A DNA stretch of 64,000 nucleotides, from assembly GCF_014058685.1 (NCBI RefSeq), contig NZ_CP059055.1, forward strand, positions 744,001-808,000, read 5' to 3'. The translations under genes and the position numbers were made by a program. Shown here one piece after another: positions 1-64,000 of this stretch. The DNA comes from Lactobacillus johnsonii. GTDB lineage: Bacteria > Bacillota > Bacilli > Lactobacillales > Lactobacillaceae. The notes below the pieces were generated by a model. It did not search any database and was not told the DNA's origin. It saw only the letters and a program-made list of their open reading frames with translations. Numbering within the stretch: position 1 is the first letter of the stretch; each line of letters starts with the position of its first letter.

Positions 1-117
1 GGTGCTCCATTAGCTTTAAAACACTATAAGTCTGATAAAGCAGTGGGCGAAGCGCTTGAAGAAATTGCTGCTGGTAAAGTTACAATTGATCCTGAGCATC
101 GTGAAGATATTGGCTAG
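1..117 (+). CDS. rpoZ: RNA polymerase omega subunit, C-terminal end (partial)
   Basis: Only the last 38 codons are present; the gene starts before the window. The visible residues ([10 protein letters not shown], then [14 protein letters not shown] and a PEHREDIG end) look like the C-terminus of Firmicute omega, the small subunit that helps RNA polymerase assemble. Its position just upstream of priA fits the usual gmk-rpoZ-coaBC-priA order, although coaBC is missing here. A strong terminator follows the stop codon. The identification rests on a short fragment and on context. Confidence 0.8.
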
Positions 118-125
118 AATCTTTT

Positions 126-154
126 CCTTCATTGTTAATCAATGAAGGTTTTTT
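126..154 (+). terminator. Rho-independent terminator after rpoZ
   Basis: A perfect 9 bp stem (CCTTCATTG / CAATGAAGG) with a 5-base loop is followed by six T. It ends the rpoZ transcript 17 bases before the priA start, so priA either has a promoter inside this region or depends on readthrough. I see no clear promoter here. Confidence 0.9.
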
Positions 155-171
155 AGTAGGTGATAAGATAA

Positions 172-2568
172 ATGATTGCGCAAGTTATTGTAGATGTAGC
201 TGCCAAACAAACTGATCGAGTGTTTGAATATCATATTCCAAGGGAATTAACTGATGTAGCTGTTGGATCAAGAGTGGTTGTTCCTTTTGGTCGACGAAAA
301 GTGCAGGGATTTGTAGTCGGAATCAGTGAAACAACTTCTTATACAGGAAAATTAAAAGATTTACTTGTTGTAATTGATGAATTGCCACCACTTACGCCAG
401 AATTAATTGCTCTTTCTAAAACTTTAGCTGATAAAATTTTTTCATATCGAATTACAATTCTTCAATCAATGCTACCACGCGTAATGAAGGCGAATTATCG
501 TAAAATTTTAGTTCCCCTTACAGATGAAATTAAAGAAAATACTCTTTTTAAAGGTGAACCGCTTGATTTAAATGAAGTTTCTGATCTTGAGACAATTGTA
601 AAAATTAAAAAGCTCATAAAAAATAATCAAGCTAAGATTGAATACTTAGTTGAAAATAAAGCTAAGAAGAAACAGGTTGCTGCCTATCTTTTGACTAAAA
701 CAAGAACAGAATATCAGGATATTTTAGGAGGAATAAGAACAACAGCAAAAAACCAGCGAGCATTGCTTAATAATATCGTTGAAAAATATAACGAATATCC
801 AAAATTGGGTTCAACTATTGAGTCTGAATTGGGAATCTCAAGTTCTACATTACGAGCAGCCGAAAAAAAGGGATGGCTGTTAAAAAAAGAGCAGGAGATT
901 TATCGAAATCCATTAAAAGATTTTGAATCTAATGCTAGTAAGCATTCGGTTAGATTAAATTCAGAACAGTTAGACGCCTTAAATTCAATTGGGACTAGTA
1001 TTAAAGAAAAAGAGGCTAAGACTTTTCTTCTTGAGGGAATTACTGGGAGCGGCAAAACTGAGGTGTACCTTCACTCTATCAGTACAGCTCTTGAACAGAA
1101 GCGTAATGCTCTAATGTTAGTTCCGGAGATTTCTCTAACTCCTCAAATGGTTAAACAAGTGAAAGAGCGTTTTGGAGATAATGTTGCTGTTTTACACAGT
1201 GGTTTATCTGAAGGTGAAAAATATGATGAATGGCGAAGAATTAGGCGTGGAGAAGCTCAAGTGGTAGTAGGAGCTAGAAGCGCGATTTTTGCTCCTTTAA
1301 AAAATATTGGTTTAATAGTAATTGATGAGGAGCATGAATCTTCCTATAAGCAAAACGATACTCCTCGCTACCATGCACGGGATGTAGCTCTATTGAGAAG
1401 TAAATTTCACAATTGTCCAGTTGTTTTAGGAAGTGCAACGCCTTCTTTAGCAAGCCGGGCGCGGGCTCAAAAGGGAAGATATGAATTATTACGTCTAACT
1501 AAACGTGCTAATCAAAAGTCGCTACCTAAAGTGGATCTAATAGACCTAAAAACTGTTGAATTTGCTGGTGGACAGTTTGATCTATCAATTCCCTTAGTAG
1601 ATGCAATTAAAGAAAAAATAGCTAAAAAAGAACAAGTTATTTTACTTCTTAATCGTCGTGGTTTTGCTAGTTTTATGCTTTGTCGCAATTGTGGCTTTGT
1701 TTTAAAATGTCCAAATTGTGATATCTCGTTAACTTTACATAAAGATACTGGACAGATGCAATGTCATTATTGCGGCCATAAGGAGCCAATTCCAAGAAAA
1801 TGTCCAAATTGTCAGAGTGAAAAAATAAGATTTTTAGGTACGGGGACGCAAAAAGTTCAAGAAGAACTGAAAACTTTACTTCCTGACGCTAAGATCTTAA
1901 GAATGGACGTTGATACTACTAGACGTAAAGGAAGTTATAAGAAAATTCTTGATAGTTTTGGTAATCATCAAGCCGATATTCTCTTAGGAACACAAATGAT
2001 TGCTAAAGGACTAGATTTTCCAAATGTTACTTTAGTGGGAGTAATTAATGCTGACACAGCATTATCTCTTCCAGATTTTAATTCTTCAGAAAAAACATTT
2101 GATTTACTAACCCAGGTAGCTGGAAGGGCCGGAAGAGCTGAAAAAACTGGTAGAGTTATGATTCAAACTTATAATCCGGAAAATTATGCAATAAAACTAG
2201 CCCAAAGCCAAGATTACGAGGGATTTTACCGAAAAGAAATGCAGGTTAGATTTCAGGGAAACTATCCGCCATTTTTTTATACTACCCTAATTACTGTTAC
2301 ATCAAAAAATGAACAGTCAGCTGCTAAAGAGGCATTTGTAATAAAAAGAAAATTAATGCGAGAGTTGCATTCTCCAACTATTATTTTGGGTCCAACGCCA
2401 AGTAGTGTAGCTAAAATTAAAAATCAATATTATTACCAAATCTTGGTAAAATATAAGTATGAGCCTAAGTTGCATGCGTTGCTTCATCAAATTCAAGATG
2501 ATGCACAATTAGCACAGAAACGTGGTTTGAATATATACATTGATAATGAACCAGAGAGAATAATGTAA
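172..2568 (+). CDS. priA: Primosomal replication restart helicase PriA
   Basis: This is a 798-residue superfamily 2 DNA helicase that recognises stalled forks and reloads the replicative helicase in the cytoplasm. The N-terminal third is the fork-DNA-binding region. Walker A (GITGSGKTE) lies near residues 288-296 and Walker B is DEEH near 385. A zinc-binding block with paired CxxC motifs (CRNC, CPNC, CHYC, CPNC) lies at about 504-545, inside the helicase core as expected for PriA. The C-terminal helicase motifs include QVAGRAGRAEKTG. The length is normal. An AGGTGA ribosome site stands just upstream of the ATG. It heads the run fmt-rsmB-prpC-pknB-rsgA-rpe-thiN. Confidence 0.97.
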   Translation: MIAQVIVDVAAKQTDRVFEYHIPRELTDVAVGSRVVVPFGRRKVQGFVVGISETTSYTGKLKDLLVVIDELPPLTPELIALSKTLADKIFSYRITILQSMLPRVMKANYRKILVPLTDEIKENTLFKGEPLDLNEVSDLETIVKIKKLIKNNQAKIEYLVENKAKKKQVAAYLLTKTRTEYQDILGGIRTTAKNQRALLNNIVEKYNEYPKLGSTIESELGISSSTLRAAEKKGWLLKKEQEIYRNPLKDFESNASKHSVRLNSEQLDALNSIGTSIKEKEAKTFLLEGITGSGKTEVYLHSISTALEQKRNALMLVPEISLTPQMVKQVKERFGDNVAVLHSGLSEGEKYDEWRRIRRGEAQVVVGARSAIFAPLKNIGLIVIDEEHESSYKQNDTPRYHARDVALLRSKFHNCPVVLGSATPSLASRARAQKGRYELLRLTKRANQKSLPKVDLIDLKTVEFAGGQFDLSIPLVDAIKEKIAKKEQVILLLNRRGFASFMLCRNCGFVLKCPNCDISLTLHKDTGQMQCHYCGHKEPIPRKCPNCQSEKIRFLGTGTQKVQEELKTLLPDAKILRMDVDTTRRKGSYKKILDSFGNHQADILLGTQMIAKGLDFPNVTLVGVINADTALSLPDFNSSEKTFDLLTQVAGRAGRAEKTGRVMIQTYNPENYAIKLAQSQDYEGFYRKEMQVRFQGNYPPFFYTTLITVTSKNEQSAAKEAFVIKRKLMRELHSPTIILGPTPSSVAKIKNQYYYQILVKYKYEPKLHALLHQIQDDAQLAQKRGLNIYIDNEPERIM

Positions 2569-2588
2569 GTTAGAAAGAAGTTGAATCT

Positions 2589-3533
2589 ATGTCATCAGTT
2601 ATTTTTTTAGGAACCCCAAATTTTGGTAGTGTAGTTCTACAGGGATTAATTGATCAAGGATATGAAATTAAAGCAGTTGTTACTCAACCGGATAAGCGCG
2701 TTGGGCGCAAACAAGTAGTGCATCAATCTGCTGTTAAGGAAACAGCGTTGAAGCATAATCTTCCAGTTTATCAACCTGCTAAATTGTCGGGATCAGAAGA
2801 ACTTGCAGAATTAATGAAAATTGAACCAGATTTTATTATTACGGCTGCCTACGGACAGTTTCTGCCAACTAAGTTTTTAAAATCAGCTAAAATAGCGCCA
2901 GTTAATGTTCATGGTTCTCTACTTCCTAAGTATCGTGGTGGTGCACCAATTCAATATTCTGTTTTAAATGGGGATAAAGACACTGGTATTACCATTATGG
3001 AGATGGTGAAAAAAATGGATGCAGGAGATATTTTTGCTCAAAAAGCTTTGCCAATTACAGATGAAGATACAAGTGGTACTTTATTTGATAAATTAAGTAT
3101 TTTGGGAAGAGATCTTCTCTTAGAAACTTTACCTAAGTTTATCGATGGAACAGTTACTCGGACTGCTCAGGATGAGGATAAGGTTGTCTTTTCACCTAAC
3201 ATCTCTAAAGACCAAGAAAAGATAAACCTATCAATGACTGCTAAAGAAGCTAATAATCTAATTCGTGCCCTTAATCCTGATCCAGGTGCTTACTTTATGC
3301 TTGATGGGAAGAGATTCAAAGTTTGGAAAGCAAAGCCATTGACTGAAAAGACTAGTTTTCCAGCTGGAACTTTAGTTGCTAATAAAAAGAAATTCGTAAT
3401 TAGTATGGCTGATGGTAGCCAATTAGAATTACTTGAAGTTCAGCCAACTGGTAAGAAGAAAATGAATATTAAAGATTATCTCAATGGTCAAGGTAGTCAT
3501 TTTACAAGTGGAGATAAGATAATTGATGAGTAA
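2589..3533 (+). CDS. fmt: Methionyl-tRNA formyltransferase
   Basis: It transfers a formyl group from 10-formyltetrahydrofolate to Met-tRNA(fMet), making the initiator tRNA. The 314-residue protein has the N-terminal formyltransferase fold with the catalytic triad visible as N106, H108 (in NVHGSLLPKYRGGAP) and D144 (in KKMDAGD), at the same numbers as in E. coli Fmt. A smaller C-terminal tRNA-binding barrel starts around residue 205. The gene lies 20 bases after priA and overlaps rsmB. The peptide deformylase gene that often sits beside fmt is absent here. Confidence 0.97.
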   Translation: MSSVIFLGTPNFGSVVLQGLIDQGYEIKAVVTQPDKRVGRKQVVHQSAVKETALKHNLPVYQPAKLSGSEELAELMKIEPDFIITAAYGQFLPTKFLKSAKIAPVNVHGSLLPKYRGGAPIQYSVLNGDKDTGITIMEMVKKMDAGDIFAQKALPITDEDTSGTLFDKLSILGRDLLLETLPKFIDGTVTRTAQDEDKVVFSPNISKDQEKINLSMTAKEANNLIRALNPDPGAYFMLDGKRFKVWKAKPLTEKTSFPAGTLVANKKKFVISMADGSQLELLEVQPTGKKKMNIKDYLNGQGSHFTSGDKIIDE

Positions 3534-4842
3534 TGCAAGAACGGTTGCTTTAGAAACTTTGATCAAAGTTTTTAATCAAAAAAGCTATTCTAATATTGCT
3601 TTAAACAATGAACTAATAAAACATGATTTAAAGCCAGCTGATAAGGCCTTAGCTACTAGAATTGTATATGGTACAATTCAATATAAAATATTTTTAGAGT
3701 ATCAACTAAAACCGTTAATTAAAACAAAACTACGCGATAGTTTTTTAAAGCCGCTTCTTTTAATGTCTGCCTACCAGTACTTTTTCTTAGAGAAAGTACC
3801 AGCAAACGCGATTTTTGATGAGGCAAACAAGCTTGCTAAAAAATATAGTAAGAGAAATAGTGGCAGTTATAAGCTGGTTAACGGAATTTTGCGTGCTTTA
3901 GAGCGTCAAGGTAAAATTTTGCCACCAACTAATGATTTAGTTGAATATTTAAGTATTAAAGAAAGTTTTCCTAAATGGTTAGTAGAATATCTATTAGATC
4001 ATTTTGGTGAAAATAAAACAAAAGAAATTTTAGTACGAAGTAATCAACCTGCTGCTAATTCAATTAGAATGACTACAAAAGAGTCAGACTTTGAAGAAAT
4101 CAAAGAAGAATTAAAAAAAGATACTTTTAATTTTGAAGAATCTAGTCTAACTCGTCATAATCTAAATCTTAATAAAGGTGGAGTAGCGCAAACAGCACTG
4201 TTTAAAAATGGAAAAATTACTATTCAGGATGCTGCTGCTTCACTTGCTGTGGATGCGTTTGACTTTAAGGGTAATGAACAGGTATTAGATGCATGTAGTG
4301 CTCCTGGTGGTAAGACGGTTCAAATTGCTGAAAACTTAACAACAGGTAGTGTAATTGCTTTAGATATTCATGAGAATAAACTAAAGCTTGTAAGGAATGC
4401 GGCTGAGCGTCTTCATGTTAGTGATAAAGTAAAGACAAAGGCTTTAGATGCACGAAAGGCTAAAGAATATTTTAATCAAGGACAATTTGATAAAATTTTA
4501 GTAGATGCACCTTGCTCGGGCTTGGGTTTGATTAGACGAAAGCCGGAGATTAGATATGAAAAATCATTAAATGATATTAAAAATTTAGCAAAAATTCAGT
4601 TGGCTATTTTGGAGAGCGTGAGCGGACTTTTAGCTAATGGGGGAGAACTGGTTTATTCAACTTGTACTATCAGTTATGAAGAAGATGAAGGCGTAGTTAA
4701 GCAATTTCTAAAATTGCATCCCGATTTTGAGTTGATACCAGTTCAAGTAGGAAAGCTTCCTAAGCAAGAAATAGTACGTATTTTTCCAAGTAGTGACGGC
4801 AGTGACGGATTTTTTATTGCAAAATTAAAAAAACGAGGGTAA
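3526..4842 (+). CDS. rsmB: 16S rRNA m5C967 methyltransferase RsmB
   Basis: An S-adenosylmethionine-dependent cytosine-5 methyltransferase acting on 16S rRNA (Sun/RsmB family). The first ~140 residues form a NusB-like RNA-binding domain. The catalytic domain shows the SAM site DACSAPGGKT, the DAPCSGLGLIRRKPE motif with one of the two cysteines, and the second cysteine in YSTCTI. The start is either TTG 3523 or ATG 3526; a GTGGAG ribosome site at 3508-3513 serves both, and I chose the ATG. The gene overlaps fmt by 8 bases, so the two are probably translationally coupled. Confidence 0.95.
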   Translation: MSNARTVALETLIKVFNQKSYSNIALNNELIKHDLKPADKALATRIVYGTIQYKIFLEYQLKPLIKTKLRDSFLKPLLLMSAYQYFFLEKVPANAIFDEANKLAKKYSKRNSGSYKLVNGILRALERQGKILPPTNDLVEYLSIKESFPKWLVEYLLDHFGENKTKEILVRSNQPAANSIRMTTKESDFEEIKEELKKDTFNFEESSLTRHNLNLNKGGVAQTALFKNGKITIQDAAASLAVDAFDFKGNEQVLDACSAPGGKTVQIAENLTTGSVIALDIHENKLKLVRNAAERLHVSDKVKTKALDARKAKEYFNQGQFDKILVDAPCSGLGLIRRKPEIRYEKSLNDIKNLAKIQLAILESVSGLLANGGELVYSTCTISYEEDEGVVKQFLKLHPDFELIPVQVGKLPKQEIVRIFPSSDGSDGFFIAKLKKRG

Positions 4843-4848
4843 ATAATT

Positions 4849-5601
4849 TTGATTAAAACAGCATTTGCTTCAAGTATTGGTAGAGTCCGAGAAACTAATC
4901 AGGACTTTGTAAAGGTATTTAAAAATCAAAATAATATTATTATGGGGATCGTTTGCGACGGTATGGGTGGCCATCAAGGAGGAGATGTTGCCTCAACGAT
5001 GGCAGTTAGTCATCTGGGCCATAATTTTGAAAAGACAGATTTTACTGATCCTGACTTAGCTCAAAAGTGGTTAACTGTACAATTAAGATTAGAAAATGAA
5101 ACTATCTTGAATACAGCCGATCGTTTTTCTGATCTAAATGGAATGGGCACCACAATAGTTTTAGCAATTGCCTTTACTGAAAAGATCTTAATTGCCCATC
5201 TGGGTGACTCACGTTGTTATCTCTATGGAGGTAATGAATTTAAGCAAATTACTGAAGACCATTCTTTAGTTCATGAATTAGTTAAAATGGGTCAAATTAC
5301 TGAGCAACAGGCTCGAAATCATCCTCAAAAAAATATTATTACTGAAACTTTAGGAGTCTCAAGTACTGTAAACCCAGAATTTGATATTCTTGAAGTTCAT
5401 GCTGGTGATATTTTTATGCTTTGTACCGATGGATTAACAAATTCGTTAACTGATCCTCAAATTCAACAAATCCTTGCCACTAAAAATTTAAGTTTAAAAG
5501 AGCGTTGTAATAAACTTATTAATGAAGCTAATCGTTTAGGTGGTGGAGATAATATTACTGTTTGCTTACTTGCCTATGTAGAAAAGGATGGTGACAAATA
5601 G
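4849..5601 (+). CDS. prpC: PP2C-type serine/threonine phosphatase (PrpC/Stp)
   Basis: A 250-residue metal-dependent protein phosphatase that reverses phosphorylation by the kinase encoded next. PP2C motifs are intact: RETNQD with D20, VCDGMGGHQGG with D37, GDSRCYLY, CTDGLTNSL and GGGDNITV. These supply the acidic residues that hold the two Mn/Mg ions. The start is TTG at 4849, with a GAGGGT ribosome site at 4835-4840. No signal peptide is present, so it acts in the cytoplasm. Only two bases separate it from pknB, the standard Firmicute phosphatase-kinase pair. Confidence 0.95.
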   Translation: MIKTAFASSIGRVRETNQDFVKVFKNQNNIIMGIVCDGMGGHQGGDVASTMAVSHLGHNFEKTDFTDPDLAQKWLTVQLRLENETILNTADRFSDLNGMGTTIVLAIAFTEKILIAHLGDSRCYLYGGNEFKQITEDHSLVHELVKMGQITEQQARNHPQKNIITETLGVSSTVNPEFDILEVHAGDIFMLCTDGLTNSLTDPQIQQILATKNLSLKERCNKLINEANRLGGGDNITVCLLAYVEKDGDK

Positions 5602-5603
5602 CA

Positions 5604-7592
5604 ATGGAGAAAGGCCATTTGCTTGGTGGTCGCTATAAGATTATCTCTGTTTTAGGCGAAGGCGGGATGGCTAATGTTTATTTAGCTGAAGATATTATTC
5701 TGCAAAGAAAAGTTGCAGTTAAAGTTTTGCGACTAGATTTGCAAAAGGATCCTCAAACTATTCAACGTTTCCAAAGAGAGGCACTTTCTACTAGTGAATT
5801 AAGTCATCCTCATATTGTTTCGATTCTTGACGTAGGAACAGACGGAAATTGCCATTATTTAGTAATGGATTATGTGGATGGATCTGATTTGGAAGAATAT
5901 ATCCAACATAATAATCCAATTCCTTTGCCTAAAGTAATTGATATCATGGATCAAATATTGAGTGCCGTTGCATTGGCACATAAACACAATGTGATCCATC
6001 GCGACTTAAAACCACAAAACATTTTAATGGATAAAAAAGGCAATATTAAAATTGTGGATTTTGGTATTGCAATTGCTTTAAATCAAAGTACGATGACACA
6101 AACCAATACTGCAATGGGATCAGTGCATTATATGTCACCTGAACAAGCCCGAGGTAGTATCGCAACAAAACAATCCGATATTTATTCTTTAGGAATAATT
6201 CTCTATAAATTATTGACTGGAACCGTACCTTTTACTGGAGAAAATGCCGTTGCAGTTGCCTTGAAACATTTTCAAGAAAAAACACCATCTTTAAGGGATA
6301 AAAATCCTAATGTTCCTCAAGCTTTAGAAAATGTTGTTTTTAAAGCTACAGCGAAAGATCCGCGAGATCGTTATAAATCTGCTTTAGAAATGAAAGCGGA
6401 CTTGGATACGTGTCTTGATCCAAAACGTAAGGATGAGCCAATTTTTAAGCCGGAGCATGATCCGTCTACTGATGAAACGATTGTTGTTCCTCCTCTTGAA
6501 GGAAGCGTTCATAATAAAGATCATGAAGCGCAAGCCAAGGAAGAACCTAAAGAAGAAAAAAAGAGTCTGTTTAAAAATCTGAATGGTCATAAATGGTGGT
6601 GGTTAGGAGCTATAATTGCATTTTGTGTAATTATGGTAATTCTGTTCTTCGCTCTTGGTAGAAAAGATATGGTAGATATTCCTAATCTTAATAGGATGAG
6701 TCAAACGCAAGCCAAGAAGTCTCTTCAATCTTCTAATTTAAAAATTGGAAAGATTACTTATGAATATTCTGACAGTGTTCCAAAAGGAGAAGTAATTAGA
6801 ACAGACCCTCCGATTGGATCCCAGATAAAAGATGGACAAAAGGTTAACTTAGTTTTATCTCGAGGTAGTCATCTTGTTGAAATGCCAAATGTAATTGGAG
6901 AGTCTTATCCTCTTGCGCGGAAACAGCTAGTTAAACTAGGTTTTACTGTTACTAAAACTGAAGAATACTCTCCTAGTCCTAAAAACCAGGTTAATGCTCA
7001 AGATATTGAACCAGGCCAGGAAGTAAATCCTAATAAATCAACAGTAACCTTGTTGGTCTCAAAGGGACCTAGTTCGGCGAGTAGTACCCGATCTAGACGA
7101 AATACAATAAAATTAAGAGATATTGTAGGATATTCATTGAAAGGTGCCCGAGATTATGCACGGGAACATCATTTATCACTTAAAGTTGAAGAAGAAGACT
7201 CAGATGGTAAAAATGATGGTACAGTTTTACGTCAATCCCCAGAATCAGGTACTGACATGAATCCTGGGGATACGTTAACGATAGTAGTAGCAAAAGCTAA
7301 GAAAAGCAATTCTACTGATACTTCAAGCAGTTCAACTACTACCACTACTGTTACAAAATCTTATACTATTAATTATCCAGGAAGTGCTGATCAAAGCGGA
7401 TCAGAAAAAACGCCAGATCATATTCAGGTATATGTTTCTGATGATGGACATTCAATTAATAATATTTACAAAGACATGAACATTACTTCTGAACAAACTT
7501 TTACCATTCCGTTTAAGTTAAGCAAAAAAAATGGGCATATAAAAATATTGCGAAATGGTGAAACGATTTTAGATGAGGACGTTAATAAATAA
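5604..7592 (+). CDS. pknB: PASTA-domain serine/threonine kinase (PknB/PrkC/StkP family)
   Basis: A membrane kinase that senses muropeptides or lipid II and controls cell-wall synthesis and division. Residues 1-270 are a Hanks kinase: GEGGMANVY loop, K40 in [12 protein letters not shown] at 132-139, DFG at 152-154, SPE at 178-180. One membrane helix spans about 331-351. Three PASTA repeats follow outside (about 354-421, 423-489, 500-565). A Ser/Thr-rich linker (568-585) then leads to a terminal ~75-residue segment that is not a PASTA repeat. The stop codon overlaps the rsgA start by one base. Confidence 0.96.
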
Positions 7593-8485
7593 TGAAAAAA
7601 GCAGAAGGAACGATTATTAGTGCTATCTCAGGCTACTATGATGTCGAAATTGATAATAAAGTAGTTAGAACGAGAGCACGAGGAGTTTTTAGAGATCGTA
7701 AACAAAAGCCACTGGTAGGAGATAGAGTAGTAGTTCAACTAGATGATCAGGGAATGAACTATTTAATTGAAATATTGTCACGCATTAATGAAATAGGGCG
7801 GCCAGCGGTGGCAAATGTGTCTAGAGTATTGTTAGTAATTTCCGCTGTTGAACCCGACTTTTCACTTGAATTATTGGATAGATATTTAACATTTTTTGCT
7901 TGGAAAAATGTTGGCGTAGTCATTTATTTGTCAAAATCGGATATTACTTCTTCTGAAAGATTAAAAGATATTCAAACTGAGTTAGAATACTACCAAAGAA
8001 TTGGGTATCCTGTTTTTGAAGATGCAGAAAAACTGGAAAATGAGCTTCCAAAAATGATCGATAAGGATCAGATTTGGACCTTAGCTGGGCAATCAGGTGC
8101 TGGCAAGTCAACATTATTGAATAAGCTGGAGAGTGAAGCAAAGCAGGCAACAGGAGCAATTTCAACTGCTTTAAATCGTGGAAAACATACCACAAGACAA
8201 GTAACACTATTTAAATACGGCTCTGGCTTTATTGCTGATACTCCTGGTTTTTCAGCTATTGATCTCTTTAAGATCAAAGTTGATGATCTAAGAAATTACT
8301 TTTATGATTTAAAAGAAGCAAGTGCAAACTGCAAATTTAGAGGTTGTCAACATATTAAAGAGCCTGGTTGCGAGGTTAAAAAACTTGTAGAAGAGGGTAA
8401 AATAGCGCGCAGTCGTTATGAATCTTATTTAAAAATTAGACAAGAAATTTCTGACAATAGAATGCCAGAGTATTTAAAGAAATAG
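7592..8485 (+). CDS. rsgA: Ribosome small-subunit-dependent GTPase RsgA
   Basis: A circularly permuted GTPase that checks late 30S maturation. The order of motifs proves the permutation: an N-terminal OB-fold (about 1-65), then G4 (LSKSD, 113-117), then G1 (GQSGAGKST, 166-174), then G3 (DTPGF, 216-220). A C-terminal zinc site is formed by C247, C252, H254 and C260. The length of 297 residues is typical. The ATG shares one base with the pknB stop (TAATG), which suggests coupled translation. Confidence 0.97.
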
Positions 8486-8493
8486 GTGAAACT

Positions 8494-9144
8494 ATGATAG
8501 CACCATCAATTTTAAATGCAGATAATATGCATCTAAGTCGTGATATTAAAGCCGCTATTGAAAGTGGCATAGATAGATTCCATATTGATATTATGGATGG
8601 ACACTTTGTACCTAATTTGTCATATGGACCAGAATTGGTAAAAGACTTTAAGCGTTCTTTTCCGTTAACAGATGCTGAAATTCATTTAATGAGTAATGAC
8701 TTAGAAACAACATTGCCTCTCTTTGTAGAAGCTGGATGTGATCTTTTAGAATTTCATTATGAAGCAACGGATAATCCAGAATATTGGATAAATTATTTAA
8801 AAGATCATAATGTTAGATGTGGAATGGCCATTAATCCGTCTACACCGGTGCAAAAATTACAACCATTTTTAAAAGAATTAGATCAAGTGCTTTTGATGAC
8901 AGTGAAACCTGGATTTGGTGGGCAAAAGTTTGAAGAAGAGTCAGTTGAACGTTTAGTTGAACTTAAGAATATGATTGAAGCTGAGAATTTAAGTGTTCCA
9001 ATTGAAGTTGATGGTGGAATTGAGCCTAAGACTTTAAAGCTTACTAGAGACGCAGGAGCCACAATTTTTGTAGCTGGTTCTTACATTTTTAAAAATGGAA
9101 GTATTGAAGATCAAGTTATGAAATTGAAAAAAGAAGACAAATGA
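8494..9144 (+). CDS. rpe: Ribulose-phosphate 3-epimerase
   Basis: It interconverts ribulose 5-phosphate and xylulose 5-phosphate in the pentose phosphate or phosphoketolase pathways. The 216-residue TIM barrel shows APSILNAD at the N-terminus, the metal-binding HIDIMDGHFVPN segment at 30-41, MTVKPGFGGQ in the middle and the phosphate/metal segment EVDGGI near residue 170. An AGGTGA ribosome site precedes the ATG. The gene overlaps thiN by four bases (ATGA). Its place between rsgA and thiN is conserved in Firmicutes. Confidence 0.97.
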   Translation: MIAPSILNADNMHLSRDIKAAIESGIDRFHIDIMDGHFVPNLSYGPELVKDFKRSFPLTDAEIHLMSNDLETTLPLFVEAGCDLLEFHYEATDNPEYWINYLKDHNVRCGMAINPSTPVQKLQPFLKELDQVLLMTVKPGFGGQKFEEESVERLVELKNMIEAENLSVPIEVDGGIEPKTLKLTRDAGATIFVAGSYIFKNGSIEDQVMKLKKEDK

Positions 9145-9809
9145 GAGCAATTGCATTATTAGGTGGTCCAAAAGAAGAATGGCCACATAATTTAGCCACT
9201 GAAATTAAAGAAGCAAGTAAAAAAGGCGCCCTAATTATGGCTAGTGATCGGGGCAGCCTTTTTTTATTAGAGTTAGGGATAGTACCTGACGTTGCCTTAG
9301 GAGATTATGATTCATTGACTTTTGATGAAAGAGAAATCGTTGAAAGTAAAGTTAAGGATATGCGTTATTCGAATCCAATCAAAGATTTTACGGATTCTGA
9401 AATGTTGTTTTATGCCGCATTTATCGATTATCGAGTTGACAGTTTAACGGTATATGGAGCAACAGGAGGAAGAATGGATCATTTTTTTGTTAATATGTAT
9501 GCTATGCTGAAAGCTCCGTTTGATAGATTTAAAGAAAAAATTAAATTTATTGATAAGCAAAATATTATCCGCTTTTTTGGAAAAGGGAAGCACATACTTT
9601 CTTATGAAGCTGATTATAAATATTTAGGAATTGGAACTTTAACAGGAGCTAAAAATTTTAGTATTAAAAATGCGAGATATGATTTAAAACCCATTGATTT
9701 GTCCGTACCGACAGTTTATTCATCAAATGAATATTTGAATAGGCAAGCAATAGAGATTTCGTGTGAGTCTGGGACATTAATCGTAATCAATAGTCGAGAT
9801 AAAAAATAA
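9141..9809 (+). CDS. thiN: Thiamine pyrophosphokinase
   Basis: It makes thiamine diphosphate from thiamine and ATP. Family motifs seen in the 222-residue protein are ASDRGSLFLL, LGDYDSL, the metal-binding KDFTDSEMLF and the YGATGGRMDHFFVN segment. The start ATG overlaps the rpe stop as ATGA. This is the last gene of the priA-thiN run and is followed by a strong bidirectional terminator. With no thiamine synthesis genes in view, it probably serves salvage; that part is inference. Confidence 0.95.
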   Translation: MRAIALLGGPKEEWPHNLATEIKEASKKGALIMASDRGSLFLLELGIVPDVALGDYDSLTFDEREIVESKVKDMRYSNPIKDFTDSEMLFYAAFIDYRVDSLTVYGATGGRMDHFFVNMYAMLKAPFDRFKEKIKFIDKQNIIRFFGKGKHILSYEADYKYLGIGTLTGAKNFSIKNARYDLKPIDLSVPTVYSSNEYLNRQAIEISCESGTLIVINSRDKK

Positions 9810-9847
9810 AAGGGATCAAGAAATACTTCTTGATCCCTTTTATTTTT
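9808..9847. terminator. Bidirectional terminator between thiN and rpmB
   Basis: A perfect 15 bp stem (AAAAGGGATCAAGAA, 9808-9822, pairing with 9827-9841) closes a 4-base loop. There is a T-rich run on the + side and an A-rich run on the other, so the hairpin can end both thiN and the oppositely oriented rpmB transcript. Confidence 0.93.
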
Positions 9848-9856
9848 ACTTCTTAA

Positions 9857-10042
9857 TTAGACACGTTTAACCTTACCGGATTTCAAAGCGCGAGCGGATA
9901 CCCAAACACGCTTTGGCTTACCGTCAACAAGGATGCGAACTTTTTGAAGGTTTGGCTTCCATGAACGCCGCACGGAGTTCAAAGCCTTTGAACGCTTGTT
10001 ACCAAAGACCGTCTTGCGGCCAGTAATAATGTCTTTTGCCAT
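9857..10042 (-). CDS. rpmB: 50S ribosomal protein L28
   Basis: A 61-residue ribosomal protein of the large subunit. It begins [19 protein letters not shown] and is rich in Lys and Arg, as in Firmicute L28. The reading frame is open for 23 more codons upstream, but the start is fixed at the ATG at 10042 by a GGAGGGTT ribosome site (complement of 10051-10058) and by family length. It is divergent from the Asp23-fakA operon and has its own promoter. No CxxC pairs are present, so it is the zinc-free form. Confidence 0.96.
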
Positions 10043-10082
10043 TTGTGCTAAACCCTCCTTTATGTTGTTGTAGTACTTATTT

Positions 10083-10111
10083 AATTTATCACAGCTTTTA
10101 GAATTGTGCAA
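10083..10111 (-). promoter_or_regulatory. Promoter of rpmB
   Basis: Read on the - strand, TTGCAC (10106-10111), a 17-base spacer and TAAATT (10083-10088) preceded by TGA give a sigma-A promoter with an extended -10. It lies about 40 bases before the rpmB start codon. Confidence 0.75.
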
Positions 10112-10144
10112 TATTGTCTTTCTATTTTCTTGAAACTAACATTG

Positions 10145-10172
10145 TTGATATAAAAGCCTGCTGTGTTAAAAT
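10145..10172 (+). promoter_or_regulatory. Promoter of the Asp23-fakA-recG-plsX-acpP operon
   Basis: TTGATA (10145-10150), a 16-base spacer and TAAAAT (10167-10172) preceded by TGT form an extended -10 promoter. It is back to back with the rpmB promoter; the two -35 elements are 33 bases apart. Confidence 0.75.
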
Positions 10173-10212
10173 AAATTGAGAAAAAATTGTTCTTCGTTAA
10201 TGGAGGAATACG

Positions 10213-10575
10213 ATGGCTGTTAAAATTAAAACAAAATATGGCTTAATTGATATTTCAAATAGTGTAATTGCTACTGTCGTAGGTGGAGCAGCTACTTCTA
10301 ACTATGGTGTAGTTGGAATGGCTTCAAAGAACGCTTTACGGGATGGAGCTTATACTATTTTAAACCGTGAAAATTATCGTCGCGGTGTTGTAATTAAAAC
10401 TAATGATAATCAAATCGTCGTTGATGTATATATTATTGTGGGTTATGGTCTAAAAATTTCGGAAGTAAGTCACAATGTCCAAGATAGTGTAAAATACAAT
10501 CTTGAAAATCTTTTAGGCATTAAGACTAAGTCGGTTAACGTTATTGTTCAAGGCGTAAAGATTTTAGACGATTAA
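10213..10575 (+). CDS. Asp23/Gls24 family protein (YloU-like)
   Basis: A 120-residue Asp23/Gls24-domain protein like B. subtilis YloU. It starts MAVKIKTKYGLIDISNSV and holds the family segment VDVYIIVGYGLKISEVSHNVQ, ending in INVIVQG-like VNVIVQGVKILDD. Asp23 proteins are linked to envelope stress, but the exact role of YloU is not established. It comes 21 bases before fakA, the order seen in B. subtilis (yloU-yloV). A GGAGG ribosome site precedes the ATG. The alkaline-shock family assignment is firm; the function is open. Confidence 0.9.
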   Translation: MAVKIKTKYGLIDISNSVIATVVGGAATSNYGVVGMASKNALRDGAYTILNRENYRRGVVIKTNDNQIVVDVYIIVGYGLKISEVSHNVQDSVKYNLENLLGIKTKSVNVIVQGVKILDD

Positions 10576-10596
10576 TGCATTCTGGAGGAGTTAATT

Positions 10597-12261
10597 GTGG
10601 TTTTAACTGAAATTAATAGTGATCAATTCAGAGATATGGTTCGTGCAGCAACTCATCGCATGGGCAAGAACGCTGAATTTGTAAATAAATTAAATGTTTT
10701 CCCAGTACCTGATGGTGATACTGGAACTAATATGAATTTAACCATTGAGAGCGGCGCAAAAGCTGTTAATGAAAATCTTAGTGAATCCGTTGGTGACCTA
10801 ACTGAAAGTCTCTCAAAAGGAATGTTGATGGGAGCTCGCGGTAACAGTGGAGTTATAACTTCTCAACTATTTAGAGGTTTTTATAAAGCTACTGAAGGAA
10901 AAGATACTTTAACTGCTCAAGATTTAGCTAATGCTTTTGCAAATGGTGTCACAACTGCATATAAAGCAGTTATGAAGCCTGTTGAAGGAACTATTTTAAC
11001 CGTTGCTCGTGTTGCAGCTGAGGAAGGTAAAAATAAGGCAAACGAAACTGATGATGTCAGCGAAGTAATGAGAGCGGTAGTTGATGGAGCTAAAAAGGCT
11101 TTGAAGACTACGCCTGATTTATTACCAGTTTTAAAGCAAGTTGGAGTAGTAGATTCGGGTGGTCAAGGACTAGTATTTATCTACCAAGGCTTTTTAGAGG
11201 GGGTTCTTGGCGAAAAGGATAATGATGACTACCAACTAGATGAAGGTGAAATGGATGAGTTAATTAATGCAGCTCACCACCAAGCTGAATCTGCTCAAGT
11301 TCAATTATCAACTAGTGATATTAAGAATGGTTACTGTACTGAAATTATGGTTGACCTAACTGCTGATGTTCCAAATAAAGAAGAATTCAATCTTGAACAA
11401 TTTAGAGAACATCTATCTAACTTAGGTGATTCACTTTTAGCTGTTTCAGATGGTGAAGTGGCTAAAGTTCACGTTCATACAGAACACCCAGGAGATGTTT
11501 TTACATACGGCCAAAAATTTGGACAACTAGGTAAAATTAAGATCGATAATATGCGGATTCAACATGAAACTATCTTAGAAAATAGCGAAGAACAAGAAGA
11601 AAATGTTGATTTTGCAGTTATTGCAGTTGCCTCAGGTCATGGAATCCGTGAATTATTTAAGAGTGAGGGCGTAAATAGAATTATTTCTGGTGGACAAACT
11701 ATGAATCCATCGACTAAGGATATTATGGACGCTATTACTAACTCCGGTGCTAAAAAGGCCATTATTTTACCAAATAACGGTAATATTATCATGGCTGCTA
11801 AGCAAGCTGCTGAAGTTAGTGAAATTCCGGTTGGAATCGTGCCAACAAAGACAATTTCTCAAGGATTAACTGCAATGCTTTCCTTTGATCCAGATGCTTC
11901 AGTAGAGGAAAATGTTGAAGCAATGTCTGAAGACCTAGATACGGTTAAATCTGGTGAGGTCACTAAAGCAATCCGTGACACTAAGATTGATGATATGGAA
12001 GTTAAAAAAGATGACTACCTTGGAATTGTTGATGGAACCATTAAGGTTGATAATCCAGACTTGATTGATACAACAGTTTCAATGATTGAAAAGATGTTAG
12101 ATGAAGATAGTGAAATTATCACTATTATGTATGGTAGTGATGCTACCAGAGCAGAAGCTGACGAAGTAGTTAAAAAACTTAAAGCTACTCATGATGATTT
12201 AGAGTTTGAAGTCCATGATGGTGGTCAGCCAGTTTACTACTTCTTAGTATCCGTGGAATAA
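10597..12261 (+). CDS. fakA: Fatty acid kinase ATP-binding subunit FakA (YloV, DAK family)
   Basis: FakA phosphorylates exogenous fatty acids carried by a FakB partner to give acyl-phosphates for phospholipid synthesis. The 554-residue protein begins with a DhaL-like nucleotide domain; the Mg-ATP motif PVPDGDTGTNMNLT lies near residues 35-48 and GARGNSGVI follows. The middle and C-terminal DAK regions bind FakB. The start is GTG 10597 after a GGAGGAG site at 10584-10590. The context with plsX and acpP in the same operon fits the lipid role, since PlsX links acyl-ACP and acyl-phosphate. No fakB lies in the window. Confidence 0.93.
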   Translation: MVLTEINSDQFRDMVRAATHRMGKNAEFVNKLNVFPVPDGDTGTNMNLTIESGAKAVNENLSESVGDLTESLSKGMLMGARGNSGVITSQLFRGFYKATEGKDTLTAQDLANAFANGVTTAYKAVMKPVEGTILTVARVAAEEGKNKANETDDVSEVMRAVVDGAKKALKTTPDLLPVLKQVGVVDSGGQGLVFIYQGFLEGVLGEKDNDDYQLDEGEMDELINAAHHQAESAQVQLSTSDIKNGYCTEIMVDLTADVPNKEEFNLEQFREHLSNLGDSLLAVSDGEVAKVHVHTEHPGDVFTYGQKFGQLGKIKIDNMRIQHETILENSEEQEENVDFAVIAVASGHGIRELFKSEGVNRIISGGQTMNPSTKDIMDAITNSGAKKAIILPNNGNIIMAAKQAAEVSEIPVGIVPTKTISQGLTAMLSFDPDASVEENVEAMSEDLDTVKSGEVTKAIRDTKIDDMEVKKDDYLGIVDGTIKVDNPDLIDTTVSMIEKMLDEDSEIITIMYGSDATRAEADEVVKKLKATHDDLEFEVHDGGQPVYYFLVSVE

Positions 12262-12264
12262 AAT

Positions 12265-14304
12265 ATGAATAATAAGCAGAGTAAGTTATTTGAACCAGTA
12301 ACTGAGTTAAAAGGTGTAGGAGCAAAGACAGCTACAGCTTTGGCCAGTCTTGGCATTAACACAATTTATGATTTACTATTTTATTTTCCTTTTAGATATG
12401 ATGATTTAGAGACAATTCCTCTTGATCAAATTGAAGATGGGCAGAAAGTCTTATTAAAGGGAATGGTGGTAACAGATCCATTTGTTAGCCGATTTGGTTA
12501 TCGAAAAACAAGGCTCAGCTTTAAAATGAAAATTGATCATGACATTATCATGGTCAATTTTTTTAATCAGCCCTGGTTAAAGGATAAAGTGGAATCAGGT
12601 AAGGAAGTTGCAGTATATGGCAAGTATCAAGTGGCGCGGCAGTCATTAAGTGGCTTTAAATTAGTAGCTGAAAAGAAAGATTCAGGTTTTGCTCCTATTT
12701 ATTCTGTCAATCGTCATTTGAAGCAAAATAAGCTGCAAAAGTTAATTGATCTTGCTTTAGAGGAAGCTATAAATGAAGTTGGAGAAACAATTCCAGCTTC
12801 TATAAGAGAAAAATATCGCTTGCTTTCTGATCGCGTTTTGGTAGAAAAAATGCATCATCCAAAAAATGGCAATGAGGCGAAGATAGCACGCCGAAGTGCT
12901 ATTTTTAGAGAATTTTTTCTTTTTCAAATGCAACTGGCTCAACTTCTTTCCCAAAGAAATGAAGACGCACCTGGAGTAGAAAAGAAATATGATTTAGCTG
13001 CTGTCAAAGAATTAATTGAAGAAATTCCATTTGAGTTATCTGATGATCAAAAAAAAGTGGTGAATGAAATCTTTGCTGATCTTCATTCTAAAAGACAAAT
13101 GCGAAGACTACTGCAGGGAGATGTGGGTAGTGGTAAAACTGTAGTAGCAGTTTTTGCAATTTATGCCGCTGTCACTGCGGGCTATCAAGCTGCATTAATG
13201 GTGCCAACAGAAATTTTAGCTCAGCAGCATTTTGCTAAAATAGATGAATTGCTGAAGCCCTTAGGTGTTCGAGTTGCCTTATTGACGGGAGACACTAAGG
13301 ATTTAGAAAAGAAAGAAATTTATCGTGAATTAGCTGATGGAACAATCAATGTTGTGATTGGTACCCATGCATTAATCCAAAAAGATGTTCATTTTAAAAA
13401 TCTAGGCCTCGTTATAATTGATGAGCAACATAGATTTGGGGTAAATCAAAGAAACACCTTAATTAAAAAAGGTGAAGCACCTGATATACTGGCAATGACT
13501 GCAACTCCAATTCCTCGTACATTGGCATTAACTGTATATGGAGATATGGCTGTTTCTGAAATTAGACACTTGCCAAAAGGGAGAAAGCCAGTAGTTTCCT
13601 CGTGGGCAACTTCCAGCAAATTAAGAGAGGTTCTTGATTTGATGCGTTCACAGTTAGATAAAGGTTTTCAAATTTATGTTGTAACTCCTTTAATTAGTGA
13701 ATCAGAAAAAAGTGACTTAAAAAACGCTGAGGATTTACAAGCAAAAATTGCTCATTACTTTAAAGACGAAAATGTTGTTTTGCTTCATGGCCAGATGAAA
13801 GGCGATCAGAAAAATGAAATTATGGATAGCTTTGCTGCGGGCAAGATTAATATTTTAGTTACTACAAGTGTAATTGAAGTTGGTGTCGATGTTCCGAATG
13901 CAAATATGATGGTGATCTTTAATGCGGATCGCTTTGGCTTAAGTCAATTGCATCAGTTGCGAGGGAGAATTGGCCGGGGGCAAACACAAAGTTTTTGTGT
14001 GTTTGTGAGTGATCCTAAAACAGAAATTGGTAAGAAACGGATGAACATTATTACCTCTACCAGTAACGGTTTTAAATTAGCAGAAGAGGATTTAAAACTA
14101 CGGGGTGAAGGAGATGTTTTTGGAAAGGCTCAGTCTGGTTTGCCTCAGTTTCAAGTTGGCGATGTAGTAAATGACTATAATGCCTTAGTGACTGCTCAAA
14201 AAGAAGCTCGTAACCTAATTAAGTCTGACCCAGCTTTGGCTAATCCAGAAAATAAATTTTTACAAGAAGTGCTAAAATATAAGAAAGATTTGAATAATAA
14301 TTAG
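12265..14304 (+). CDS. recG: ATP-dependent DNA helicase RecG
   Basis: A branched-DNA helicase that rewinds and regresses stalled forks. The 679-residue protein has the N-terminal wedge/OB domain (about 1-230) that grips the junction. The SF2 helicase core contains Walker A GDVGSGKTVVA, Walker B DEQHRFG, motif III MTATPIPRTLAL, and motifs V and VI (SVIEVGVDVPNA, QLRGRIGRG). It starts three bases after fakA and is followed by plsX after 17 bases, the conserved Firmicute order. Confidence 0.97.
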   Translation: MNNKQSKLFEPVTELKGVGAKTATALASLGINTIYDLLFYFPFRYDDLETIPLDQIEDGQKVLLKGMVVTDPFVSRFGYRKTRLSFKMKIDHDIIMVNFFNQPWLKDKVESGKEVAVYGKYQVARQSLSGFKLVAEKKDSGFAPIYSVNRHLKQNKLQKLIDLALEEAINEVGETIPASIREKYRLLSDRVLVEKMHHPKNGNEAKIARRSAIFREFFLFQMQLAQLLSQRNEDAPGVEKKYDLAAVKELIEEIPFELSDDQKKVVNEIFADLHSKRQMRRLLQGDVGSGKTVVAVFAIYAAVTAGYQAALMVPTEILAQQHFAKIDELLKPLGVRVALLTGDTKDLEKKEIYRELADGTINVVIGTHALIQKDVHFKNLGLVIIDEQHRFGVNQRNTLIKKGEAPDILAMTATPIPRTLALTVYGDMAVSEIRHLPKGRKPVVSSWATSSKLREVLDLMRSQLDKGFQIYVVTPLISESEKSDLKNAEDLQAKIAHYFKDENVVLLHGQMKGDQKNEIMDSFAAGKINILVTTSVIEVGVDVPNANMMVIFNADRFGLSQLHQLRGRIGRGQTQSFCVFVSDPKTEIGKKRMNIITSTSNGFKLAEEDLKLRGEGDVFGKAQSGLPQFQVGDVVNDYNALVTAQKEARNLIKSDPALANPENKFLQEVLKYKKDLNNN

Positions 14305-14321
14305 AAATAACCGGAGTGAAT

Positions 14322-15323
14322 ATGAAAACAATTGCAATTGATGCCATGGGAGGAGAAAATGCTCCTAAGGCTATTGTTGATGCCGTATTAAAAGCAAAGC
14401 CGAAATTAAAAGATACAAAATTTGTTTTATTTGGGGATGAAGAAAAGATTAATAAACTAATTCCCACTGAGCAAAAAGATAAAATTGACGTTATTGCAAC
14501 GAGTGAAGTTATTGTTGATAGTGACGAGCCAGTAAAAGCAATTAGACGTAAGAAAGATTCTTCAATGGTTGTTGCTGCGAACTATGTAAAGGCAGGAAAA
14601 GCAGACGCCTTATTTTCACTAGGAAATACTGGAGCACTCCTAGCTTGCGGGATTTTTATTATTGGCCGAATTAAAGGTGTAGAACGTCCGGCTTTAATGC
14701 CAACTCTTCCAAGTGCTAAAAGTGAAGATGGCTTTAATATTATTGATGTTGGCGCGAATGCACAAAGTAAGCCTGAATATTTAGTACAATGGGCACAAAT
14801 GGCTAATTTTTATGCTCAAAAAATTAGAAATATTAAAAATCCAACGGTAGCCTTATTAAATAATGGTGCAGAAGATGATAAAGGTGATCCGCTCCACCAA
14901 GAGGCCTATAAGCTTCTTAAAGCAACTGATCTTAATTTTATTGGTAATGCTGAAGGAAATGATTTAATGGAAGGTAAGGCTGATGTGATTGTAACAGATG
15001 GCTTTACTGGAAATGCCACTCTGAAGGCAATAGAAGGAACTGCAAGTGTAATTTTACGTCTGCTTAAGGATTCTTTGCTAAATAATGGATTACGTCCTAA
15101 GGTGGGAGCTTTATTAGCAAAGCCAGGACTTACTGCATTAAAGAAAAGATTTGATACGGCAAGATATGGGGGAGCAGTTTTACTTGGGGTAAATGCACCT
15201 GTTGTAAAGACGCACGGTAGATCGAATATCCGTCCTATTTACTACACTTTATTACAAATTGATAAGATGTTGAGTCAAGATTTGGTTGGCGAATATAAAA
15301 AATACTTTAGTGAATCTCGCTAG
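14322..15323 (+). CDS. plsX: Phosphate acyltransferase PlsX
   Basis: It converts acyl-ACP and phosphate to acyl-phosphate, the donor for PlsY, on the inner face of the membrane. The 333-residue protein shows IAIDAMGGENAPKAIVDAV at the N-terminus, SLGNTGALLACG and the LGVNAPVVKTHGRS C-terminal segment typical of PlsX. I chose ATG 14322 rather than GTG 14316, because the GGAG ribosome site at 14313-14316 overlaps that GTG. It is followed by acpP. The fapR, fabD and fabG genes that separate plsX and acpP in B. subtilis are absent. Confidence 0.95.
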   Translation: MKTIAIDAMGGENAPKAIVDAVLKAKPKLKDTKFVLFGDEEKINKLIPTEQKDKIDVIATSEVIVDSDEPVKAIRRKKDSSMVVAANYVKAGKADALFSLGNTGALLACGIFIIGRIKGVERPALMPTLPSAKSEDGFNIIDVGANAQSKPEYLVQWAQMANFYAQKIRNIKNPTVALLNNGAEDDKGDPLHQEAYKLLKATDLNFIGNAEGNDLMEGKADVIVTDGFTGNATLKAIEGTASVILRLLKDSLLNNGLRPKVGALLAKPGLTALKKRFDTARYGGAVLLGVNAPVVKTHGRSNIRPIYYTLLQIDKMLSQDLVGEYKKYFSESR

Positions 15324-15378
15324 ACTTTAATATAAAAATGCCTTAGAATTAAACTAAACTTTTTTGGAGGTTAAAAAA

Positions 15379-15621
15379 ATGACCGAAGAGGAAATTTTTA
15401 ATAAAATTGCTGATATGATTTCAGAACGCTTTAGTATTGATCGTGATAAGATCACTAAAGATTTAAATTTTCAGAATGATTTAGATGCAGATTCAATTGA
15501 TTTCGTTGAGTTAGTAATGGATCTAGAAGATACATTTGGAGCAGAGATTCCAGATGATGATGCAGAAAAATTACAAACTGTTGGTGAAGCAGTAGAATAT
15601 ATTAAGAGTCACCAAAATTAA
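15379..15621 (+). CDS. acpP: Acyl carrier protein
   Basis: An 80-residue acidic carrier protein that holds growing acyl chains on a phosphopantetheine arm. The modified serine lies in DLDADSIDFVEL, a variant of the usual DSL. The frame is open five codons further upstream, but the GGAGG site at 15366-15370 is placed eight bases before ATG 15379, which gives the normal length. It closes the fakA-plsX lipid operon. The downstream 157 bases hold the opp promoter region. Confidence 0.95.
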   Translation: MTEEEIFNKIADMISERFSIDRDKITKDLNFQNDLDADSIDFVELVMDLEDTFGAEIPDDDAEKLQTVGEAVEYIKSHQN

Positions 15622-15644
15622 AATTTTAATCATTGAAATTTCAG

Positions 15645-15700
15645 AAGATACTGTCATTTTTCATTTACTTTTATAAAAGTTGTTGAAATAGCAGTATCTT
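15645..15700. repeat. Inverted repeats upstream of the opp promoter
   Basis: Two arms, AAGATACTG (15645-15653) and CAGTATCTT (15692-15700), form a 9 bp inverted repeat; the right arm lies inside the spacer of the opp promoter. Nested between them is a perfect 14-base palindrome, ACTTTTATAAAAGT (15667-15680), ending two bases before the -35. They could be operators, or the outer pair could form a long-loop hairpin after acpP. The protein partner is unknown. Confidence 0.55.
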
Positions 15701-15711
15701 TTGTTTATAAT
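15683..15711 (+). promoter_or_regulatory. Promoter of oppDFBC
   Basis: TTGAAA (15683-15688), a 17-base spacer and a perfect TATAAT (15706-15711). The predicted leader is about 60 bases long and can fold GACATTA (15715-15721) with TAATGTC (15747-15753), upstream of the ribosome site at 15763-15770. Confidence 0.85.
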
Positions 15712-15778
15712 AATGACATTAAATTGAAAATCTAATTGACTTTTAATAATGTCGTAAGGTTTGAGAGGAGAATGGCCT

Positions 15779-16789
15779 TTGGAAAAGCAAAGTGATCTTT
15801 TACTAGATATCGAACACTTGCATACCGCATATCGTTTACACGGTAAGTTTTATGATGCCGCTGATGACATTAACTTAACCTTGAAGCGAAATGAGATTTT
15901 GGCAGTTGTTGGAGAATCTGGTTGTGGTAAAAGTACAATTGCTTCAAGCATTATTGGTTTGTACGACCACAAAAATACGAAAGTAACTGGCGATATTTTA
16001 TACAATGAATTAAACCTAGTTAACTTAAATGAATCATTGTTTAATAAAATTCGTGGTAATAATATTGGGATGATTTTCCAGGATCCATTAGCATCTCTTA
16101 ATCCATTAATGAAGGTTGGAGATCAAGTTGCTGAGACACTTTACTATCATACCGATATGGATGAAAAAGCTCGTCATGCACGTGTAATTGAACTCTTTAA
16201 TCAAGTTGGGATGCCTCGTCCAGAAGAAATGTATGAGATGTACCCACATGAATTATCTGGTGGTTTACGTCAACGTGTCGTAATTGCGATTGCAATTGCA
16301 TGTAAGCCAGAAATTATTATTGCTGATGAACCAACTACCGCTTTGGATGTTACTATTCAGGCACAAATCTTAGATTTACTTAAAGAAATTCAAAAAGAAT
16401 CTCATTCAGGAATTGTTTTGATTACACACGACTTAGGTGTTGTTGCTGAAACTGCTGATCAAGTAGCAGTTATGTATGCAGGACAAATTGTTGAAAAAGC
16501 TGATGTTAAAACAATTTTTGAAAATCCTCTTCATCCATATACACGTTCACTTTTGCACTCTATGCCACAAACAGATGATGAAAGTGAAGACCTGCATGTG
16601 ATTCATGGAACAGTTCCTTCATTGATTAACATGCCAAGAACTGGGGATAGATTTGCAGCTAGAATTCCTTGGATTCCAGCTAGTGCTCATGAAGAGAACC
16701 CTAAGATTCATGAAGTTGAACCAGGACATTTTGTAAGATGTACTTGCTGGCAAAGCTTCCATTTCCAAGATGAAGAGAAGAAAGGATAG
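15779..16789 (+). CDS. oppD: Oligopeptide ABC transporter ATP-binding protein OppD
   Basis: One of two ATPases that power peptide import through OppBC. The 336-residue protein has Walker A GESGCGKST, the signature LSGGLRQR and Walker B ADEPTTALD. The start is TTG 15779, eight bases after the GAGAGGAG site at 15763-15770; an in-frame TTG at 15761 would overlap that site. The C-terminal oligopeptide-transporter extension is present, but three of the four cysteines usual there are replaced (GDRFAARIPW instead of a GC...RC pattern). The order oppD-F-B-C is typical of lactobacilli. Confidence 0.94.
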   Translation: MEKQSDLLLDIEHLHTAYRLHGKFYDAADDINLTLKRNEILAVVGESGCGKSTIASSIIGLYDHKNTKVTGDILYNELNLVNLNESLFNKIRGNNIGMIFQDPLASLNPLMKVGDQVAETLYYHTDMDEKARHARVIELFNQVGMPRPEEMYEMYPHELSGGLRQRVVIAIAIACKPEIIIADEPTTALDVTIQAQILDLLKEIQKESHSGIVLITHDLGVVAETADQVAVMYAGQIVEKADVKTIFENPLHPYTRSLLHSMPQTDDESEDLHVIHGTVPSLINMPRTGDRFAARIPWIPASAHEENPKIHEVEPGHFVRCTCWQSFHFQDEEKKG

Positions 16790-16795
16790 GAAATT

Positions 16796-17764
16796 ATGGC
16801 TGATGAAATAATCGAAATAAAAAATTTAAAAGTTCACTATCCAATTCGTTCTGGATTTTGGAATAGGGTTACTGGATATGTCAAAGCCGTTGATGGGATT
16901 AATCTTTCAATTAAAGAAGGAGAAACCTACGGTCTAATTGGAGAATCAGGTTCCGGTAAATCAACTACTGGTAAAGCAATTGTTGGTGTAGAAAAAGTAA
17001 CTAGCGGACAAATTTTGTATAAAGGTGTTGATGTTACTAAAGCATCAAATCGTAAAAAACTTAACTACAATAAAGATGTTCAAATGATTTTCCAGGATTC
17101 AATGTCGAGTTTAAATCCTAGAAAACGAATTGAAGATATTATTGCTGAACCTATTAGAAACTTTGAAAACTTAACAACCGATGAAGAAAGAAAACGAGTT
17201 CAAGAACTACTAGATATTGTTGGTATGCCTAGTGATGCTATCTACAAATATCCACATGAATTCTCTGGTGGTCAACGTCAAAGAATTGGGGTAGCACGTG
17301 CTGTAGCCACTCATCCTAAATTAATTGTGGCAGATGAGCCAACTTCAGCTTTAGACTTATCTGTTCAAGCACAGGTTTTGAACTTTATGAAGCATATTCA
17401 ACAAGAATATAATATTGCCTACCTCTTCATTTCACACGACTTGGGTGTTGTAAAGCATATGTCAGAAGATATTGCTATTATGCACCGTGGACGTTTTGTA
17501 GAAATTGGTAAACGTGATCAAATTTATAAGAATCCAATGCATATTTATACAAAGCGTCTACTTTCTGCAATTCCTGTTGTTGATGTTGAAAATAGGGAAA
17601 AACATAAGGAAGAGCGTCAACGTGTAGAACAAGAATTTTTGCAAGATCAAGATAAATGGTATGAAAAAGATGGTCGTGTATTACCACTACAAAAAGTTGG
17701 CGAGCGTCATTTCGTTGCTTTACCTAAAGACATGATTGAGCAAGAATTGAAGGAGGGAGAATAG
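16796..17764 (+). CDS. oppF: Oligopeptide ABC transporter ATP-binding protein OppF
   Basis: The second ATPase of the peptide importer. The 322-residue protein carries Walker A GESGSGKST, signature FSGGQRQR, Walker B ADEPTSALD and the H-loop FISHDLGVV. The C-terminal extension lacks cysteines altogether and ends in a charged stretch. It begins six bases after oppD and stops two bases before oppB, so it is part of one transcript. The N-terminal HYPIRSGFWNRVTGYVKAVD segment is the usual OppF/DppF type. Confidence 0.94.
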   Translation: MADEIIEIKNLKVHYPIRSGFWNRVTGYVKAVDGINLSIKEGETYGLIGESGSGKSTTGKAIVGVEKVTSGQILYKGVDVTKASNRKKLNYNKDVQMIFQDSMSSLNPRKRIEDIIAEPIRNFENLTTDEERKRVQELLDIVGMPSDAIYKYPHEFSGGQRQRIGVARAVATHPKLIVADEPTSALDLSVQAQVLNFMKHIQQEYNIAYLFISHDLGVVKHMSEDIAIMHRGRFVEIGKRDQIYKNPMHIYTKRLLSAIPVVDVENREKHKEERQRVEQEFLQDQDKWYEKDGRVLPLQKVGERHFVALPKDMIEQELKEGE

Positions 17765-17766
17765 AT

Positions 17767-18729
17767 ATGTGGAAAACGGTTTTACGTCGAATCCTGATTA
17801 TGATCCCCCAGTTACTTATCTTGAGTTTACTAGTCTTTATTTTGGCTAAAATGATGCCTGGTGACCCATTTACTGGAATGATTAATCCGAATTCAGACGC
17901 TAAGGAAATTGCAAGATTAAGACAAGAATATGGATTGAATGATCCAGTTTGGGTGCAATATACTCGCTGGCTTGGAAATATGTTCCATGGTGATTTAGGA
18001 CAATCATATATTCAAAAGGTTCCAGTTACTTCTTTGATTTGGGATCGTGCAGTTAACACTTTCTGGTTGTCTTTAATGACTGTTGTCTTAACTTATTTAA
18101 TTGCTATTCCATTAGGTGTTACTGCAGGTCGTCACCAAGATGAATGGCAAGATCATGGAGTACAAATTTTTAACTATATTACATTCGCAGTACCTCCATT
18201 TGTTTTCTACATTTTAGGTATTTGGCTATTCGGATTTACTTTAGGTTGGTTCCCAATCTCAGGTTCCGTTAGTGCAGATGTAAATCCAGGAACACTTGCT
18301 TATCTCTGGAGTAGAATTGATCACTTGATTTTGCCTTCAATTCTTTGTGCTTTAATCTCTACTACAGTTATTGTTCAATACTTAAGAACCGGAATTGTTG
18401 ATAACAAGGTTGAAGATTATGTAAGAACTGCACGTAGTAAGGGTGTACCTGAAAATGTTGTTTTCAATAAACATATTTTAAGAAACTCACTTTTACCAAT
18501 TGCTGCTTTCTTTGGTAACACTATTACTGGATTACTTTCTGGTTCAATGGTTATCGAATCAGTCTTCAGTTATCCTGGTATGGGTAAGTTATTCCTTGAT
18601 TCTATCGGTCAACGTGACTACTCAACTTTAACTGCCTTAATTTTATTATTTGGTATCTTAACTTTAGTTGGTAACTTGTTATCTGATATTATCATGAGCA
18701 TCATCGACCCAAGAATTCGGATCAAGTAG
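17767..18729 (+). CDS. oppB: Oligopeptide ABC transporter permease OppB
   Basis: A 320-residue inner-membrane permease with about six helices. It begins with a membrane segment (RILIMIPQLLILSLLVFILA) followed by the GDPF motif typical of OppB/DppB. The cytoplasmic coupling loop has the EAA-type motif YVRTARSKGVPENVVFNKHILRN. With OppC it forms the channel for peptides delivered by OppA. The ribosome site is GGAGGGAG overlapping the end of oppF. Confidence 0.95.
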   Translation: MWKTVLRRILIMIPQLLILSLLVFILAKMMPGDPFTGMINPNSDAKEIARLRQEYGLNDPVWVQYTRWLGNMFHGDLGQSYIQKVPVTSLIWDRAVNTFWLSLMTVVLTYLIAIPLGVTAGRHQDEWQDHGVQIFNYITFAVPPFVFYILGIWLFGFTLGWFPISGSVSADVNPGTLAYLWSRIDHLILPSILCALISTTVIVQYLRTGIVDNKVEDYVRTARSKGVPENVVFNKHILRNSLLPIAAFFGNTITGLLSGSMVIESVFSYPGMGKLFLDSIGQRDYSTLTALILLFGILTLVGNLLSDIIMSIIDPRIRIK

Positions 18730-18745
18730 AGAGGAGTAGTAAATT

Positions 18746-19660
18746 ATGGCTAAAGATAAAAATACATCGAAAAAAGATCAAAATGCTAAAACCTCTCTAC
18801 CACCATCTGGATTTAAGATTATTGTACGTGAGGTTTGGCGTGATAAGGTAGCCTTTGTTTCATTCTGTATTATTGTAGCTATCTTATTATTCACTTTTGT
18901 TGGTTCTTTATTCTTAAACAAGAGTCAAGTAACAGAGATTAATATTGCAGAAGCATACTATGCTTGGGGTGAATCGGGTCACGTCTTTGGTACAGACGAT
19001 GGTGGCCGCGATATCTTGAAGTTACTAATGATGGGTGGACGTAACTCTATTTTGATTGGTCTATCTGTTACTGTTCTTTGTGAAGGTGTCGGACTTTTAG
19101 TTGGTTTGTTCTCAGGTTACTTTGGTGGGGTAACTGACGCAGTTATCATGCGTATAGTTGATTTCATCCAAATTTTACCTCAATTCCCAATCATTATTGT
19201 TTTAACTACTGTTATTCCTAACTACAATGCGTGGACTTTGGTATTATTGATTTCTATGTTTGGGTGGACTTCAACTGCAAGATACTTCCGGGCGTTTGTT
19301 TTGTCACAGAGAGAACGAGAATATGTTTTGGCTTCCAAGACTTCCGGTTCTTCTAACTTAACAATTATGTTCCGTGAAGTTTTGCCTAACATTACTTCAG
19401 CTTTGGTAATTGATGTCGTATTGATGATTGCCGGAAACATTGGTATTGAAACTACTTTATCCTTCTTGGGATATGGATTACCAACCACTACACCATCCCT
19501 TGGTACTTTAATTGGATTTGCTAATGACCCAGTTAACGTTACTACACGTCCATGGTTATGGATGCCAGCAACTATTTTGTTGTTGATTATTTCCTTGAGT
19601 ATTAACTATGTTGGTCGTGCTCTTCAAAGAGCTGGGGATGCTCGTCAACGTGAAAATTAA
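18746..19660 (+). CDS. oppC: Oligopeptide ABC transporter permease OppC
   Basis: The partner permease, 304 residues. A charged N-terminal tail of about 30 residues precedes the first helix, as usual in OppC. FGTDDGGRDI is the OppC/DppC signature segment, and the coupling loop reads EREYVLASKTSGSSNLTIMFREVLPN. About six membrane helices are visible. It is the last gene of oppDFBC and is followed at once by a terminator, so the binding-protein genes downstream are transcribed separately. Confidence 0.95.
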   Translation: MAKDKNTSKKDQNAKTSLPPSGFKIIVREVWRDKVAFVSFCIIVAILLFTFVGSLFLNKSQVTEINIAEAYYAWGESGHVFGTDDGGRDILKLLMMGGRNSILIGLSVTVLCEGVGLLVGLFSGYFGGVTDAVIMRIVDFIQILPQFPIIIVLTTVIPNYNAWTLVLLISMFGWTSTARYFRAFVLSQREREYVLASKTSGSSNLTIMFREVLPNITSALVIDVVLMIAGNIGIETTLSFLGYGLPTTTPSLGTLIGFANDPVNVTTRPWLWMPATILLLIISLSINYVGRALQRAGDARQREN

Positions 19661-19679
19661 ATTTAATTATTTAAACATT

Positions 19680-19710
19680 AAAAAGCAACTCATAATTGAG
19701 TTGCTTTTTT
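19680..19710 (+). terminator. Terminator after oppC
   Basis: A 13 bp perfect stem (AAAAAGCAACTCA, 19680-19692, with 19697-19709) has a TAAT loop and ends in a T-run. It isolates oppDFBC from the first oppA gene. The rest of the 292-base gap to 19952 is very AT-rich and holds the oppA1 promoter but no gene. Confidence 0.93.
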
Positions 19711-19882
19711 GCATGTCTTTATATAAAAGTTAAAGAATGTAGGAAATATTTATATTATAAATGGGCATAAAATAAGTTTTTTATGGTAAACATAATAGTG
19801 AACAAACGTTAATACATCAGTATTTTATAGCAATTTAGTCGAATTAAAATTAAAAAATATTAAAAATAATTGAGTAAAAACA

Positions 19883-19911
19883 TTGTATTATGAGTTTAGT
19901 GATGATAATAT
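19883..19911 (+). promoter_or_regulatory. Promoter of the first oppA gene
   Basis: TTGTAT (19883-19888), a 17-base spacer and TAATAT (19906-19911) preceded by TGA form an extended -10 promoter. The start of the transcript should fall at or just before ATCAACTTGTCC (19918-19929), which recurs before the second oppA. Confidence 0.65.
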
Positions 19912-19952
19912 TAAATCATCAACTTGTCCCAAATAGATGGAGGAATATAACT

Positions 19953-21707
19953 ATGAAGAAAGCCAAACTATTTGGAAGTTTAACTTTACTTTCTGGTGTT
20001 GCTTTAACATTAGCAGCATGTGGTAACAATTCAAATTCAAAAGTAGATAACCCAACTAAGAACTTTAAATCAGCTACTCCAAAGAAAGCTGTTAAAAAGG
20101 GTGGTACAGTAAGTGTTGCCCTTGAATCTGATACACCATTTACTGGTATCTTTTTAAATGAACTTTCCGATACTCAGAATGACTCTGATGCTATGGCACC
20201 TGCTAATGAAGGGTTATTTGATACTGATGATACTTATCAAATTAATGACAAAGGACCAGCTACATTAAAATTAGATAATGATAACAAAACTGCTACTATT
20301 AAAATTAAGAATGGTGTTAAGTGGTCAGATGGTAAGCAAGTAACTGCTAAGGATGTTGAATATTCTTACGAAATTATTGCTAACAAGGCAACTAAGTCAT
20401 CACGTTATACTGACTCACTTCAAAATATTATTGGTATGAGTGAATACCACGATGGTAAATCTAACACTATTTCTGGTATTGAAATGCCGGATGGTGAAAA
20501 TGGAAGAACCGTTGTTATTCACTTCAAAGAAATGAAGCCAGGTATGAAGTTCAGTGGTAACGGCTACTTCTGGGAATATGCTGCCCCATATCACTACTTG
20601 AAGGATGTTCCATTTGATAAACTACAATCATCTGATCAAGTAAGAAAGAAGCCACTATTCTTTGGTCCATATAAGATGAGTAAGGTTGTACGTGGTCAAG
20701 CAGTAACATTTGTTCCTAACAAGTACTACTGGAGAGGTACACCAAAATTAGATAAAGTAACAATTCAAGTTTTGAACCCAAACTCAGCTTCTCAAGCCAT
20801 TAAGAGTCATAAGTATGATATTGCCGGTGTAATCAATACTCAATGGAAGAACGTTGCCAATACTGATAATGTTAACTGGATCGCTAAGATTCCTTTGTCT
20901 TATCGTTACCTAGGTTTTAAGGTAGGTAAGTGGGATGCAGCTAAAGGCGAAAACGTAATGGATAAGAATGCAAAAATGAATAATAAAGCATTACGTCAAG
21001 CTATTGCTTATGGTATGAATATCTCCGCTGTAAACAAACGTTATACCAACGGTTTGACTTTCCATATTCCAACTTTAATTCCAGCACAATTTGGTAAGTA
21101 CTTCGATAAAAATGTTAAGGGCTACGATTACAATATCAAGAAGGGGAATGAAATTCTTGATAAAGCTGGATATAAGAAGAAGGGTAAGTACCGTGTTCAA
21201 CCAAATGGTAAGCCTTTAACTATCCATTTTGCAGCTATGAGTGGTGACTCTACTCAAGAACCAATTATTCAAAACTATATCCAACAATGGAAGAAATTAG
21301 GCTTGAATGTTAAGTTAACTGGTGGTCGTTTGATGGAAATGAACTCCTTCTATGACAAGGTCCAAAATGATTCTAAAGACGTAGATATGTTCATGGGTGC
21401 ATGGTCATTATCTTCAGAACCATCACCAAATGACTTGTACAGCGCAAAAGCACCATACAACTTTAGTCGTTTTGTAACTGCTAAGAACACTAAGTTACTT
21501 CAAGAAATGGATTCACAAAAGGCATTTAATACTAATTACCGTGTTAAGAAATTCCATGAATGGCAAAAATATATGGATGATGAAGCCTACGTTGTTCCAG
21601 TATCTAACAGTTATAGTATTGATGCAGTTAACAGCAAGATTACAGGTTACTCATCTAAACCATCAGCAGCAAACAGCTTATGGTATAATGTAGGAATTGC
21701 AAAATAA
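19953..21707 (+). CDS. oppA: Oligopeptide-binding lipoprotein OppA (copy 1)
   Basis: A 584-residue extracellular lipoprotein that captures peptides for OppBCDF (SBP family 5). The signal peptide MKKAKLFGSLTLLSGVALTL ends at a lipobox LAAC, so the mature protein starts with a lipidated cysteine near residue 24. Typical family segments include VKWSDGKQVTAKDVEYSYE and RQAIAYGMN. The frame runs 21 codons further upstream, but GGAGG at 19939-19943 and the signal peptide fix the start at 19953. It resembles the next gene along its whole length, a tandem duplication. It has its own promoter and terminator. Confidence 0.95.
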   Translation: MKKAKLFGSLTLLSGVALTLAACGNNSNSKVDNPTKNFKSATPKKAVKKGGTVSVALESDTPFTGIFLNELSDTQNDSDAMAPANEGLFDTDDTYQINDKGPATLKLDNDNKTATIKIKNGVKWSDGKQVTAKDVEYSYEIIANKATKSSRYTDSLQNIIGMSEYHDGKSNTISGIEMPDGENGRTVVIHFKEMKPGMKFSGNGYFWEYAAPYHYLKDVPFDKLQSSDQVRKKPLFFGPYKMSKVVRGQAVTFVPNKYYWRGTPKLDKVTIQVLNPNSASQAIKSHKYDIAGVINTQWKNVANTDNVNWIAKIPLSYRYLGFKVGKWDAAKGENVMDKNAKMNNKALRQAIAYGMNISAVNKRYTNGLTFHIPTLIPAQFGKYFDKNVKGYDYNIKKGNEILDKAGYKKKGKYRVQPNGKPLTIHFAAMSGDSTQEPIIQNYIQQWKKLGLNVKLTGGRLMEMNSFYDKVQNDSKDVDMFMGAWSLSSEPSPNDLYSAKAPYNFSRFVTAKNTKLLQEMDSQKAFNTNYRVKKFHEWQKYMDDEAYVVPVSNSYSIDAVNSKITGYSSKPSAANSLWYNVGIAK

Positions 21708-21728
21708 TATTAGATAAATTTCTTCATA

Positions 21729-21759
21729 AAGATCGTCTTAAGTGACGGTCTTTTTTTTT
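21729..21759 (+). terminator. Terminator after oppA copy 1
   Basis: A 9 bp stem (AAGATCGTC with GACGGTCTT, one G-T pair) and a 6-base loop are followed by nine T. It separates the two oppA transcripts. Confidence 0.9.
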
Positions 21760-21766
21760 ATTTAAG

Positions 21767-21794
21767 TTGTTTTAATCGTTTTCAGTGCTAAAAT
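21767..21794 (+). promoter_or_regulatory. Promoter of the second oppA gene
   Basis: TTGTTT (21767-21772), a 16-base spacer and TAAAAT (21789-21794) preceded by TGC give an extended -10 promoter. Transcription should begin near 21801, so ATCAACTTGTCC (21802-21813) would lie at the very 5' end of the mRNA, as for copy 1. Confidence 0.7.
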
Positions 21795-21835
21795 TAAATA
21801 TATCAACTTGTCCAATGTTATTGGAGGAAAAATTA

Positions 21836-23596
21836 ATGAAGAAAGACAAATTAATTGGTACATTAACTTTGCTTTCAGGTGTAGCTCTAACTTTAGCAGC
21901 CTGTGGTAATAGTAATAGCAATAATACTAGTCATCCTAATTTCAAGGAGTCAACTCCTAAGAAGACAATTAAGGATGGTGGAAATGTCAGCGTTGCTGTA
22001 GTTACTGATACACCGTTTACTGGTATTTTTAATGATGAATTGTCTACTAACAATACAGACTCAGAAGTAATGCAATATGGTGATGAATCATTATTTGCTA
22101 CAAATAATACCTATAAATACGTTAAGGGTGGAGCAGCAGACATTAAAATTAATAAAGATGCCAAAACTGCAACCATTACTATTAATCCTAAAGTTAAGTG
22201 GTCTGATGGCCAACCTTTAGTTGCAAAAGATTATGAATACGCCTATGAAATTATTGCAAATAAGGCAACACATTCTCAGCGTTATACTTCAAGTTTAGCT
22301 AATCTTGTAGGATTAGAAGAATACCATGATGGAAAGTCCAATACTATTTCAGGTATTGAAATGCCAGACGGCGAAAATGGTCGTACAGTAGTGCTCCACT
22401 TTAAAGAAATGAAGCCGGGTATGACACAAAGTGGTAATGGATATATTTGGGAAGCAGCAGCTCCATATCATTACTTAAAAGATGTTCCATTTGATAAACT
22501 TATTTCAAGCAATAAGATCCGTAAGAATCCATTATTCTATGGTCCATATAAAGTAAGTAAAGTGGTTCGTGGACAATCAGTTTCATGGGTTCCAAATGAA
22601 CATTACTATAAGGGTAAACCACACTTAAAGAAGATAACTGCTTCCGTAATTACTCCAGCTTCAGTTGCTCAATCAATTAAGAGTAATAAATTTGATGTAA
22701 CGCAAGTAAGTAATTCTCAATGGCCAAATATTAAGGGTGCTAAAGGAGTAAACTTCATCGCTAATATTCCACTTGCATATAGTTACTTAGGCTTTAAGGT
22801 TGGTAAATGGGATGCAGCCAAAGGCGAAAATGTGATGAATAAGGACGCAAAGATGAATAATCGTTCTCTTCGTCAAGCTATTGCCTACGGTATGAATGTT
22901 GACCAAGTTTATAAGAGATACTCATCAGGTCTTTCATTTAGAATTCCAACTTTAATTCCAAAGCAATTCGGTGATTACTTCGATAAGAATGTAAAGGGTT
23001 ACACTTATAACATTAAAAAGGGTAATGAACTATTAGATAAAGCTGGTTACAAGAAGAAGGGGACTTACCGTGTTCAACCAAATGGTAAGCCTTTAACAAT
23101 TCGTTTAGCTGCCATGAGTGGTAGTAAAGTTCAAGAACCAATCATTCAAAATTACATTCAACAATGGAAGAAAATGGGCTTGAACGTTAAGTTAACTGGT
23201 GGCCGTTTAATGGAAATGAATTCATTCTACGACAAGGTTCAAAATGATTCTAAAGATGTAGATATGTTCATTGGTGCATGGTCACTCTCTTCTGAGCCAT
23301 CACCTCAAGACTTATACGGCGCAAAGGCACCATTTAACTACAGTAGATTTGTCACTAAAGAAAACACTGACTTGTTGAACGATATTGATTCTCAAAAAGC
23401 CTTTAATAATAGCTACAGAGTTAAGAAATTCCATCAATGGCAAGCATACATGGATAAGGAAGCTTATGTTGTGCCAGTTGCTAATAGCTACAGCATTTAC
23501 GCAATTAACAATAAGTTAACTGGATACTCATTAGAACCATCTAAGAGTATGGGTGGTGGATTCCCTAACTGGTACTACGTTGGCTATGCAAAATAA
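21836..23596 (+). CDS. oppA: Oligopeptide-binding lipoprotein OppA (copy 2)
   Basis: A 586-residue paralogue of the preceding gene with the same layout: signal peptide, LAAC lipobox, then the SBP family 5 fold. Long identical blocks are shared (for example DGKSNTISGIEMPDGENGR and GGRLMEMNSFYDKVQNDSKD). Most differences fall in the N-terminal ~150 residues and around the putative ligand-contacting loops, which suggests a different peptide preference; that is inference. The start ATG at 21836 follows GGAGG; the frame is open 17 codons upstream. It has its own promoter and terminator. Confidence 0.95.
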   Translation: MKKDKLIGTLTLLSGVALTLAACGNSNSNNTSHPNFKESTPKKTIKDGGNVSVAVVTDTPFTGIFNDELSTNNTDSEVMQYGDESLFATNNTYKYVKGGAADIKINKDAKTATITINPKVKWSDGQPLVAKDYEYAYEIIANKATHSQRYTSSLANLVGLEEYHDGKSNTISGIEMPDGENGRTVVLHFKEMKPGMTQSGNGYIWEAAAPYHYLKDVPFDKLISSNKIRKNPLFYGPYKVSKVVRGQSVSWVPNEHYYKGKPHLKKITASVITPASVAQSIKSNKFDVTQVSNSQWPNIKGAKGVNFIANIPLAYSYLGFKVGKWDAAKGENVMNKDAKMNNRSLRQAIAYGMNVDQVYKRYSSGLSFRIPTLIPKQFGDYFDKNVKGYTYNIKKGNELLDKAGYKKKGTYRVQPNGKPLTIRLAAMSGSKVQEPIIQNYIQQWKKMGLNVKLTGGRLMEMNSFYDKVQNDSKDVDMFIGAWSLSSEPSPQDLYGAKAPFNYSRFVTKENTDLLNDIDSQKAFNNSYRVKKFHQWQAYMDKEAYVVPVANSYSIYAINNKLTGYSLEPSKSMGGGFPNWYYVGYAK

Positions 23597-23609
23597 ATAA
23601 AAATTATTT

Positions 23610-23645
23610 AAAAGTGCGACTTATATTAGGTCACACTTTTTCTTT
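23610..23645 (+). terminator. Terminator after oppA copy 2
   Basis: AAAAGTGCGAC (23610-23620) pairs with GTCACACTTTT (23630-23640) with one mismatch, across a 9-base loop, followed by a T-rich run that ends before rnc. Confidence 0.85.
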
Positions 23646-23703
23646 ATCTTTTTTTAATAGGTTAAAATAGGTATAATTAAAGGGTTAAAGAAAGGAAGCA
23701 ACT

Positions 23704-24384
23704 ATGATTTCAGTAGCTTTTAAACAAAATTTAAAGAAAAAATACGGAATAAAATTTAATAACGAAAAATTGCTTGAAGATGCCTTCACACATTCTTCTT
23801 ATGCTAATGAGCATCCCGGGAGAAAGGACTATGAGAAATTAGAGTTTCTTGGCGATGCTGTTCTTGAATTGGCGGTATCTGATTATCTGTATCGTCATTT
23901 TCCTAGATTAAATGAAGGGGAATTAACAAGAATGCGATCTAACATTGTTAGAACAGAAGGATTTTCTGAATTTGCAATTGAATGTGGATTCCCAGAAGAA
24001 ATTAATTTGGGTAAAGGAGAAGAAAAAGCTGGCGCTAGAAAACGTAAGACACTTCTTGAAGATGTGTTTGAAGCTTTTAATGGTGCACTTTTCTTAGATC
24101 AAGGAATGCCAGCTGTACAGCACTTTTTACATTTAACAGTGTATCCATTAATTGCTGAAGGAGATTTTAATGCCTCACGTGATTATAAAACTGAACTTCA
24201 GGAACGTTTGCAGGTAAATGGACCAGTTAAGATTGAATATCAAGTAATATCTGAAGATGAATCAAAGCCATCTTTTAAAGTTCAGCTACTTGTAAATGGT
24301 GAAAAAGTTTCAGAGGGACAAGGACGTAATAAAAAAGCCGCTGAGCAGCAAGCAGCTCAAGCTGCATTAGATAAAAATAAATAA
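23704..24384 (+). CDS. rnc: Ribonuclease III
   Basis: It cuts double-stranded RNA in rRNA processing and mRNA turnover. The 226-residue protein has the catalytic signature EKLEFLGDAVLEL with acidic residues E44, E47 and D51, and the second acidic pair in LLEDVFEAF. The C-terminal ~70 residues are a double-stranded-RNA-binding domain ending in GRNKKAAEQQAAQAAL. A TATAAT at 23672-23677 could be its promoter, without a good -35. rnc-smc-ftsY is the conserved Firmicute order; here the opp block separates it from acpP. Confidence 0.97.
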   Translation: MISVAFKQNLKKKYGIKFNNEKLLEDAFTHSSYANEHPGRKDYEKLEFLGDAVLELAVSDYLYRHFPRLNEGELTRMRSNIVRTEGFSEFAIECGFPEEINLGKGEEKAGARKRKTLLEDVFEAFNGALFLDQGMPAVQHFLHLTVYPLIAEGDFNASRDYKTELQERLQVNGPVKIEYQVISEDESKPSFKVQLLVNGEKVSEGQGRNKKAAEQQAAQAALDKNK

Positions 24385-24398
24385 GAAAAGGTGAGTCT

Positions 24399-27300
24399 GT
24401 GCCACTACAACAATTAGTTTTAAATGGTTTTAAGTCTTTCGCTGATAAGACGACAATTAGATTTAATAATGGTATTACCGGCATCGTTGGTCCAAATGGT
24501 AGTGGAAAAAGTAACATTACTGAAGCAATTCGGTGGGTAATGGGTGAAGGATCTGCCAAGTCTTTACGTGGTGAAAATATGAAAGATGTTATTTTCGCTG
24601 GTAGTCAAATGAGAGCTCCAATGAATCATGCTGAGGTTGAGTTGGTTTTTGATAATCGTGATCACCAACTTGCTTCTGATAATGATGAAGTGGTTGTAAC
24701 TAGAAAAATTTTGCGTAACGGCGAAAGTGATTATCTTTTAAATCATCATCCAGTAAGATTGAAAGATGTTAGGACACTGTTTATTGAATCAGGGATGTCA
24801 TCTGATAGCTTGGGAATAATTTCTCAGGGGAAGGTCGATGAAATTCTTAATTCTAAGCCACAACAGCGTCGAGGAATTTTTGAAGAGGCTGCCGGCGTCC
24901 TTCATTTTAAGCAGCAAAAAGAAATTGCACTTAAGCAGTTAGACAAAACTAATGCCAATCTAATTAGAATTAATGATTTGGTTAAAGAATTGGAAGGTAG
25001 AATCGAGCCTTTACATGAACAGAGTTCTTTAGCAAAAGAATATAAATTTCAGAAAGAACAGCTTGACCATAAATTAAAACAACTTTTGGGCTTGGAGATT
25101 GAAAGTTTAAATGAAGAGAAGAAGGCGGTCGCTAAGAAGGCGGCAGCAAATCAAGGGATTTTAAATAAGCTTGATGACGAAGTTAAGCAATCCCAAGCTG
25201 ATTTAGAAGAGAAACGTAAGCAATCAAATGAGCGCCATGCTGAAAAAGATGAAAAGCAGCAAGAATTATTATCTTTAACACAAAAAATTGCCGCTCTGAC
25301 TACTGATCTTCAAATGCATCAACAATCTCGAGAATATGATGTCGCTACTCAAAAGGAATATAATGCACAATCTGAAGAGCTAAAAGAGCGAAGAAAACGT
25401 TTGTTAGATCAGCTTGCAGCTAATGAAAAAGATCTAAACAGTCAAAATCAAGTCCTTGCTGATTTCGTAGAAAAGCAAAAGAATTTGAAACAGGAACTTA
25501 AGCAAGGTCCTGAACAATTGAATAATCAATTAGAACAAGTTCGATCTGATTATATTCAAACTTTGCAGGATCAAACGAGTAATAATAACGAGATTGTTTA
25601 TTTGAAAAATGAATTAACTCGCAGTAAAAAATCAAATGATAATCGCCAGCAAGAAGTTGAAGAACAATTAGATGAAGCTCAAAAAGTTCTTACTCAGTTA
25701 AAAAAACAAGGGCAAGACCTTGTTTTAAAGAGAAAACAACTAAATGAAACTATTGCGACTCTTGATAGAAAAATTGCTGAGGAGAGTAAGCTTAAGGATC
25801 AAAGTGAACAAGCTTACTTAAAGGTTAAAAATGATTTACAACAACTTTCTGCACAAGTAAAAGGCCTAAAGAAAATTAGAAATAGACATGAAGGATACTA
25901 TTATGGGGTTAAATATGTTTTAAACCATCAAAGTGATTTTCATGGAATTGTAGGGGTTATTGGGGAGTTAATTTCTTTTCCAGCTGAATTAGAAGCCGCT
26001 TTGTCAACAGCTTTAGGTGGTGGCGTTCAAGACTTAGTTACTATTGACCAAAGTAGTGCTAGGGATGCCATTAATTTGTTGAAGCAAACTCGTACAGGTA
26101 GGGCTACCTTTTTACCTCTAGATGGATTACGTCATAATGAGATTGCTGCCTCCACTTTAAACTCCTTACAAAGTATTGAAGGATTTAAAGGTGTAGCGGC
26201 AGACTTAGTAACCTCAAAAACTGCGACTGATATTTCTAATGCTATTTCTTACCTTTTAGGGAATGTTTTAGTGGTAGATAATATTGATACGGCTTTACGT
26301 GTTCAACGCAGAATTGGAAGATATTATCGAATTGTGACACTAGATGGAGATATTATTAGTCCTGGAGGAAGTATGACTGGTGGGACTAGAAATACAAGAA
26401 ATAATTCTCCTCTGGCAACAAATGCTGAGATTGATAAATTAACATTACAAATTAAGACGGGGAAGGTAGAATTTACTAAACTACAAACAGCCCTAAACGA
26501 ACTAGATAAAAAATTAACCGAGTTACAAACTGAGCTAGAAGCTAAAAATACTGATTTAACTGCCCTAAATCAAAAAATCAGTGAGCAAGCTATTAAGTAT
26601 GAAAATGAAGAAAAAGAGGTTCAAAGGCTGACTCAGTTAAATGATTTACAGCAAAAGGCCCAACTTGAGAAGAAGCAAGAAGAAGCAGAACTTACTAGTC
26701 GTCTTGAAAAAGAGCAGGCTAAAAAGAAAGAACTTGAAGAAGTTGCTCAAACACAACGAGCAAAAATGGATCAATTAAAGACTGACTTGACCGATTTTGA
26801 TGAAGCTTATCAAAAATTACAGGCAGAATTAAGTAACTTAAATTCCGACTTGGCCGTAGTAAAGAATAAATTGGAAAATATTACTACTAAGAAATCTGAA
26901 TTGGAAGAACAGCTTGAAAATACCAATTCCAGACTTAAGGATATTGAGGAAAAAATTAAAGCTTTGTCATTGTCTCAAAATGGACAAAGTGAGTCAGAAA
27001 TTGAAGAGCAAGTTGCTAAGCTAAGTAAGCAGAAAAAACAAATGCAAGAGGCTTTAGCTGAAATAAATAAAGATTTAGGTAAATTTGATGCTCAAATAAA
27101 TAATCTTGATCAAGTTGCTACAAGAAATTATAATTTGCGTAAAAATACTGCTGCGGAGCAAGAAGAGTATTCTGCAAGGCTAGGAGAACTTAAGTCCCAA
27201 ATTAATCAAAAACTTGGTATTTTAAGTGAAGAATATTCCTTAACTTTTGAAGCAGCTTTGCAATTATCTGAGGGACAAAATACAACAGATTTGCGTAAGA

Positions 27301-27959
27301 AATTGGAACGTGAAGTTCATCTACATAAAATGTCTTTAGCAGATATTGGTGAGGTTAACTTGAACTCTATTGAAGAGTATGAAGATGTTAAAACGCGTTA
27401 TGATTTCTTAAATGGACAACAGAATGACTTGCTAAAGGCTAGAAAAGATATTGAAGAATCAATGTCTAAACTAGATGATGAGGTAAAGAGTAGGTTTAGT
27501 GCAACCTTCCACCAGATAGAAAGAAGCTTTGCAAAGATTTTTCCAATTATGTTTGATGGTGGTCATGCTAGATTAGAGTTAACTGATCCAAAGAACTTAC
27601 TTGAAACTGGAATTGAAATTATTGCGCAGCCACCTGGTAAGAAGTTCCAGAAGTTAACGCTTCTTTCTGGTGGGGAAAGGGCATTAACTGCAATTACTTT
27701 ATTGTTTGCAATGCTTCAAGTTAACCCAGTACCATTATGTATTCTAGACGAGGTAGAAGCAGCTTTAGATGAAACAAACGTTGATCGTTTTGCTCAGTTT
27801 TTGAATCATTATGATATGAAAACTCAATTTATTGTTATTACACACCGTCGTGGAACTATGCAGAAAGCAGATAATTTGTATGGAATCGTAATGCAAGAAT
27901 CAGGTATTTCAAAAGTGTTATCTGTATCGTTAAATGAAATTAAGAAAGAAGTGAATTAG
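24399..27959 (+). CDS. smc: Chromosome segregation ATPase SMC
   Basis: A 1186-residue condensin ATPase that organises the chromosome with ScpA and ScpB. The N-terminal head has Walker A GPNGSGKSN near residue 32. Two long charged coiled-coil arms flank the hinge (about 510-650, with the GGSMTGG segment near its end). The C-terminal head has the signature LSGGERAL and Walker B CILDEVEAALDETN. The start is GTG 24399, 14 bases after rnc, with AAAAGGTGAG as ribosome site. Full length and intact. Confidence 0.97.
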   Translation: MPLQQLVLNGFKSFADKTTIRFNNGITGIVGPNGSGKSNITEAIRWVMGEGSAKSLRGENMKDVIFAGSQMRAPMNHAEVELVFDNRDHQLASDNDEVVVTRKILRNGESDYLLNHHPVRLKDVRTLFIESGMSSDSLGIISQGKVDEILNSKPQQRRGIFEEAAGVLHFKQQKEIALKQLDKTNANLIRINDLVKELEGRIEPLHEQSSLAKEYKFQKEQLDHKLKQLLGLEIESLNEEKKAVAKKAAANQGILNKLDDEVKQSQADLEEKRKQSNERHAEKDEKQQELLSLTQKIAALTTDLQMHQQSREYDVATQKEYNAQSEELKERRKRLLDQLAANEKDLNSQNQVLADFVEKQKNLKQELKQGPEQLNNQLEQVRSDYIQTLQDQTSNNNEIVYLKNELTRSKKSNDNRQQEVEEQLDEAQKVLTQLKKQGQDLVLKRKQLNETIATLDRKIAEESKLKDQSEQAYLKVKNDLQQLSAQVKGLKKIRNRHEGYYYGVKYVLNHQSDFHGIVGVIGELISFPAELEAALSTALGGGVQDLVTIDQSSARDAINLLKQTRTGRATFLPLDGLRHNEIAASTLNSLQSIEGFKGVAADLVTSKTATDISNAISYLLGNVLVVDNIDTALRVQRRIGRYYRIVTLDGDIISPGGSMTGGTRNTRNNSPLATNAEIDKLTLQIKTGKVEFTKLQTALNELDKKLTELQTELEAKNTDLTALNQKISEQAIKYENEEKEVQRLTQLNDLQQKAQLEKKQEEAELTSRLEKEQAKKKELEEVAQTQRAKMDQLKTDLTDFDEAYQKLQAELSNLNSDLAVVKNKLENITTKKSELEEQLENTNSRLKDIEEKIKALSLSQNGQSESEIEEQVAKLSKQKKQMQEALAEINKDLGKFDAQINNLDQVATRNYNLRKNTAAEQEEYSARLGELKSQINQKLGILSEEYSLTFEAALQLSEGQNTTDLRKKLEREVHLHKMSLADIGEVNLNSIEEYEDVKTRYDFLNGQQNDLLKARKDIEESMSKLDDEVKSRFSATFHQIERSFAKIFPIMFDGGHARLELTDPKNLLETGIEIIAQPPGKKFQKLTLLSGGERALTAITLLFAMLQVNPVPLCILDEVEAALDETNVDRFAQFLNHYDMKTQFIVITHRRGTMQKADNLYGIVMQESGISKVLSVSLNEIKKEVN

Positions 27960-27961
27960 TA

Positions 27962-29281
27962 GTGGGATTATTTGATAAAATCAAGAAATCGCTCTTTGGT
28001 CATAAAGATGAAGAACAAGAAGAAAGTAAAAAAGAACTAACTGAAAATCCAAATGAAGAACTTCAAGAGCCTGCACAAACCAATGAAGCTGAAGATATTC
28101 AAAAAAATGAAGAGGTTGTAGAACCTAAGTCAGAATCTTCTGAAGATGAAACTGAAGAAGAAACTGAAGAAGTTAAGGAGACTCCAGGCTGGAGTGATGC
28201 CGGAACTGCTTTTGAAGAAAAACAGGATGAAGTTCAAGAAGCTGAAGATCTTCAAGAAGATCAAGAATCATCTAATTTAGAAAAAGAAGAAGAAAAGCCC
28301 GAAGAAACTGAATCTTCTGAAGAGAGCGCTGAAGAAGTAACTACAGAAGATGAACAGGAAAGATATGACAAAGGGTTAGAAAAAACCAATCATTCTTTTG
28401 GGGCACGCCTAAATGCATTTTTTGCTAAATTTAGAACAGTTGATGAAAACTTTTTTGATGATCTTGAAGATTTATTAATTGAATCTGACGTCGGTTTTGA
28501 AACTGCTGAAGAATTAACTGATTCTTTAAGGGATGAAGCCAAACTCCAAAATGCAAAAAGCCACGATGCCTTAAAGCAAGTAATAGTTGAAAAATTAGTC
28601 GATATTTATGATAAAGGCGGGGAAGGTGAAGATTCTAAATTAGCCGATGATCCTTCTGCAAAGCCTAATGTTTATCTTTTTGTTGGTGTTAATGGAGCTG
28701 GAAAAACAACAACAATTGGTAAATTAGCTAAGCGAATTAAAGACTCGGGCAAGTCTGTCATGATGGTAGCTGCCGATACTTTTAGAGCCGGTGCTGTAGA
28801 GCAATTGGTAGAATGGGGTCGACGTGATGGCGTTGAAGTAATCACTGGTCCTGAAAAAGCTGATCCGGCTTCTGTAGTTTATAATGGTGTTAAAAAAGCT
28901 AAAGAGAGAGGAATCGATTTCTTATTAGTTGATACAGCAGGTCGTCTTCAAAATAAGGTCAATTTAATGAGCGAGCTTGATAAAATTAAGCGAACAATAA
29001 AGAAAATCTTGCCAGATCAACCAAATGAGGTTCTTTTAGTCCTTGATGGCTCAACAGGTCAAAATGCATTACTACAAGCAAAAGACTTTGATAAAACTAC
29101 TAAACTTACAGGTTTAGTTTTAACTAAGCTTGATGGCTCATCTAAAGGTGGAGTAGTATTAGCAATTAGAAATGAAATGGATTTGCCAGTTAAATTAGTT
29201 GGGCTGGGAGAAAAAGTTGATGATTTAGCAAACTTTGATGCAGAAAAATTTGCAATCGGGCTCTTCCAAGGATTAATCTAA
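27962..29281 (+). CDS. ftsY: Signal recognition particle receptor FtsY
   Basis: The membrane-docking GTPase that receives ribosome-SRP complexes. Residues ~1-140 are a very acidic, low-complexity A domain, followed by the four-helix N domain and the GTPase domain. G motifs: GVNGAGKTTTIGKLA, the DTFRAGAVEQL segment typical of SRP GTPases, DTAGRLQNK, TKLDGSSKGG. The start is GTG 27962, two bases after the smc stop. The other SRP gene, ffh, lies about 2 kb downstream beyond pepD. The acidic region is long but not unusual for the group. Confidence 0.96.
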   Translation: MGLFDKIKKSLFGHKDEEQEESKKELTENPNEELQEPAQTNEAEDIQKNEEVVEPKSESSEDETEEETEEVKETPGWSDAGTAFEEKQDEVQEAEDLQEDQESSNLEKEEEKPEETESSEESAEEVTTEDEQERYDKGLEKTNHSFGARLNAFFAKFRTVDENFFDDLEDLLIESDVGFETAEELTDSLRDEAKLQNAKSHDALKQVIVEKLVDIYDKGGEGEDSKLADDPSAKPNVYLFVGVNGAGKTTTIGKLAKRIKDSGKSVMMVAADTFRAGAVEQLVEWGRRDGVEVITGPEKADPASVVYNGVKKAKERGIDFLLVDTAGRLQNKVNLMSELDKIKRTIKKILPDQPNEVLLVLDGSTGQNALLQAKDFDKTTKLTGLVLTKLDGSSKGGVVLAIRNEMDLPVKLVGLGEKVDDLANFDAEKFAIGLFQGLI

Positions 29282-29320
29282 TAATAGGCAAAGTTACAAG
29301 TAATATATAAGGAGTAAATA

Positions 29321-30745
29321 ATGAAGCATTTAAGTGCATGTACGACTATTTTAGTTGGAAAAAAAGCATCAATTGATGGATCAGTAATGATTTCACGTAA
29401 TGACGATACTGCAGGTGCAATTACGCCACAAAAGTTTATTATTGAGCCAGCTGTTCATGGTGAAAAGGGACGTAAAATTAAATCTTGGCTTAATAAGTTT
29501 GAAATGGAGCTTCCTGAAGATGCTCAAAGAGTTCCAGCAGTTCCAAATGTTGACTATAAAAAGTTAGGTTATTATGACGAAAGCGGTATCAACCAAAAGA
29601 ATGTTGCTATGTCATGTACTGAATCAACTTATGGTAACGAAAGAACGTTAGCATTTGATCCATTAGTTAAAGATGGTTTAGATGAAGATTGTATGCAGAC
29701 TGTAGTTTTGCCATATATTGATTCCGCAAGAGATGGTGTAAAACGTCTTGGTTCCTTAATTAAAAAGTATGGTTCACCTGCTGGAAACTCAGTTTTGTTT
29801 GGTGACAAAGATGAAGTATGGTATATGGAAATTGTCACGGGACACCACTGGGTTGCTCAACGTATTCCCGATGATTGTTATGCAGCAACTGGTAACCGTG
29901 TTGCTATTCAACAAGTTAACTTTGATGATCCAGATAACTTTATGTGGAGTGAAGGAATTCAAGAATTCGTTGAAGAACACCACTTGAATCCTGACCATGA
30001 AGGTTGGAATTTCCGCCACATTTTTGGAACTTATACTGAACAAGATCGTCACTACAACACTAGTCGTCAATGGTATATCCAAAAACTTTTCAACCCAGAA
30101 ATTGAACAGGATCCTGAAGACCCAGATATTCCTTTCATTAGAAAAGCTTCTAAGAAATTGGCTAAGGAAGATATTGAATTTGCACTTGGTTCTCATTATC
30201 AAGATACTCCATTTGATCCGTTTGGTCATGGAACTGAGGAAGAGAAGCATCGTTATCGTCCAATTGGTTTAAATAGAACTCAAAACTCACATATTTTGCA
30301 AATTAGAAGTGATGTTCCTGAAGAAATGGCTGGTATTATGTGGTTATGTATTGGTGGACCAACATTTACCCCATATATCCCATTCTTTGCTAATATGAAC
30401 GAAACTGATCCATCATTTAACAATACGTCAATGACCTATAATAAAGATGATGCATGGTGGTACTACAAATCTTTGGCTGCTTTAGTTGAAAGCCATTATC
30501 CTCAATTTGTTCAACTTGATACTAAATATCTTGAAGAGTTGAATAGATACTACCGCGGTAGAGTTGAAGAAATTATTGAAAATGCTAAAGATTTAAACGG
30601 TGAGGAATTAACCGACTACTTGACTCGTGAAAACCAAAAGACTGTTGCTCATACTAAGAAAGATAGTGAAGAATTAATGGGTCAAATGTTTACTGATGCA
30701 ATTAAGATGTCTAAGTTAACATTTAAAATGGATCCAAATCTTTAA
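29321..30745 (+). CDS. pepD: C69-family dipeptidase (PepD)
   Basis: A 474-residue cytoplasmic Ntn-hydrolase that splits dipeptides. The likely nucleophile is C7 in LSACTTILVGK, which in this family can follow a short propeptide. IDGSVMISRNDD and the MSCTESTYGNERTLA segment match lactobacillal PepD (L. helveticus PepDA type). It is preceded by a GGAG site and followed by a strong terminator. It sits between ftsY and ylxM-ffh, which are adjacent in B. subtilis, so it looks inserted. Its role probably complements the Opp system upstream. Confidence 0.93.
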   Translation: MKHLSACTTILVGKKASIDGSVMISRNDDTAGAITPQKFIIEPAVHGEKGRKIKSWLNKFEMELPEDAQRVPAVPNVDYKKLGYYDESGINQKNVAMSCTESTYGNERTLAFDPLVKDGLDEDCMQTVVLPYIDSARDGVKRLGSLIKKYGSPAGNSVLFGDKDEVWYMEIVTGHHWVAQRIPDDCYAATGNRVAIQQVNFDDPDNFMWSEGIQEFVEEHHLNPDHEGWNFRHIFGTYTEQDRHYNTSRQWYIQKLFNPEIEQDPEDPDIPFIRKASKKLAKEDIEFALGSHYQDTPFDPFGHGTEEEKHRYRPIGLNRTQNSHILQIRSDVPEEMAGIMWLCIGGPTFTPYIPFFANMNETDPSFNNTSMTYNKDDAWWYYKSLAALVESHYPQFVQLDTKYLEELNRYYRGRVEEIIENAKDLNGEELTDYLTRENQKTVAHTKKDSEELMGQMFTDAIKMSKLTFKMDPNL

Positions 30746-30763
30746 TTAAAAGATTCGTATACA

Positions 30764-30798
30764 AGAAGGTTAGGAAAAGTTGCCTAACCTTCTTTTTT
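30764..30798 (+). terminator. Terminator after pepD
   Basis: AGAAGGTTAGG (30764-30774) pairs perfectly with CCTAACCTTCT (30783-30793), with an 8-base loop and a T-run. Confidence 0.93.
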
Positions 30799-30863
30799 GA
30801 AAATTAATTAAACTAAAAGTGTCTTAAAACTACATAGCTATTATTTTAGAAATACATTTTTTT

Positions 30864-30872
30864 TGCTATACT
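30864..30872 (+). promoter_or_regulatory. Extended -10 promoter of ylxM-ffh
   Basis: TGCTATACT (30864-30872) is a good extended -10 element 17 bases before the ylxM start. No convincing -35 is visible; the upstream sequence is T-rich. The leader would be only about 10 bases. Confidence 0.55.
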
Positions 30873-30889
30873 GTTTCAAGGTGAGACAA

Positions 30890-31231
30890 ATGGATGAACT
30901 TGAAAAAAATGAAAGATTAGGCGACTTATTTGCCTACTACGGTCCATTATTAACAAAAGGACAACAAGAGTATTTTGAGGATTATTATTACAATGATCTT
31001 TCTTTAGGAGAAATTGCGGATAATCACCATGTCTCTCGACAAGCTGTTTATGATAATTTGAAACGAAGCAGCCGTGCTTTAGAAAAATATGAAGATAAAC
31101 TTCATATGAAACGTGATTATACTCAAATAGAAGAAAAAATTACTGAGGCAGTATATGCCCTTGAACATGGCAAAATTAATCGAGCTCAGATTGAACTTTT
31201 GAAATTATTAAGACAAATGGGAGTAGAATAG
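30890..31231 (+). CDS. ylxM: YlxM family DNA-binding protein (UPF0122)
   Basis: A 113-residue protein of the YlxM/p13 family, a helix-turn-helix protein encoded next to ffh and thought to modulate SRP function. The HTH segment LSLGEIADNHHVSRQAVYDNLKR resembles sigma-factor region 4. The start ATG 30890 follows AAGGTGAG; the frame runs nine codons further upstream, over the promoter. One base separates it from ffh, so the genes are almost certainly co-transcribed. Confidence 0.93.
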   Translation: MDELEKNERLGDLFAYYGPLLTKGQQEYFEDYYYNDLSLGEIADNHHVSRQAVYDNLKRSSRALEKYEDKLHMKRDYTQIEEKITEAVYALEHGKINRAQIELLKLLRQMGVE

Positions 31232-31232
31232 T

Positions 31233-32663
31233 ATGGCTTTTGAAAATTTAAGTGAAAGACTTCAAAAAGCATTAAAAAATTTAACTGGTAAAGGTAAGAT
31301 CTCAGAAGCGGATATTAATGACGCTAGTCGTGAAATTCGATTGGCTTTATTAGAAGCGGACGTTAACTTTAAGGTTGTAAAAGACTTTATTAAAAAAATA
31401 AAAAAGGAAGCTTTAGGTAAAGAAGTCCAAGATAGCTTAAATCCAGGACAACAAATCATCAAAATTGTTGATGACGAGTTAACGAAAATGATGGGAGAAG
31501 AGGCTGTTTCTCTTAATAAATCTCCACATATTCCAACAATCATTATGATGGTCGGTTTACAGGGTACTGGTAAAACTACTACTGTTGGTAAACTTGCAAA
31601 TTACTTAATGAAGAACGAAAAAGCTCGTCCATTGTTAATTGCAGGTGATATTTACCGTCCAGCTGCTATTGAGCAGTTAAAGCAAATTGGTCAACAATTA
31701 GACGTACCGGTTTATAGTGAAGATAACCAAGATGTAGCAGAAATTGTAAAGCATGGTCTTGAAGAAGCTGATAAAAATAAAAATGACTATGTCTTGATTG
31801 ATACGGCTGGGCGTCTTGAAATTGATGAGCAATTGATGGATGAATTGAAGCGTGTAACTGAAGTTGCTCATCCTGATAATACTTTATTAGTTGTTGATGC
31901 AATGACAGGTCAAGCAGCTACACAAGTAGCAGAAGGATTTAATAATGACTTAGATCTGACTGGAATTGTTTTGACTAAGCTTGATGGGGATACTCGTGGT
32001 GGTGCCGCACTTTCTATTCGTGCTGTCACTGGTCTTCCAATTATCTTTACCGGTCAAGGTGAAAAATTAACGGATCTTTCTACTTTCCATCCTGATCGAA
32101 TGGCTTCACGTATCCTAGGTATGGGTGATATGTTGACCTTAATTGAGAAGGCTCAGCAAGATTACGATGCTAAAGAAGCCGAAAAGATGGCTGAAAAGAT
32201 GCGGGAAAATACTTTTGATTTTAATGATTTTATTGATCAAATGGAGCAAGTTCAAAAAATGGGTCCTCTAGATCAAATCATTAAAATGATCCCTGGATTG
32301 GGTAATAATCCTGCTCTTAAAAATATTCAGATTCCGGAAAAACAAATCGATCACATTAAGGCTATTGTTTATTCAATGACCCCAGAAGAGCGTGAAAATC
32401 CTGATATTCTTAATCCGTCAAGAAGACGTAGAATTGCTGCTGGTTCCGGTAGATCGATCGCTGAAGTTAACCGAATGATTAAACAATTTAAGCAATCAAA
32501 AGAAATGATGCAAAAGATGACCAAAGGTGATATGGGTGAATTGGCTAACTTACCAGGAATGAATTCACCAATGGGCAAGATGGCGATGAGATCAATGAAT
32601 AAGCGCTTTAAGAAAAATAAGAAGAAACGGATGAAGAATATTAAGCGTTATCGTTCAAAATAA
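31233..32663 (+). CDS. ffh: Signal recognition particle protein Ffh (SRP54)
   Basis: The SRP GTPase that binds signal peptides and the 4.5S-type RNA. The 476-residue protein has the N domain, the GTPase domain (GLQGTGKTTTVGKLA, DTAGRLEIDE, TKLDGDTRGG) and a methionine-rich M domain from about residue 300 with the RNA-binding segment SRRRRIAAGSGRS. The C-terminus is very basic. It pairs functionally with ftsY upstream. No clear terminator follows; the rpsP promoter starts 24 bases after the stop. Confidence 0.97.
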   Translation: MAFENLSERLQKALKNLTGKGKISEADINDASREIRLALLEADVNFKVVKDFIKKIKKEALGKEVQDSLNPGQQIIKIVDDELTKMMGEEAVSLNKSPHIPTIIMMVGLQGTGKTTTVGKLANYLMKNEKARPLLIAGDIYRPAAIEQLKQIGQQLDVPVYSEDNQDVAEIVKHGLEEADKNKNDYVLIDTAGRLEIDEQLMDELKRVTEVAHPDNTLLVVDAMTGQAATQVAEGFNNDLDLTGIVLTKLDGDTRGGAALSIRAVTGLPIIFTGQGEKLTDLSTFHPDRMASRILGMGDMLTLIEKAQQDYDAKEAEKMAEKMRENTFDFNDFIDQMEQVQKMGPLDQIIKMIPGLGNNPALKNIQIPEKQIDHIKAIVYSMTPEERENPDILNPSRRRRIAAGSGRSIAEVNRMIKQFKQSKEMMQKMTKGDMGELANLPGMNSPMGKMAMRSMNKRFKKNKKKRMKNIKRYRSK

Positions 32664-32687
32664 TTTTCAACTGTTAAGGAAAACCCC

Positions 32688-32716
32688 TTTACACATATTT
32701 TTCTATATGCTATATT
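32688..32716 (+). promoter_or_regulatory. Promoter of rpsP
   Basis: TTTACA (32688-32693), a 17-base spacer and TATATT (32711-32716) with TGC before it form a strong extended -10 promoter 33 bases before rpsP. Confidence 0.85.
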
Positions 32717-32749
32717 ATTTAAGTCAAGAAATTTAGGAGGAATTAATTA

Positions 32750-33022
32750 ATGTCTGTTAAGATTCGTATGCGCCGTATGGGCTCAAAGAGAAAACCTTTT
32801 TACCGTATTGTAGTTGCTGATTCACGTATGCCACGTGATGGCCGTTTCATCGAAGAAGTTGGTTACTACAACCCACTTACTAACCCTGATGAAGTTAAGC
32901 TTGAAGAAGACAAGATTTTTGAATGGCTTGAAAAAGGTGCTCAACCATCAGATACTGTAAGAAGCTTACTTTCAAAAGCTGGTTTGATGACTAGATACCA
33001 CGACGCAAAGTACGGTAAGTAA
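32750..33022 (+). CDS. rpsP: 30S ribosomal protein S16
   Basis: A 90-residue small-subunit protein. It begins [26 protein letters not shown] and contains [13 protein letters not shown], both diagnostic of S16. AGGAGG precedes the ATG. Codon use is the highly expressed type. It has its own promoter, and a full terminator hairpin separates it from rimM, so S16 can be made in excess over the two RNA-modifying or maturation proteins downstream. Confidence 0.97.
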
Positions 33023-33039
33023 TTTACTATTGCAATTAG

Positions 33040-33070
33040 AAGTTTGGGAAAGCTCTTCCCAAACTTTTTT
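33040..33070 (+). terminator. Terminator between rpsP and rimM
   Basis: AAGTTTGGGAA (33040-33050) pairs perfectly with TTCCCAAACTT (33056-33066) over a 5-base loop, followed by T. It lies inside the apparent rpsP-rimM-trmD operon, and no promoter is evident between it and rimM, so it may act as a partial terminator. Confidence 0.9.
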
Positions 33071-33090
33071 ATTTAGAAAGAATAAGTTCT

Positions 33091-33612
33091 ATGACTGAAT
33101 ATTTTGAAGTTGGAAAGATATTGTCTCCTCATGGATTAAAGGGAGAAGTTAAGGTAAATGCAACAACTGATTTTCCAGAGGAAAGATTAGCTACAGGAAG
33201 TAGATTGTTTATTAAGAATAATAAACAGTATGAAGAATTAATTGTAGAAAATACTCGACGCCATAAACAATTTTATTTAGTTAAATTTGAAAAGATTGAT
33301 GATATTGAGCAAGCTGAAAAAATTTGCAGTAAAGAATTATATGTAGCAGAAACAGATCAACAAGAATTACCTGAAGGTAGCTACTACTTTAAAGACATCT
33401 TAAATTGCCCGGTCTATGATGCTGGGACTGGAGAAAAGCTAGGAGTATTAGAAAACATTGAAACTCCTGGTGCTAATGATATTTGGGAGATAAAGCCAGA
33501 AAAAGGAAAGAGTTTTTGGATTCCAAATATTGAATCAGTAGTTAAAAAAGTTGATCTAGCCAATAAAAGAATAGAAGTAACTTTGCTTGAAGGATTACGA
33601 GATGAAAATTAA
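33091..33612 (+). CDS. rimM: 16S rRNA maturation factor RimM
   Basis: RimM binds S19 and helps assemble the head of the 30S subunit. The 173-residue protein has the N-terminal RimM barrel (EVGKILSPHGLKGEVKV) and a C-terminal PRC barrel ending IPNIESVVKKVDLANKRIEV. The ribosome site before ATG 33091 is poor (AGAAAGAA), which would keep expression low. It follows a terminator and overlaps trmD by 11 bases. Confidence 0.95.
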   Translation: MTEYFEVGKILSPHGLKGEVKVNATTDFPEERLATGSRLFIKNNKQYEELIVENTRRHKQFYLVKFEKIDDIEQAEKICSKELYVAETDQQELPEGSYYFKDILNCPVYDAGTGEKLGVLENIETPGANDIWEIKPEKGKSFWIPNIESVVKKVDLANKRIEVTLLEGLRDEN

Positions 33613-34324
33613 TGTTTTAACCCTTTTTCCAGATATGTTTACTCCTTTGCAGGTATCAATGTTGGGGAGAGGTCTAGAAGACAAAAAATGGGAATTAAAC
33701 TTAGTTAATTTCCGTGACTTTACTAGCGACGTACATCATCATGTCGATGATACTCCTTATGGGGGTGGAGCTGGGATGGTACTTCAAATTATGCCAATAA
33801 AAAAAGCTCTAGATTCTTTAACTAATAAAGGAAAAGTAATTATTACTGCTCCACAGGGAAAAACTTTCAATGAAAAAATGGCCCAAGATTGGTCAAAAGA
33901 AGAAAATTTAACTTTTATTTGTGGCCACTATGAAGGTTTTGATCAGAGAATCTATGATTTGGCTGATGAAACAGTATCAATTGGCGATTACGTCCTTACT
34001 GGTGGAGAATTACCAACAATGAGTATGATTGATGCTACTGTTCGTCTCTTACCGGGAATTTTAGGAAATTCTGCTTCTCCAGTAGAAGAAAGTTTTTCAC
34101 ACGGTCTTTTAGAATATCCGCAATATACGCGTCCTGCTGATTTTGAAGGTCGGAAAGTCCCTGAAGTATTAACATCGGGCAATCACCAAAAAATTGCTGA
34201 ATGGCGCCATAAGGAAGCCTTACGAGCAACATATCTCTACCGTCCCGATATGTTAGCTGACCGTGAGTTAACAGATGAAGAAAAGAGAATGCTTGAAGAA
34301 ATTAAAAGTGAAAAAGAGAATTAG
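33602..34324 (+). CDS. trmD: tRNA (guanine37-N1)-methyltransferase TrmD
   Basis: It methylates G37 next to the anticodon, preventing +1 frameshifts. The 240-residue SPOUT enzyme starts MKINVLTLFPDMF and shows the trefoil-knot segments GGAGMVLQ, CGHYEGFDQR and IGDYVLTGGELP that bind S-adenosylmethionine. The frame is open five codons upstream, but the MKINVLTLF start is the conserved one and AAGGA stands before it. It overlaps rimM by 11 bases. The next gene, rplS, has its own promoter directly after the stop. Confidence 0.96.
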   Translation: MKINVLTLFPDMFTPLQVSMLGRGLEDKKWELNLVNFRDFTSDVHHHVDDTPYGGGAGMVLQIMPIKKALDSLTNKGKVIITAPQGKTFNEKMAQDWSKEENLTFICGHYEGFDQRIYDLADETVSIGDYVLTGGELPTMSMIDATVRLLPGILGNSASPVEESFSHGLLEYPQYTRPADFEGRKVPEVLTSGNHQKIAEWRHKEALRATYLYRPDMLADRELTDEEKRMLEEIKSEKEN

Positions 34325-34326
34325 TA

Positions 34327-34355
34327 TTTACAAGCATTTTTCTATTTGGTAAACT
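34327..34355 (+). promoter_or_regulatory. Promoter of rplS
   Basis: TTTACA (34327-34332), a 17-base spacer and TAAACT (34350-34355) with TGG before it. It starts three bases after trmD and gives a leader of about 75 bases. Confidence 0.8.
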
Positions 34356-34362
34356 AGTCGTT

Positions 34363-34420
34363 GTGGCATAAGCCACTGATTTATGGGTATTCCGCTGGCA
34401 CAAGGTGTTGATGAATGCCG
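34363..34420 (+). promoter_or_regulatory. Ribosomal protein L19 leader (structured 5' UTR of rplS)
   Basis: Two elements fold well: hairpin GTGGC-ATAA-GCCAC (34363-34376), and GGTATTC (34386-34392) pairing with GAATGCC (34413-34419) around an inner GGCAC/GTGTT helix. Position and shape fit the L19 leader known upstream of rplS in Firmicutes, thought to allow feedback by L19. The assignment is from memory of that element; a covariance search would settle it. Confidence 0.6.
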
Positions 34421-34437
34421 TAGAAGGAGAGAAAATA

Positions 34438-34788
34438 ATGGATCCATTAATTCAAGAATTAACTAAAGAACAATTACGCGATGATATGCCTGACTTCCGT
34501 GCAGGTGACACTGTTCGTGTTCACGTACGTGTTGTAGAAGGTACTCACGAACGTATTCAGATGTTCGAAGGTGTTGTAATTAAGCGTAAGGGTGCTGGTA
34601 TCAGCGCAACTTACACTGTACGCAAGATGTCATCAGGTATTGGTGTTGAACGTACTTTCCCAGTAAATGACCCACGTGTTGCTAAGGTTGAAGTTCTTCG
34701 TCACGGTCGTGTACGTCGTGCTAAGCTTTACTACTTACGTGAACGTCACGGTAAAGCAGCTAGAATTGCTGAAAAGCGTCGCGGTTAA
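34438..34788 (+). CDS. rplS: 50S ribosomal protein L19
   Basis: A 116-residue large-subunit protein at the 30S-50S interface. It reads [20 protein letters not shown] and has [22 protein letters not shown] and a basic end. AAGGAGA at 34424-34430 fixes the start at 34438, although the frame is open 11 codons further into the leader. Codon use is highly biased. The end of the trmD-rplS locus is marked by a strong terminator. Confidence 0.97.
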
Positions 34789-34810
34789 TTCAATTAATCA
34801 AGACAGTATT

Positions 34811-34842
34811 AAAAGCCATCTCGAAAGAGATGGCTTTTTTTT
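34811..34842 (+). terminator. Terminator after rplS
   Basis: A perfect 12 bp stem AAAAGCCATCTC / GAGATGGCTTTT with a GAAA tetraloop is followed by T. Confidence 0.95.
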
Positions 34843-34847
34843 ATCTA

Positions 34848-34880
34848 CAAAAAAAGAGTTTCAAAAAAGAAACTCTTTTT
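34848..34880 (-). terminator. Terminator of lepB
   Basis: AAAAAGAGTTTC (34851-34862) pairs with GAAACTCTTTTT (34869-34880). On the - strand it lies just after the lepB stop and is followed by a T-run, so it ends lepB facing the rplS terminator. Confidence 0.88.
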
Positions 34881-34882
34881 GA

Positions 34883-35524
34883 TTAATAAAATGTGATGTG
34901 ATTTAGTGGCCAGTAGCGCAGCTTTACTACTCCCACAATTTTACTTCGTGGAATTGTTCCAATATAGCGACTGTCTTTAGAAACGCTTCTATGATCTCCC
35001 ATTACAAAATAAGTATTAGCAGGAACTTTATTAGTCTTTTGCATTTCTTTTAGTTGCTTTGAAGTATAAAATTGACGATAATTTTGAGTTTTAGCTAGAG
35101 AACTCAGAGTGAAATTTTGTGTATTAGTATATTTAGTACCTGAGATTCCGTCCTCTCCATTGTCAATTAATTTTTGGCCAGCCTTTAACCATGGTTGATT
35201 AAGTTTTTTACCATTAATATAAATTTGATTATTTTTACTTACAATGGTATCTCCCGGTAATCCGATTACTCTCTTAATATATACGGCTCCTGGTTCGTCA
35301 GGCGCATCAACAATTACAATGTCGCCTTCCTTAATCTTGGCATGCCTAAGAGCAATAACACGATCGTTATTTTCAAAAGTAGGTTGCATTGAAATTCCAG
35401 ATACAGTTAAGTTGGCAAAAACATATTTATTTAGTACAAAGAAGATACCAAAAAATATGGCGGTTAGAATTAGTACCTGGAGAATCCACTGACCCCAGCT
35501 TTCAGATTGTTCTTGTTTTTTCAA
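34883..35524 (-). CDS. lepB: Signal peptidase I
   Basis: A membrane serine protease that removes signal peptides from exported proteins. One N-terminal helix (LILTAIFFGIFFVLNKYVF) anchors it. Counted from the GTG at 35533, the catalytic Ser48 lies in SGISMQPT and Lys87 in YIKRVIGLPGD; the MGDHRSVSKDSR box is near the C-terminus. The start is uncertain: GTG 35533 has no upstream ribosome site, while TTG 35524 stands six bases after AAGGTG, so I prefer the TTG (213 residues). It is a single-gene transcript. Confidence 0.93.
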   Translation of the reverse strand: MKKQEQSESWGQWILQVLILTAIFFGIFFVLNKYVFANLTVSGISMQPTFENNDRVIALRHAKIKEGDIVIVDAPDEPGAVYIKRVIGLPGDTIVSKNNQIYINGKKLNQPWLKAGQKLIDNGEDGISGTKYTNTQNFTLSSLAKTQNYRQFYTSKQLKEMQKTNKVPANTYFVMGDHRSVSKDSRYIGTIPRSKIVGVVKLRYWPLNHITFY

Positions 35525-35557
35525 TTTTTTCACCTTATTTAATCTACTTCAACATAA

Positions 35558-35586
35558 AGTGTAACCCTAAATTAACATTTTGTCGA
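35558..35586 (-). promoter_or_regulatory. Promoter of lepB
   Basis: On the - strand, TCGACA (35581-35586), a 17-base spacer and TACACT (35558-35563) lie about 35 bases before the start. The remainder of the gap to 35719 is AT-rich and also holds a TATAAT for the opposite gene. Confidence 0.65.
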
Positions 35587-35674
35587 TTAAACAAAAAAGA
35601 TGAAAAATAATTTTAATTTATATAATTAAATACAAGATAAAGGTCTTGAAGGGGTCGAAAATTTTAATTTAGCT

Positions 35675-35680
35675 TATAAT
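35675..35680 (+). promoter_or_regulatory. Possible -10 element of the Nudix-UDG operon
   Basis: A perfect TATAAT stands 39 bases before the Nudix start. The expected -35 positions do not match well (nearest is TTGAAG at 35646-35651, too far), so this is a tentative call. Confidence 0.4.
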
Positions 35681-35719
35681 GAAAACAACAAGAACAATCA
35701 TAAGAAGGGAGTAAAAAAG

Positions 35720-36139
35720 ATGCAGGAATATTCAGCTGGTAGTATTGTTTATCGTATTAAAAATAATAAAATAGAATTTTTACTTGTCCAAAGTAGACTT
35801 AACCGAACTTGGGGCTTTCCGAAAGGGCATCTAGAAAAGGATGAAAATAATGTACAGGCTGCTCAAAGAGAAGTCTATGAAGAAGTGGGACTAAAACCAG
35901 ATTATGATTTTGATTTTGAGGAAAGTATTACTTATAAAATTGCCCGGGATCGATTAAAAACTGTAACATTGTTTTTGAGTAGATTTAACCCGGGTCAAAA
36001 AATAGAACTACAAAAAAGTGAAATTGGAGATTATAAATGGGCAACTTTAGCAGAAGCTAATTCCTGTTTAAATTATGAAGAATTGAAAGAATTATTGAAG
36101 AAGGCACAGGAATATATTGAAAATGAAATATCCAGATAA
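35720..36139 (+). CDS. Nudix hydrolase, Ap4A-hydrolase-like
   Basis: A 139-residue Nudix protein. The box is complete: GHLEKDENNVQAAQREVYEE followed by VGL gives G-x5-E-x7-R-E-x2-E-E-x-G. The N-terminal SAGSIVYRIKNNKIEFLLVQ and the WGFPKGH segment before the box are typical of asymmetric diadenosine tetraphosphate hydrolases, which clear alarmone-like dinucleotides. The exact substrate cannot be read from sequence. It overlaps the UDG-like gene, so both are probably one operon. Confidence 0.88.
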   Translation: MQEYSAGSIVYRIKNNKIEFLLVQSRLNRTWGFPKGHLEKDENNVQAAQREVYEEVGLKPDYDFDFEESITYKIARDRLKTVTLFLSRFNPGQKIELQKSEIGDYKWATLAEANSCLNYEELKELLKKAQEYIENEISR

Positions 36140-36761
36140 ACTCTTAGCTGAAGTTAAGGAAAGATCAAAGGGGATGAAATTGGAAGGAATTAATTTTGGT
36201 GCTGGTCCAGTTCATCCCAAGCTTATGATTGTAGGAGAAGCGCCAGGAAGAGAAGAGATAGAGTCGCTAATCCCGTTTCACGGTGCGTCTGGAAAAGAAT
36301 TAATGAAATCTTTAGCCTCAATCGGGCTTAAACGAGACGATGTATATATAACTAGTGCTGTCAGAAGCCGTCCTTATAGTATTAAGCACACATTTAGTAA
36401 AAAAGAAAATAAAGAAGTAATCAAATATCCTAATCGAAAACCGACTAAAAAGGAAATTTTGGCACATGCACCATTTTTAGATTATGAAATTAAGTGTGTT
36501 AAACCTAAAATCATTGTAACAGTGGGTACTACGGCTCTAACAAGATTGCTAGATGATAAATATGAAATTAGTAATGTGCATGGAAAAATTATTGAAAATA
36601 CTCCAATTTTAGAATTAAATGATAAAAAAGATGGTTATATTTGGTCTAAAGAAAAGTATATCGTTGTACCGCAATACCATCCCGCAGCTGTTTTTTATAA
36701 TAGAAAATTAGCCGAAGTAATTGCGCAAGACTGGTTAAATGTAAAACCGCTAATTAAATAG
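36123..36761 (+). CDS. Uracil-DNA glycosylase-like protein (COG1573 type), no Fe-S cysteines
   Basis: A 212-residue protein of the UDG superfamily, which removes uracil from DNA. Motif A is VGEAPGREE with FHGASGKEL, and motif B is QYHPAAVFYNRKLA with the conserved His. Family 4 enzymes hold a 4Fe-4S cluster with four Cys; here only one Cys is present (KCVKPKI), and the usual KCRPP segment reads VRSRPYS, so no cluster can form. I chose ATG 36123 over TTG 36117 because CAGGAA at 36107-36112 is better spaced. It overlaps the Nudix gene by 17 bases. Activity on uracil is inferred. Confidence 0.8.
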   Translation: MKYPDKLLAEVKERSKGMKLEGINFGAGPVHPKLMIVGEAPGREEIESLIPFHGASGKELMKSLASIGLKRDDVYITSAVRSRPYSIKHTFSKKENKEVIKYPNRKPTKKEILAHAPFLDYEIKCVKPKIIVTVGTTALTRLLDDKYEISNVHGKIIENTPILELNDKKDGYIWSKEKYIVVPQYHPAAVFYNRKLAEVIAQDWLNVKPLIK

Positions 36762-36763
36762 CA

Positions 36764-36799
36764 AAAAAATGGTAGGAATGACATTTCCTACCATTTTTT
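36764..36799. terminator. Bidirectional terminator between the UDG-like gene and lexA
   Basis: AAAAAATGGTAGGAA (36764-36778) pairs perfectly with 36785-36799 over a 6-base loop; A and T runs flank both sides. It serves both converging genes and overlaps the lexA stop. Confidence 0.92.
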
Positions 36800-37421
36800 A
36801 ATCAATATTATTACGATATAGACCTACAACTTTACCTAAAATTTGAACCACAGGTAAAATAATTGGATCCATTGTATCGTTTTCTGGCTGCAGACGATAA
36901 TAGCCATCTTCTTTGAAAAATCTTTTAACAGTTGCTTCGTTATCTTCAGTCATAGCGACAACAATCTCACCATTATTAGCACTAGATTGTTTACGAACAA
37001 TGACATGATCACCATTTAAAATTCCAGCATTAATCATTGATTCGCCATGCACACGTAACATGAAAAGCTCGCCAGCATCATTTTCGAGATCAGGAGGAAG
37101 AGGAAAATACTCATCGATGTCCTGAACAGCTAAGATAGGTTGACCAGCAGTAACTACGCCAACAACAGGAATATCTTTAGGTTTAATTCCCAGAGCTTCT
37201 CGACCTTTTTCAGTTACTTCGATTGCTCTTGGTTTAGTGGCATCTTTTAAAATATAGCCTTTCTTTTCTAGGCGTGCTAGGTGACCGTGAACGGTTGAAG
37301 TAGAAGAAAGATCCACTGCGCTACAGATTTCTCGCACTGTAGGAGGAAAAGCTCGTTCTTCAACAGTATCGTAAATAAAACGTAAAATTTCTAATTGTTT
37401 ATTTGCATGTGGTTCAGTCAT
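36798..37421 (-). CDS. lexA: SOS repressor LexA
   Basis: A 207-residue repressor that cleaves itself when RecA filaments form. The N-terminal winged helix-turn-helix (about 1-65) contains [22 protein letters not shown]. The cleavage site A92-G93 (VTAGQPI), the serine S128 (GESMIN) and the lysine K166 (ATVKRFF) are all present, so self-cleavage should work. A LexA-box-like sequence overlaps its own -35 element. The divergent gene ynzC is an SOS-operon member in B. subtilis. Confidence 0.96.
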
Positions 37422-37451
37422 AATTTTTTCTCCATTTACTTACTTATTAGT

Positions 37452-37480
37452 ATTCTAACAAAAAAATATTATCTCGGCAA
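37452..37480 (-). promoter_or_regulatory. Promoter of lexA
   Basis: On the - strand, TTGCCG (37475-37480), a 17-base spacer and TAGAAT (37452-37457) with TGT before it. The LexA-box-like site overlaps the first bases of the -35. Confidence 0.75.
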
Positions 37481-37491
37481 ACAGGCGTTCT
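37478..37491. promoter_or_regulatory. LexA box candidate between lexA and ynzC
   Basis: CAAACAGGCGTTCT matches the Gram-positive consensus CGAAC-N4-GTTCG at 8 of 10 defined bases (positions 2 and 10 of the defined set differ). It overlaps the lexA -35 and lies just upstream of the likely ynzC promoter, a position suited to controlling both. Confidence 0.65.
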
Positions 37492-37494
37492 TAG

Positions 37495-37522
37495 TAGTTG
37501 AGTCTTTTTTTATTGGTATAAT
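37495..37522 (+). promoter_or_regulatory. Promoter of ynzC
   Basis: TATAAT (37517-37522) preceded by TGG is an excellent extended -10; the -35 is weak (TAGTTG, 37495-37500, 16-base spacer). It begins four bases after the LexA-box-like site. Confidence 0.6.
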
Positions 37523-37558
37523 TAAGGTAAACTAACATTGTTTAGTGAGGTGTTTATT

Positions 37559-37807
37559 ATGGACAAAAAAGAAGAAGAAAATTTAATTAAGCGAATCAAT
37601 GAATTAACTAAAATTAGTAGAGAACGTGAATTAACTCCTGATGAGTTAGAGGAACGTAAAAAATTAAGAGCTGCTTTTCTAGAAAACTTCCGTGCTGGAT
37701 TTAGACAACAATTAGAGGATACTGTAGTCATTGACAAAGATGGTAAAGAAGTAACCTCAGAAAAAGCTAAAGAGGCACAACGTCGTAAAGGATTAAGAAA
37801 AGATTAA
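37559..37807 (+). CDS. ynzC: UPF0291 (DUF896) protein, YnzC-like
   Basis: An 82-residue, highly charged helical protein: MDKKEEENLIKRINELTKIS, then LTPDELEERKKLRAAFLENF, the signature of UPF0291. In B. subtilis the homologue YnzC belongs to the SOS yneA-yneB-ynzC operon. Here it is divergent from lexA with a LexA-box-like site between, which keeps the SOS link although yneA and yneB are missing. The start at 37559 is set by GAGGTG. Its molecular function is not known. Confidence 0.88.
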   Translation: MDKKEEENLIKRINELTKISRERELTPDELEERKKLRAAFLENFRAGFRQQLEDTVVIDKDGKEVTSEKAKEAQRRKGLRKD

Positions 37808-37879
37808 TATTTTACTTTAAAAAATACTATTTTTTTGGTATGCTGAAAAAGTACATTAATTTTTGGAGGTTTTTGGGAA

Positions 37880-38101
37880 ATGAATTTAGGTTTAGCAATT
37901 TTTCTTATTATTATCGCATTATTAATCGGTCTTGTTGGCGGATTTTATGGTGCTCGCGCATACATGAAGAAGTATTTCCAAGACAATCCTCCTATTAGTG
38001 AAGATATGATTGCAGCTATGATGGCGCAAATGGGACAAAAACCATCTGCTAAGAAGCTTAATCAAGTTATGAATATGATGAAGCATCAACAACAAAAATA
38101 G
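37880..38101 (+). CDS. yneF: UPF0154 membrane protein, YneF-like
   Basis: A 73-residue protein with one N-terminal membrane helix (LGLAIFLIIIALLIGLVGGFYGARAYM) and a conserved cytoplasmic tail containing NPPISEDMIAAMMAQMGQKPS, the UPF0154/YneF signature. Function is unknown. In B. subtilis yneF also lies close to the lexA-ynzC region. GGAGG precedes the ATG, and TATGCT at 37839-37844 preceded by TGG may be its -10. A terminator follows. Confidence 0.88.
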   Translation: MNLGLAIFLIIIALLIGLVGGFYGARAYMKKYFQDNPPISEDMIAAMMAQMGQKPSAKKLNQVMNMMKHQQQK

Positions 38102-38128
38102 TAGCTTACTTTACTAATATTTGGTAGT

Positions 38129-38158
38129 AGACAGAGGATCGTATTCCTCTGTCTTTTT
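38129..38158 (+). terminator. Terminator after yneF
   Basis: AGACAGAGGA (38129-38138) pairs with TCCTCTGTCT (38145-38154) over 6 bases and is followed by T. It lies 20 bases before the ABC exporter, whose promoter I could not place. Confidence 0.88.
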
Positions 38159-38177
38159 GTATATGGTGGGGTGAAAA

Positions 38178-39944
38178 ATGAATATTTTTAGCAAATTAGG
38201 GTGGTTTTTTAAGCAAGAGAAGAAAAGATATATTATTGGTATTAGTTTTTTAGCTTTAACTTCAATTGCTAATTTAGTCCCACCTAGAATTTTAGGGCTG
38301 ATGGCTGACCAGCTAGATAAAGGGTCAATTAGCTGGGGTGAGTATGGTGCTTTGATTTTAGCTGTCATTGCTGCAGCCATAGTCTTATATTTATTGCGTT
38401 ATTTCTGGCGTAAGCAAATTTGGGGTGGAGCAGCAGAGTTAGAAAGACAAATGCGATCCCGCTTATTCAAGCATTTTATGATAATGGATAAAACCTTTTA
38501 TCAAAGGCACCGCACCGGGGATTTAATGGCGCATGCGACTAATGATATCAATTCCATTCAAAATGTAGCTGGAGATGGAGTTTTGACTTTAGTTGACTCT
38601 TTGGTTACTGGTGGAACTACAATGATTGCGATGATTATTTTTACCGATTTTAGGTTAACTATTATTGCCCTTTTACCACTTCCTTTTCTTGCTTTAGGTG
38701 CTTGGAAGTTAGGAGATAAGCTTCATTATAGTTTTGACAAATCACAAGCTGCATTTTCACGTTTAAATAATAAAACTCAAGAATCAGTTTCCGGAATTAA
38801 AGTATTAAAAGCCTTTGGCGAAAGTGAGCAGGATTCAGCTGCCTTTAATAAGATGGTAGATGATACCATTCAAATCAATAAGAAAGTTTTTAAATGGGAT
38901 TCAATGTTTGATCCATTAGGGACATTAATTATTGGAGCAACTTATGTAATTACGATTATCTATGGTGGGTTACTGGTATCAAATCATACTTTATCAGTTG
39001 GTCAATTGGTTTCCTTTATTGCTTATATTTCTAATATGGTATGGCCGATGTTTGCAATTGGTTATTTATTTAATATTTTAGAGCGTGGATCAGCCTCCTA
39101 TGATCGTGTTGAACGTCTATTATATGAGAAACCTCAAATTACTGATGAAAACGCTGATCAGAGCTTAACAGCTCGAGATATTCAAGGTGATTTAAAATAT
39201 GAAATTAAATCCTTTGCCTATCCTGATGAAAAAGAAATACCAGTTTTGCAAAATATTAATTTTACATTAAAACCAGGACAAACATTAGGTTTAGTGGGAA
39301 AAGTTGGATCCGGAAAGACCACTATTATTGAGCTTTTATTAAGAGAGTTTGATCAATACCAAGGAAGAATAAGCTTAGGTGGTCATGATATTAGAAATAC
39401 TCCTTTAAAATTACTTTTAAGTGAAATTTCGTATGTTCCACAAAATAATTTCTTGTTTTCTACCTCCATTGAAAAAAATATTGCTTTTTCTGATGAAAAT
39501 GTGGAGAAGGATAAAATTGAATCTGCAGCTCAAAAGAGTGATTTACACGATGACATTTTGCAAATGCCAAATGGGTATAAAACATTGGTAGGTGAGAATG
39601 GAGTATCTTTGTCTGGGGGACAAAAACAAAGATTGTCAATTGCACGAGCCTTGTTAAAAGAAAGTCCTATTTTGATATTAGATGACGCTCTTTCAGCGGT
39701 GGATGCAAAGACAGAGACCTCTATTTTGGATTCACTTAAATCGGAAAGAAAAGGAAAAAAGACCTTGATTGCGGCCCATCGTTTGACTTCCGTAATGGAT
39801 GCAGATCTCATCTTAGTTCTAAAAGAGGGGAAGATTGTTGAAAGAGGAAAACATGCTGACCTTTTAGCTCAAAATGGTTGGTATGCTGAAATGTGGCGTA
39901 AACAAGAACTACAAGCAAAGGTGGGTGAAGTAGATGGACAATAA
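38178..39944 (+). CDS. ABC exporter subunit with degenerate ATP site (LmrC/BmrC-like)
   Basis: A 588-residue half-transporter: six-helix exporter domain (about 1-320) then an ATPase domain. Walker A is GKVGSGKTT (374-382), the signature is LSGGQKQR, and Walker B ends LDD: the catalytic Glu is replaced by Asp (D503). This is the hallmark of the degenerate-site partner in heterodimeric exporters such as LmrCD and BmrCD. It overlaps the next gene, its partner, by 11 bases. GGGGTGA serves as ribosome site. Drug or lipid export is likely; the substrate is unknown. Confidence 0.9.
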   Translation: MNIFSKLGWFFKQEKKRYIIGISFLALTSIANLVPPRILGLMADQLDKGSISWGEYGALILAVIAAAIVLYLLRYFWRKQIWGGAAELERQMRSRLFKHFMIMDKTFYQRHRTGDLMAHATNDINSIQNVAGDGVLTLVDSLVTGGTTMIAMIIFTDFRLTIIALLPLPFLALGAWKLGDKLHYSFDKSQAAFSRLNNKTQESVSGIKVLKAFGESEQDSAAFNKMVDDTIQINKKVFKWDSMFDPLGTLIIGATYVITIIYGGLLVSNHTLSVGQLVSFIAYISNMVWPMFAIGYLFNILERGSASYDRVERLLYEKPQITDENADQSLTARDIQGDLKYEIKSFAYPDEKEIPVLQNINFTLKPGQTLGLVGKVGSGKTTIIELLLREFDQYQGRISLGGHDIRNTPLKLLLSEISYVPQNNFLFSTSIEKNIAFSDENVEKDKIESAAQKSDLHDDILQMPNGYKTLVGENGVSLSGGQKQRLSIARALLKESPILILDDALSAVDAKTETSILDSLKSERKGKKTLIAAHRLTSVMDADLILVLKEGKIVERGKHADLLAQNGWYAEMWRKQELQAKVGEVDGQ

Positions 39945-41727
39945 TGAAGAAAGCAAATCAGTTTGGTCTAAGGCCATCCCATTTAAAGAACAAGTTCAAA
40001 TATTTAAAAGAGTTTTAAAGTACGTAAAGCCTTTTAAAGTGGAAATGGGAATTGCAATTTTTGGAGCTTTCTTAGTAAGTGTAATTAATATGCTTTTACC
40101 AAGGGGACTACAGTTTTTCTTAGATAATTATTTGATCAAACAAAAAGCAACGGTACAGATTATAGTTTGGGCTGGACTATTATATGGACTTGGAACAATT
40201 ATTAAGGCAATTCTTCAATTTGTATATCAATATTTATATGCACTTGGCGCTGAAAAAACACTTGAAAGTGTAAGAAAAGATTTATATCGAAAACTTCATA
40301 GTTTAGGGATGCGCTATTTTGACCAGACCCCAGCAGGTTCAATTGTATCAAGAGTCACTAATGATACGATGACTCTAAGCGACTTTTTAGGAGTACTTTG
40401 TCAAGTAGTCATTGGAGTATTTTCTTTAGTAACTGCTTTTATAGCGATGTATGTAACCAATAAATTTGCGGCGTTAATTGTCTTGCTGTTTTTACCAATT
40501 TTAGGTTTTATTTTCTGGATTTATACACAAAAGAGTTCTAGATTGTATCGTGCTTTTAGGGAACGGCTTAGTCGAATTAATACTAACTTAAATGAATCTA
40601 TTGAAGGAGTTTCTCTAATTCAGCAATTTAAGCAGGAAAAAAGAATGACAAACCATTTTGAAAATGAGAATGGTACTTTAATGAGAACACGTTTTAACTT
40701 GATCCGAGTTAACTCGCTTTTGCTCTCGCCAATGACTAGTTTGCTTTATTCATTGGCTCTTGCATTAGTGTTAATGTATTTTGGTTTTCCATTGCAAGAG
40801 ACTTTTGTTCCTGCCGGAATTGTATATGCTTTTTCTCAATATGTACAACAATTTTTTAATCCTATTTCTACTATGATGGATCGAATGACTTCTTTTCAGG
40901 ATGGGATTGTGGCAGGTAAACGTATTTTTAGAATTATGGATGAAAAAGAATACGAACCGCGACAAGAAAATGATGAAAGAGCAGTTATTTCAAAAGGAAA
41001 GATTGAATTTAAAAATGTCAGCTTTTCTTATGATGGAAAGAATGAAATCTTACATGATGTATCTTTTGTAGTTAATCCGGGTGAAACTTTAGGAATTGTT
41101 GGTCATACTGGATCAGGAAAGAGTTCAATTATCAATGTAATGATGAGATTTTATGAATTTGGTAGTGGGGAAGTACTTATTGATGGCATTGATATTAGGA
41201 AGTTTCCAAAGAAAGAATTACGTAAAAAACTAGGATTAGTTTTACAAGAACCCTTTATGTTCTATGGGGACATTTCTTCAAATATTCGCTTGTATAATGA
41301 CAAAATTACAGATCAACAAATTAAAGATGCTGCTAAAACCGTACAAGCAGATTCATTTATTGAAAAGATGCCTGGTAAATATCATGCAAAAGTGATTGAA
41401 GGTGGATCAGAACTTAGTCAAGGACAACGACAATTAATTTCATTTGCACGAACCTTAGTAACTGATCCTAAAATTTTAGTTCTAGATGAAGCAACGGCTA
41501 ATGTCGATACAGAAACCGAAAATTTAATTCAAGAGGGATTAAAGAAGCTTCGTCAAGGAAGAACGACTTTGGCAATTGCGCACCGTCTTTCAACAATTGC
41601 AGATGCGGACCAGATTATTGTTTTGGATAAAGGAAGAATTGTTGAACGTGGTACACATGAGGAACTATTGAAGAAGAAAGGGTATTACTACAATCTTTAT
41701 AAGCTTCAACAAAATAGCGATAAATAA
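39934..41727 (+). CDS. ABC exporter subunit with canonical Walker B (LmrD/BmrD-like)
   Basis: The 597-residue partner, same architecture with a longer N-terminal tail. Walker A GHTGSGKSS (390-398), Walker B LDEAT with the catalytic Glu E519, and a variant signature LSQGQ in place of LSGGQ. In the dimer, the variant signature faces the degenerate Walker B of the first subunit, while the consensus site pairs E519 with LSGGQ of the first. The two genes overlap by 11 bases, consistent with fixed stoichiometry. A strong bidirectional terminator follows. Confidence 0.9.
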   Translation: MDNNEESKSVWSKAIPFKEQVQIFKRVLKYVKPFKVEMGIAIFGAFLVSVINMLLPRGLQFFLDNYLIKQKATVQIIVWAGLLYGLGTIIKAILQFVYQYLYALGAEKTLESVRKDLYRKLHSLGMRYFDQTPAGSIVSRVTNDTMTLSDFLGVLCQVVIGVFSLVTAFIAMYVTNKFAALIVLLFLPILGFIFWIYTQKSSRLYRAFRERLSRINTNLNESIEGVSLIQQFKQEKRMTNHFENENGTLMRTRFNLIRVNSLLLSPMTSLLYSLALALVLMYFGFPLQETFVPAGIVYAFSQYVQQFFNPISTMMDRMTSFQDGIVAGKRIFRIMDEKEYEPRQENDERAVISKGKIEFKNVSFSYDGKNEILHDVSFVVNPGETLGIVGHTGSGKSSIINVMMRFYEFGSGEVLIDGIDIRKFPKKELRKKLGLVLQEPFMFYGDISSNIRLYNDKITDQQIKDAAKTVQADSFIEKMPGKYHAKVIEGGSELSQGQRQLISFARTLVTDPKILVLDEATANVDTETENLIQEGLKKLRQGRTTLAIAHRLSTIADADQIIVLDKGRIVERGTHEELLKKKGYYYNLYKLQQNSDK

Positions 41728-41760
41728 AAAGCTCGGTCGTTTAAGACCGAGCTTTTATTT
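41727..41760. terminator. Bidirectional terminator between the ABC exporter and cfa
   Basis: AAAAGCTCGGTC (41727-41738) pairs perfectly with GACCGAGCTTTT (41745-41756) over 6 bases. T-rich runs occur on both strands, so it ends both converging transcripts. Confidence 0.93.
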
Positions 41761-41770
41761 GAATTATATT

Positions 41771-42952
41771 TTATTTATCATTCAGCATGTATTGACGAGT
41801 CATTGGTAAGGTTTTACCAGATGGGCCCTTTGTTAATAGGTATTGAATAACATCAATGTTTCCTGATTCAAAGGAAGCTGCACAAGCTTGAAGATACATA
41901 TCCCACATTCTTACAAAGCGTTCGCCCATCATTCCTTCAACCTCTAAACGGTGGTCATTAAAGTTTTTATCCCAAATTTCAAGAGTTCTTTGATAGTGGC
42001 GACGAAGCATTTCCATGTCAGCAATTTGTAAGTTAGCTTCTTCAATTCTTGAGACAATTTCTACTAGGCCAGGGATGTAGCCACCTGGGAAGATATATTT
42101 GTTAATCCAGGCATTGGTAGCCCCGCCTTGTTGACGAGTAATACCATGAATTAAAGCAACACCGTGTGGCTTTAGGTATTTAGCAACGTCTTTGAAGTAT
42201 TCTCCTAGGTTTTCTGAACCAACGTGCTCAAACATACCTACAGAAGTAACATAATCAAAATCACGATTACCTAATTCACGGTAATCTTCAAGTAAAACTT
42301 CGGCTTGATTTTCAAGACCCATGTCCTTGATTTTTTGGTTGACTAAATCAAATTGTTCTTGGCTTAAAGTGACTCCGGTAACTTTAAGTCCATATTCTTT
42401 AGCTGCAGTTAGCATTAAGGTTCCCCACCCACACCCAATATCTAATAAAGTCTTACCTGGTTTAGGATCTAATTTTTGAAGAATATGATGAACTTTAGCA
42501 ATTTGAGCAGCTTCAAGATCATCTTTATTACCATTAGTGAAGTAAGCACATGAGTAAGTCATAGTTGGATCAAGCCATAGTTTATAAAAATCGTTACCGA
42601 TATCATAGTGACTTTGAACATCTTCTTGACTTTGCTTCTCAGTATGCTTTTGCTTAGGTAAAAATTTTCTAAATTTTGAAGCACGCATAAATGATTCACT
42701 ACTTTCATATGCTGCTTCAATTAATTTTTGGATACTACCCTTAATTTCAAGGTCCTTATCCATATAAGCTTCACCTAAAGCTAAAGAGGCGTTACTTGTT
42801 ATTTCTTTAAAAGGAATCTTTTTGTTAAAAATAACCTCCACTTCCGGTGTGCCATTTCCATAAATTTCTGATTTTCCATCCCAGTACGTAACTTTTACAG
42901 GGACATTAAATGAATGACTAAGCATCATTTTATACAAAGGTTTTTCTAACAT
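41771..42952 (-). CDS. cfa: Cyclopropane-fatty-acyl-phospholipid synthase
   Basis: It adds a methylene group from S-adenosylmethionine across the double bond of membrane fatty acids, giving acid and stress tolerance. The 393-residue protein has an N-terminal lipid-binding part (about 1-110) and a methyltransferase domain with the SAM motif [11 protein letters not shown] and the [18 protein letters not shown] segment typical of Cfa. AAAGGAG stands before the ATG, and a TAAAAT preceded by TGT (42986-42991, - strand) may be its -10. It follows plsC in the same direction after 67 bases. Confidence 0.95.
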
Positions 42953-43019
42953 TATCGATTCTCCTTTTCTACACTAGACTATGTCATTTTAACACTAAAA
43001 ATCTTGAATAATAAAAAAA

Positions 43020-43634
43020 TTATTTTGCGATATAGTGAAAGTCAGGATTTTGTTCTTTATCTAGCTTGTCCCAAGCTTCTTCCAATTGCTGGTATAGAGC
43101 AGGTGTAGTTTCTTTATTAATCTTTTCGCGGCGTGGAATATAGATTGGATCACCAAAACAAATGTCTAAGGATTTTCTTTTTAGGAAGCCTTTAAAGGTC
43201 AACGGTCCTTGATAAACAACTGGCACTAAAGGCTTATTAGCCATTTTGGCAATAACAAATGCGCCACTTTTAAGTTCTTCAGAATGACGGGTTCCGGAAG
43301 GAAAAATAATCAACGATAGATCACCTTTGCGTAATCCTTTAACAGGAATTTTAATTGCAGAAGGACCAGGATTATCGCGATCTACTGAAAAAGCATGTGC
43401 ATGCACTAAAATAAATCTCAAAATAGGATTTTTAAAAAGTTCTTTTTTTGCCATAAACATAAATTCCATTGGACTTGCAGCCAAGGCAAAAAGAATTGGT
43501 TCCCACCAAGTTCGATGAGGGGCTACTAAAATATAGTTACCTTTTGGTATACGGTCTTTATGATGAACATGTAAATGTCCATTAAGTACCCAGACAATAA
43601 ATCGGGCGATTGGGCGAATAATTTTATAAAACAT
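43020..43634 (-). CDS. plsC: 1-acyl-sn-glycerol-3-phosphate acyltransferase (PlsC family)
   Basis: It adds the second acyl chain to make phosphatidic acid at the membrane. The 204-residue protein has an N-terminal hydrophobic stretch and the acyltransferase motifs APHRTWWEP (an H-x4-E variant of the usual H-x4-D) and FPSGTRH (variant of EGTR). GGAGG (complement of 43642-43646) sets the start at 43634; the frame is open 12 codons upstream. The -10 is probably TATAAT on the - strand at 43662-43667. With cfa downstream it forms a membrane-lipid pair. Confidence 0.88.
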   Translation of the reverse strand: MFYKIIRPIARFIVWVLNGHLHVHHKDRIPKGNYILVAPHRTWWEPILFALAASPMEFMFMAKKELFKNPILRFILVHAHAFSVDRDNPGPSAIKIPVKGLRKGDLSLIIFPSGTRHSEELKSGAFVIAKMANKPLVPVVYQGPLTFKGFLKRKSLDICFGDPIYIPRREKINKETTPALYQQLEEAWDKLDKEQNPDFHYIAK

Positions 43635-43661
43635 AATCTTTCCTCCAATTTTATCTATAGT

Positions 43662-43667
43662 ATTATA
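43662..43667 (-). promoter_or_regulatory. Possible -10 element of plsC
   Basis: TATAAT on the - strand, 27 bases before the plsC start, lies within the near-palindrome GTATTATACAATAC (43660-43673), whose + strand could supply a -10 for the divergent gene. No clear -35 on either side. Confidence 0.4.
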
Positions 43668-43702
43668 CAATACAGCAAAGAATTTTTAGAAGGGTATAGA
43701 AA

Positions 43703-44725
43703 ATGGATCTATTGAAACCTAATGAACGAATTGATTATATGTACAATGATGACCTACAAATCATCCAAGAAAAAGATGCGTTTTCTTTTTCTTTAGATAC
43801 GCTTCTTCTTGGATATTTTGCGCAAAATAAAATACATGATAATTATAAAGTTGTTGATTTATGTAGTGGTAATGGGGCTGCTAGTATCTACATGTCCTAT
43901 TTTAACCGGGCACATTATGATGCGGTGGAGATTCAAAAAGAAATAGCTGATCAGGCAAGACGAAGTATTAAATTGAATAAATTAGAAAATCGGATAGAAG
44001 TCCATTGTCTGAATGCATTAGATGCCCCGAAAAAATTAGGTAAAGATAAGTATGATGTAGTTGTTGTTAATCCTCCTTATTTCAAAGTTCCTAAAGGTCA
44101 TATTGTTAATCCAGATGAAAAAAAGGCCTTAGCAAGACATGAACTAGCAATTAACCTTGAGCAAATAATTAAAGTATCAAGTGATCTGCTGAAGATGAAA
44201 GGCAAAATGTTTATGGTTCATCGGCCTGAGCGTTTGGGTGAAATTATGCACTATTGTTTAGAAAATCAACTGAGTGTAAAGTGGGTGCAACCATTTGTCT
44301 CTAAGAGAGAGGCAGATGCTAATTTAGTTGTGGTAGAAGCAATTAGAAATACTGCGAGTGATGGTCTAGTTTTGAGGGATGCAATTGTTGTTCATAATCA
44401 AGATGGATCGTTTACACCTGAAATAAAAAAAGTTATCACTGAAAATAAGGAAGAAGGGCCTAAAAAAGAAAAATATTATTTTTACTGCTTATTGTGTAAT
44501 GATGGAAGTTTCTATGGTGGTTTTACAAATGACTTAGCTCATCGATTAAAGATGCACAATGAAGGAAAAGGAGCTAAATACACAAAAACACGTCGACCAG
44601 TAAAAATGATTTATCATGAAGAATTTGATGATAAAAAACTGGCCTTAAAGAGAGAATATTGGTTCAAACACCATTCAAGAAAATGGAAAGAAGAGTTTTT
44701 AAAAGAACATAATGTAAAATTTTAA
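43703..44725 (+). CDS. Fusion: TrmN6-like tRNA adenine-N6 methyltransferase + GIY-YIG nuclease domain
   Basis: A 340-residue two-domain protein. Residues 1-~245 match the YabB/TrmN6 class: SFSLDTLLLGYF, the SAM motif VVDLCSGNGAASI and the catalytic VVNPPYFKV typical of adenine-N6 methyltransferases. TrmN6 modifies A37 of tRNA1(Val). Residues ~253-335 form a small GIY-YIG domain of the YazA/UPF0213 type (YYFYCLLCNDGSFYGGFTND, then LAHRLKMHNEGKGAKYT). In B. subtilis yabB and yazA are separate neighbours, so this looks like a gene fusion. AGAAGGG precedes the ATG. It lies alone between divergent plsC and the rpsB promoter. Confidence 0.88.
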   Translation: MDLLKPNERIDYMYNDDLQIIQEKDAFSFSLDTLLLGYFAQNKIHDNYKVVDLCSGNGAASIYMSYFNRAHYDAVEIQKEIADQARRSIKLNKLENRIEVHCLNALDAPKKLGKDKYDVVVVNPPYFKVPKGHIVNPDEKKALARHELAINLEQIIKVSSDLLKMKGKMFMVHRPERLGEIMHYCLENQLSVKWVQPFVSKREADANLVVVEAIRNTASDGLVLRDAIVVHNQDGSFTPEIKKVITENKEEGPKKEKYYFYCLLCNDGSFYGGFTNDLAHRLKMHNEGKGAKYTKTRRPVKMIYHEEFDDKKLALKREYWFKHHSRKWKEEFLKEHNVKF

Positions 44726-44754
44726 TTGCATTTATAAAATTAATTAGTTACAAT
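44726..44754 (+). promoter_or_regulatory. Promoter of rpsB-tsf
   Basis: TTGCAT (44726-44731), a 17-base spacer and TACAAT (44749-44754), beginning directly after the preceding stop codon. The transcript should open near 44761 with a small hairpin, TATGCG-TTT-CGCATA (44762-44776). Confidence 0.8.
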
Positions 44755-44793
44755 GTTCAAGTATGCGTTTCGCATATTAAATTTATATCACAT

Positions 44794-44851
44794 CAAGAGC
44801 GATTAAATTCCTAGGTGCCATTTATTGGTCAGAATTTAATACGACCTCTTG
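44794..44851 (+). promoter_or_regulatory. Lacto-rpsB leader RNA
   Basis: A two-part stem: CAAGAG (44794-44799) with CTCTTG (44846-44851), and ATTAAATTC (44802-44810) with GAATTTAAT (44832-44840). It is closed by a 21-base inner part with a possible CCA/TGG pairing. A conserved RNA of this kind (Lacto-rpsB motif) is described upstream of rpsB in lactic acid bacteria and probably mediates control by S2. The assignment is by position and folding. Confidence 0.75.
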
Positions 44852-44878
44852 AGAGGAATTAACCAGGAGGAATTTTTT

Positions 44879-45664
44879 ATGACAGTTGTTACTATGAAGC
44901 AATTGCTTGAAGCAGGTGTCCACTTTGGTCACCAAACTAGAAGATGGGATCCAAAGATGGCTCCTTACATTTTCACTCAAAGAAACGGAATCTACATCAT
45001 TGACTTACAAAAGACTATTAAGATGTTAGATGACGCTTACAACTACGTTAAGGCAGTTGCTCAAGACGGTGGCGTATTCTTGTTTGTTGGTACTAAGAAA
45101 CAAGCACAAGACGCTGTTAAAGAAGAAGCTACACGTGCAGGTCAATACTACGTTAACCAACGTTGGTTAGGTGGTACTTTGACTAACTGGACTACTATCC
45201 AAAGCCGTGTTAAGAGATTAAAGGAATTAAAGCAAATGTCAGAAGATGGCACTTTCGACGTATTACCAAAGAAGGAAGTTGCACTTTTGACTAAGGAAAT
45301 GGAAAAACTTGAAAGATTCTTAGGTGGTATTGAAGATATGCCAAGAATCCCAGATGTTATGTTTGTTGTTGATCCTAAGAAAGAAAAGATCGCTGTTCAC
45401 GAAGCAAACATTTTAGGTATCCCTGTAGTAGCTATGGTTGATACTAACACTGATCCAGATCCAATCGACGTTGTTATTCCAGCAAACGATGACGCAATTC
45501 GTGCAATTCGTTTGATTTCAGGTGCTATGGCTGATGCAATTATCGAAGGTAAGCAAGGCCAAGATGACAGCGAAGATGTTGAAAAAGAAATGGCTGATAA
45601 AGCAGCAGCTGAAGACGATGAAGAAGAATCCATCGAAGTAGTTGTTGAAAAATCAGAAGACTAA
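44879..45664 (+). CDS. rpsB: 30S ribosomal protein S2
   Basis: A 261-residue small-subunit protein. [32 protein letters not shown] and the [14 protein letters not shown] segment identify S2. AGGAGG at 44865-44870 fixes the start; the frame is open ten codons further upstream. The C-terminal ~35 residues are strongly acidic. Codon use is that of very highly expressed genes. It is followed after 37 bases by tsf with no terminator, the universal rpsB-tsf pair. Confidence 0.97.
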
Positions 45665-45701
45665 TTTGTTTTTACTGTTAGTTCTGTAGGAGGACATATT
45701 A

Positions 45702-46727
45702 ATGGCAAAAATTACTGCTCAATTAGTTAAAGAATTACGTGAACGTACTGGTGCTGGTGTTATGGATGCCAAGAAAGCATTAGTAGAAGTTGACGGTGAC
45801 ATGGATAAGGCAGTTCAATACCTTCGTGATAAAGGTATGGCAAAGGCTGCTAAGAAAGCTGACCGTGTTGCAGCTGAAGGTTTAACTGGCGTTTACGTTG
45901 ATGGTAATGTTGCAGCTATTACTGAAGTTAACTCAGAAACTGACTTCGTTTCTTCAAATGATAAGTTTGTTAAATTAGTTAATGAAGCTACTAAAACTAT
46001 TGCTGAAGGTAAACCTGCTGACATGGAAGCAGCTGAAGAATTAAAGATGGCTGATGGTACTACTTTGGGTCAGTCATTCGTAGATGCAACTGCTACTATT
46101 GGTGAAAAGATCGTCTTACGTCGTTTCGCTTTAGAAGAAAAAACTGATGACCAAGAATTTGGTGCATACCAACACAATGGTGGCCAAATTGGTGTTATCA
46201 CTGTTTTAGAAGGTGCTGATGCAGCTACTGCTAAGCATTTAGCTATGCACATTGCTGCTATGAGTCCTAAAGTTATCTCACCTGATGAATTAGATGATGA
46301 ATTCATCACTGATCAATTAGCTGTTATGAACCACAAGATTGATCAAGATAACGAAAGTCGTGCTTTGGTAAACAAGAAGCCATTACCACACCTTGTTTAT
46401 GGTTCAGAAAAACAATTAAGCGATGATGTTTTAGCTAAAGCTAAAGAAGACATTAAGGCTGAACTTAAAGAAGAAGGTAAGCCTGAAAAGATTTGGGATA
46501 AGATTATTCCTGGTAAGATGCAACGCTTTATTGATGATAATACTCAAGTTGATAAGCAATTTGCAGTTTTATCACAAAACTACATTATGGACGACAGCAA
46601 GACTGTTGGCGAATTCTTGAAGGAAAAGGGAGCTAAGTTAGTTGCTTTCCAACGTTACGAAGTTGGCGAAGGTATTGAAAAGAAGCAAGAAGACTTTGCT
46701 GCCGAGGTACGTGAACAAATGAAGTAA
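45702..46727 (+). CDS. tsf: Translation elongation factor Ts
   Basis: It releases GDP from EF-Tu. The 341-residue protein begins [27 protein letters not shown], with the N-terminal UBA-like module and the EF-Tu-contacting [10 protein letters not shown] segment. The long form fits Firmicute/Lactobacillus EF-Ts. It ends in VREQMK and is followed by a terminator. It is co-transcribed with rpsB. Confidence 0.97.
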
Positions 46728-46744
46728 TTATTTACTTAAAAATG

Positions 46745-46775
46745 GGAGTAACGCTTAGGCGTTGCTCCTTTTTTT
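46745..46775 (+). terminator. Terminator after tsf
   Basis: GGAGTAACGC (46745-46754) pairs with GCGTTGCTCC (46759-46768, one G-T pair) over a 4-base loop, followed by seven T. Confidence 0.92.
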
Positions 46776-46801
46776 CGGTATAATATATTGCAGTGATTTT
46801 A

Positions 46802-46810
46802 TGGTAAAAT
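46802..46810 (+). promoter_or_regulatory. Possible extended -10 promoter of pyrH
   Basis: TGGTAAAAT is a good extended -10 element 25 bases before pyrH, though without a matching -35. A second candidate, TATAAT, is at 46779-46784 directly after the tsf terminator. Confidence 0.45.
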
Positions 46811-46835
46811 GATAAAAGCAATGAGGAGGTAATTT

Positions 46836-47561
46836 ATGAGTCAAGTTAAGTATAAACGTATTATTTTAAAAGTTTCTGGTGAGGCCCTTGCTGGTGAAAA
46901 AGGTACTGGTATTAACCCAGAGGTTATTAAGCATCTAGCTGAAGAAATTAAGTCTGTTCACGATATGGGTGTTGAAATCGGCATTGTGTGTGGCGGTGGA
47001 AACATGTGGCGTGGTGAAACTGGTGCAAATCTGGGTATGGAAAGAGCTCAGGCAGACTACATGGGAATGTTAGCAACAATTATGAATGGTCTAGCATTAC
47101 AAGATGGATTAGAAAACTTGGGCGTTCCAACACGAGTACAAACATCAATTGAAATGCGTCAAATTGCAGAACCTTATATTCGTCGTAAAGCCGTTCGTCA
47201 TTTAGAAAAGGGCCGTGTTGTTATTTTTGGTGGTGGTACCGGTAATCCTTACTTCTCAACCGATACTACTGCAGCTTTAAGAGCAGCTGAAATTAATGCA
47301 GATGTAATTTTGATGGCTAAAAATGGAGTTGACGGCGTTTACTCAGCTGATCCTAAAGTTGATCCAAATGCTAAGAAATACTCTGAATTAACTCAACTTG
47401 ATTTGATTTCAAAGAACTTAAAAGTAATGGATAGTACAGCTAGTTCATTGTCTATGGATAATAATATTCCACTAGTTGTCTTTAATGTAAATAAGCCTGG
47501 TAACATCAAGAAAGTTGTTATGGGTGAAAATATTGGTACTGTAATCAAAGGTGATAAATAA
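46836..47561 (+). CDS. pyrH: UMP kinase
   Basis: It phosphorylates UMP to UDP in pyrimidine synthesis. The 241-residue amino-acid-kinase-fold protein has [21 protein letters not shown] at the N-terminus, [16 protein letters not shown] and the [22 protein letters not shown] loop. GAGGAGG-type ribosome site precedes the ATG. It overlaps frr by one base (TAATG), the standard pyrH-frr pair. Confidence 0.97.
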
Positions 47562-48118
47562 TGGCTAATGAAGTAATTGAAAAAGCAAAAGATAATATGA
47601 AAAAGTCTATCGCTGTATTCCAAAAGGAATTAGGTGGTATTCGTGCCGGCGTGGCAAATGCAAGCTTATTGGATGGAATTAAGGTTAACTACTACGGTGT
47701 TCCAACTCCACTTACACAAATGTCTAGTGTAAGTATTCCTGAAGCTCGTGTTTTAATGGTAACGCCTTATGATAAATCAACTTTAGATGACATTGAACAT
47801 GCTATCTTAGCTTCTGATCTTGGAATTACTCCAGCTAATGATGGTACTGTAATTAGAATTGTTATTCCGCAATTAACTGGTGAACGTCGTCAAGAAATTG
47901 CTAAGCAAGTAGGCAAGCTTGCTGAAAAAGGTAAGATTGCTGTCCGCAATGTTCGTCGAGATGCAATGGATACTTTGAAGCGTCAAGAAAAAGATGGCGA
48001 TATTACTGAAGATGAACAACGTAGTTTAGAAAAACAAGTTCAAAAAGTAACTGACGATGCTACTAAAGAAATTGATAAATTAGCAGATCAAAAGAGTCAA
48101 GAAATTACTCAGGGTTAG
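47561..48118 (+). CDS. frr: Ribosome recycling factor
   Basis: It splits post-termination ribosomes together with EF-G. The 185-residue, mainly alpha-helical protein shows [19 protein letters not shown], the [19 protein letters not shown] segment and the C-terminal helix ending in [10 protein letters not shown]. It shares its first base with the pyrH stop codon and leads into the envelope genes uppS-cdsA-rseP. Confidence 0.97.
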
Positions 48119-48136
48119 TTTAGGACTTGATAAGAT

Positions 48137-48856
48137 ATGTCAGAATCAAAAAAATCACTTAATCATTTAGCCATAATTATGGATGGAAATGGTAGATGGG
48201 CAAAAAAAAGACATTTACCACGTTTTGTCGGACATCGTCATGGTATGGATAATATTCGAAATATTGCTCTTGCCGCCAATAAATTAGGAATAAAAGTTTT
48301 AACACTTTATGCTTTTTCAACTGAAAATTGGGCTCGTCCGACTGACGAAGTAAACTATTTGATGCGTTTACCAATTGACTTTTTTGATAAGTTTATGCCG
48401 GAACTAATGGAAAATAACGTTCGGGTTAATATCATGGGATTTGTAGACGAATTACCTGAGAAGACATATTTAGTAACCCAAAAAGCCATGGCAGAAACAG
48501 CTAATAATACAGGAATGGTATTGAATTTTGCCTTTAACTATGGATCGCGTAGAGAAATAACGGCTGGAGTACAAGAAATTGCTCGTAAGGTAAAAGTCGG
48601 GGAAATTGATATTGATGATATTAGTGAAAAAATGGTCTCAGATCATTTGCTGACTCATTCTTTAGCTCCATATGAAGATCCTGATTTATTAATTAGAACA
48701 TCTGGAGAAGAACGTTTATCAAATTTCTTATTGTGGCAAATGGCCTATACTGAATTTAGTTTTTCAGATAAATTATGGCCAGATTTTGATAAAACTGATT
48801 TAGAAGAATTAGTTAAAGATTATCAAGGACGTAATCGTCGTTTTGGAAAAGTATAA
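48137..48856 (+). CDS. uppS: Isoprenyl (undecaprenyl diphosphate) synthase
   Basis: It builds the C55 lipid carrier for peptidoglycan and teichoic acids from isopentenyl diphosphate. The 239-residue cis-prenyltransferase contains the catalytic [16 protein letters not shown] box, the [11 protein letters not shown] segment and the C-terminal [20 protein letters not shown] motif. It starts 18 bases after frr and is followed by cdsA, as usual in Firmicutes. Confidence 0.96.
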
Positions 48857-48882
48857 TTTTAATTAGAACTGTAGAATTTTAA

Positions 48883-49674
48883 ATGAAACAACGTGTAATA
48901 ACAGCTATTGTAGCTTTAATTTTATTTATTCCGATTGTTTTAATGGGCGGCATTTGGATTGATGTCCTAGTTTGTGCGTTTGCAGCAGTTGGAATTAGCG
49001 AAATTTTTATTATGAAGAAGCAAATTATTGTTTCTTGGGATTTTATCTTGGCCTTATTAGCAACCTTGACTATGGCAGTCCCCGATTCATTCTTTAAATT
49101 TTTACCTGCGTTTTTAAATAAGTATGATATTTTTTATATCTTCGTAATGTTGATGCTCGTAAGAACGGTTTTGTCTAAGAATAAGGTTACATTTGATGAT
49201 GCCGGAGTTTATACTTTGGCTGCCTTATACATCGGAACTGGCTTTCACTTCATGGCCGCTATTAGAAATGCCCATCTTGGATTAGCAATTTTAGGCTATG
49301 TATTTGCAGTTGTTTGGTCAACGGATATTGCAGCGTATATGGTGGGACGTAAGATTGGAAAGCATAAATTATGGCCAGTTATTAGTCCTAATAAAACATG
49401 GGAAGGATCTATTGGAGCAGTAATTTGTGCAGTAATTATCGCAGCAATTTATGTTACCTTAGTTCCTACTGGTAGGAATAATGCTATGATGATTGTTCTA
49501 GCCTTCTTCTTATCAATTGTTGGTCAGATGGGAGATTTAGTTGAATCAGCTTATAAACGCTTTTATGGTGTGAAAGATTCAGGTAAAATCTTGCCTGGTC
49601 ATGGAGGAATTTTAGATCGATTTGATAGCATGCTTTTCGTTTTACCTGTTGTTGCATTTATGGGTATTTTATAG
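48883..49674 (+). CDS. cdsA: Phosphatidate cytidylyltransferase
   Basis: It makes CDP-diacylglycerol, the precursor of phosphatidylglycerol and cardiolipin, in the membrane. The 263-residue protein has about seven hydrophobic segments and the CdsA signature VISPNKTWEGSIGAV followed by GQMGDLVESAYKRFYGVKDS and LPGHGGILDRFDS. The start ATG 48883 has no strong ribosome site (AGAACTGTAGAA). It lies between uppS and rseP. Confidence 0.95.
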   Translation: MKQRVITAIVALILFIPIVLMGGIWIDVLVCAFAAVGISEIFIMKKQIIVSWDFILALLATLTMAVPDSFFKFLPAFLNKYDIFYIFVMLMLVRTVLSKNKVTFDDAGVYTLAALYIGTGFHFMAAIRNAHLGLAILGYVFAVVWSTDIAAYMVGRKIGKHKLWPVISPNKTWEGSIGAVICAVIIAAIYVTLVPTGRNNAMMIVLAFFLSIVGQMGDLVESAYKRFYGVKDSGKILPGHGGILDRFDSMLFVLPVVAFMGIL

Positions 49675-49686
49675 GAGAGCTACTGA

Positions 49687-50943
49687 ATGAAAGGTATTTT
49701 AATCTTTCTAGTTGTTTTTGGGATACTTGTTTTTGTTCATGAATTTGGACATTTTATTGTTGCAAAAAAGTGCGGTATTTTAGTTCGTGAATTTTCAATT
49801 GGTATGGGGCCAAAATTGTTTCAAAAGATGCGTGCTAAAACCACATATACTATTAGATGGCTTCCTTTAGGGGGATATGTGCGCTTAGCGGGACCTGATG
49901 ATGCCGCAAAGATTGATCCTGGTACTACAGTAGTATTGCAGTTAGATGATCAAAATAAAGTTAAACGAATTGATGCATCAGGATCTCAAATGCCAATTGA
50001 AGGAATTCCAGTACAAGTCAATGCCGCTGATTTAGTAGATGGATTAACTATTCAAGGATATGAAAATGGTGATGAAGATCAGCTAAAAACTTATTCTGTT
50101 GATCATGATGCCACGATCATTGAGCAAAATGGAACTGAATTGTTAATTGCACCCCGAGATACACAATTTCAAGAGGCTAGTGTTGGTAAAAAACTAGCTA
50201 CTAATTTTGCTGGTCCATTCATGAATATTGTCTTAGGATTTGTTGTATTTATTATTTGGTCATTAGCAGCTCCTGGTGCACCGACTACAACAGTAGGTAG
50301 CACTATTGCTCATCAACCTGCTCAAGTAGCTGGGATCAAAGCTAATGATGAAATTATCGCGATTAATAATAAAAAAATTAGTAATTTCAATCAAATTGCT
50401 GCTGAACTAGCTGAAAGTAAAGGTAAGACTGTTGAAGTAAAGGTAAAAAGAGATAATAAGGTTAAAAATTTCTCCATAAAGCCTAAAGCTAATAAGATAG
50501 ATGGTCAAAAAGTCTATCAACTTGGTTTTTATGGAAAGCCTGATAATAGTCTTGGTGCAAAAATTAGCCGTGGATGGAATACAAGTATTAGTACAACTGG
50601 TTTAATCTTTAATGCTGTAGGTAATTTGTTTAGACATTTTAGTTTGAACAAGCTTTCTGGACCGGTAGGAATTTATTCGCAAACCGTTCAAGTTTCAAAC
50701 ATGGGCTTTACATACTTGCTAGCATTTTTAGCAATGATTTCTATTAATTTGGGAATTGTAAATTTGATTCCAATCCCTGGATTAGATGGTGGAAAATTAT
50801 TACTTAACCTGATTCAGCTCATTATTCGAAAACCAATTCCTGAAGATAAGGAAGCAATTATAGATGTAATCGGTTTTGTCATTCTCTTACTGTTAATTGT
50901 TGCAGTAACTGGAAATGATATTTATCGCTATTTTATTAAGTAA
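49687..50943 (+). CDS. rseP: RIP metalloprotease RseP (site-2 protease)
   Basis: An intramembrane zinc protease that cuts anti-sigma factors and leftover signal peptides. The 418-residue protein has the zinc motif HEFGH in the first membrane helix (residues ~18-22), a PDZ domain near 215-285 and the second active-site motif NLIPIPGLDGGKLL. About four membrane segments are visible. GGAG stands before the ATG. It belongs to uppS-cdsA-rseP-proS-polC. Confidence 0.96.
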   Translation: MKGILIFLVVFGILVFVHEFGHFIVAKKCGILVREFSIGMGPKLFQKMRAKTTYTIRWLPLGGYVRLAGPDDAAKIDPGTTVVLQLDDQNKVKRIDASGSQMPIEGIPVQVNAADLVDGLTIQGYENGDEDQLKTYSVDHDATIIEQNGTELLIAPRDTQFQEASVGKKLATNFAGPFMNIVLGFVVFIIWSLAAPGAPTTTVGSTIAHQPAQVAGIKANDEIIAINNKKISNFNQIAAELAESKGKTVEVKVKRDNKVKNFSIKPKANKIDGQKVYQLGFYGKPDNSLGAKISRGWNTSISTTGLIFNAVGNLFRHFSLNKLSGPVGIYSQTVQVSNMGFTYLLAFLAMISINLGIVNLIPIPGLDGGKLLLNLIQLIIRKPIPEDKEAIIDVIGFVILLLLIVAVTGNDIYRYFIK

Positions 50944-50959
50944 ATTTTTGGAGGAATAA

Positions 50960-52657
50960 ATGCGTCAATCAAAATTTTTTATGCCAACGTTAAAAGAGGC
51001 ACCTTCTGATGCTGTAGCAAAAAGTCACCAATTAATGCTTAGAGGTGGCTATATCCGTCAAGTAACTGCCGGGGTTTATGCATACTTACCTTTGGGGTAC
51101 CGCGTCTTACGCAAGGCGGAAAATATTATTGAAGAAGAAATGGATAATATTAATGTACCTGAAATGATCATGCCTCATCTCTTGCCTGCAACCCTTTGGC
51201 AAGAATCTGGTCGTTATAAAAAATATGGCGCAGAAATGTTTAAGCTTCAAGACCGACATGGACGTGAAAGTTTGCTTGGACCAACACATGAAGAAACCTT
51301 CACTGAAATTGTTGCTAAGAACTTAAAGAGTTACAAGCAAATGCCACTTGCTCTATATCAAATTCAAACTAAATTCCGTGATGAAAATCGTCCACGTTTC
51401 GGTTTACTCCGTGGTAGAGAATTCGTCATGTTAGATGGTTATAGCTTTGCAGCAACTCGTGAACAATTAGATGAACAATTTGATGATCAAAAATCAGCAT
51501 ATTTGAAGATCTTTAATCGTGCTGGTGTTACTGTTCACCCTGTTATTGCAGATTCAGGTACAATGGGTGGAAAGAACTCAACTGAATTTCAAGCTCCTGC
51601 TGCAATTGGTGAAGATACAATTGCTACTAATGAAAAAGGCACTTACGCTGCTAACCTTGAAATGGCTAAAAGTATTGATACTTTTAAACAAGAGCCAGAA
51701 GAAGCAAAAGAATTAGCTAAAGTAGCCACTCCAGGAATGGATACAATTGAAAAGCTAGCTGATTTTCTTAAAGTTCCTTCAACTAGAATTGTTAAGAGTA
51801 TCTTATACATTGCAGATGACCAAAAGGTCTTAGTTCTTATCCGTGGCGATAAGGAAATTAACGAAGTTAAATTAGGTCATATCTTAGATGCAGATGAAGT
51901 TAGAACTGCAAATGCTGATGAATTAGTAGAAATTACCGGTTCAGAAAAGGGCGGCGTTGGACCAATCAATGCTGACTGGGCTGATAAGATTATTGCGGAT
52001 GAAACAGTTAAAGATTTGTACAATGTAGTTGTAGGTGCAAATGAAACCGACTATCAATATCAAAACGCTAATTTAGATCGCGACTTTAAAGTTGACGAAT
52101 TTGCGGATATTCGTACGGCAAATGAAGGAGAACCAGATCCAGTTGATCATTTACCATTGAAATTTACTACTAGTATTGAAGTTGGTCATATCTTTAAATT
52201 AGGTACTTACTATACTGATACTATGGGTGCTGATTTCTTAGATAATAATGGTAAAGCTAAGCCAGTAATCATGGGCTCCTATGGAATTGGGGTAACCAGA
52301 ATGCTGTCAGCTGCAGTTGAACAACACTTAACTGAAAATGGAATCGCATGGCCAAAAGAAATTGCTCCATTTGCCATTCATTTAATTCAAATGAAAATGA
52401 AGGATGAAACTCAAACTGAATTAGCTGAAAAACTTGAAAAAGAACTTTCAGCCAAGTATGATGTTTTATACGATGATAGAAATGAACGACCAGGTGTTAA
52501 ATTTAATGATGCTGACTTAGTCGGAGCACCATTAAGAATTACAATCGGTCGAAAAGCAAAAGATGGTATTGTAGAAGTAAAGCGTCCAATGGATGAAAAG
52601 GCTACTGAAGTTAATATTTCTGATTTGGATGCTGTGATTACAAAAGAGTTAGGATAA
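50960..52657 (+). CDS. proS: Prolyl-tRNA synthetase
   Basis: It charges tRNA(Pro). The 565-residue bacterial-type class II enzyme has motif 2 (FRDENRPRFGLLRGREFVM), LGPTHEETFTEI, and motif 3 near GSYGIGVTRMLSAAVEQ. A YbaK-like editing domain that clears mischarged Ala is inserted at about residues 230-400. The C-terminal anticodon-binding domain follows. GGAGG precedes the ATG. The gene is intact and in the usual place before polC. Confidence 0.97.
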   Translation: MRQSKFFMPTLKEAPSDAVAKSHQLMLRGGYIRQVTAGVYAYLPLGYRVLRKAENIIEEEMDNINVPEMIMPHLLPATLWQESGRYKKYGAEMFKLQDRHGRESLLGPTHEETFTEIVAKNLKSYKQMPLALYQIQTKFRDENRPRFGLLRGREFVMLDGYSFAATREQLDEQFDDQKSAYLKIFNRAGVTVHPVIADSGTMGGKNSTEFQAPAAIGEDTIATNEKGTYAANLEMAKSIDTFKQEPEEAKELAKVATPGMDTIEKLADFLKVPSTRIVKSILYIADDQKVLVLIRGDKEINEVKLGHILDADEVRTANADELVEITGSEKGGVGPINADWADKIIADETVKDLYNVVVGANETDYQYQNANLDRDFKVDEFADIRTANEGEPDPVDHLPLKFTTSIEVGHIFKLGTYYTDTMGADFLDNNGKAKPVIMGSYGIGVTRMLSAAVEQHLTENGIAWPKEIAPFAIHLIQMKMKDETQTELAEKLEKELSAKYDVLYDDRNERPGVKFNDADLVGAPLRITIGRKAKDGIVEVKRPMDEKATEVNISDLDAVITKELG

Positions 52658-52662
52658 TTTTT

Positions 52663-55600
52663 GTGACAAAAAAGAACGAACTTTTCAAAAAACTATTAGA
52701 TCAAATCAAGTTTCCTGATAAGTTTGAAGATAACGATATTGTCCAAAATGGTGAAATTGAAAACGTGGATGTATACGCTAATGAAAGAAAGTGGAAAATC
52801 CACGTTTTTTTTGATACACCATTAGATTTTGAAACTTATCGCTCTCTTAATGAACTTATTCATGAGACTTTTGAACCATTTGTGAATGTTGAATTATTAG
52901 TTCAAACACGCGATGGAAGTAGTAAAAAACTACCGGCCTACTGGACTTATGCCATTCAGAATTCAACTAACCTAAAACCAGCGGTTCGGGAATTTTTACA
53001 AGGACAAGCTCCTTATTTAGAAAAAGAAAAATGGCTAATTCCCACTCAAAACCAAGTAGTAAATGGCTTGCTTTCAGAACAAGTTTTAGCAGAACTAAAT
53101 AAAGAATTCAGACATTATGGTTTCTTTAATATCAAGTTTACAACGAAAGTTGATGAAACTAATATTGATGAAAATTTAAGAAGTCTAGAACAAGAGCAGG
53201 CTCAGCATGAGTCTGCTATGCAAGAATTCTATGAAAAACAACCGGCGGAACCTAAGAAAAAAATGCCTGTTAAGAGTACAAGAATGGGCAACAAAAAGGT
53301 CGATAAAAAAGCTAAATTTATTCAAATTAAAGACTTGGAAGATGGCAGTGGAAACGTAGCTATTGAAGGCCATATTTTTAATACTGATATTCATGAATTA
53401 AAATCTGGAAGTGTAATTTTTACTGGTGAGATTACTGACTATACAGATTCAATTAGCTTTAAAAAATTTGTTTCTGACAAAGATCAAATTGATTATCTAA
53501 AGGGAATTAAACCTGGCGTTTGGGCTAGAATGCAAGGTTATGCAGCTGATGATCAATATCAACATGACGTTGTTTTTAATATTCGAAACTTAGAATTAAT
53601 TGAACATAAGGGTCGAGAAGAAAAGTATGAAGGAGAGAAAAAGCGTGTAGAATTGCACCTTCATACAAATATGAGTCAATTGGACGCAACTAGTACGGCG
53701 AGTGACTTTATCAAAACTGCGAAAAAATTTGGTCAAAAGGCAATTGCAATTACGGATCATGCAGATGTGCAATCTTTCCCGGAAGCTTATCATACTGGTG
53801 CAAGCGAAAAAATGAAGATTTTATATGGCTATGAGGCCAATATGATTGATGATCATGCTTTGCTTGTCCTTAATCCTACTGAAATGGATTATCGAGATCG
53901 TGAATATGTGATTTTCGACGTTGAAACAACAGGACTATCGTCTGTTTACGACACCATTATTGAAATCGGTGCGGTAAAAATGAAAAATGGTGAGGTCCTA
54001 GAAAGATTCGATGAGTTTATCAATCCCCACCATCCCTTAAGTGATACAACGATTAACTTAACATCAATTACTGATGAAATGGTTGGTGCAGCTGATGATG
54101 AAAAAGATGTAATTAAGAAATTTAAAGAATTTTATGGTGATCGTCCTCTCTGTGGACATAATGTTCAATTTGATGTTGGGTTTGTAAATGCGGCTTTACG
54201 CCGTGCAGGTCTAGAAGAAATTACGCAACCTGTTGTTGACACGCTTGAAGTTTCAAGACTTTTGCATCCTGAACAAACTCGCCACACCCTTGATTCTTTA
54301 GCTAAGAAATACAATGTTGTTCTTGAACATCATCACCGCGCTAATCAAGATGCCGAAGCTACAGGATACTTAATGTTTAAATTGCTAGATGCTTTTAATG
54401 AACGTTTTCATGAAGCAGATTTAGGCAAAATGAATGACTATGCTAAATATGGTCAAGTTTATAAGCGAGCTAAGCCAAGTCATATGAGTGTTCTTGCTTT
54501 AAATCAAGAAGGACTAAAAAATATGTACAAGCTTGTATCGCTTGCAAGTACTAAATATTTCTATCGTATTCCACGTACCCCAAAGTCGGAATTAAGAAAA
54601 TATCATAAAGGTTTATTATTTGGTAGTGGGTGCTGGCAAGGCGATGTATTCATTTCAATGATGCAAAAAGGATATGATGAAGCTCGTGAAAAAGCACGTT
54701 TTTATGATTATCTTGAAGTCCAACCGCCAGCAGCTTATCAAACCTTAATTGAAGATGATCTAATTAAAGATGAAGACGAGCTGCATGAAATTATTCAAAA
54801 TATTTATAAATTAGGTAAAGAATTAAATAAACCAGTCGTAGCTACCAGTGACTCGCACTATGTTGAACCGCATGAAGCAATTTATCGTAAAATTTTATTA
54901 GCGGCTCAAAAGGGAAATCCTAATCGCAATAAGAATTTACCGGATTTACATTTTTATTCAACGCAGGAAATGCTTGATGCATTTAGCTTTTTGGGTGAAG
55001 ATGTAGCTAAAGAAATTGTAATTGATAATACCAATAAATTAGCCGATCAAATTGAGGAAATTGCTCCGATTAAAAGTGGACTATATCCACCTCATATTGA
55101 AAATGCGGATCAAGAAATGAAGGATTTAACCTATAATAAAGCCTACGAATTATACGGAAAACCTTTACCAAAGATTGTAGAAGATAGAATTGAACTTGAA
55201 TTGAATTCTATTATTTCAAACGGATATGCAGTTATTTACTTAATTTCTCAAAGGCTTGTTGCCAAATCAAATAAAGACGGATATTTAGTAGGGTCACGTG
55301 GGTCAGTTGGTTCTAGTTTAGTAGCGACGATGTCTGGAATTACGGAAGTAAATCCTTTGGCTCCGCACTATCGTTGTCCGAATTGCAAGTATTCAAAATT
55401 CTTTGAGAATGGAGAATATGGGTCAGGATATGATTTACCTGACAAAGAGTGTTCAAAATGTGGAACTCCATTAGTTAAAGATGGGCAAGATATTCCGTTT
55501 GCTACTTTCTTAGGATTCCATGGAGACAAGGTGCCGGATATCGATTTAAACTTCTCTGGAGACTATCAACCAGTAGCTCATAACTACATTCGAGTTATGT

Positions 55601-56961
55601 TTGGTCCAGACAATTCATTTAGAGCGGGGACGATTGCGACTGTTGCTGATAAGACTGCTTATGGGTATGTTAAGCATTATGAAGATGAAAATGAACTACA
55701 TTTAAGAAATGCTGAGCTTGATCGTCTAGCAGCCGGTGCTTCTGGAGTAAAAAGAACAACTGGACAACACCCAGCAGGTATTGTTGTAGTGCCCGATGAT
55801 ATGGATATTTATGACTTTACTCCAGTCCAGTATCCAGCAGATGATTTAAGTGCAGCTTGGCTTACAACTCACTTTGATTTCCATTCTATCCATGATAATA
55901 TTTTAAAATTTGATATTCTGGGTCACGATGATCCTACCATGATCAGAATGCTACAGGATCTATCCGGAGTTGATCCATTAACTATTCCTCCTGATGATCC
56001 GGGAGTAATGTCTCTCTTCTCAAGTCCTGAAATTTTAGGTGTTACCCCTGAACAAATCCAATCAAAAACGGGAACACTTGGTGTACCAGAATTCGGTACA
56101 AAGTTTGTTAGAGGGATGCTTGAAGAAACAAAACCAACTACTTTCTCAGAATTATTGCAAATTTCTGGCTTATCGCACGGTACTGATGTATGGTTAGGAA
56201 ATGCAGAAGACTTAATTAATAATGGGACTTGTAAGTTGAAGAATGTGATTGGTTGTCGTGATAACATCATGATGGACTTGATTCACTGGGGTGTAAAACC
56301 AGAAGTTGCTTTCTTTACAATGGAATCTGTACGACATGGTAGAGGAATTAGCGATGAAAATATGGAAATCTTGAAAAAGAACGATAAGATTCCTGATTGG
56401 TACATTCCCTCATGTCTTAAGATTAAGTATATGTTCCCTAAAGCCCATGCTACAGCCTATATCCTGATGGCACTGAGAATTGCTTGGTTTAAAGTATATT
56501 ATCCAGTAATTTATTATGCTTCTTACTTCTCTGTTCGTGCTGACTTGTTTGATTTGGTAGCAATGAGTCACGGCAAGAATACAGTTAAAGCTGCAATGAA
56601 AGAAATTCAGGATAAGGGAATGGATGTTTCTGCAAAAGACAAGTCATTACTTACTGTACTTGAAATTGCAAATGAATGTTTAGAGCGTGGAATAAAGATT
56701 AAGATGGTAGATGTAAACGAATCTGAAGCCACAGACTTTAAGATTATTGATGACCATACAATCTTAGCACCATTTAATGCTGTTCCTGGGTTAGGTGACA
56801 ATGCTGCAAAGCAAATTGTAGCTGCACGTGCGGAACAGAAATTTCTTTCAAAAGAAGATCTTGCCACTCGCGGCAAAGTATCACAAACAATTATGGAGTA
56901 TTTTGAAAATAATGGTGTTCTTGAGGGAATGCCTGATCAGAATCAATTGTCACTATTTTAG
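52663..56961 (+). CDS. polC: DNA polymerase III alpha subunit, PolC type
   Basis: The replicative polymerase of Firmicutes, 1432 residues. After an N-terminal region and OB domain (about 230-330), a PHP domain (LHLHTNMSQLDA) is split by a DEDDh proofreading exonuclease (YVIFDVETTGLSS near residue 417; NQDAEATGY near its end). A zinc finger (CPNCKYSKF, then CSKCG) precedes the palm, where PDIDLNFSGDYQP holds catalytic aspartates. The C-terminus ends in the beta-clamp-binding motif QLSLF. The start is GTG 52663, with AGGA nine bases upstream. The next promoter begins nine bases after the stop. Confidence 0.97.
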   Translation: MTKKNELFKKLLDQIKFPDKFEDNDIVQNGEIENVDVYANERKWKIHVFFDTPLDFETYRSLNELIHETFEPFVNVELLVQTRDGSSKKLPAYWTYAIQNSTNLKPAVREFLQGQAPYLEKEKWLIPTQNQVVNGLLSEQVLAELNKEFRHYGFFNIKFTTKVDETNIDENLRSLEQEQAQHESAMQEFYEKQPAEPKKKMPVKSTRMGNKKVDKKAKFIQIKDLEDGSGNVAIEGHIFNTDIHELKSGSVIFTGEITDYTDSISFKKFVSDKDQIDYLKGIKPGVWARMQGYAADDQYQHDVVFNIRNLELIEHKGREEKYEGEKKRVELHLHTNMSQLDATSTASDFIKTAKKFGQKAIAITDHADVQSFPEAYHTGASEKMKILYGYEANMIDDHALLVLNPTEMDYRDREYVIFDVETTGLSSVYDTIIEIGAVKMKNGEVLERFDEFINPHHPLSDTTINLTSITDEMVGAADDEKDVIKKFKEFYGDRPLCGHNVQFDVGFVNAALRRAGLEEITQPVVDTLEVSRLLHPEQTRHTLDSLAKKYNVVLEHHHRANQDAEATGYLMFKLLDAFNERFHEADLGKMNDYAKYGQVYKRAKPSHMSVLALNQEGLKNMYKLVSLASTKYFYRIPRTPKSELRKYHKGLLFGSGCWQGDVFISMMQKGYDEAREKARFYDYLEVQPPAAYQTLIEDDLIKDEDELHEIIQNIYKLGKELNKPVVATSDSHYVEPHEAIYRKILLAAQKGNPNRNKNLPDLHFYSTQEMLDAFSFLGEDVAKEIVIDNTNKLADQIEEIAPIKSGLYPPHIENADQEMKDLTYNKAYELYGKPLPKIVEDRIELELNSIISNGYAVIYLISQRLVAKSNKDGYLVGSRGSVGSSLVATMSGITEVNPLAPHYRCPNCKYSKFFENGEYGSGYDLPDKECSKCGTPLVKDGQDIPFATFLGFHGDKVPDIDLNFSGDYQPVAHNYIRVMFGPDNSFRAGTIATVADKTAYGYVKHYEDENELHLRNAELDRLAAGASGVKRTTGQHPAGIVVVPDDMDIYDFTPVQYPADDLSAAWLTTHFDFHSIHDNILKFDILGHDDPTMIRMLQDLSGVDPLTIPPDDPGVMSLFSSPEILGVTPEQIQSKTGTLGVPEFGTKFVRGMLEETKPTTFSELLQISGLSHGTDVWLGNAEDLINNGTCKLKNVIGCRDNIMMDLIHWGVKPEVAFFTMESVRHGRGISDENMEILKKNDKIPDWYIPSCLKIKYMFPKAHATAYILMALRIAWFKVYYPVIYYASYFSVRADLFDLVAMSHGKNTVKAAMKEIQDKGMDVSAKDKSLLTVLEIANECLERGIKIKMVDVNESEATDFKIIDDHTILAPFNAVPGLGDNAAKQIVAARAEQKFLSKEDLATRGKVSQTIMEYFENNGVLEGMPDQNQLSLF

Positions 56962-56969
56962 CGGGATAA

Positions 56970-56998
56970 TTTACAAATTGCAGTAAATATGCTATTCT
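56970..56998 (+). promoter_or_regulatory. Promoter of the rimP-nusA-infB operon
   Basis: TTTACA (56970-56975), a 17-base spacer and TATTCT (56993-56998) preceded by TGC. The transcript would start near 57005 and run through a terminator hairpin before rimP. Confidence 0.8.
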
Positions 56999-57024
56999 AA
57001 AAACGAAGTTCGAATAGCAAATTC

Positions 57025-57051
57025 GAGTGAGCAGTAATGCTCACTCTTTTT
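57025..57051 (+). terminator. Terminator-like attenuator in the rimP-nusA leader
   Basis: GAGTGAGCA (57025-57033) pairs perfectly with TGCTCACTC (57038-57046) over GTAA, followed by TTTTTATTA. It lies between the promoter and the rimP ribosome site (57057-57064), so it should stop part of the transcripts. A small hairpin CGAAT-AGCAA-ATTCG (57011-57025) directly precedes it and shares one base. Confidence 0.8.
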
Positions 57052-57068
57052 ATTACGGAGGAAGAGAT

Positions 57069-57545
57069 TTGACAAAAGTTACCGAATTGGTGGCAGACGT
57101 AGTTACGCCTTTAGCCGAAGCAAGAGGCGATGAACTGGTCGATGTTGAATATGTAAAGGAAAAGAAGCAATATTATCTTCGCATTTATGTTGATCGTCGC
57201 CCAGGCGGAATTGATATTGAAGAGATCGCAAATTTAAGTGAATTGGTATCAGAAAAACTAGATGAATTAGATCCTGATCCTTTTCCCGAACCGTATATTT
57301 TAGAGCTTTCATCTCCTGGTTTAGAACGTCCAATTAAGAATGAAAAAGATTGGGAACGTGCCAAGGGATCCTACATTCATGTTAGTCTTTATCAAAAAAT
57401 TGATGGTGAAAAGACTTTTGAAGGTACTTTAAAAGATCTCAATCAAGATCAGATCGTCTTAGAAGTAAAGATCAAAACACGACGCAAAGACATCACAATC
57501 CCTAGAAAGGTGATTGCTTCTAGTCGCTTTGCAGTTGAATTTTAG
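57069..57545 (+). CDS. rimP: Ribosome maturation factor RimP
   Basis: RimP is needed for 30S maturation. The 158-residue protein has [22 protein letters not shown]-type N-terminal fold, the [20 protein letters not shown] signature and a C-terminal SH3-like barrel. The start is TTG 57069, seven bases after GGAGG (57057-57061); the open frame upstream crosses the attenuator hairpin and should not be included. It heads rimP-nusA-rnpM-ylxQ-infB. Confidence 0.94.
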
Positions 57546-57564
57546 AAAGGATGATCAAAAACTT

Positions 57565-58785
57565 ATGTCTAAAGAAATGGTGGAAGCCTTTGCAACCTTA
57601 GAAAAAGAAAAAGGCATTAAACAAGAAGTTATTGTTGATGCAATTAAGGCTGCTTTAGTAGCTGCATATAAGAAAAATTATAACCAAGCTCAAAATGTAG
57701 AAGTTGTTTTTGATGAAAAGAAAGGCAACTTCAAAGTTAATGCAATTAAGACTGTAGTTGATGAAGTTCAAGATAGTCGTCTCGAAGTAAGTTTGAAAGA
57801 TGCTCTTGAAATTAACCGTGCTTACGAAGTTGGTGACGAAATTCGTTTTGAAGTAACTCCTAAAGACTTCGGACGTTTAGCTGCTCAAACTGCTAAGCAA
57901 GTTATTATGCAACGTTTACGCGAAGCTGAAAGAGAACATATTATTAGCGAGTACTCTCAATATAAAGATGAAATTGTTACTGGTACAGTTGAAAGACGTG
58001 ACAATCGCTTCGTTTATGTGAAGATTGGAAATGTAGAGGCTGTAATGCCGCATAATGATCAACTACCAGGTGAAACTTACAATCCTCAAGATAAAGTTCG
58101 TGTCTTGGTTACTAGAGTAGGGTCTGATTCAAAGGGAGCACAAATTACAGTTTCTAGAACAGCACCTGATTTAGTAAAACGTCTTTTTGAACAAGAAGTA
58201 CCAGAAGTTTACGATGGAACTGTTGAGATTGTATCCATTGCTCGTGAAGCAGGCGATAGAACCAAGATTGCAGTTAAGAGTAATGATTCTGATATTGATC
58301 CAGTCGGTACCTTAGTAGGACCAAAGGGAGCTCGTGTTCAAAACATCGTTAATGAATTGGGTGGAGAAAATATTGATGTTGTAAAATATGAAGATAATCC
58401 ATCTGATTTTATTGCCAATGCTTTGAATCCAGCAGAAGTAATTGCAGTTCAATTTAGCGGGGATGAAGATGATAAGAATGCTTTGGTAATTGTACCTGAT
58501 TACCAATTGTCATTGGCCATTGGTAAACGTGGTCAAAATGTACGCCTTGCTGCTCGCTTAACTGGCTATAAGATTGACATTAAACCTGAATCACAAGTTG
58601 AATTTGTTGATTCTGAAGGTGATGATGTTGAAGCAGATCAAGAGACTACAAATGATAATGTCTCAAATGAAGAAACACCAGAATCTATTGCTGAACAAAT
58701 TGAAGACGAGCCAAGTGATAAGTTTCCAAATGGAGAAGACGTTAATTCAGCATTAAATGATGATGCAGATAAAGATGAGGAATAG
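57565..58785 (+). CDS. nusA: Transcription termination/antitermination protein NusA
   Basis: NusA binds RNA polymerase and increases pausing and hairpin termination. The 406-residue protein has the N-terminal polymerase-binding domain (about 1-125), an S1 domain (IVTGTVERRDNRFVYVKIGN), and two KH domains with GPKGARVQNI and LAIGKRGQNVRLAARLTGYK. The last ~60 residues are acidic and unstructured. The start ATG 57565 has AAAGGA at a long spacing of about 13 bases; the frame is open upstream into rimP. A terminator-like hairpin stands in the operon leader. Confidence 0.95.
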   Translation: MSKEMVEAFATLEKEKGIKQEVIVDAIKAALVAAYKKNYNQAQNVEVVFDEKKGNFKVNAIKTVVDEVQDSRLEVSLKDALEINRAYEVGDEIRFEVTPKDFGRLAAQTAKQVIMQRLREAEREHIISEYSQYKDEIVTGTVERRDNRFVYVKIGNVEAVMPHNDQLPGETYNPQDKVRVLVTRVGSDSKGAQITVSRTAPDLVKRLFEQEVPEVYDGTVEIVSIAREAGDRTKIAVKSNDSDIDPVGTLVGPKGARVQNIVNELGGENIDVVKYEDNPSDFIANALNPAEVIAVQFSGDEDDKNALVIVPDYQLSLAIGKRGQNVRLAARLTGYKIDIKPESQVEFVDSEGDDVEADQETTNDNVSNEETPESIAEQIEDEPSDKFPNGEDVNSALNDDADKDEE

Positions 58786-58795
58786 GTGACTTTCT

Positions 58796-59092
58796 TTGAA
58801 GAAAAGAAAAATTCCAATGCGTAAAGACTTGTTAACAAATACTATGCAACCAAAAAAAGAATTGGTGCGAGTAGTTGTTGATAAGGATAAAAATATTTCG
58901 GTTGATCCGACTGGAAAGAAATCAGGCAGAGGTGCATATGTATCTTTAGAACCTGATAAAATTGCTGAAGCACAAAAAAATCAAGTTTTGGAAAAAAGCT
59001 TAGGGGTTAAAGTTTCAGCTGATTTTTATGATGATCTTTATGCATATGTTGATCATCAAAAAGCAAGAAAAGAATTGTTTGGTGATAAGTAA
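58796..59092 (+). CDS. rnpM: RNase P modulator RnpM (YlxR)
   Basis: A 98-residue YlxR-family protein, reported to bind and inhibit RNase P RNA. It has KKRKIPMRKDLLTNTMQPKK, ELVRVVVDKD and GRGAYVS, the family core. Start TTG 58796, six bases after AGGTGA (58784-58789). It lies between nusA and ylxQ with gaps of 10 and 2 bases, the conserved order. The usual Cys in the RKC segment is replaced by Asp. Confidence 0.9.
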   Translation: MKKRKIPMRKDLLTNTMQPKKELVRVVVDKDKNISVDPTGKKSGRGAYVSLEPDKIAEAQKNQVLEKSLGVKVSADFYDDLYAYVDHQKARKELFGDK

Positions 59093-59094
59093 TT

Positions 59095-59406
59095 TTGCAA
59101 AACAAACAAAAAACTTTAAATTTACTTGGATTAGCGCAAAAAGCTGGAAAGTTAGCAACGGGATTTGATGCAGTAAAAATATCTTTAAGCAAAAATCAAG
59201 CAAAATTGATTTTTATTGGGAATGATGTAAGTCAAAATACTAAAGATAAACTGAATTTCCTTATAAGAAAAAAAGATGTCAAACTAGTAGACACTTTTTC
59301 TAGTGCTGAAATAACACAGGCCCTTGGAAAAGAAAGAAAATTAGTTTCTGTTACGGATTCCGGTTTCAGCAAAGCAATGATAAAGAATTTAAACGAAGGA
59401 GTGTGA
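59095..59406 (+). CDS. ylxQ: L7Ae-family K-turn RNA-binding protein YlxQ
   Basis: A 103-residue L7Ae/L30e-fold protein: [20 protein letters not shown] and [18 protein letters not shown] are the family core. Homologues bind kink-turn RNA; the cellular target is unknown. Start TTG 59095 is ten bases after GGTG. It ends one base before the alternative TTG start of infB, and translation is probably coupled. Confidence 0.9.
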
Positions 59407-59410
59407 TTTG

Positions 59411-62053
59411 ATGGCTAAAAAACGTATTTATGAAGTAGCGAAAGAATTAGACATTGAAAACAAAATTGTTGTAAAAAAGGCACAAGATTTGGGTTTTGAT
59501 GTAAAGAGCCACATGTCCTCCCTAGATGATAAGCAAGTTTCTAAGTTAGTAGATAGTTTGAAGTCTACTAATACTACTCCATCTACTGAAAAGGATTCTA
59601 AAAATTCAAGTCGTAAAGAAAAAGCTAAAATAAAGGTTTCTGTGGGTGCAATTCGTCGTCGTGATAATAAAAATGAACATGATAATCGTCACGGAAATAA
59701 CAAGCACAGAAATAATAATTTTAAAAAACAACAAAATAATCGACGTGAGAATGAAGATAAAAAGACAACTTCTGCTAAACCAGCAGCACGTGATTTATTA
59801 AATAAATTTAAGAAAAAACAAAGAGCCGAAGCTAGTGAATTAAACGCTCAGACTGAGGCTTCCCGCCGTAAATGGCATCAAGAACAAAATCCTCAAAGAT
59901 CAAAGGTTAAAAAAGTGGAAAATACTCGTAAGCCAAAAGAAGAAAAACTCGAAGGAGCTGCAGCTGTAAAAGCTCGTGTTCAAGCTTCACAAAAACCAGT
60001 TGGTCCAAAGATTATTAAACCATCGCCGGCTAGAAATAAGGCTAAGAGACCTACTGTAAAAAAGGTAGAGCCTATCGCTCCAGTTGTACCTGCTCCTCAA
60101 AAAGAAGAAACAAAGCCAACTCGTAAGAAAGACTTTACTCGTAAGAAACGTGAAGTGCCAGATTATGAACGTGAAAGAAGCGAACATTCAGATAAGGCAC
60201 GTCGTCGTAGAAATAAAAAGAATAAACGTATCAACCAAAGTAAAGAAGTCAAGAAGCAACCAACTCAAAGAAAGGAACGTCCATTGCCAGAAACATTAGT
60301 TTATGAAGAAGGCATGAATGCTCAAGATTTAGGAAAACTTCTTCATAGAGAGCCTGCAGAAATTGTTAAGAAGCTATTTATGTTAGGTGTTATGACTAAC
60401 CAAAACCAATCTTTAGATAAGGATACTATTGAGCTTTTAGCAGCTGAATATGGTATTGAAGCTGAAGAAAAAGTGCATGAAGATATCTCTGATATTGATA
60501 CTTTATACACTAAGGAAATGGAAGAATCTAAAGCTTCTAAGCATCAAGAAAAACGTCCACCAGTTGTAACAATTATGGGTCACGTTGACCACGGTAAGAC
60601 TACTTTACTTGATAGATTGCGTCACACTAACGTGTCTGAACACGAAGCCGGTGGTATTACTCAGAGAATCGGTGCTTATCAAGTAAGAATCGATGATCGT
60701 TTAATTACTTTCTTAGATACTCCAGGACATGCCGCTTTCTCAAATATGCGTGCCCGTGGTGCTGAAATTACCGATATCGTTATCTTAGTAGTTGCAGCTG
60801 ATGATGGTGTAATGCCACAAACAATTGAAGCTATTGACCATGCTAAGAGTGCTGGGGTTCCGATTATTGTTGCTGTGAACAAGATTGATAAGCCAGGCGC
60901 AAATCCTGATCATGTTATGGAACAACTTATGAAATATGGTTTAGTTCCTGAAGATTGGGGTGGCGATACAATCTTTGTTAAGATCTCTGCTAAGACTGGT
61001 AAAAATGTTGAAGAGCTCTTGCAAATGATTTTACTTCAAGCTGATGTCATGGAACTTAAGGCTGATCCAGATCAAAAAGCAATTGGTACTGTAATTGAAG
61101 CTCGTCTTGATAAGGGCCGTGGTTCAGTAGCAGATATTTTAGTTCAACAAGGTACATTAAAGGTTGGAGATCCAATTGTTGTTGGTGATACATTTGGCCG
61201 TGTTCGTGTTATGACTAATGATAAGGGACGTAGAGTGAAGAAGGCTACCCCATCTACTCCTGTAGAAATTACCGGTTTAAATGATGTTCCAGAAGCAGCT
61301 GATAAATTAGTTGTCTTTGATGATGAAAAGACTGCTAGAAGCGTTGGTGAACAACGTGCTAAGAATGCCTTAGAAAAACAACGTGAAAATGTCCAACATG
61401 TTACTTTAGACAACTTGTTTGATACAATGAAGAAAGAGAACATGAAGGAAGTTGACATTGTTCTTAAGGCTGACGTTCAAGGTTCAGCAGAAGCATTGCA
61501 ACAATCTCTTGAAAAGATCGAAGTTGAAGGTGTAAGAGTTAACATTATTCACTCTGGTGTTGGTGCCATTAATGAATCTGATGTTACTTTAGCTGGTGCT
61601 TCAAATGCATTTATTGTCGGTTTCAATGTTCGACCAACTAATACTGCTAAGAGTCAAGCAGATTCTGAAGGTGTAGATATTCGTCTATATAACATTATTT
61701 ACAAGGTTATGGATGATGTAGAAGCTGCAATGAAGGGTATGCTTGAACCTACATACGAAGAAAAAGTTACTGGTAACTTAACTGTTCGTGAAACTTGGAA
61801 GGTATCTAAGATTGGTACAATTGCTGGTGCCTTTGTTGATAACGGATATGTTACTAGAGATTCAGGTATTCGTGTAATTCGTGATGGTATTGTTAAATAT
61901 GATGGAAAAGTTGCATCTCTAAAGCGTTTCAAGGATGACGTTAAGGAAGTTAAGCAAGGATTTGATTGTGGTATCACAATTGAAAACTTTAATGACATTA
62001 AAGTTGACGATCAACTTGAGGCCTACGAGATGCAAGAGGTACCTGTTAAATAG
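59411..62053 (+). CDS. infB: Translation initiation factor IF-2
   Basis: The GTPase that places fMet-tRNA in the ribosomal P site. The 880-residue protein has a long, very basic, low-complexity N-terminal region (about 50-300) and an IF2_N helical motif near 295-345. The GTPase domain has [12 protein letters not shown] (near 389), [12 protein letters not shown] and NKIDKPGAN, followed by domains II, III and IV. Start: AAGGAG (59396-59401) suits TTG 59408 or ATG 59411; I chose the ATG. The N-terminal extension is longer than the core but ordinary for the genus. Confidence 0.96.
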
Positions 62054-62083
62054 GCATCTTTTTTCACAAAAAGGAGCTTAATT

Positions 62084-62455
62084 ATGAAACATAGAATTGG
62101 TCGTGTAGAAGGCGAAATTTTACGTGAATTGACAAAGATATTACGTAAAGATATTCGTGATCCACGTTTAAATGATGTCACTATCACAGCTGTAGAATGT
62201 ACAAATGATTTATCATATGCGACTGTTTACTACAGTATGTTGACAGATGATCCAGCAAAGGAAAAAGAAGTAGCTGAAGGACTTGATAAAGCAAAAGGTA
62301 TGATGCGTCACTTGCTTGGTCAAACTTTAACTGTTTACAAGGTTCCTGAGTTGATTTTTAAACGTGATACTTCTGTTGCTTATGGTTCTAAGATTGATAA
62401 GTTAATTAATCAAGTCAAGAAGCAAGATCAAGAACGCGAGAATAAAAATAAATAA
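62084..62455 (+). CDS. rbfA: Ribosome-binding factor A
   Basis: A 123-residue KH-like protein for late 30S maturation near the 16S 5' end. It has KHRIGRVEGEILRELTKILRKDIRDPRL and the VYYSMLTDDPAKEKEV segment; the C-terminus is charged. AAGGAG stands before the ATG. It follows infB after 30 bases and is separated from truB by a terminator-like hairpin. Confidence 0.95.
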   Translation: MKHRIGRVEGEILRELTKILRKDIRDPRLNDVTITAVECTNDLSYATVYYSMLTDDPAKEKEVAEGLDKAKGMMRHLLGQTLTVYKVPELIFKRDTSVAYGSKIDKLINQVKKQDQERENKNK

Positions 62456-62460
62456 ATGAA

Positions 62461-62488
62461 AGAGACGCCGAAAGGCGTCTTTTATTTT
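62461..62488 (+). terminator. Terminator-like hairpin between rbfA and truB
   Basis: AGACGCC (62463-62469) pairs perfectly with GGCGTCT (62474-62480) around a GAAA tetraloop, followed by TTTATTTT. The T-rich run leads straight into the truB ribosome site, so it may be a partial terminator inside the operon. Confidence 0.8.
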
Positions 62489-62500
62489 GGAGATTAAATA

Positions 62501-63394
62501 ATGCTAAATGGAATTGTAGTAGTAAATAAGCCACGCGGAGTAACCAGTAGTGACTGTGTTTATAAATTACGAAAAATTTTACAAATTAGAAAAATTGGAC
62601 ATGCAGGTACACTGGATCCAGAAGTAAATGGGGTATTACCGATTGCAATTGGCCAAGCCACAAAGCTAATTGAATTGATGCATGAAAAACCAAAGTCATA
62701 TATTGGAAGTGGAATGTTTGGTAAAGCAACCGATAGCTATGATTTAGATGGAACAACCACTGCAGAAGAAAAGATAGTTACTCCATTTACAAGTGATGAA
62801 ATTATTAGTGGAATGAAAAAACTTACTGGAAAGATTGATCAAGTTCCTCCAATATATTCTGCGGTCCGTGTTAATGGTAAAAGACTTTATGAATATGCTC
62901 GAGAAAATATCCCAGTAGAACGTCCGAAAAGAAAAGTAAACATTTATAGTTATGAATTAACTCAAGATCCAGAATATGATCCACTAGAAAAAACTGAAAG
63001 TTTTAATTTTGCTATTCGCTGTTCTAAAGGAACCTATGTACGATCCCTAGTAAATGATTTGGGAGAGGAATTGGGAGTTCCAGCTGTAATGACCAGTCTT
63101 ACTAGAACTAGCAGTTCAGGTTTTGATTTAAGTCAAGCGGTAGATCTAGAAACTATTGAAAAAGAAATAGATTATCCTGAAAAATGGCTTCAACCAATTG
63201 ATAGCTTTTTCGTAGATTTACCCCAACTTCAAATATCACCAGATCAATTTAAAAGAGTTTCAAATGGAGCAAGCATTAAATTGAATACCACTTATGCCAA
63301 GGTAGCTTTGGTTTATAATGGACATATAAAAGCTATTTATCAACGACAAGGTAAAATTTATCGTCCTGAAATGATGCTTTTAAAAAATGAATAG
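62501..63394 (+). CDS. truB: tRNA pseudouridine55 synthase TruB
   Basis: It makes pseudouridine 55 in the T loop of tRNAs. The 297-residue protein has NGIVVVNKPRGVTSSD, the catalytic segment GHAGTLDPEVNGVLPIAIG with D39, and KGTYVRSLVNDLGEELG. The C-terminal part is the short Firmicute extension. GGAG precedes the ATG. truB-ribF is the conserved pair. It follows a hairpin between rbfA and itself. Confidence 0.96.
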   Translation: MLNGIVVVNKPRGVTSSDCVYKLRKILQIRKIGHAGTLDPEVNGVLPIAIGQATKLIELMHEKPKSYIGSGMFGKATDSYDLDGTTTAEEKIVTPFTSDEIISGMKKLTGKIDQVPPIYSAVRVNGKRLYEYARENIPVERPKRKVNIYSYELTQDPEYDPLEKTESFNFAIRCSKGTYVRSLVNDLGEELGVPAVMTSLTRTSSSGFDLSQAVDLETIEKEIDYPEKWLQPIDSFFVDLPQLQISPDQFKRVSNGASIKLNTTYAKVALVYNGHIKAIYQRQGKIYRPEMMLLKNE

Positions 63395-63406
63395 TGAGAG
63401 TAAAAA

Positions 63407-64000
63407 ATGAAAGTAATAACCTTAGATTATCCTATTTCTGCACCTATCACGACTAAAAAGGTAATCTTAACGCTAGGTTTTTTTGATGGGGTGCATATTG
63501 GACATCAAAAACTCATTAAAGATGCTAAGCTAATAGCAGAACAAAAGCACTTACCATTAATGGTAATGACTTTTGATAAACATCCTAAAGAAATTTATAA
63601 AAACGATCATAAATTTGTCTATTTAGAAACTGAGCAAGAAAAAGAGCGTAAAATGGAGAAGCTGGGAGTAGATTACTTAGTAATTATTAAATTTACTAAA
63701 GAATTTAGCCAGCTTTCGCCTCAAGATTTTGTTGATCAGGTGGTAATGAAACTCAAAGCTGATACAGTAGTCGTTGGTTTTGATTATACTTATGGCCCCA
63801 AAGATATTGCTAATGTAGAAAATCTACCTAAATTTGCTAAAGATAGATTTAAAATTGTAGTGGAGCCAAAACAAGCAATAGATAAAATAAAAGTGGGATC
63901 TACTTATATTAGAAAAGCTATTCAGCATGGAAATGTTGAACTAGCAGCTGAGTTACTTGGCCAGCCTTATGAAACTTCTGGCATTATTGTTCACGGCTTC
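63407..64000 (+). CDS. ribF: Riboflavin kinase/FAD synthetase RibF (partial, N-terminal 198 residues)
   Basis: A bifunctional enzyme that makes FMN and FAD from riboflavin. The visible part is the FAD synthetase domain: LTLGFFDGVHIGHQKLI with the nucleotidyltransferase GxHxGH, VVGFDYTYG, and STYIRKAIQHGNVELAAELL. The C-terminal riboflavin kinase domain begins at the window edge (GQPYETSGIIVHGF). No frameshift in the visible part. The start ATG 63407 follows GAGAG 12 bases after truB. Confidence 0.93.
   Translation, partial: MKVITLDYPISAPITTKKVILTLGFFDGVHIGHQKLIKDAKLIAEQKHLPLMVMTFDKHPKEIYKNDHKFVYLETEQEKERKMEKLGVDYLVIIKFTKEFSQLSPQDFVDQVVMKLKADTVVVGFDYTYGPKDIANVENLPKFAKDRFKIVVEPKQAIDKIKVGSTYIRKAIQHGNVELAAELLGQPYETSGIIVHGF

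Follow-up and report, generated by a model that had tools for sequence, protein, structure and literature searches.

The idea that NusA controls its own synthesis through a terminator in the leader of its operon is already in print for relatives of Lactobacillus and is not new. Mondal et al. 2016 reportedly described autoregulation of NusA in Bacillus subtilis by NusA-stimulated termination in its own leader. The 5' leader of rimP-nusA-infB is known as the rimP-leader, called the most ubiquitous attenuator by Naville and Gautheret 2010 (PMC2965389). According to that paper, the rimP-leader has a sequence-conserved terminator stem with a G-rich 5' arm and a C-rich 3' arm, followed by a T-stretch, and neither an antiterminator nor any larger conserved element could be seen in it; the B. 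subtilis leader is 180 nt long. The paper argues that the stem sequence is recognized, naming RimP as a possible alternative; we found no explanation of this recognition in the open-access literature. For B. subtilis, NusA autoregulation via leader termination is reported in a review (PMC12288461), according to which NusA influences termination at most intrinsic terminators, so that a circuit setting the NusA level matters for the whole transcriptome. In a model for B. subtilis, NusA assists suboptimal hairpins and U-tracts. In Streptococcus agalactiae, the leader of gbs0413-gbs0418 shows termination 31 nt after the start, and NusA feedback has been proposed for it (PMC4448216). In Escherichia coli, NusA feedback on the corresponding operon is described for the metY-nusA-infB leader, as cited in PMC4448216 and PMC2965389.

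The window, that is, the whole 64,000-nt stretch of Lactobacillus johnsonii DNA that was analyzed, belongs to a 1.95-Mb genome in one contig and is 98.8% identical to L. johnsonii ATCC 33200 over 7343 nt. The gene order is polC, rimP, nusA, rnpM (ylxR), ylxQ, infB, rbfA, truB, and all of them pass a curated NCBIfam cut-off but for ylxQ, which falls short of it even with its best match. All features described below are on the forward strand. The rimP gene (57069-57545; NF000928, above cut-off) is followed by nusA, the presumed source of the feedback (57565-58785; TIGR01953, above cut-off, ATG start placed by eye), and, downstream of rnpM and ylxQ, by infB, encoding IF-2 (59411-62053; TIGR00487, above cut-off). 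The rimP start codon (57069-57071) is TTG here and in 73 of 74 genus genomes in total, and GTG in the remaining one. The 107 nt that separate it from the polC stop (56961) hold a promoter-like site with an extended -10, two hairpins (a small one and the 9-bp terminator), the run TTTTTATT and the ribosome-binding site of rimP, GGAGG (57057-57061, read from the sequence), which is 10 nt from the end of the stem. As in the published rimP-leader, this leader lies 5' of the rimP-nusA-infB operon.

We consider it likely that the leader represents the Lactobacillus version of the transcription attenuator known as rimP-leader, with NusA as the proposed signal and with the small hairpin (hairpin 1) competing with the terminator. 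Judging from conservation and published work on relatives, attenuation of rimP-nusA is well supported, and NusA is the leading candidate regulator. NusA is the best candidate because it is encoded in the operon, because of the B. subtilis report and the S. agalactiae proposal, and because of the suboptimal-hairpin model from B. subtilis. The B. subtilis system is alike in having a leader terminator ahead of nusA and NusA feedback, which is reported from experiment there and proposed here. The S. agalactiae one shares a promoter-proximal terminator with a short RNA from the same start.

The original prediction of a complete terminator, with a perfect 9-bp stem and a T-run, between a promoter and rimP was borne out at 57025-57051. 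In the DNA, the hairpin is GAGTGAGCA-GTAA-TGCTCACTC (57025-57046, nine perfect pairs), followed by TTTTT (57047-57051) and then by ATT; in the RNA, the intrinsic terminator hairpin is GAGUGAGCA-GUAA-UGCUCACUC with the U-tract UUUUUAUU (57047-57054), interrupted after five U. An intrinsic hairpin with a T-stretch is, again, what characterizes the rimP-leader. The tally for the genus, 76 rows with two repeats of the window among them, gave the run TTTTTATT in 73. Among 14 terminator-like sites in the region 52000-64000 (6.1 +/- 2.2 in shuffles) the hairpin has the most pairs, and folded alone it reaches -14.4 kcal/mol (z -5.8; 0 of 200 shuffles as good). In line with what had been stated originally for polC, the terminator scan listed no second forward-strand site between the polC stop and 57025. 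No second copy of the stem with up to three mismatches occurs in the same genome, and the stem pattern has no matches in viral contigs. No Rfam family reached its gathering score in the window or in the loci of ten relatives, and the five matches obtained at E up to 10 all fall far below their own gathering scores, none being credible; no riboswitch, T-box or other RNA of a curated Rfam family was recognized.

The promoter had been called strong. By the consensus, the site at 56970-56998 is TTTACA-17-TATTCT with TG ahead of the -10, consisting of a -35-like hexamer TTTACA (56970-56975), by eye less conserved in the genus than the -10, and an extended -10, TGC TATTCT (56990-56998). Since shuffled sequences of the region yield more promoter-like sites than the region itself (42.7 vs 30), the consensus match alone means little. 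Conservation supports the site itself: an extended -10 of the form TG-N-TANN[CAT]T ends 25-37 nt upstream of the stem in 71 of 74 Lactobacillus leaders, and the other three have TG-A-TATAGT, outside the search pattern. The promoter is thereby predicted from consensus and conservation, its -10 positions coming from a simple consensus search; with this predicted promoter upstream of the terminator and nusA downstream, the locus has the arrangement of a NusA-autoregulated attenuator. If transcription starts 7 nt after the -10, the terminated leader RNA would be about 49 nt long (57005-57053).

The spacing of these elements was compared using one leader per genus. The -10-to-stem distance is 27 nt in the window, and its medians are 28 nt in other genera of the family, 27 nt in the order and 35 nt in the class (from 21 of 23 genera, the sequence stretch having ended early in two that gave no -10). 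The overall median absolute deviation is 3 nt, compared with a mean of 9.3 and a lowest value of 6.0 in 200 shuffled upstream sets. Between the last C of the stem and the gene there are 21-23 nt in 72 of 74 genus leaders, whereas the 139 leaders from outside the genus have 23 to 272 nt there (21 to 272 nt overall). As the distance to the promoter is fixed while the distance to the gene varies, the terminator belongs to the promoter. This agrees with the S. agalactiae leader, where termination comes 31 nt downstream of the start (PMC4448216), and with the 180-nt B. subtilis leader (PMC2965389) if B. subtilis resembles the class loci in which about 130 nt separate terminator and gene. The fixed promoter distance also suggests why the leader element is so short.

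Of the 75 genus genomes, 74 gave a RimP match, and in every one of these the leader is present; the exception (G057, 85% complete) has no RimP match, no RbfA match and no leader. A covariance model of the leader gave one strong match, of at least 65 bits, in each of 74 of the 75 genomes; its other matches in the genus, with 26 to 33 bits, were treated as chance. The 5' arm reads GAGTGAGC in 71 of the 74 genomes and GAGTGGGC in three, and the 3' arm reads GCTCACTC in 72 and GCTCGCTC in two, while the part between the arms takes 29 forms. As a control we used the 3' terminator of rbfA from the same operon (62460-62483), whose stem varies in sequence and length across the genus. The rimP-leader stem arm core is one sequence in 30 of 30 genomes (pairwise identity 1.00), and the control has 14 arm cores in the same 30 genomes (mean pairwise identity 0.50); this comparison involves one terminator and the 30 best RbfA matches, hence near relatives. 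Set against this one control, a stem so fixed in sequence appears unusual and, as in the published rimP-leader, unlike ordinary terminators; the conservation indicates selection on the leader. That the stem sequence is so nearly invariant suggests, moreover, that something reads it, which general stimulation by NusA does not need.

The literal published core, GGGc(...)gCCC in PMC2965389, is absent from the window leader, which has GAGC(...)GCTC instead, with one pair changed on both sides. We read the Lactobacillus stem as homologous with the published core, with one compensated pair change. A second difference is that Lactobacillus has a conserved competing hairpin. Because of hairpin 1 and the changed core the leader is filed as a variant, the absence of an antiterminator being a remark of the 2010 paper and not a requirement.

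Conservation of the terminator in related species, which the original prediction had called for, extends far beyond the genus. We examined 37 of the family's 39 other genera (the two left out have the weakest RimP matches), 26 of the order's 28 and, in the class, 23 of 46 with the best-scoring NusA matches, a sample that favours nearer relatives. By the hairpin cut-off used, a terminator precedes rimP in 85 of these 86 Bacilli genera. The stem is of the GTG(A/G)G type in 79 genera (33 of 37 in the family, 23 of 25 in the order, 23 of 23 in the class) and of another G-rich type in six of the 85 terminator-bearing ones. Most Lactobacillaceae have GAGTGAGCA, many genera of the order have GAGTGAGCG or GAGTGAGGG at this place, and GAGTGGG stems precede rimP in 28 of 28 class-level loci. 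A family search with the plain Lactobacillus stem pattern gave matches in 135 of 301 genomes, with none in reversed-pattern controls, and RimP was beside the match in 29 of 30 loci examined. The 220 leaders collected were reduced to 215 rows, including three copies of the window, by omitting L176-L179 (no genus placement, repeats of included genomes) and L221 (best hairpin of -4.5 kcal/mol, under the cut-off, although the GAGTGAGC arm is present). In genus g43, which we take to be Streptococcus, six of the seven leaders (L205-L211) have a GAGGCG...CGCCTC stem, the T-run being mostly imperfect, so that this branch has a remodelled leader element; this stem and the termination already at 31 nt in S. 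agalactiae are where the streptococcal system differs from ours. In four distant genera of the family (L170-L173) ATGAGC or ATGGGC-type stems with other loops were observed, as another remodelling.

Hairpin 1, identified by folding and genus conservation, consists of the 5' arm UUCGAAU (57009-57015) and the 3' arm AUUCGAG (57021-57027), which overlaps the first bases of the terminator arm. Positions 57010-57015 pair with 57021-57026, and 57009 and 57027 form an additional U-G pair. The two hairpins had been described as sharing one base; in the window they in fact share two Watson-Crick positions (57025 and 57026), or three including the wobble pair, and of the 74 genus leaders 57 have a two-base and 17 a one-base overlap. 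Computed for a transcript that does not yet include the 3' arm of the terminator, the leader folds into a seven-pair hairpin 1 (-4.7 kcal/mol) that takes up the first three bases of the terminator arm. For the complete leader, the computed energies are -16.5 kcal/mol with the full terminator and a shortened hairpin 1, and -15.4 kcal/mol with the six-pair hairpin 1 and a terminator lacking its two basal pairs; the median gap between the two folds in 74 genus leaders is 1.1 kcal/mol (range 1.1 to 3.2), calculated for isolated RNA and not for RNA inside the exit channel.

The six pairs of hairpin 1 are retained in all 52 distinct genus leaders, where the match pattern admits pairing letters only, the test being that no leader failed. 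On the rimP tree, seven changes are inferred at the 12 paired positions, all of them G-U-consistent and none breaking a pair, though one of the seven, found in the ATTCGG subgroup, could instead be an insertion of one base. The MAFFT alignment A1, covering 27 of the 52 distinct leaders, misplaced this subgroup, so the pair counts come from anchored matching of all 52 leaders; model R1 derives from A1 with the misplacement left in. No two-sided (compensating) changes occur in hairpin 1 pairs among the 52 distinct leaders. The proposed comparison of lactobacilli has thus found both hairpins conserved and covariation of hairpin 1 lacking; the G-U-keeping changes, together with sequence conservation, point to a constraint on pairing, not to full covariation. 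In one leader of the window genus, the upstream pairing probability shows no excess over its own shuffles (0.64 vs 0.42, with 16% of shuffles as high), so the argument for hairpin 1 rests on its conservation. With the six pairs kept throughout the genus and folds about 1 kcal/mol apart, the competition between folds that had been suggested for the window is supported beyond expectation.

Other Lactobacillaceae have differing sequences, often with a segment like AACUC before the stem that is able to pair with its GAGU foot. The mean pairing probability of the upstream segment with the stem foot in these genera is 0.69 vs 0.51 for shuffled sequences (none of 300 shuffle sets came as high), and 0.67 vs 0.52 for alternative representatives; as the genera are related and kinship was not corrected for, the shuffle count overstates the strength of this excess. 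For the remaining genera of the order (z 0.5 to 1.2) and for the class (z -0.2 to -0.4) such pairing does not exceed that in shuffles, and one g43 representative showed none. The competing hairpin as a general feature of rimP-leaders was therefore rejected, the enrichment being seen in Lactobacillaceae and not in other genera of the order or in the class. A Lactobacillus variant with a conserved upstream hairpin competing for the two basal pairs of the terminator was not found in the open-access literature. An 8-bp inverted repeat, TGCTATTC/GAATAGCA (56990-56997 and 57012-57019), lies across the predicted start site; only a transcript read through from upstream could fold it as RNA. As a mechanism it was rejected, being present in only 11 of 74 genus genomes.

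Taken as a NusA-controlled attenuator, the leader would work as follows. RNA polymerase would start from the promoter ending at 56998, make a leader of about 49 nt, and either stop at the terminator (57025-57051) or read into rimP-nusA-rnpM-ylxQ-infB-rbfA. Hairpin 1 would fold first and occupy bases needed to close the terminator foot beside the U-tract; the terminator would have to displace it, and termination would be kept below saturation. More NusA would then mean more termination and less operon mRNA. The strong stem (-14.4 kcal/mol) could, against this reading, terminate without NusA; hairpin 1, by making it suboptimal at the foot, would leave room for NusA, which helps hairpins form. 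The Lactobacillus form would be a concrete, small and testable switch, of hairpin 1 against the stem foot.

A stricter form of this proposal, which we put forward tentatively and regard as somewhat unlikely, is that in Lactobacillaceae the leader is a two-state switch, where the near-isoenergetic small hairpin keeps the stem foot open and the terminator closes only if NusA has already joined the polymerase within about 50 nt of the start. Were it true, the fixed promoter-terminator distance would let the leader gauge the speed of free NusA binding after sigma leaves.

The sequence of the stem, kept beyond what pairing needs, suggests recognition, and the attenuator may be real with its stem read by RimP, RnpM, YlxQ, IF2, RbfA or an unknown termination or antitermination factor, an explanation that we hold to be unlikely. 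YlxQ is presumably L7Ae-like, and the perfectly paired stem would offer no kink-turn site for such a protein. The recognition argued for in PMC2965389, with RimP as its possible alternative, speaks for another reader, and the NusA feedback reported for B. subtilis (PMC12288461) speaks against it.

The same B. subtilis regulation argues against a constitutive damper, which would remove a fixed share of transcripts with no signal altering that share. The strong stem and the absence of an Rfam match are compatible with a damper, but for a fixed share the stem sequence need not be conserved and no competing hairpin is needed, and we find the damper distinctly improbable.

The constant terminator-to-start distance within the genus could also mean that the palindrome is a DNA operator, or an mRNA stability or translation element beside the ribosome-binding site. 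The RNAalifold structure suggested a downstream helix of 57009-57016 (UUCGAAUA) with 57051-57059 (UAUU-A-CGGA), which after readthrough would cover the U-tract end and part of the ribosome-binding site, and which is intact in 45 of 52 distinct leaders. This helix was not adopted, as it is broken in the other seven, whereas hairpin 1 is broken in none; outside the genus, moreover, the distance is not kept and the stem type mostly is, which makes an operator or translation element very unlikely.

That the hairpin is mainly a polC terminator insulating rimP without any regulation agrees with the lack of a further forward-strand terminator-like site in the gap, but is scarcely credible, because the promoter-like site falls between polC and the terminator, a plain terminator, as seen from the rbfA control, is free to change in sequence, and promoter and leader still precede rimP in all seven of 74 genus genomes where polC was not found beside it (three with 616-1366 nt between them, four with no polC in the stretch read), three of the seven having, by eye, their own hairpin and T-run after polC. 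Ending of polC readthrough, which the original prediction had allowed for, would be at most a side effect. In L029, L030 and L031, a hairpin with a T-run directly after polC is accompanied by an inserted reading frame (by eye), and rimP keeps its promoter and leader.
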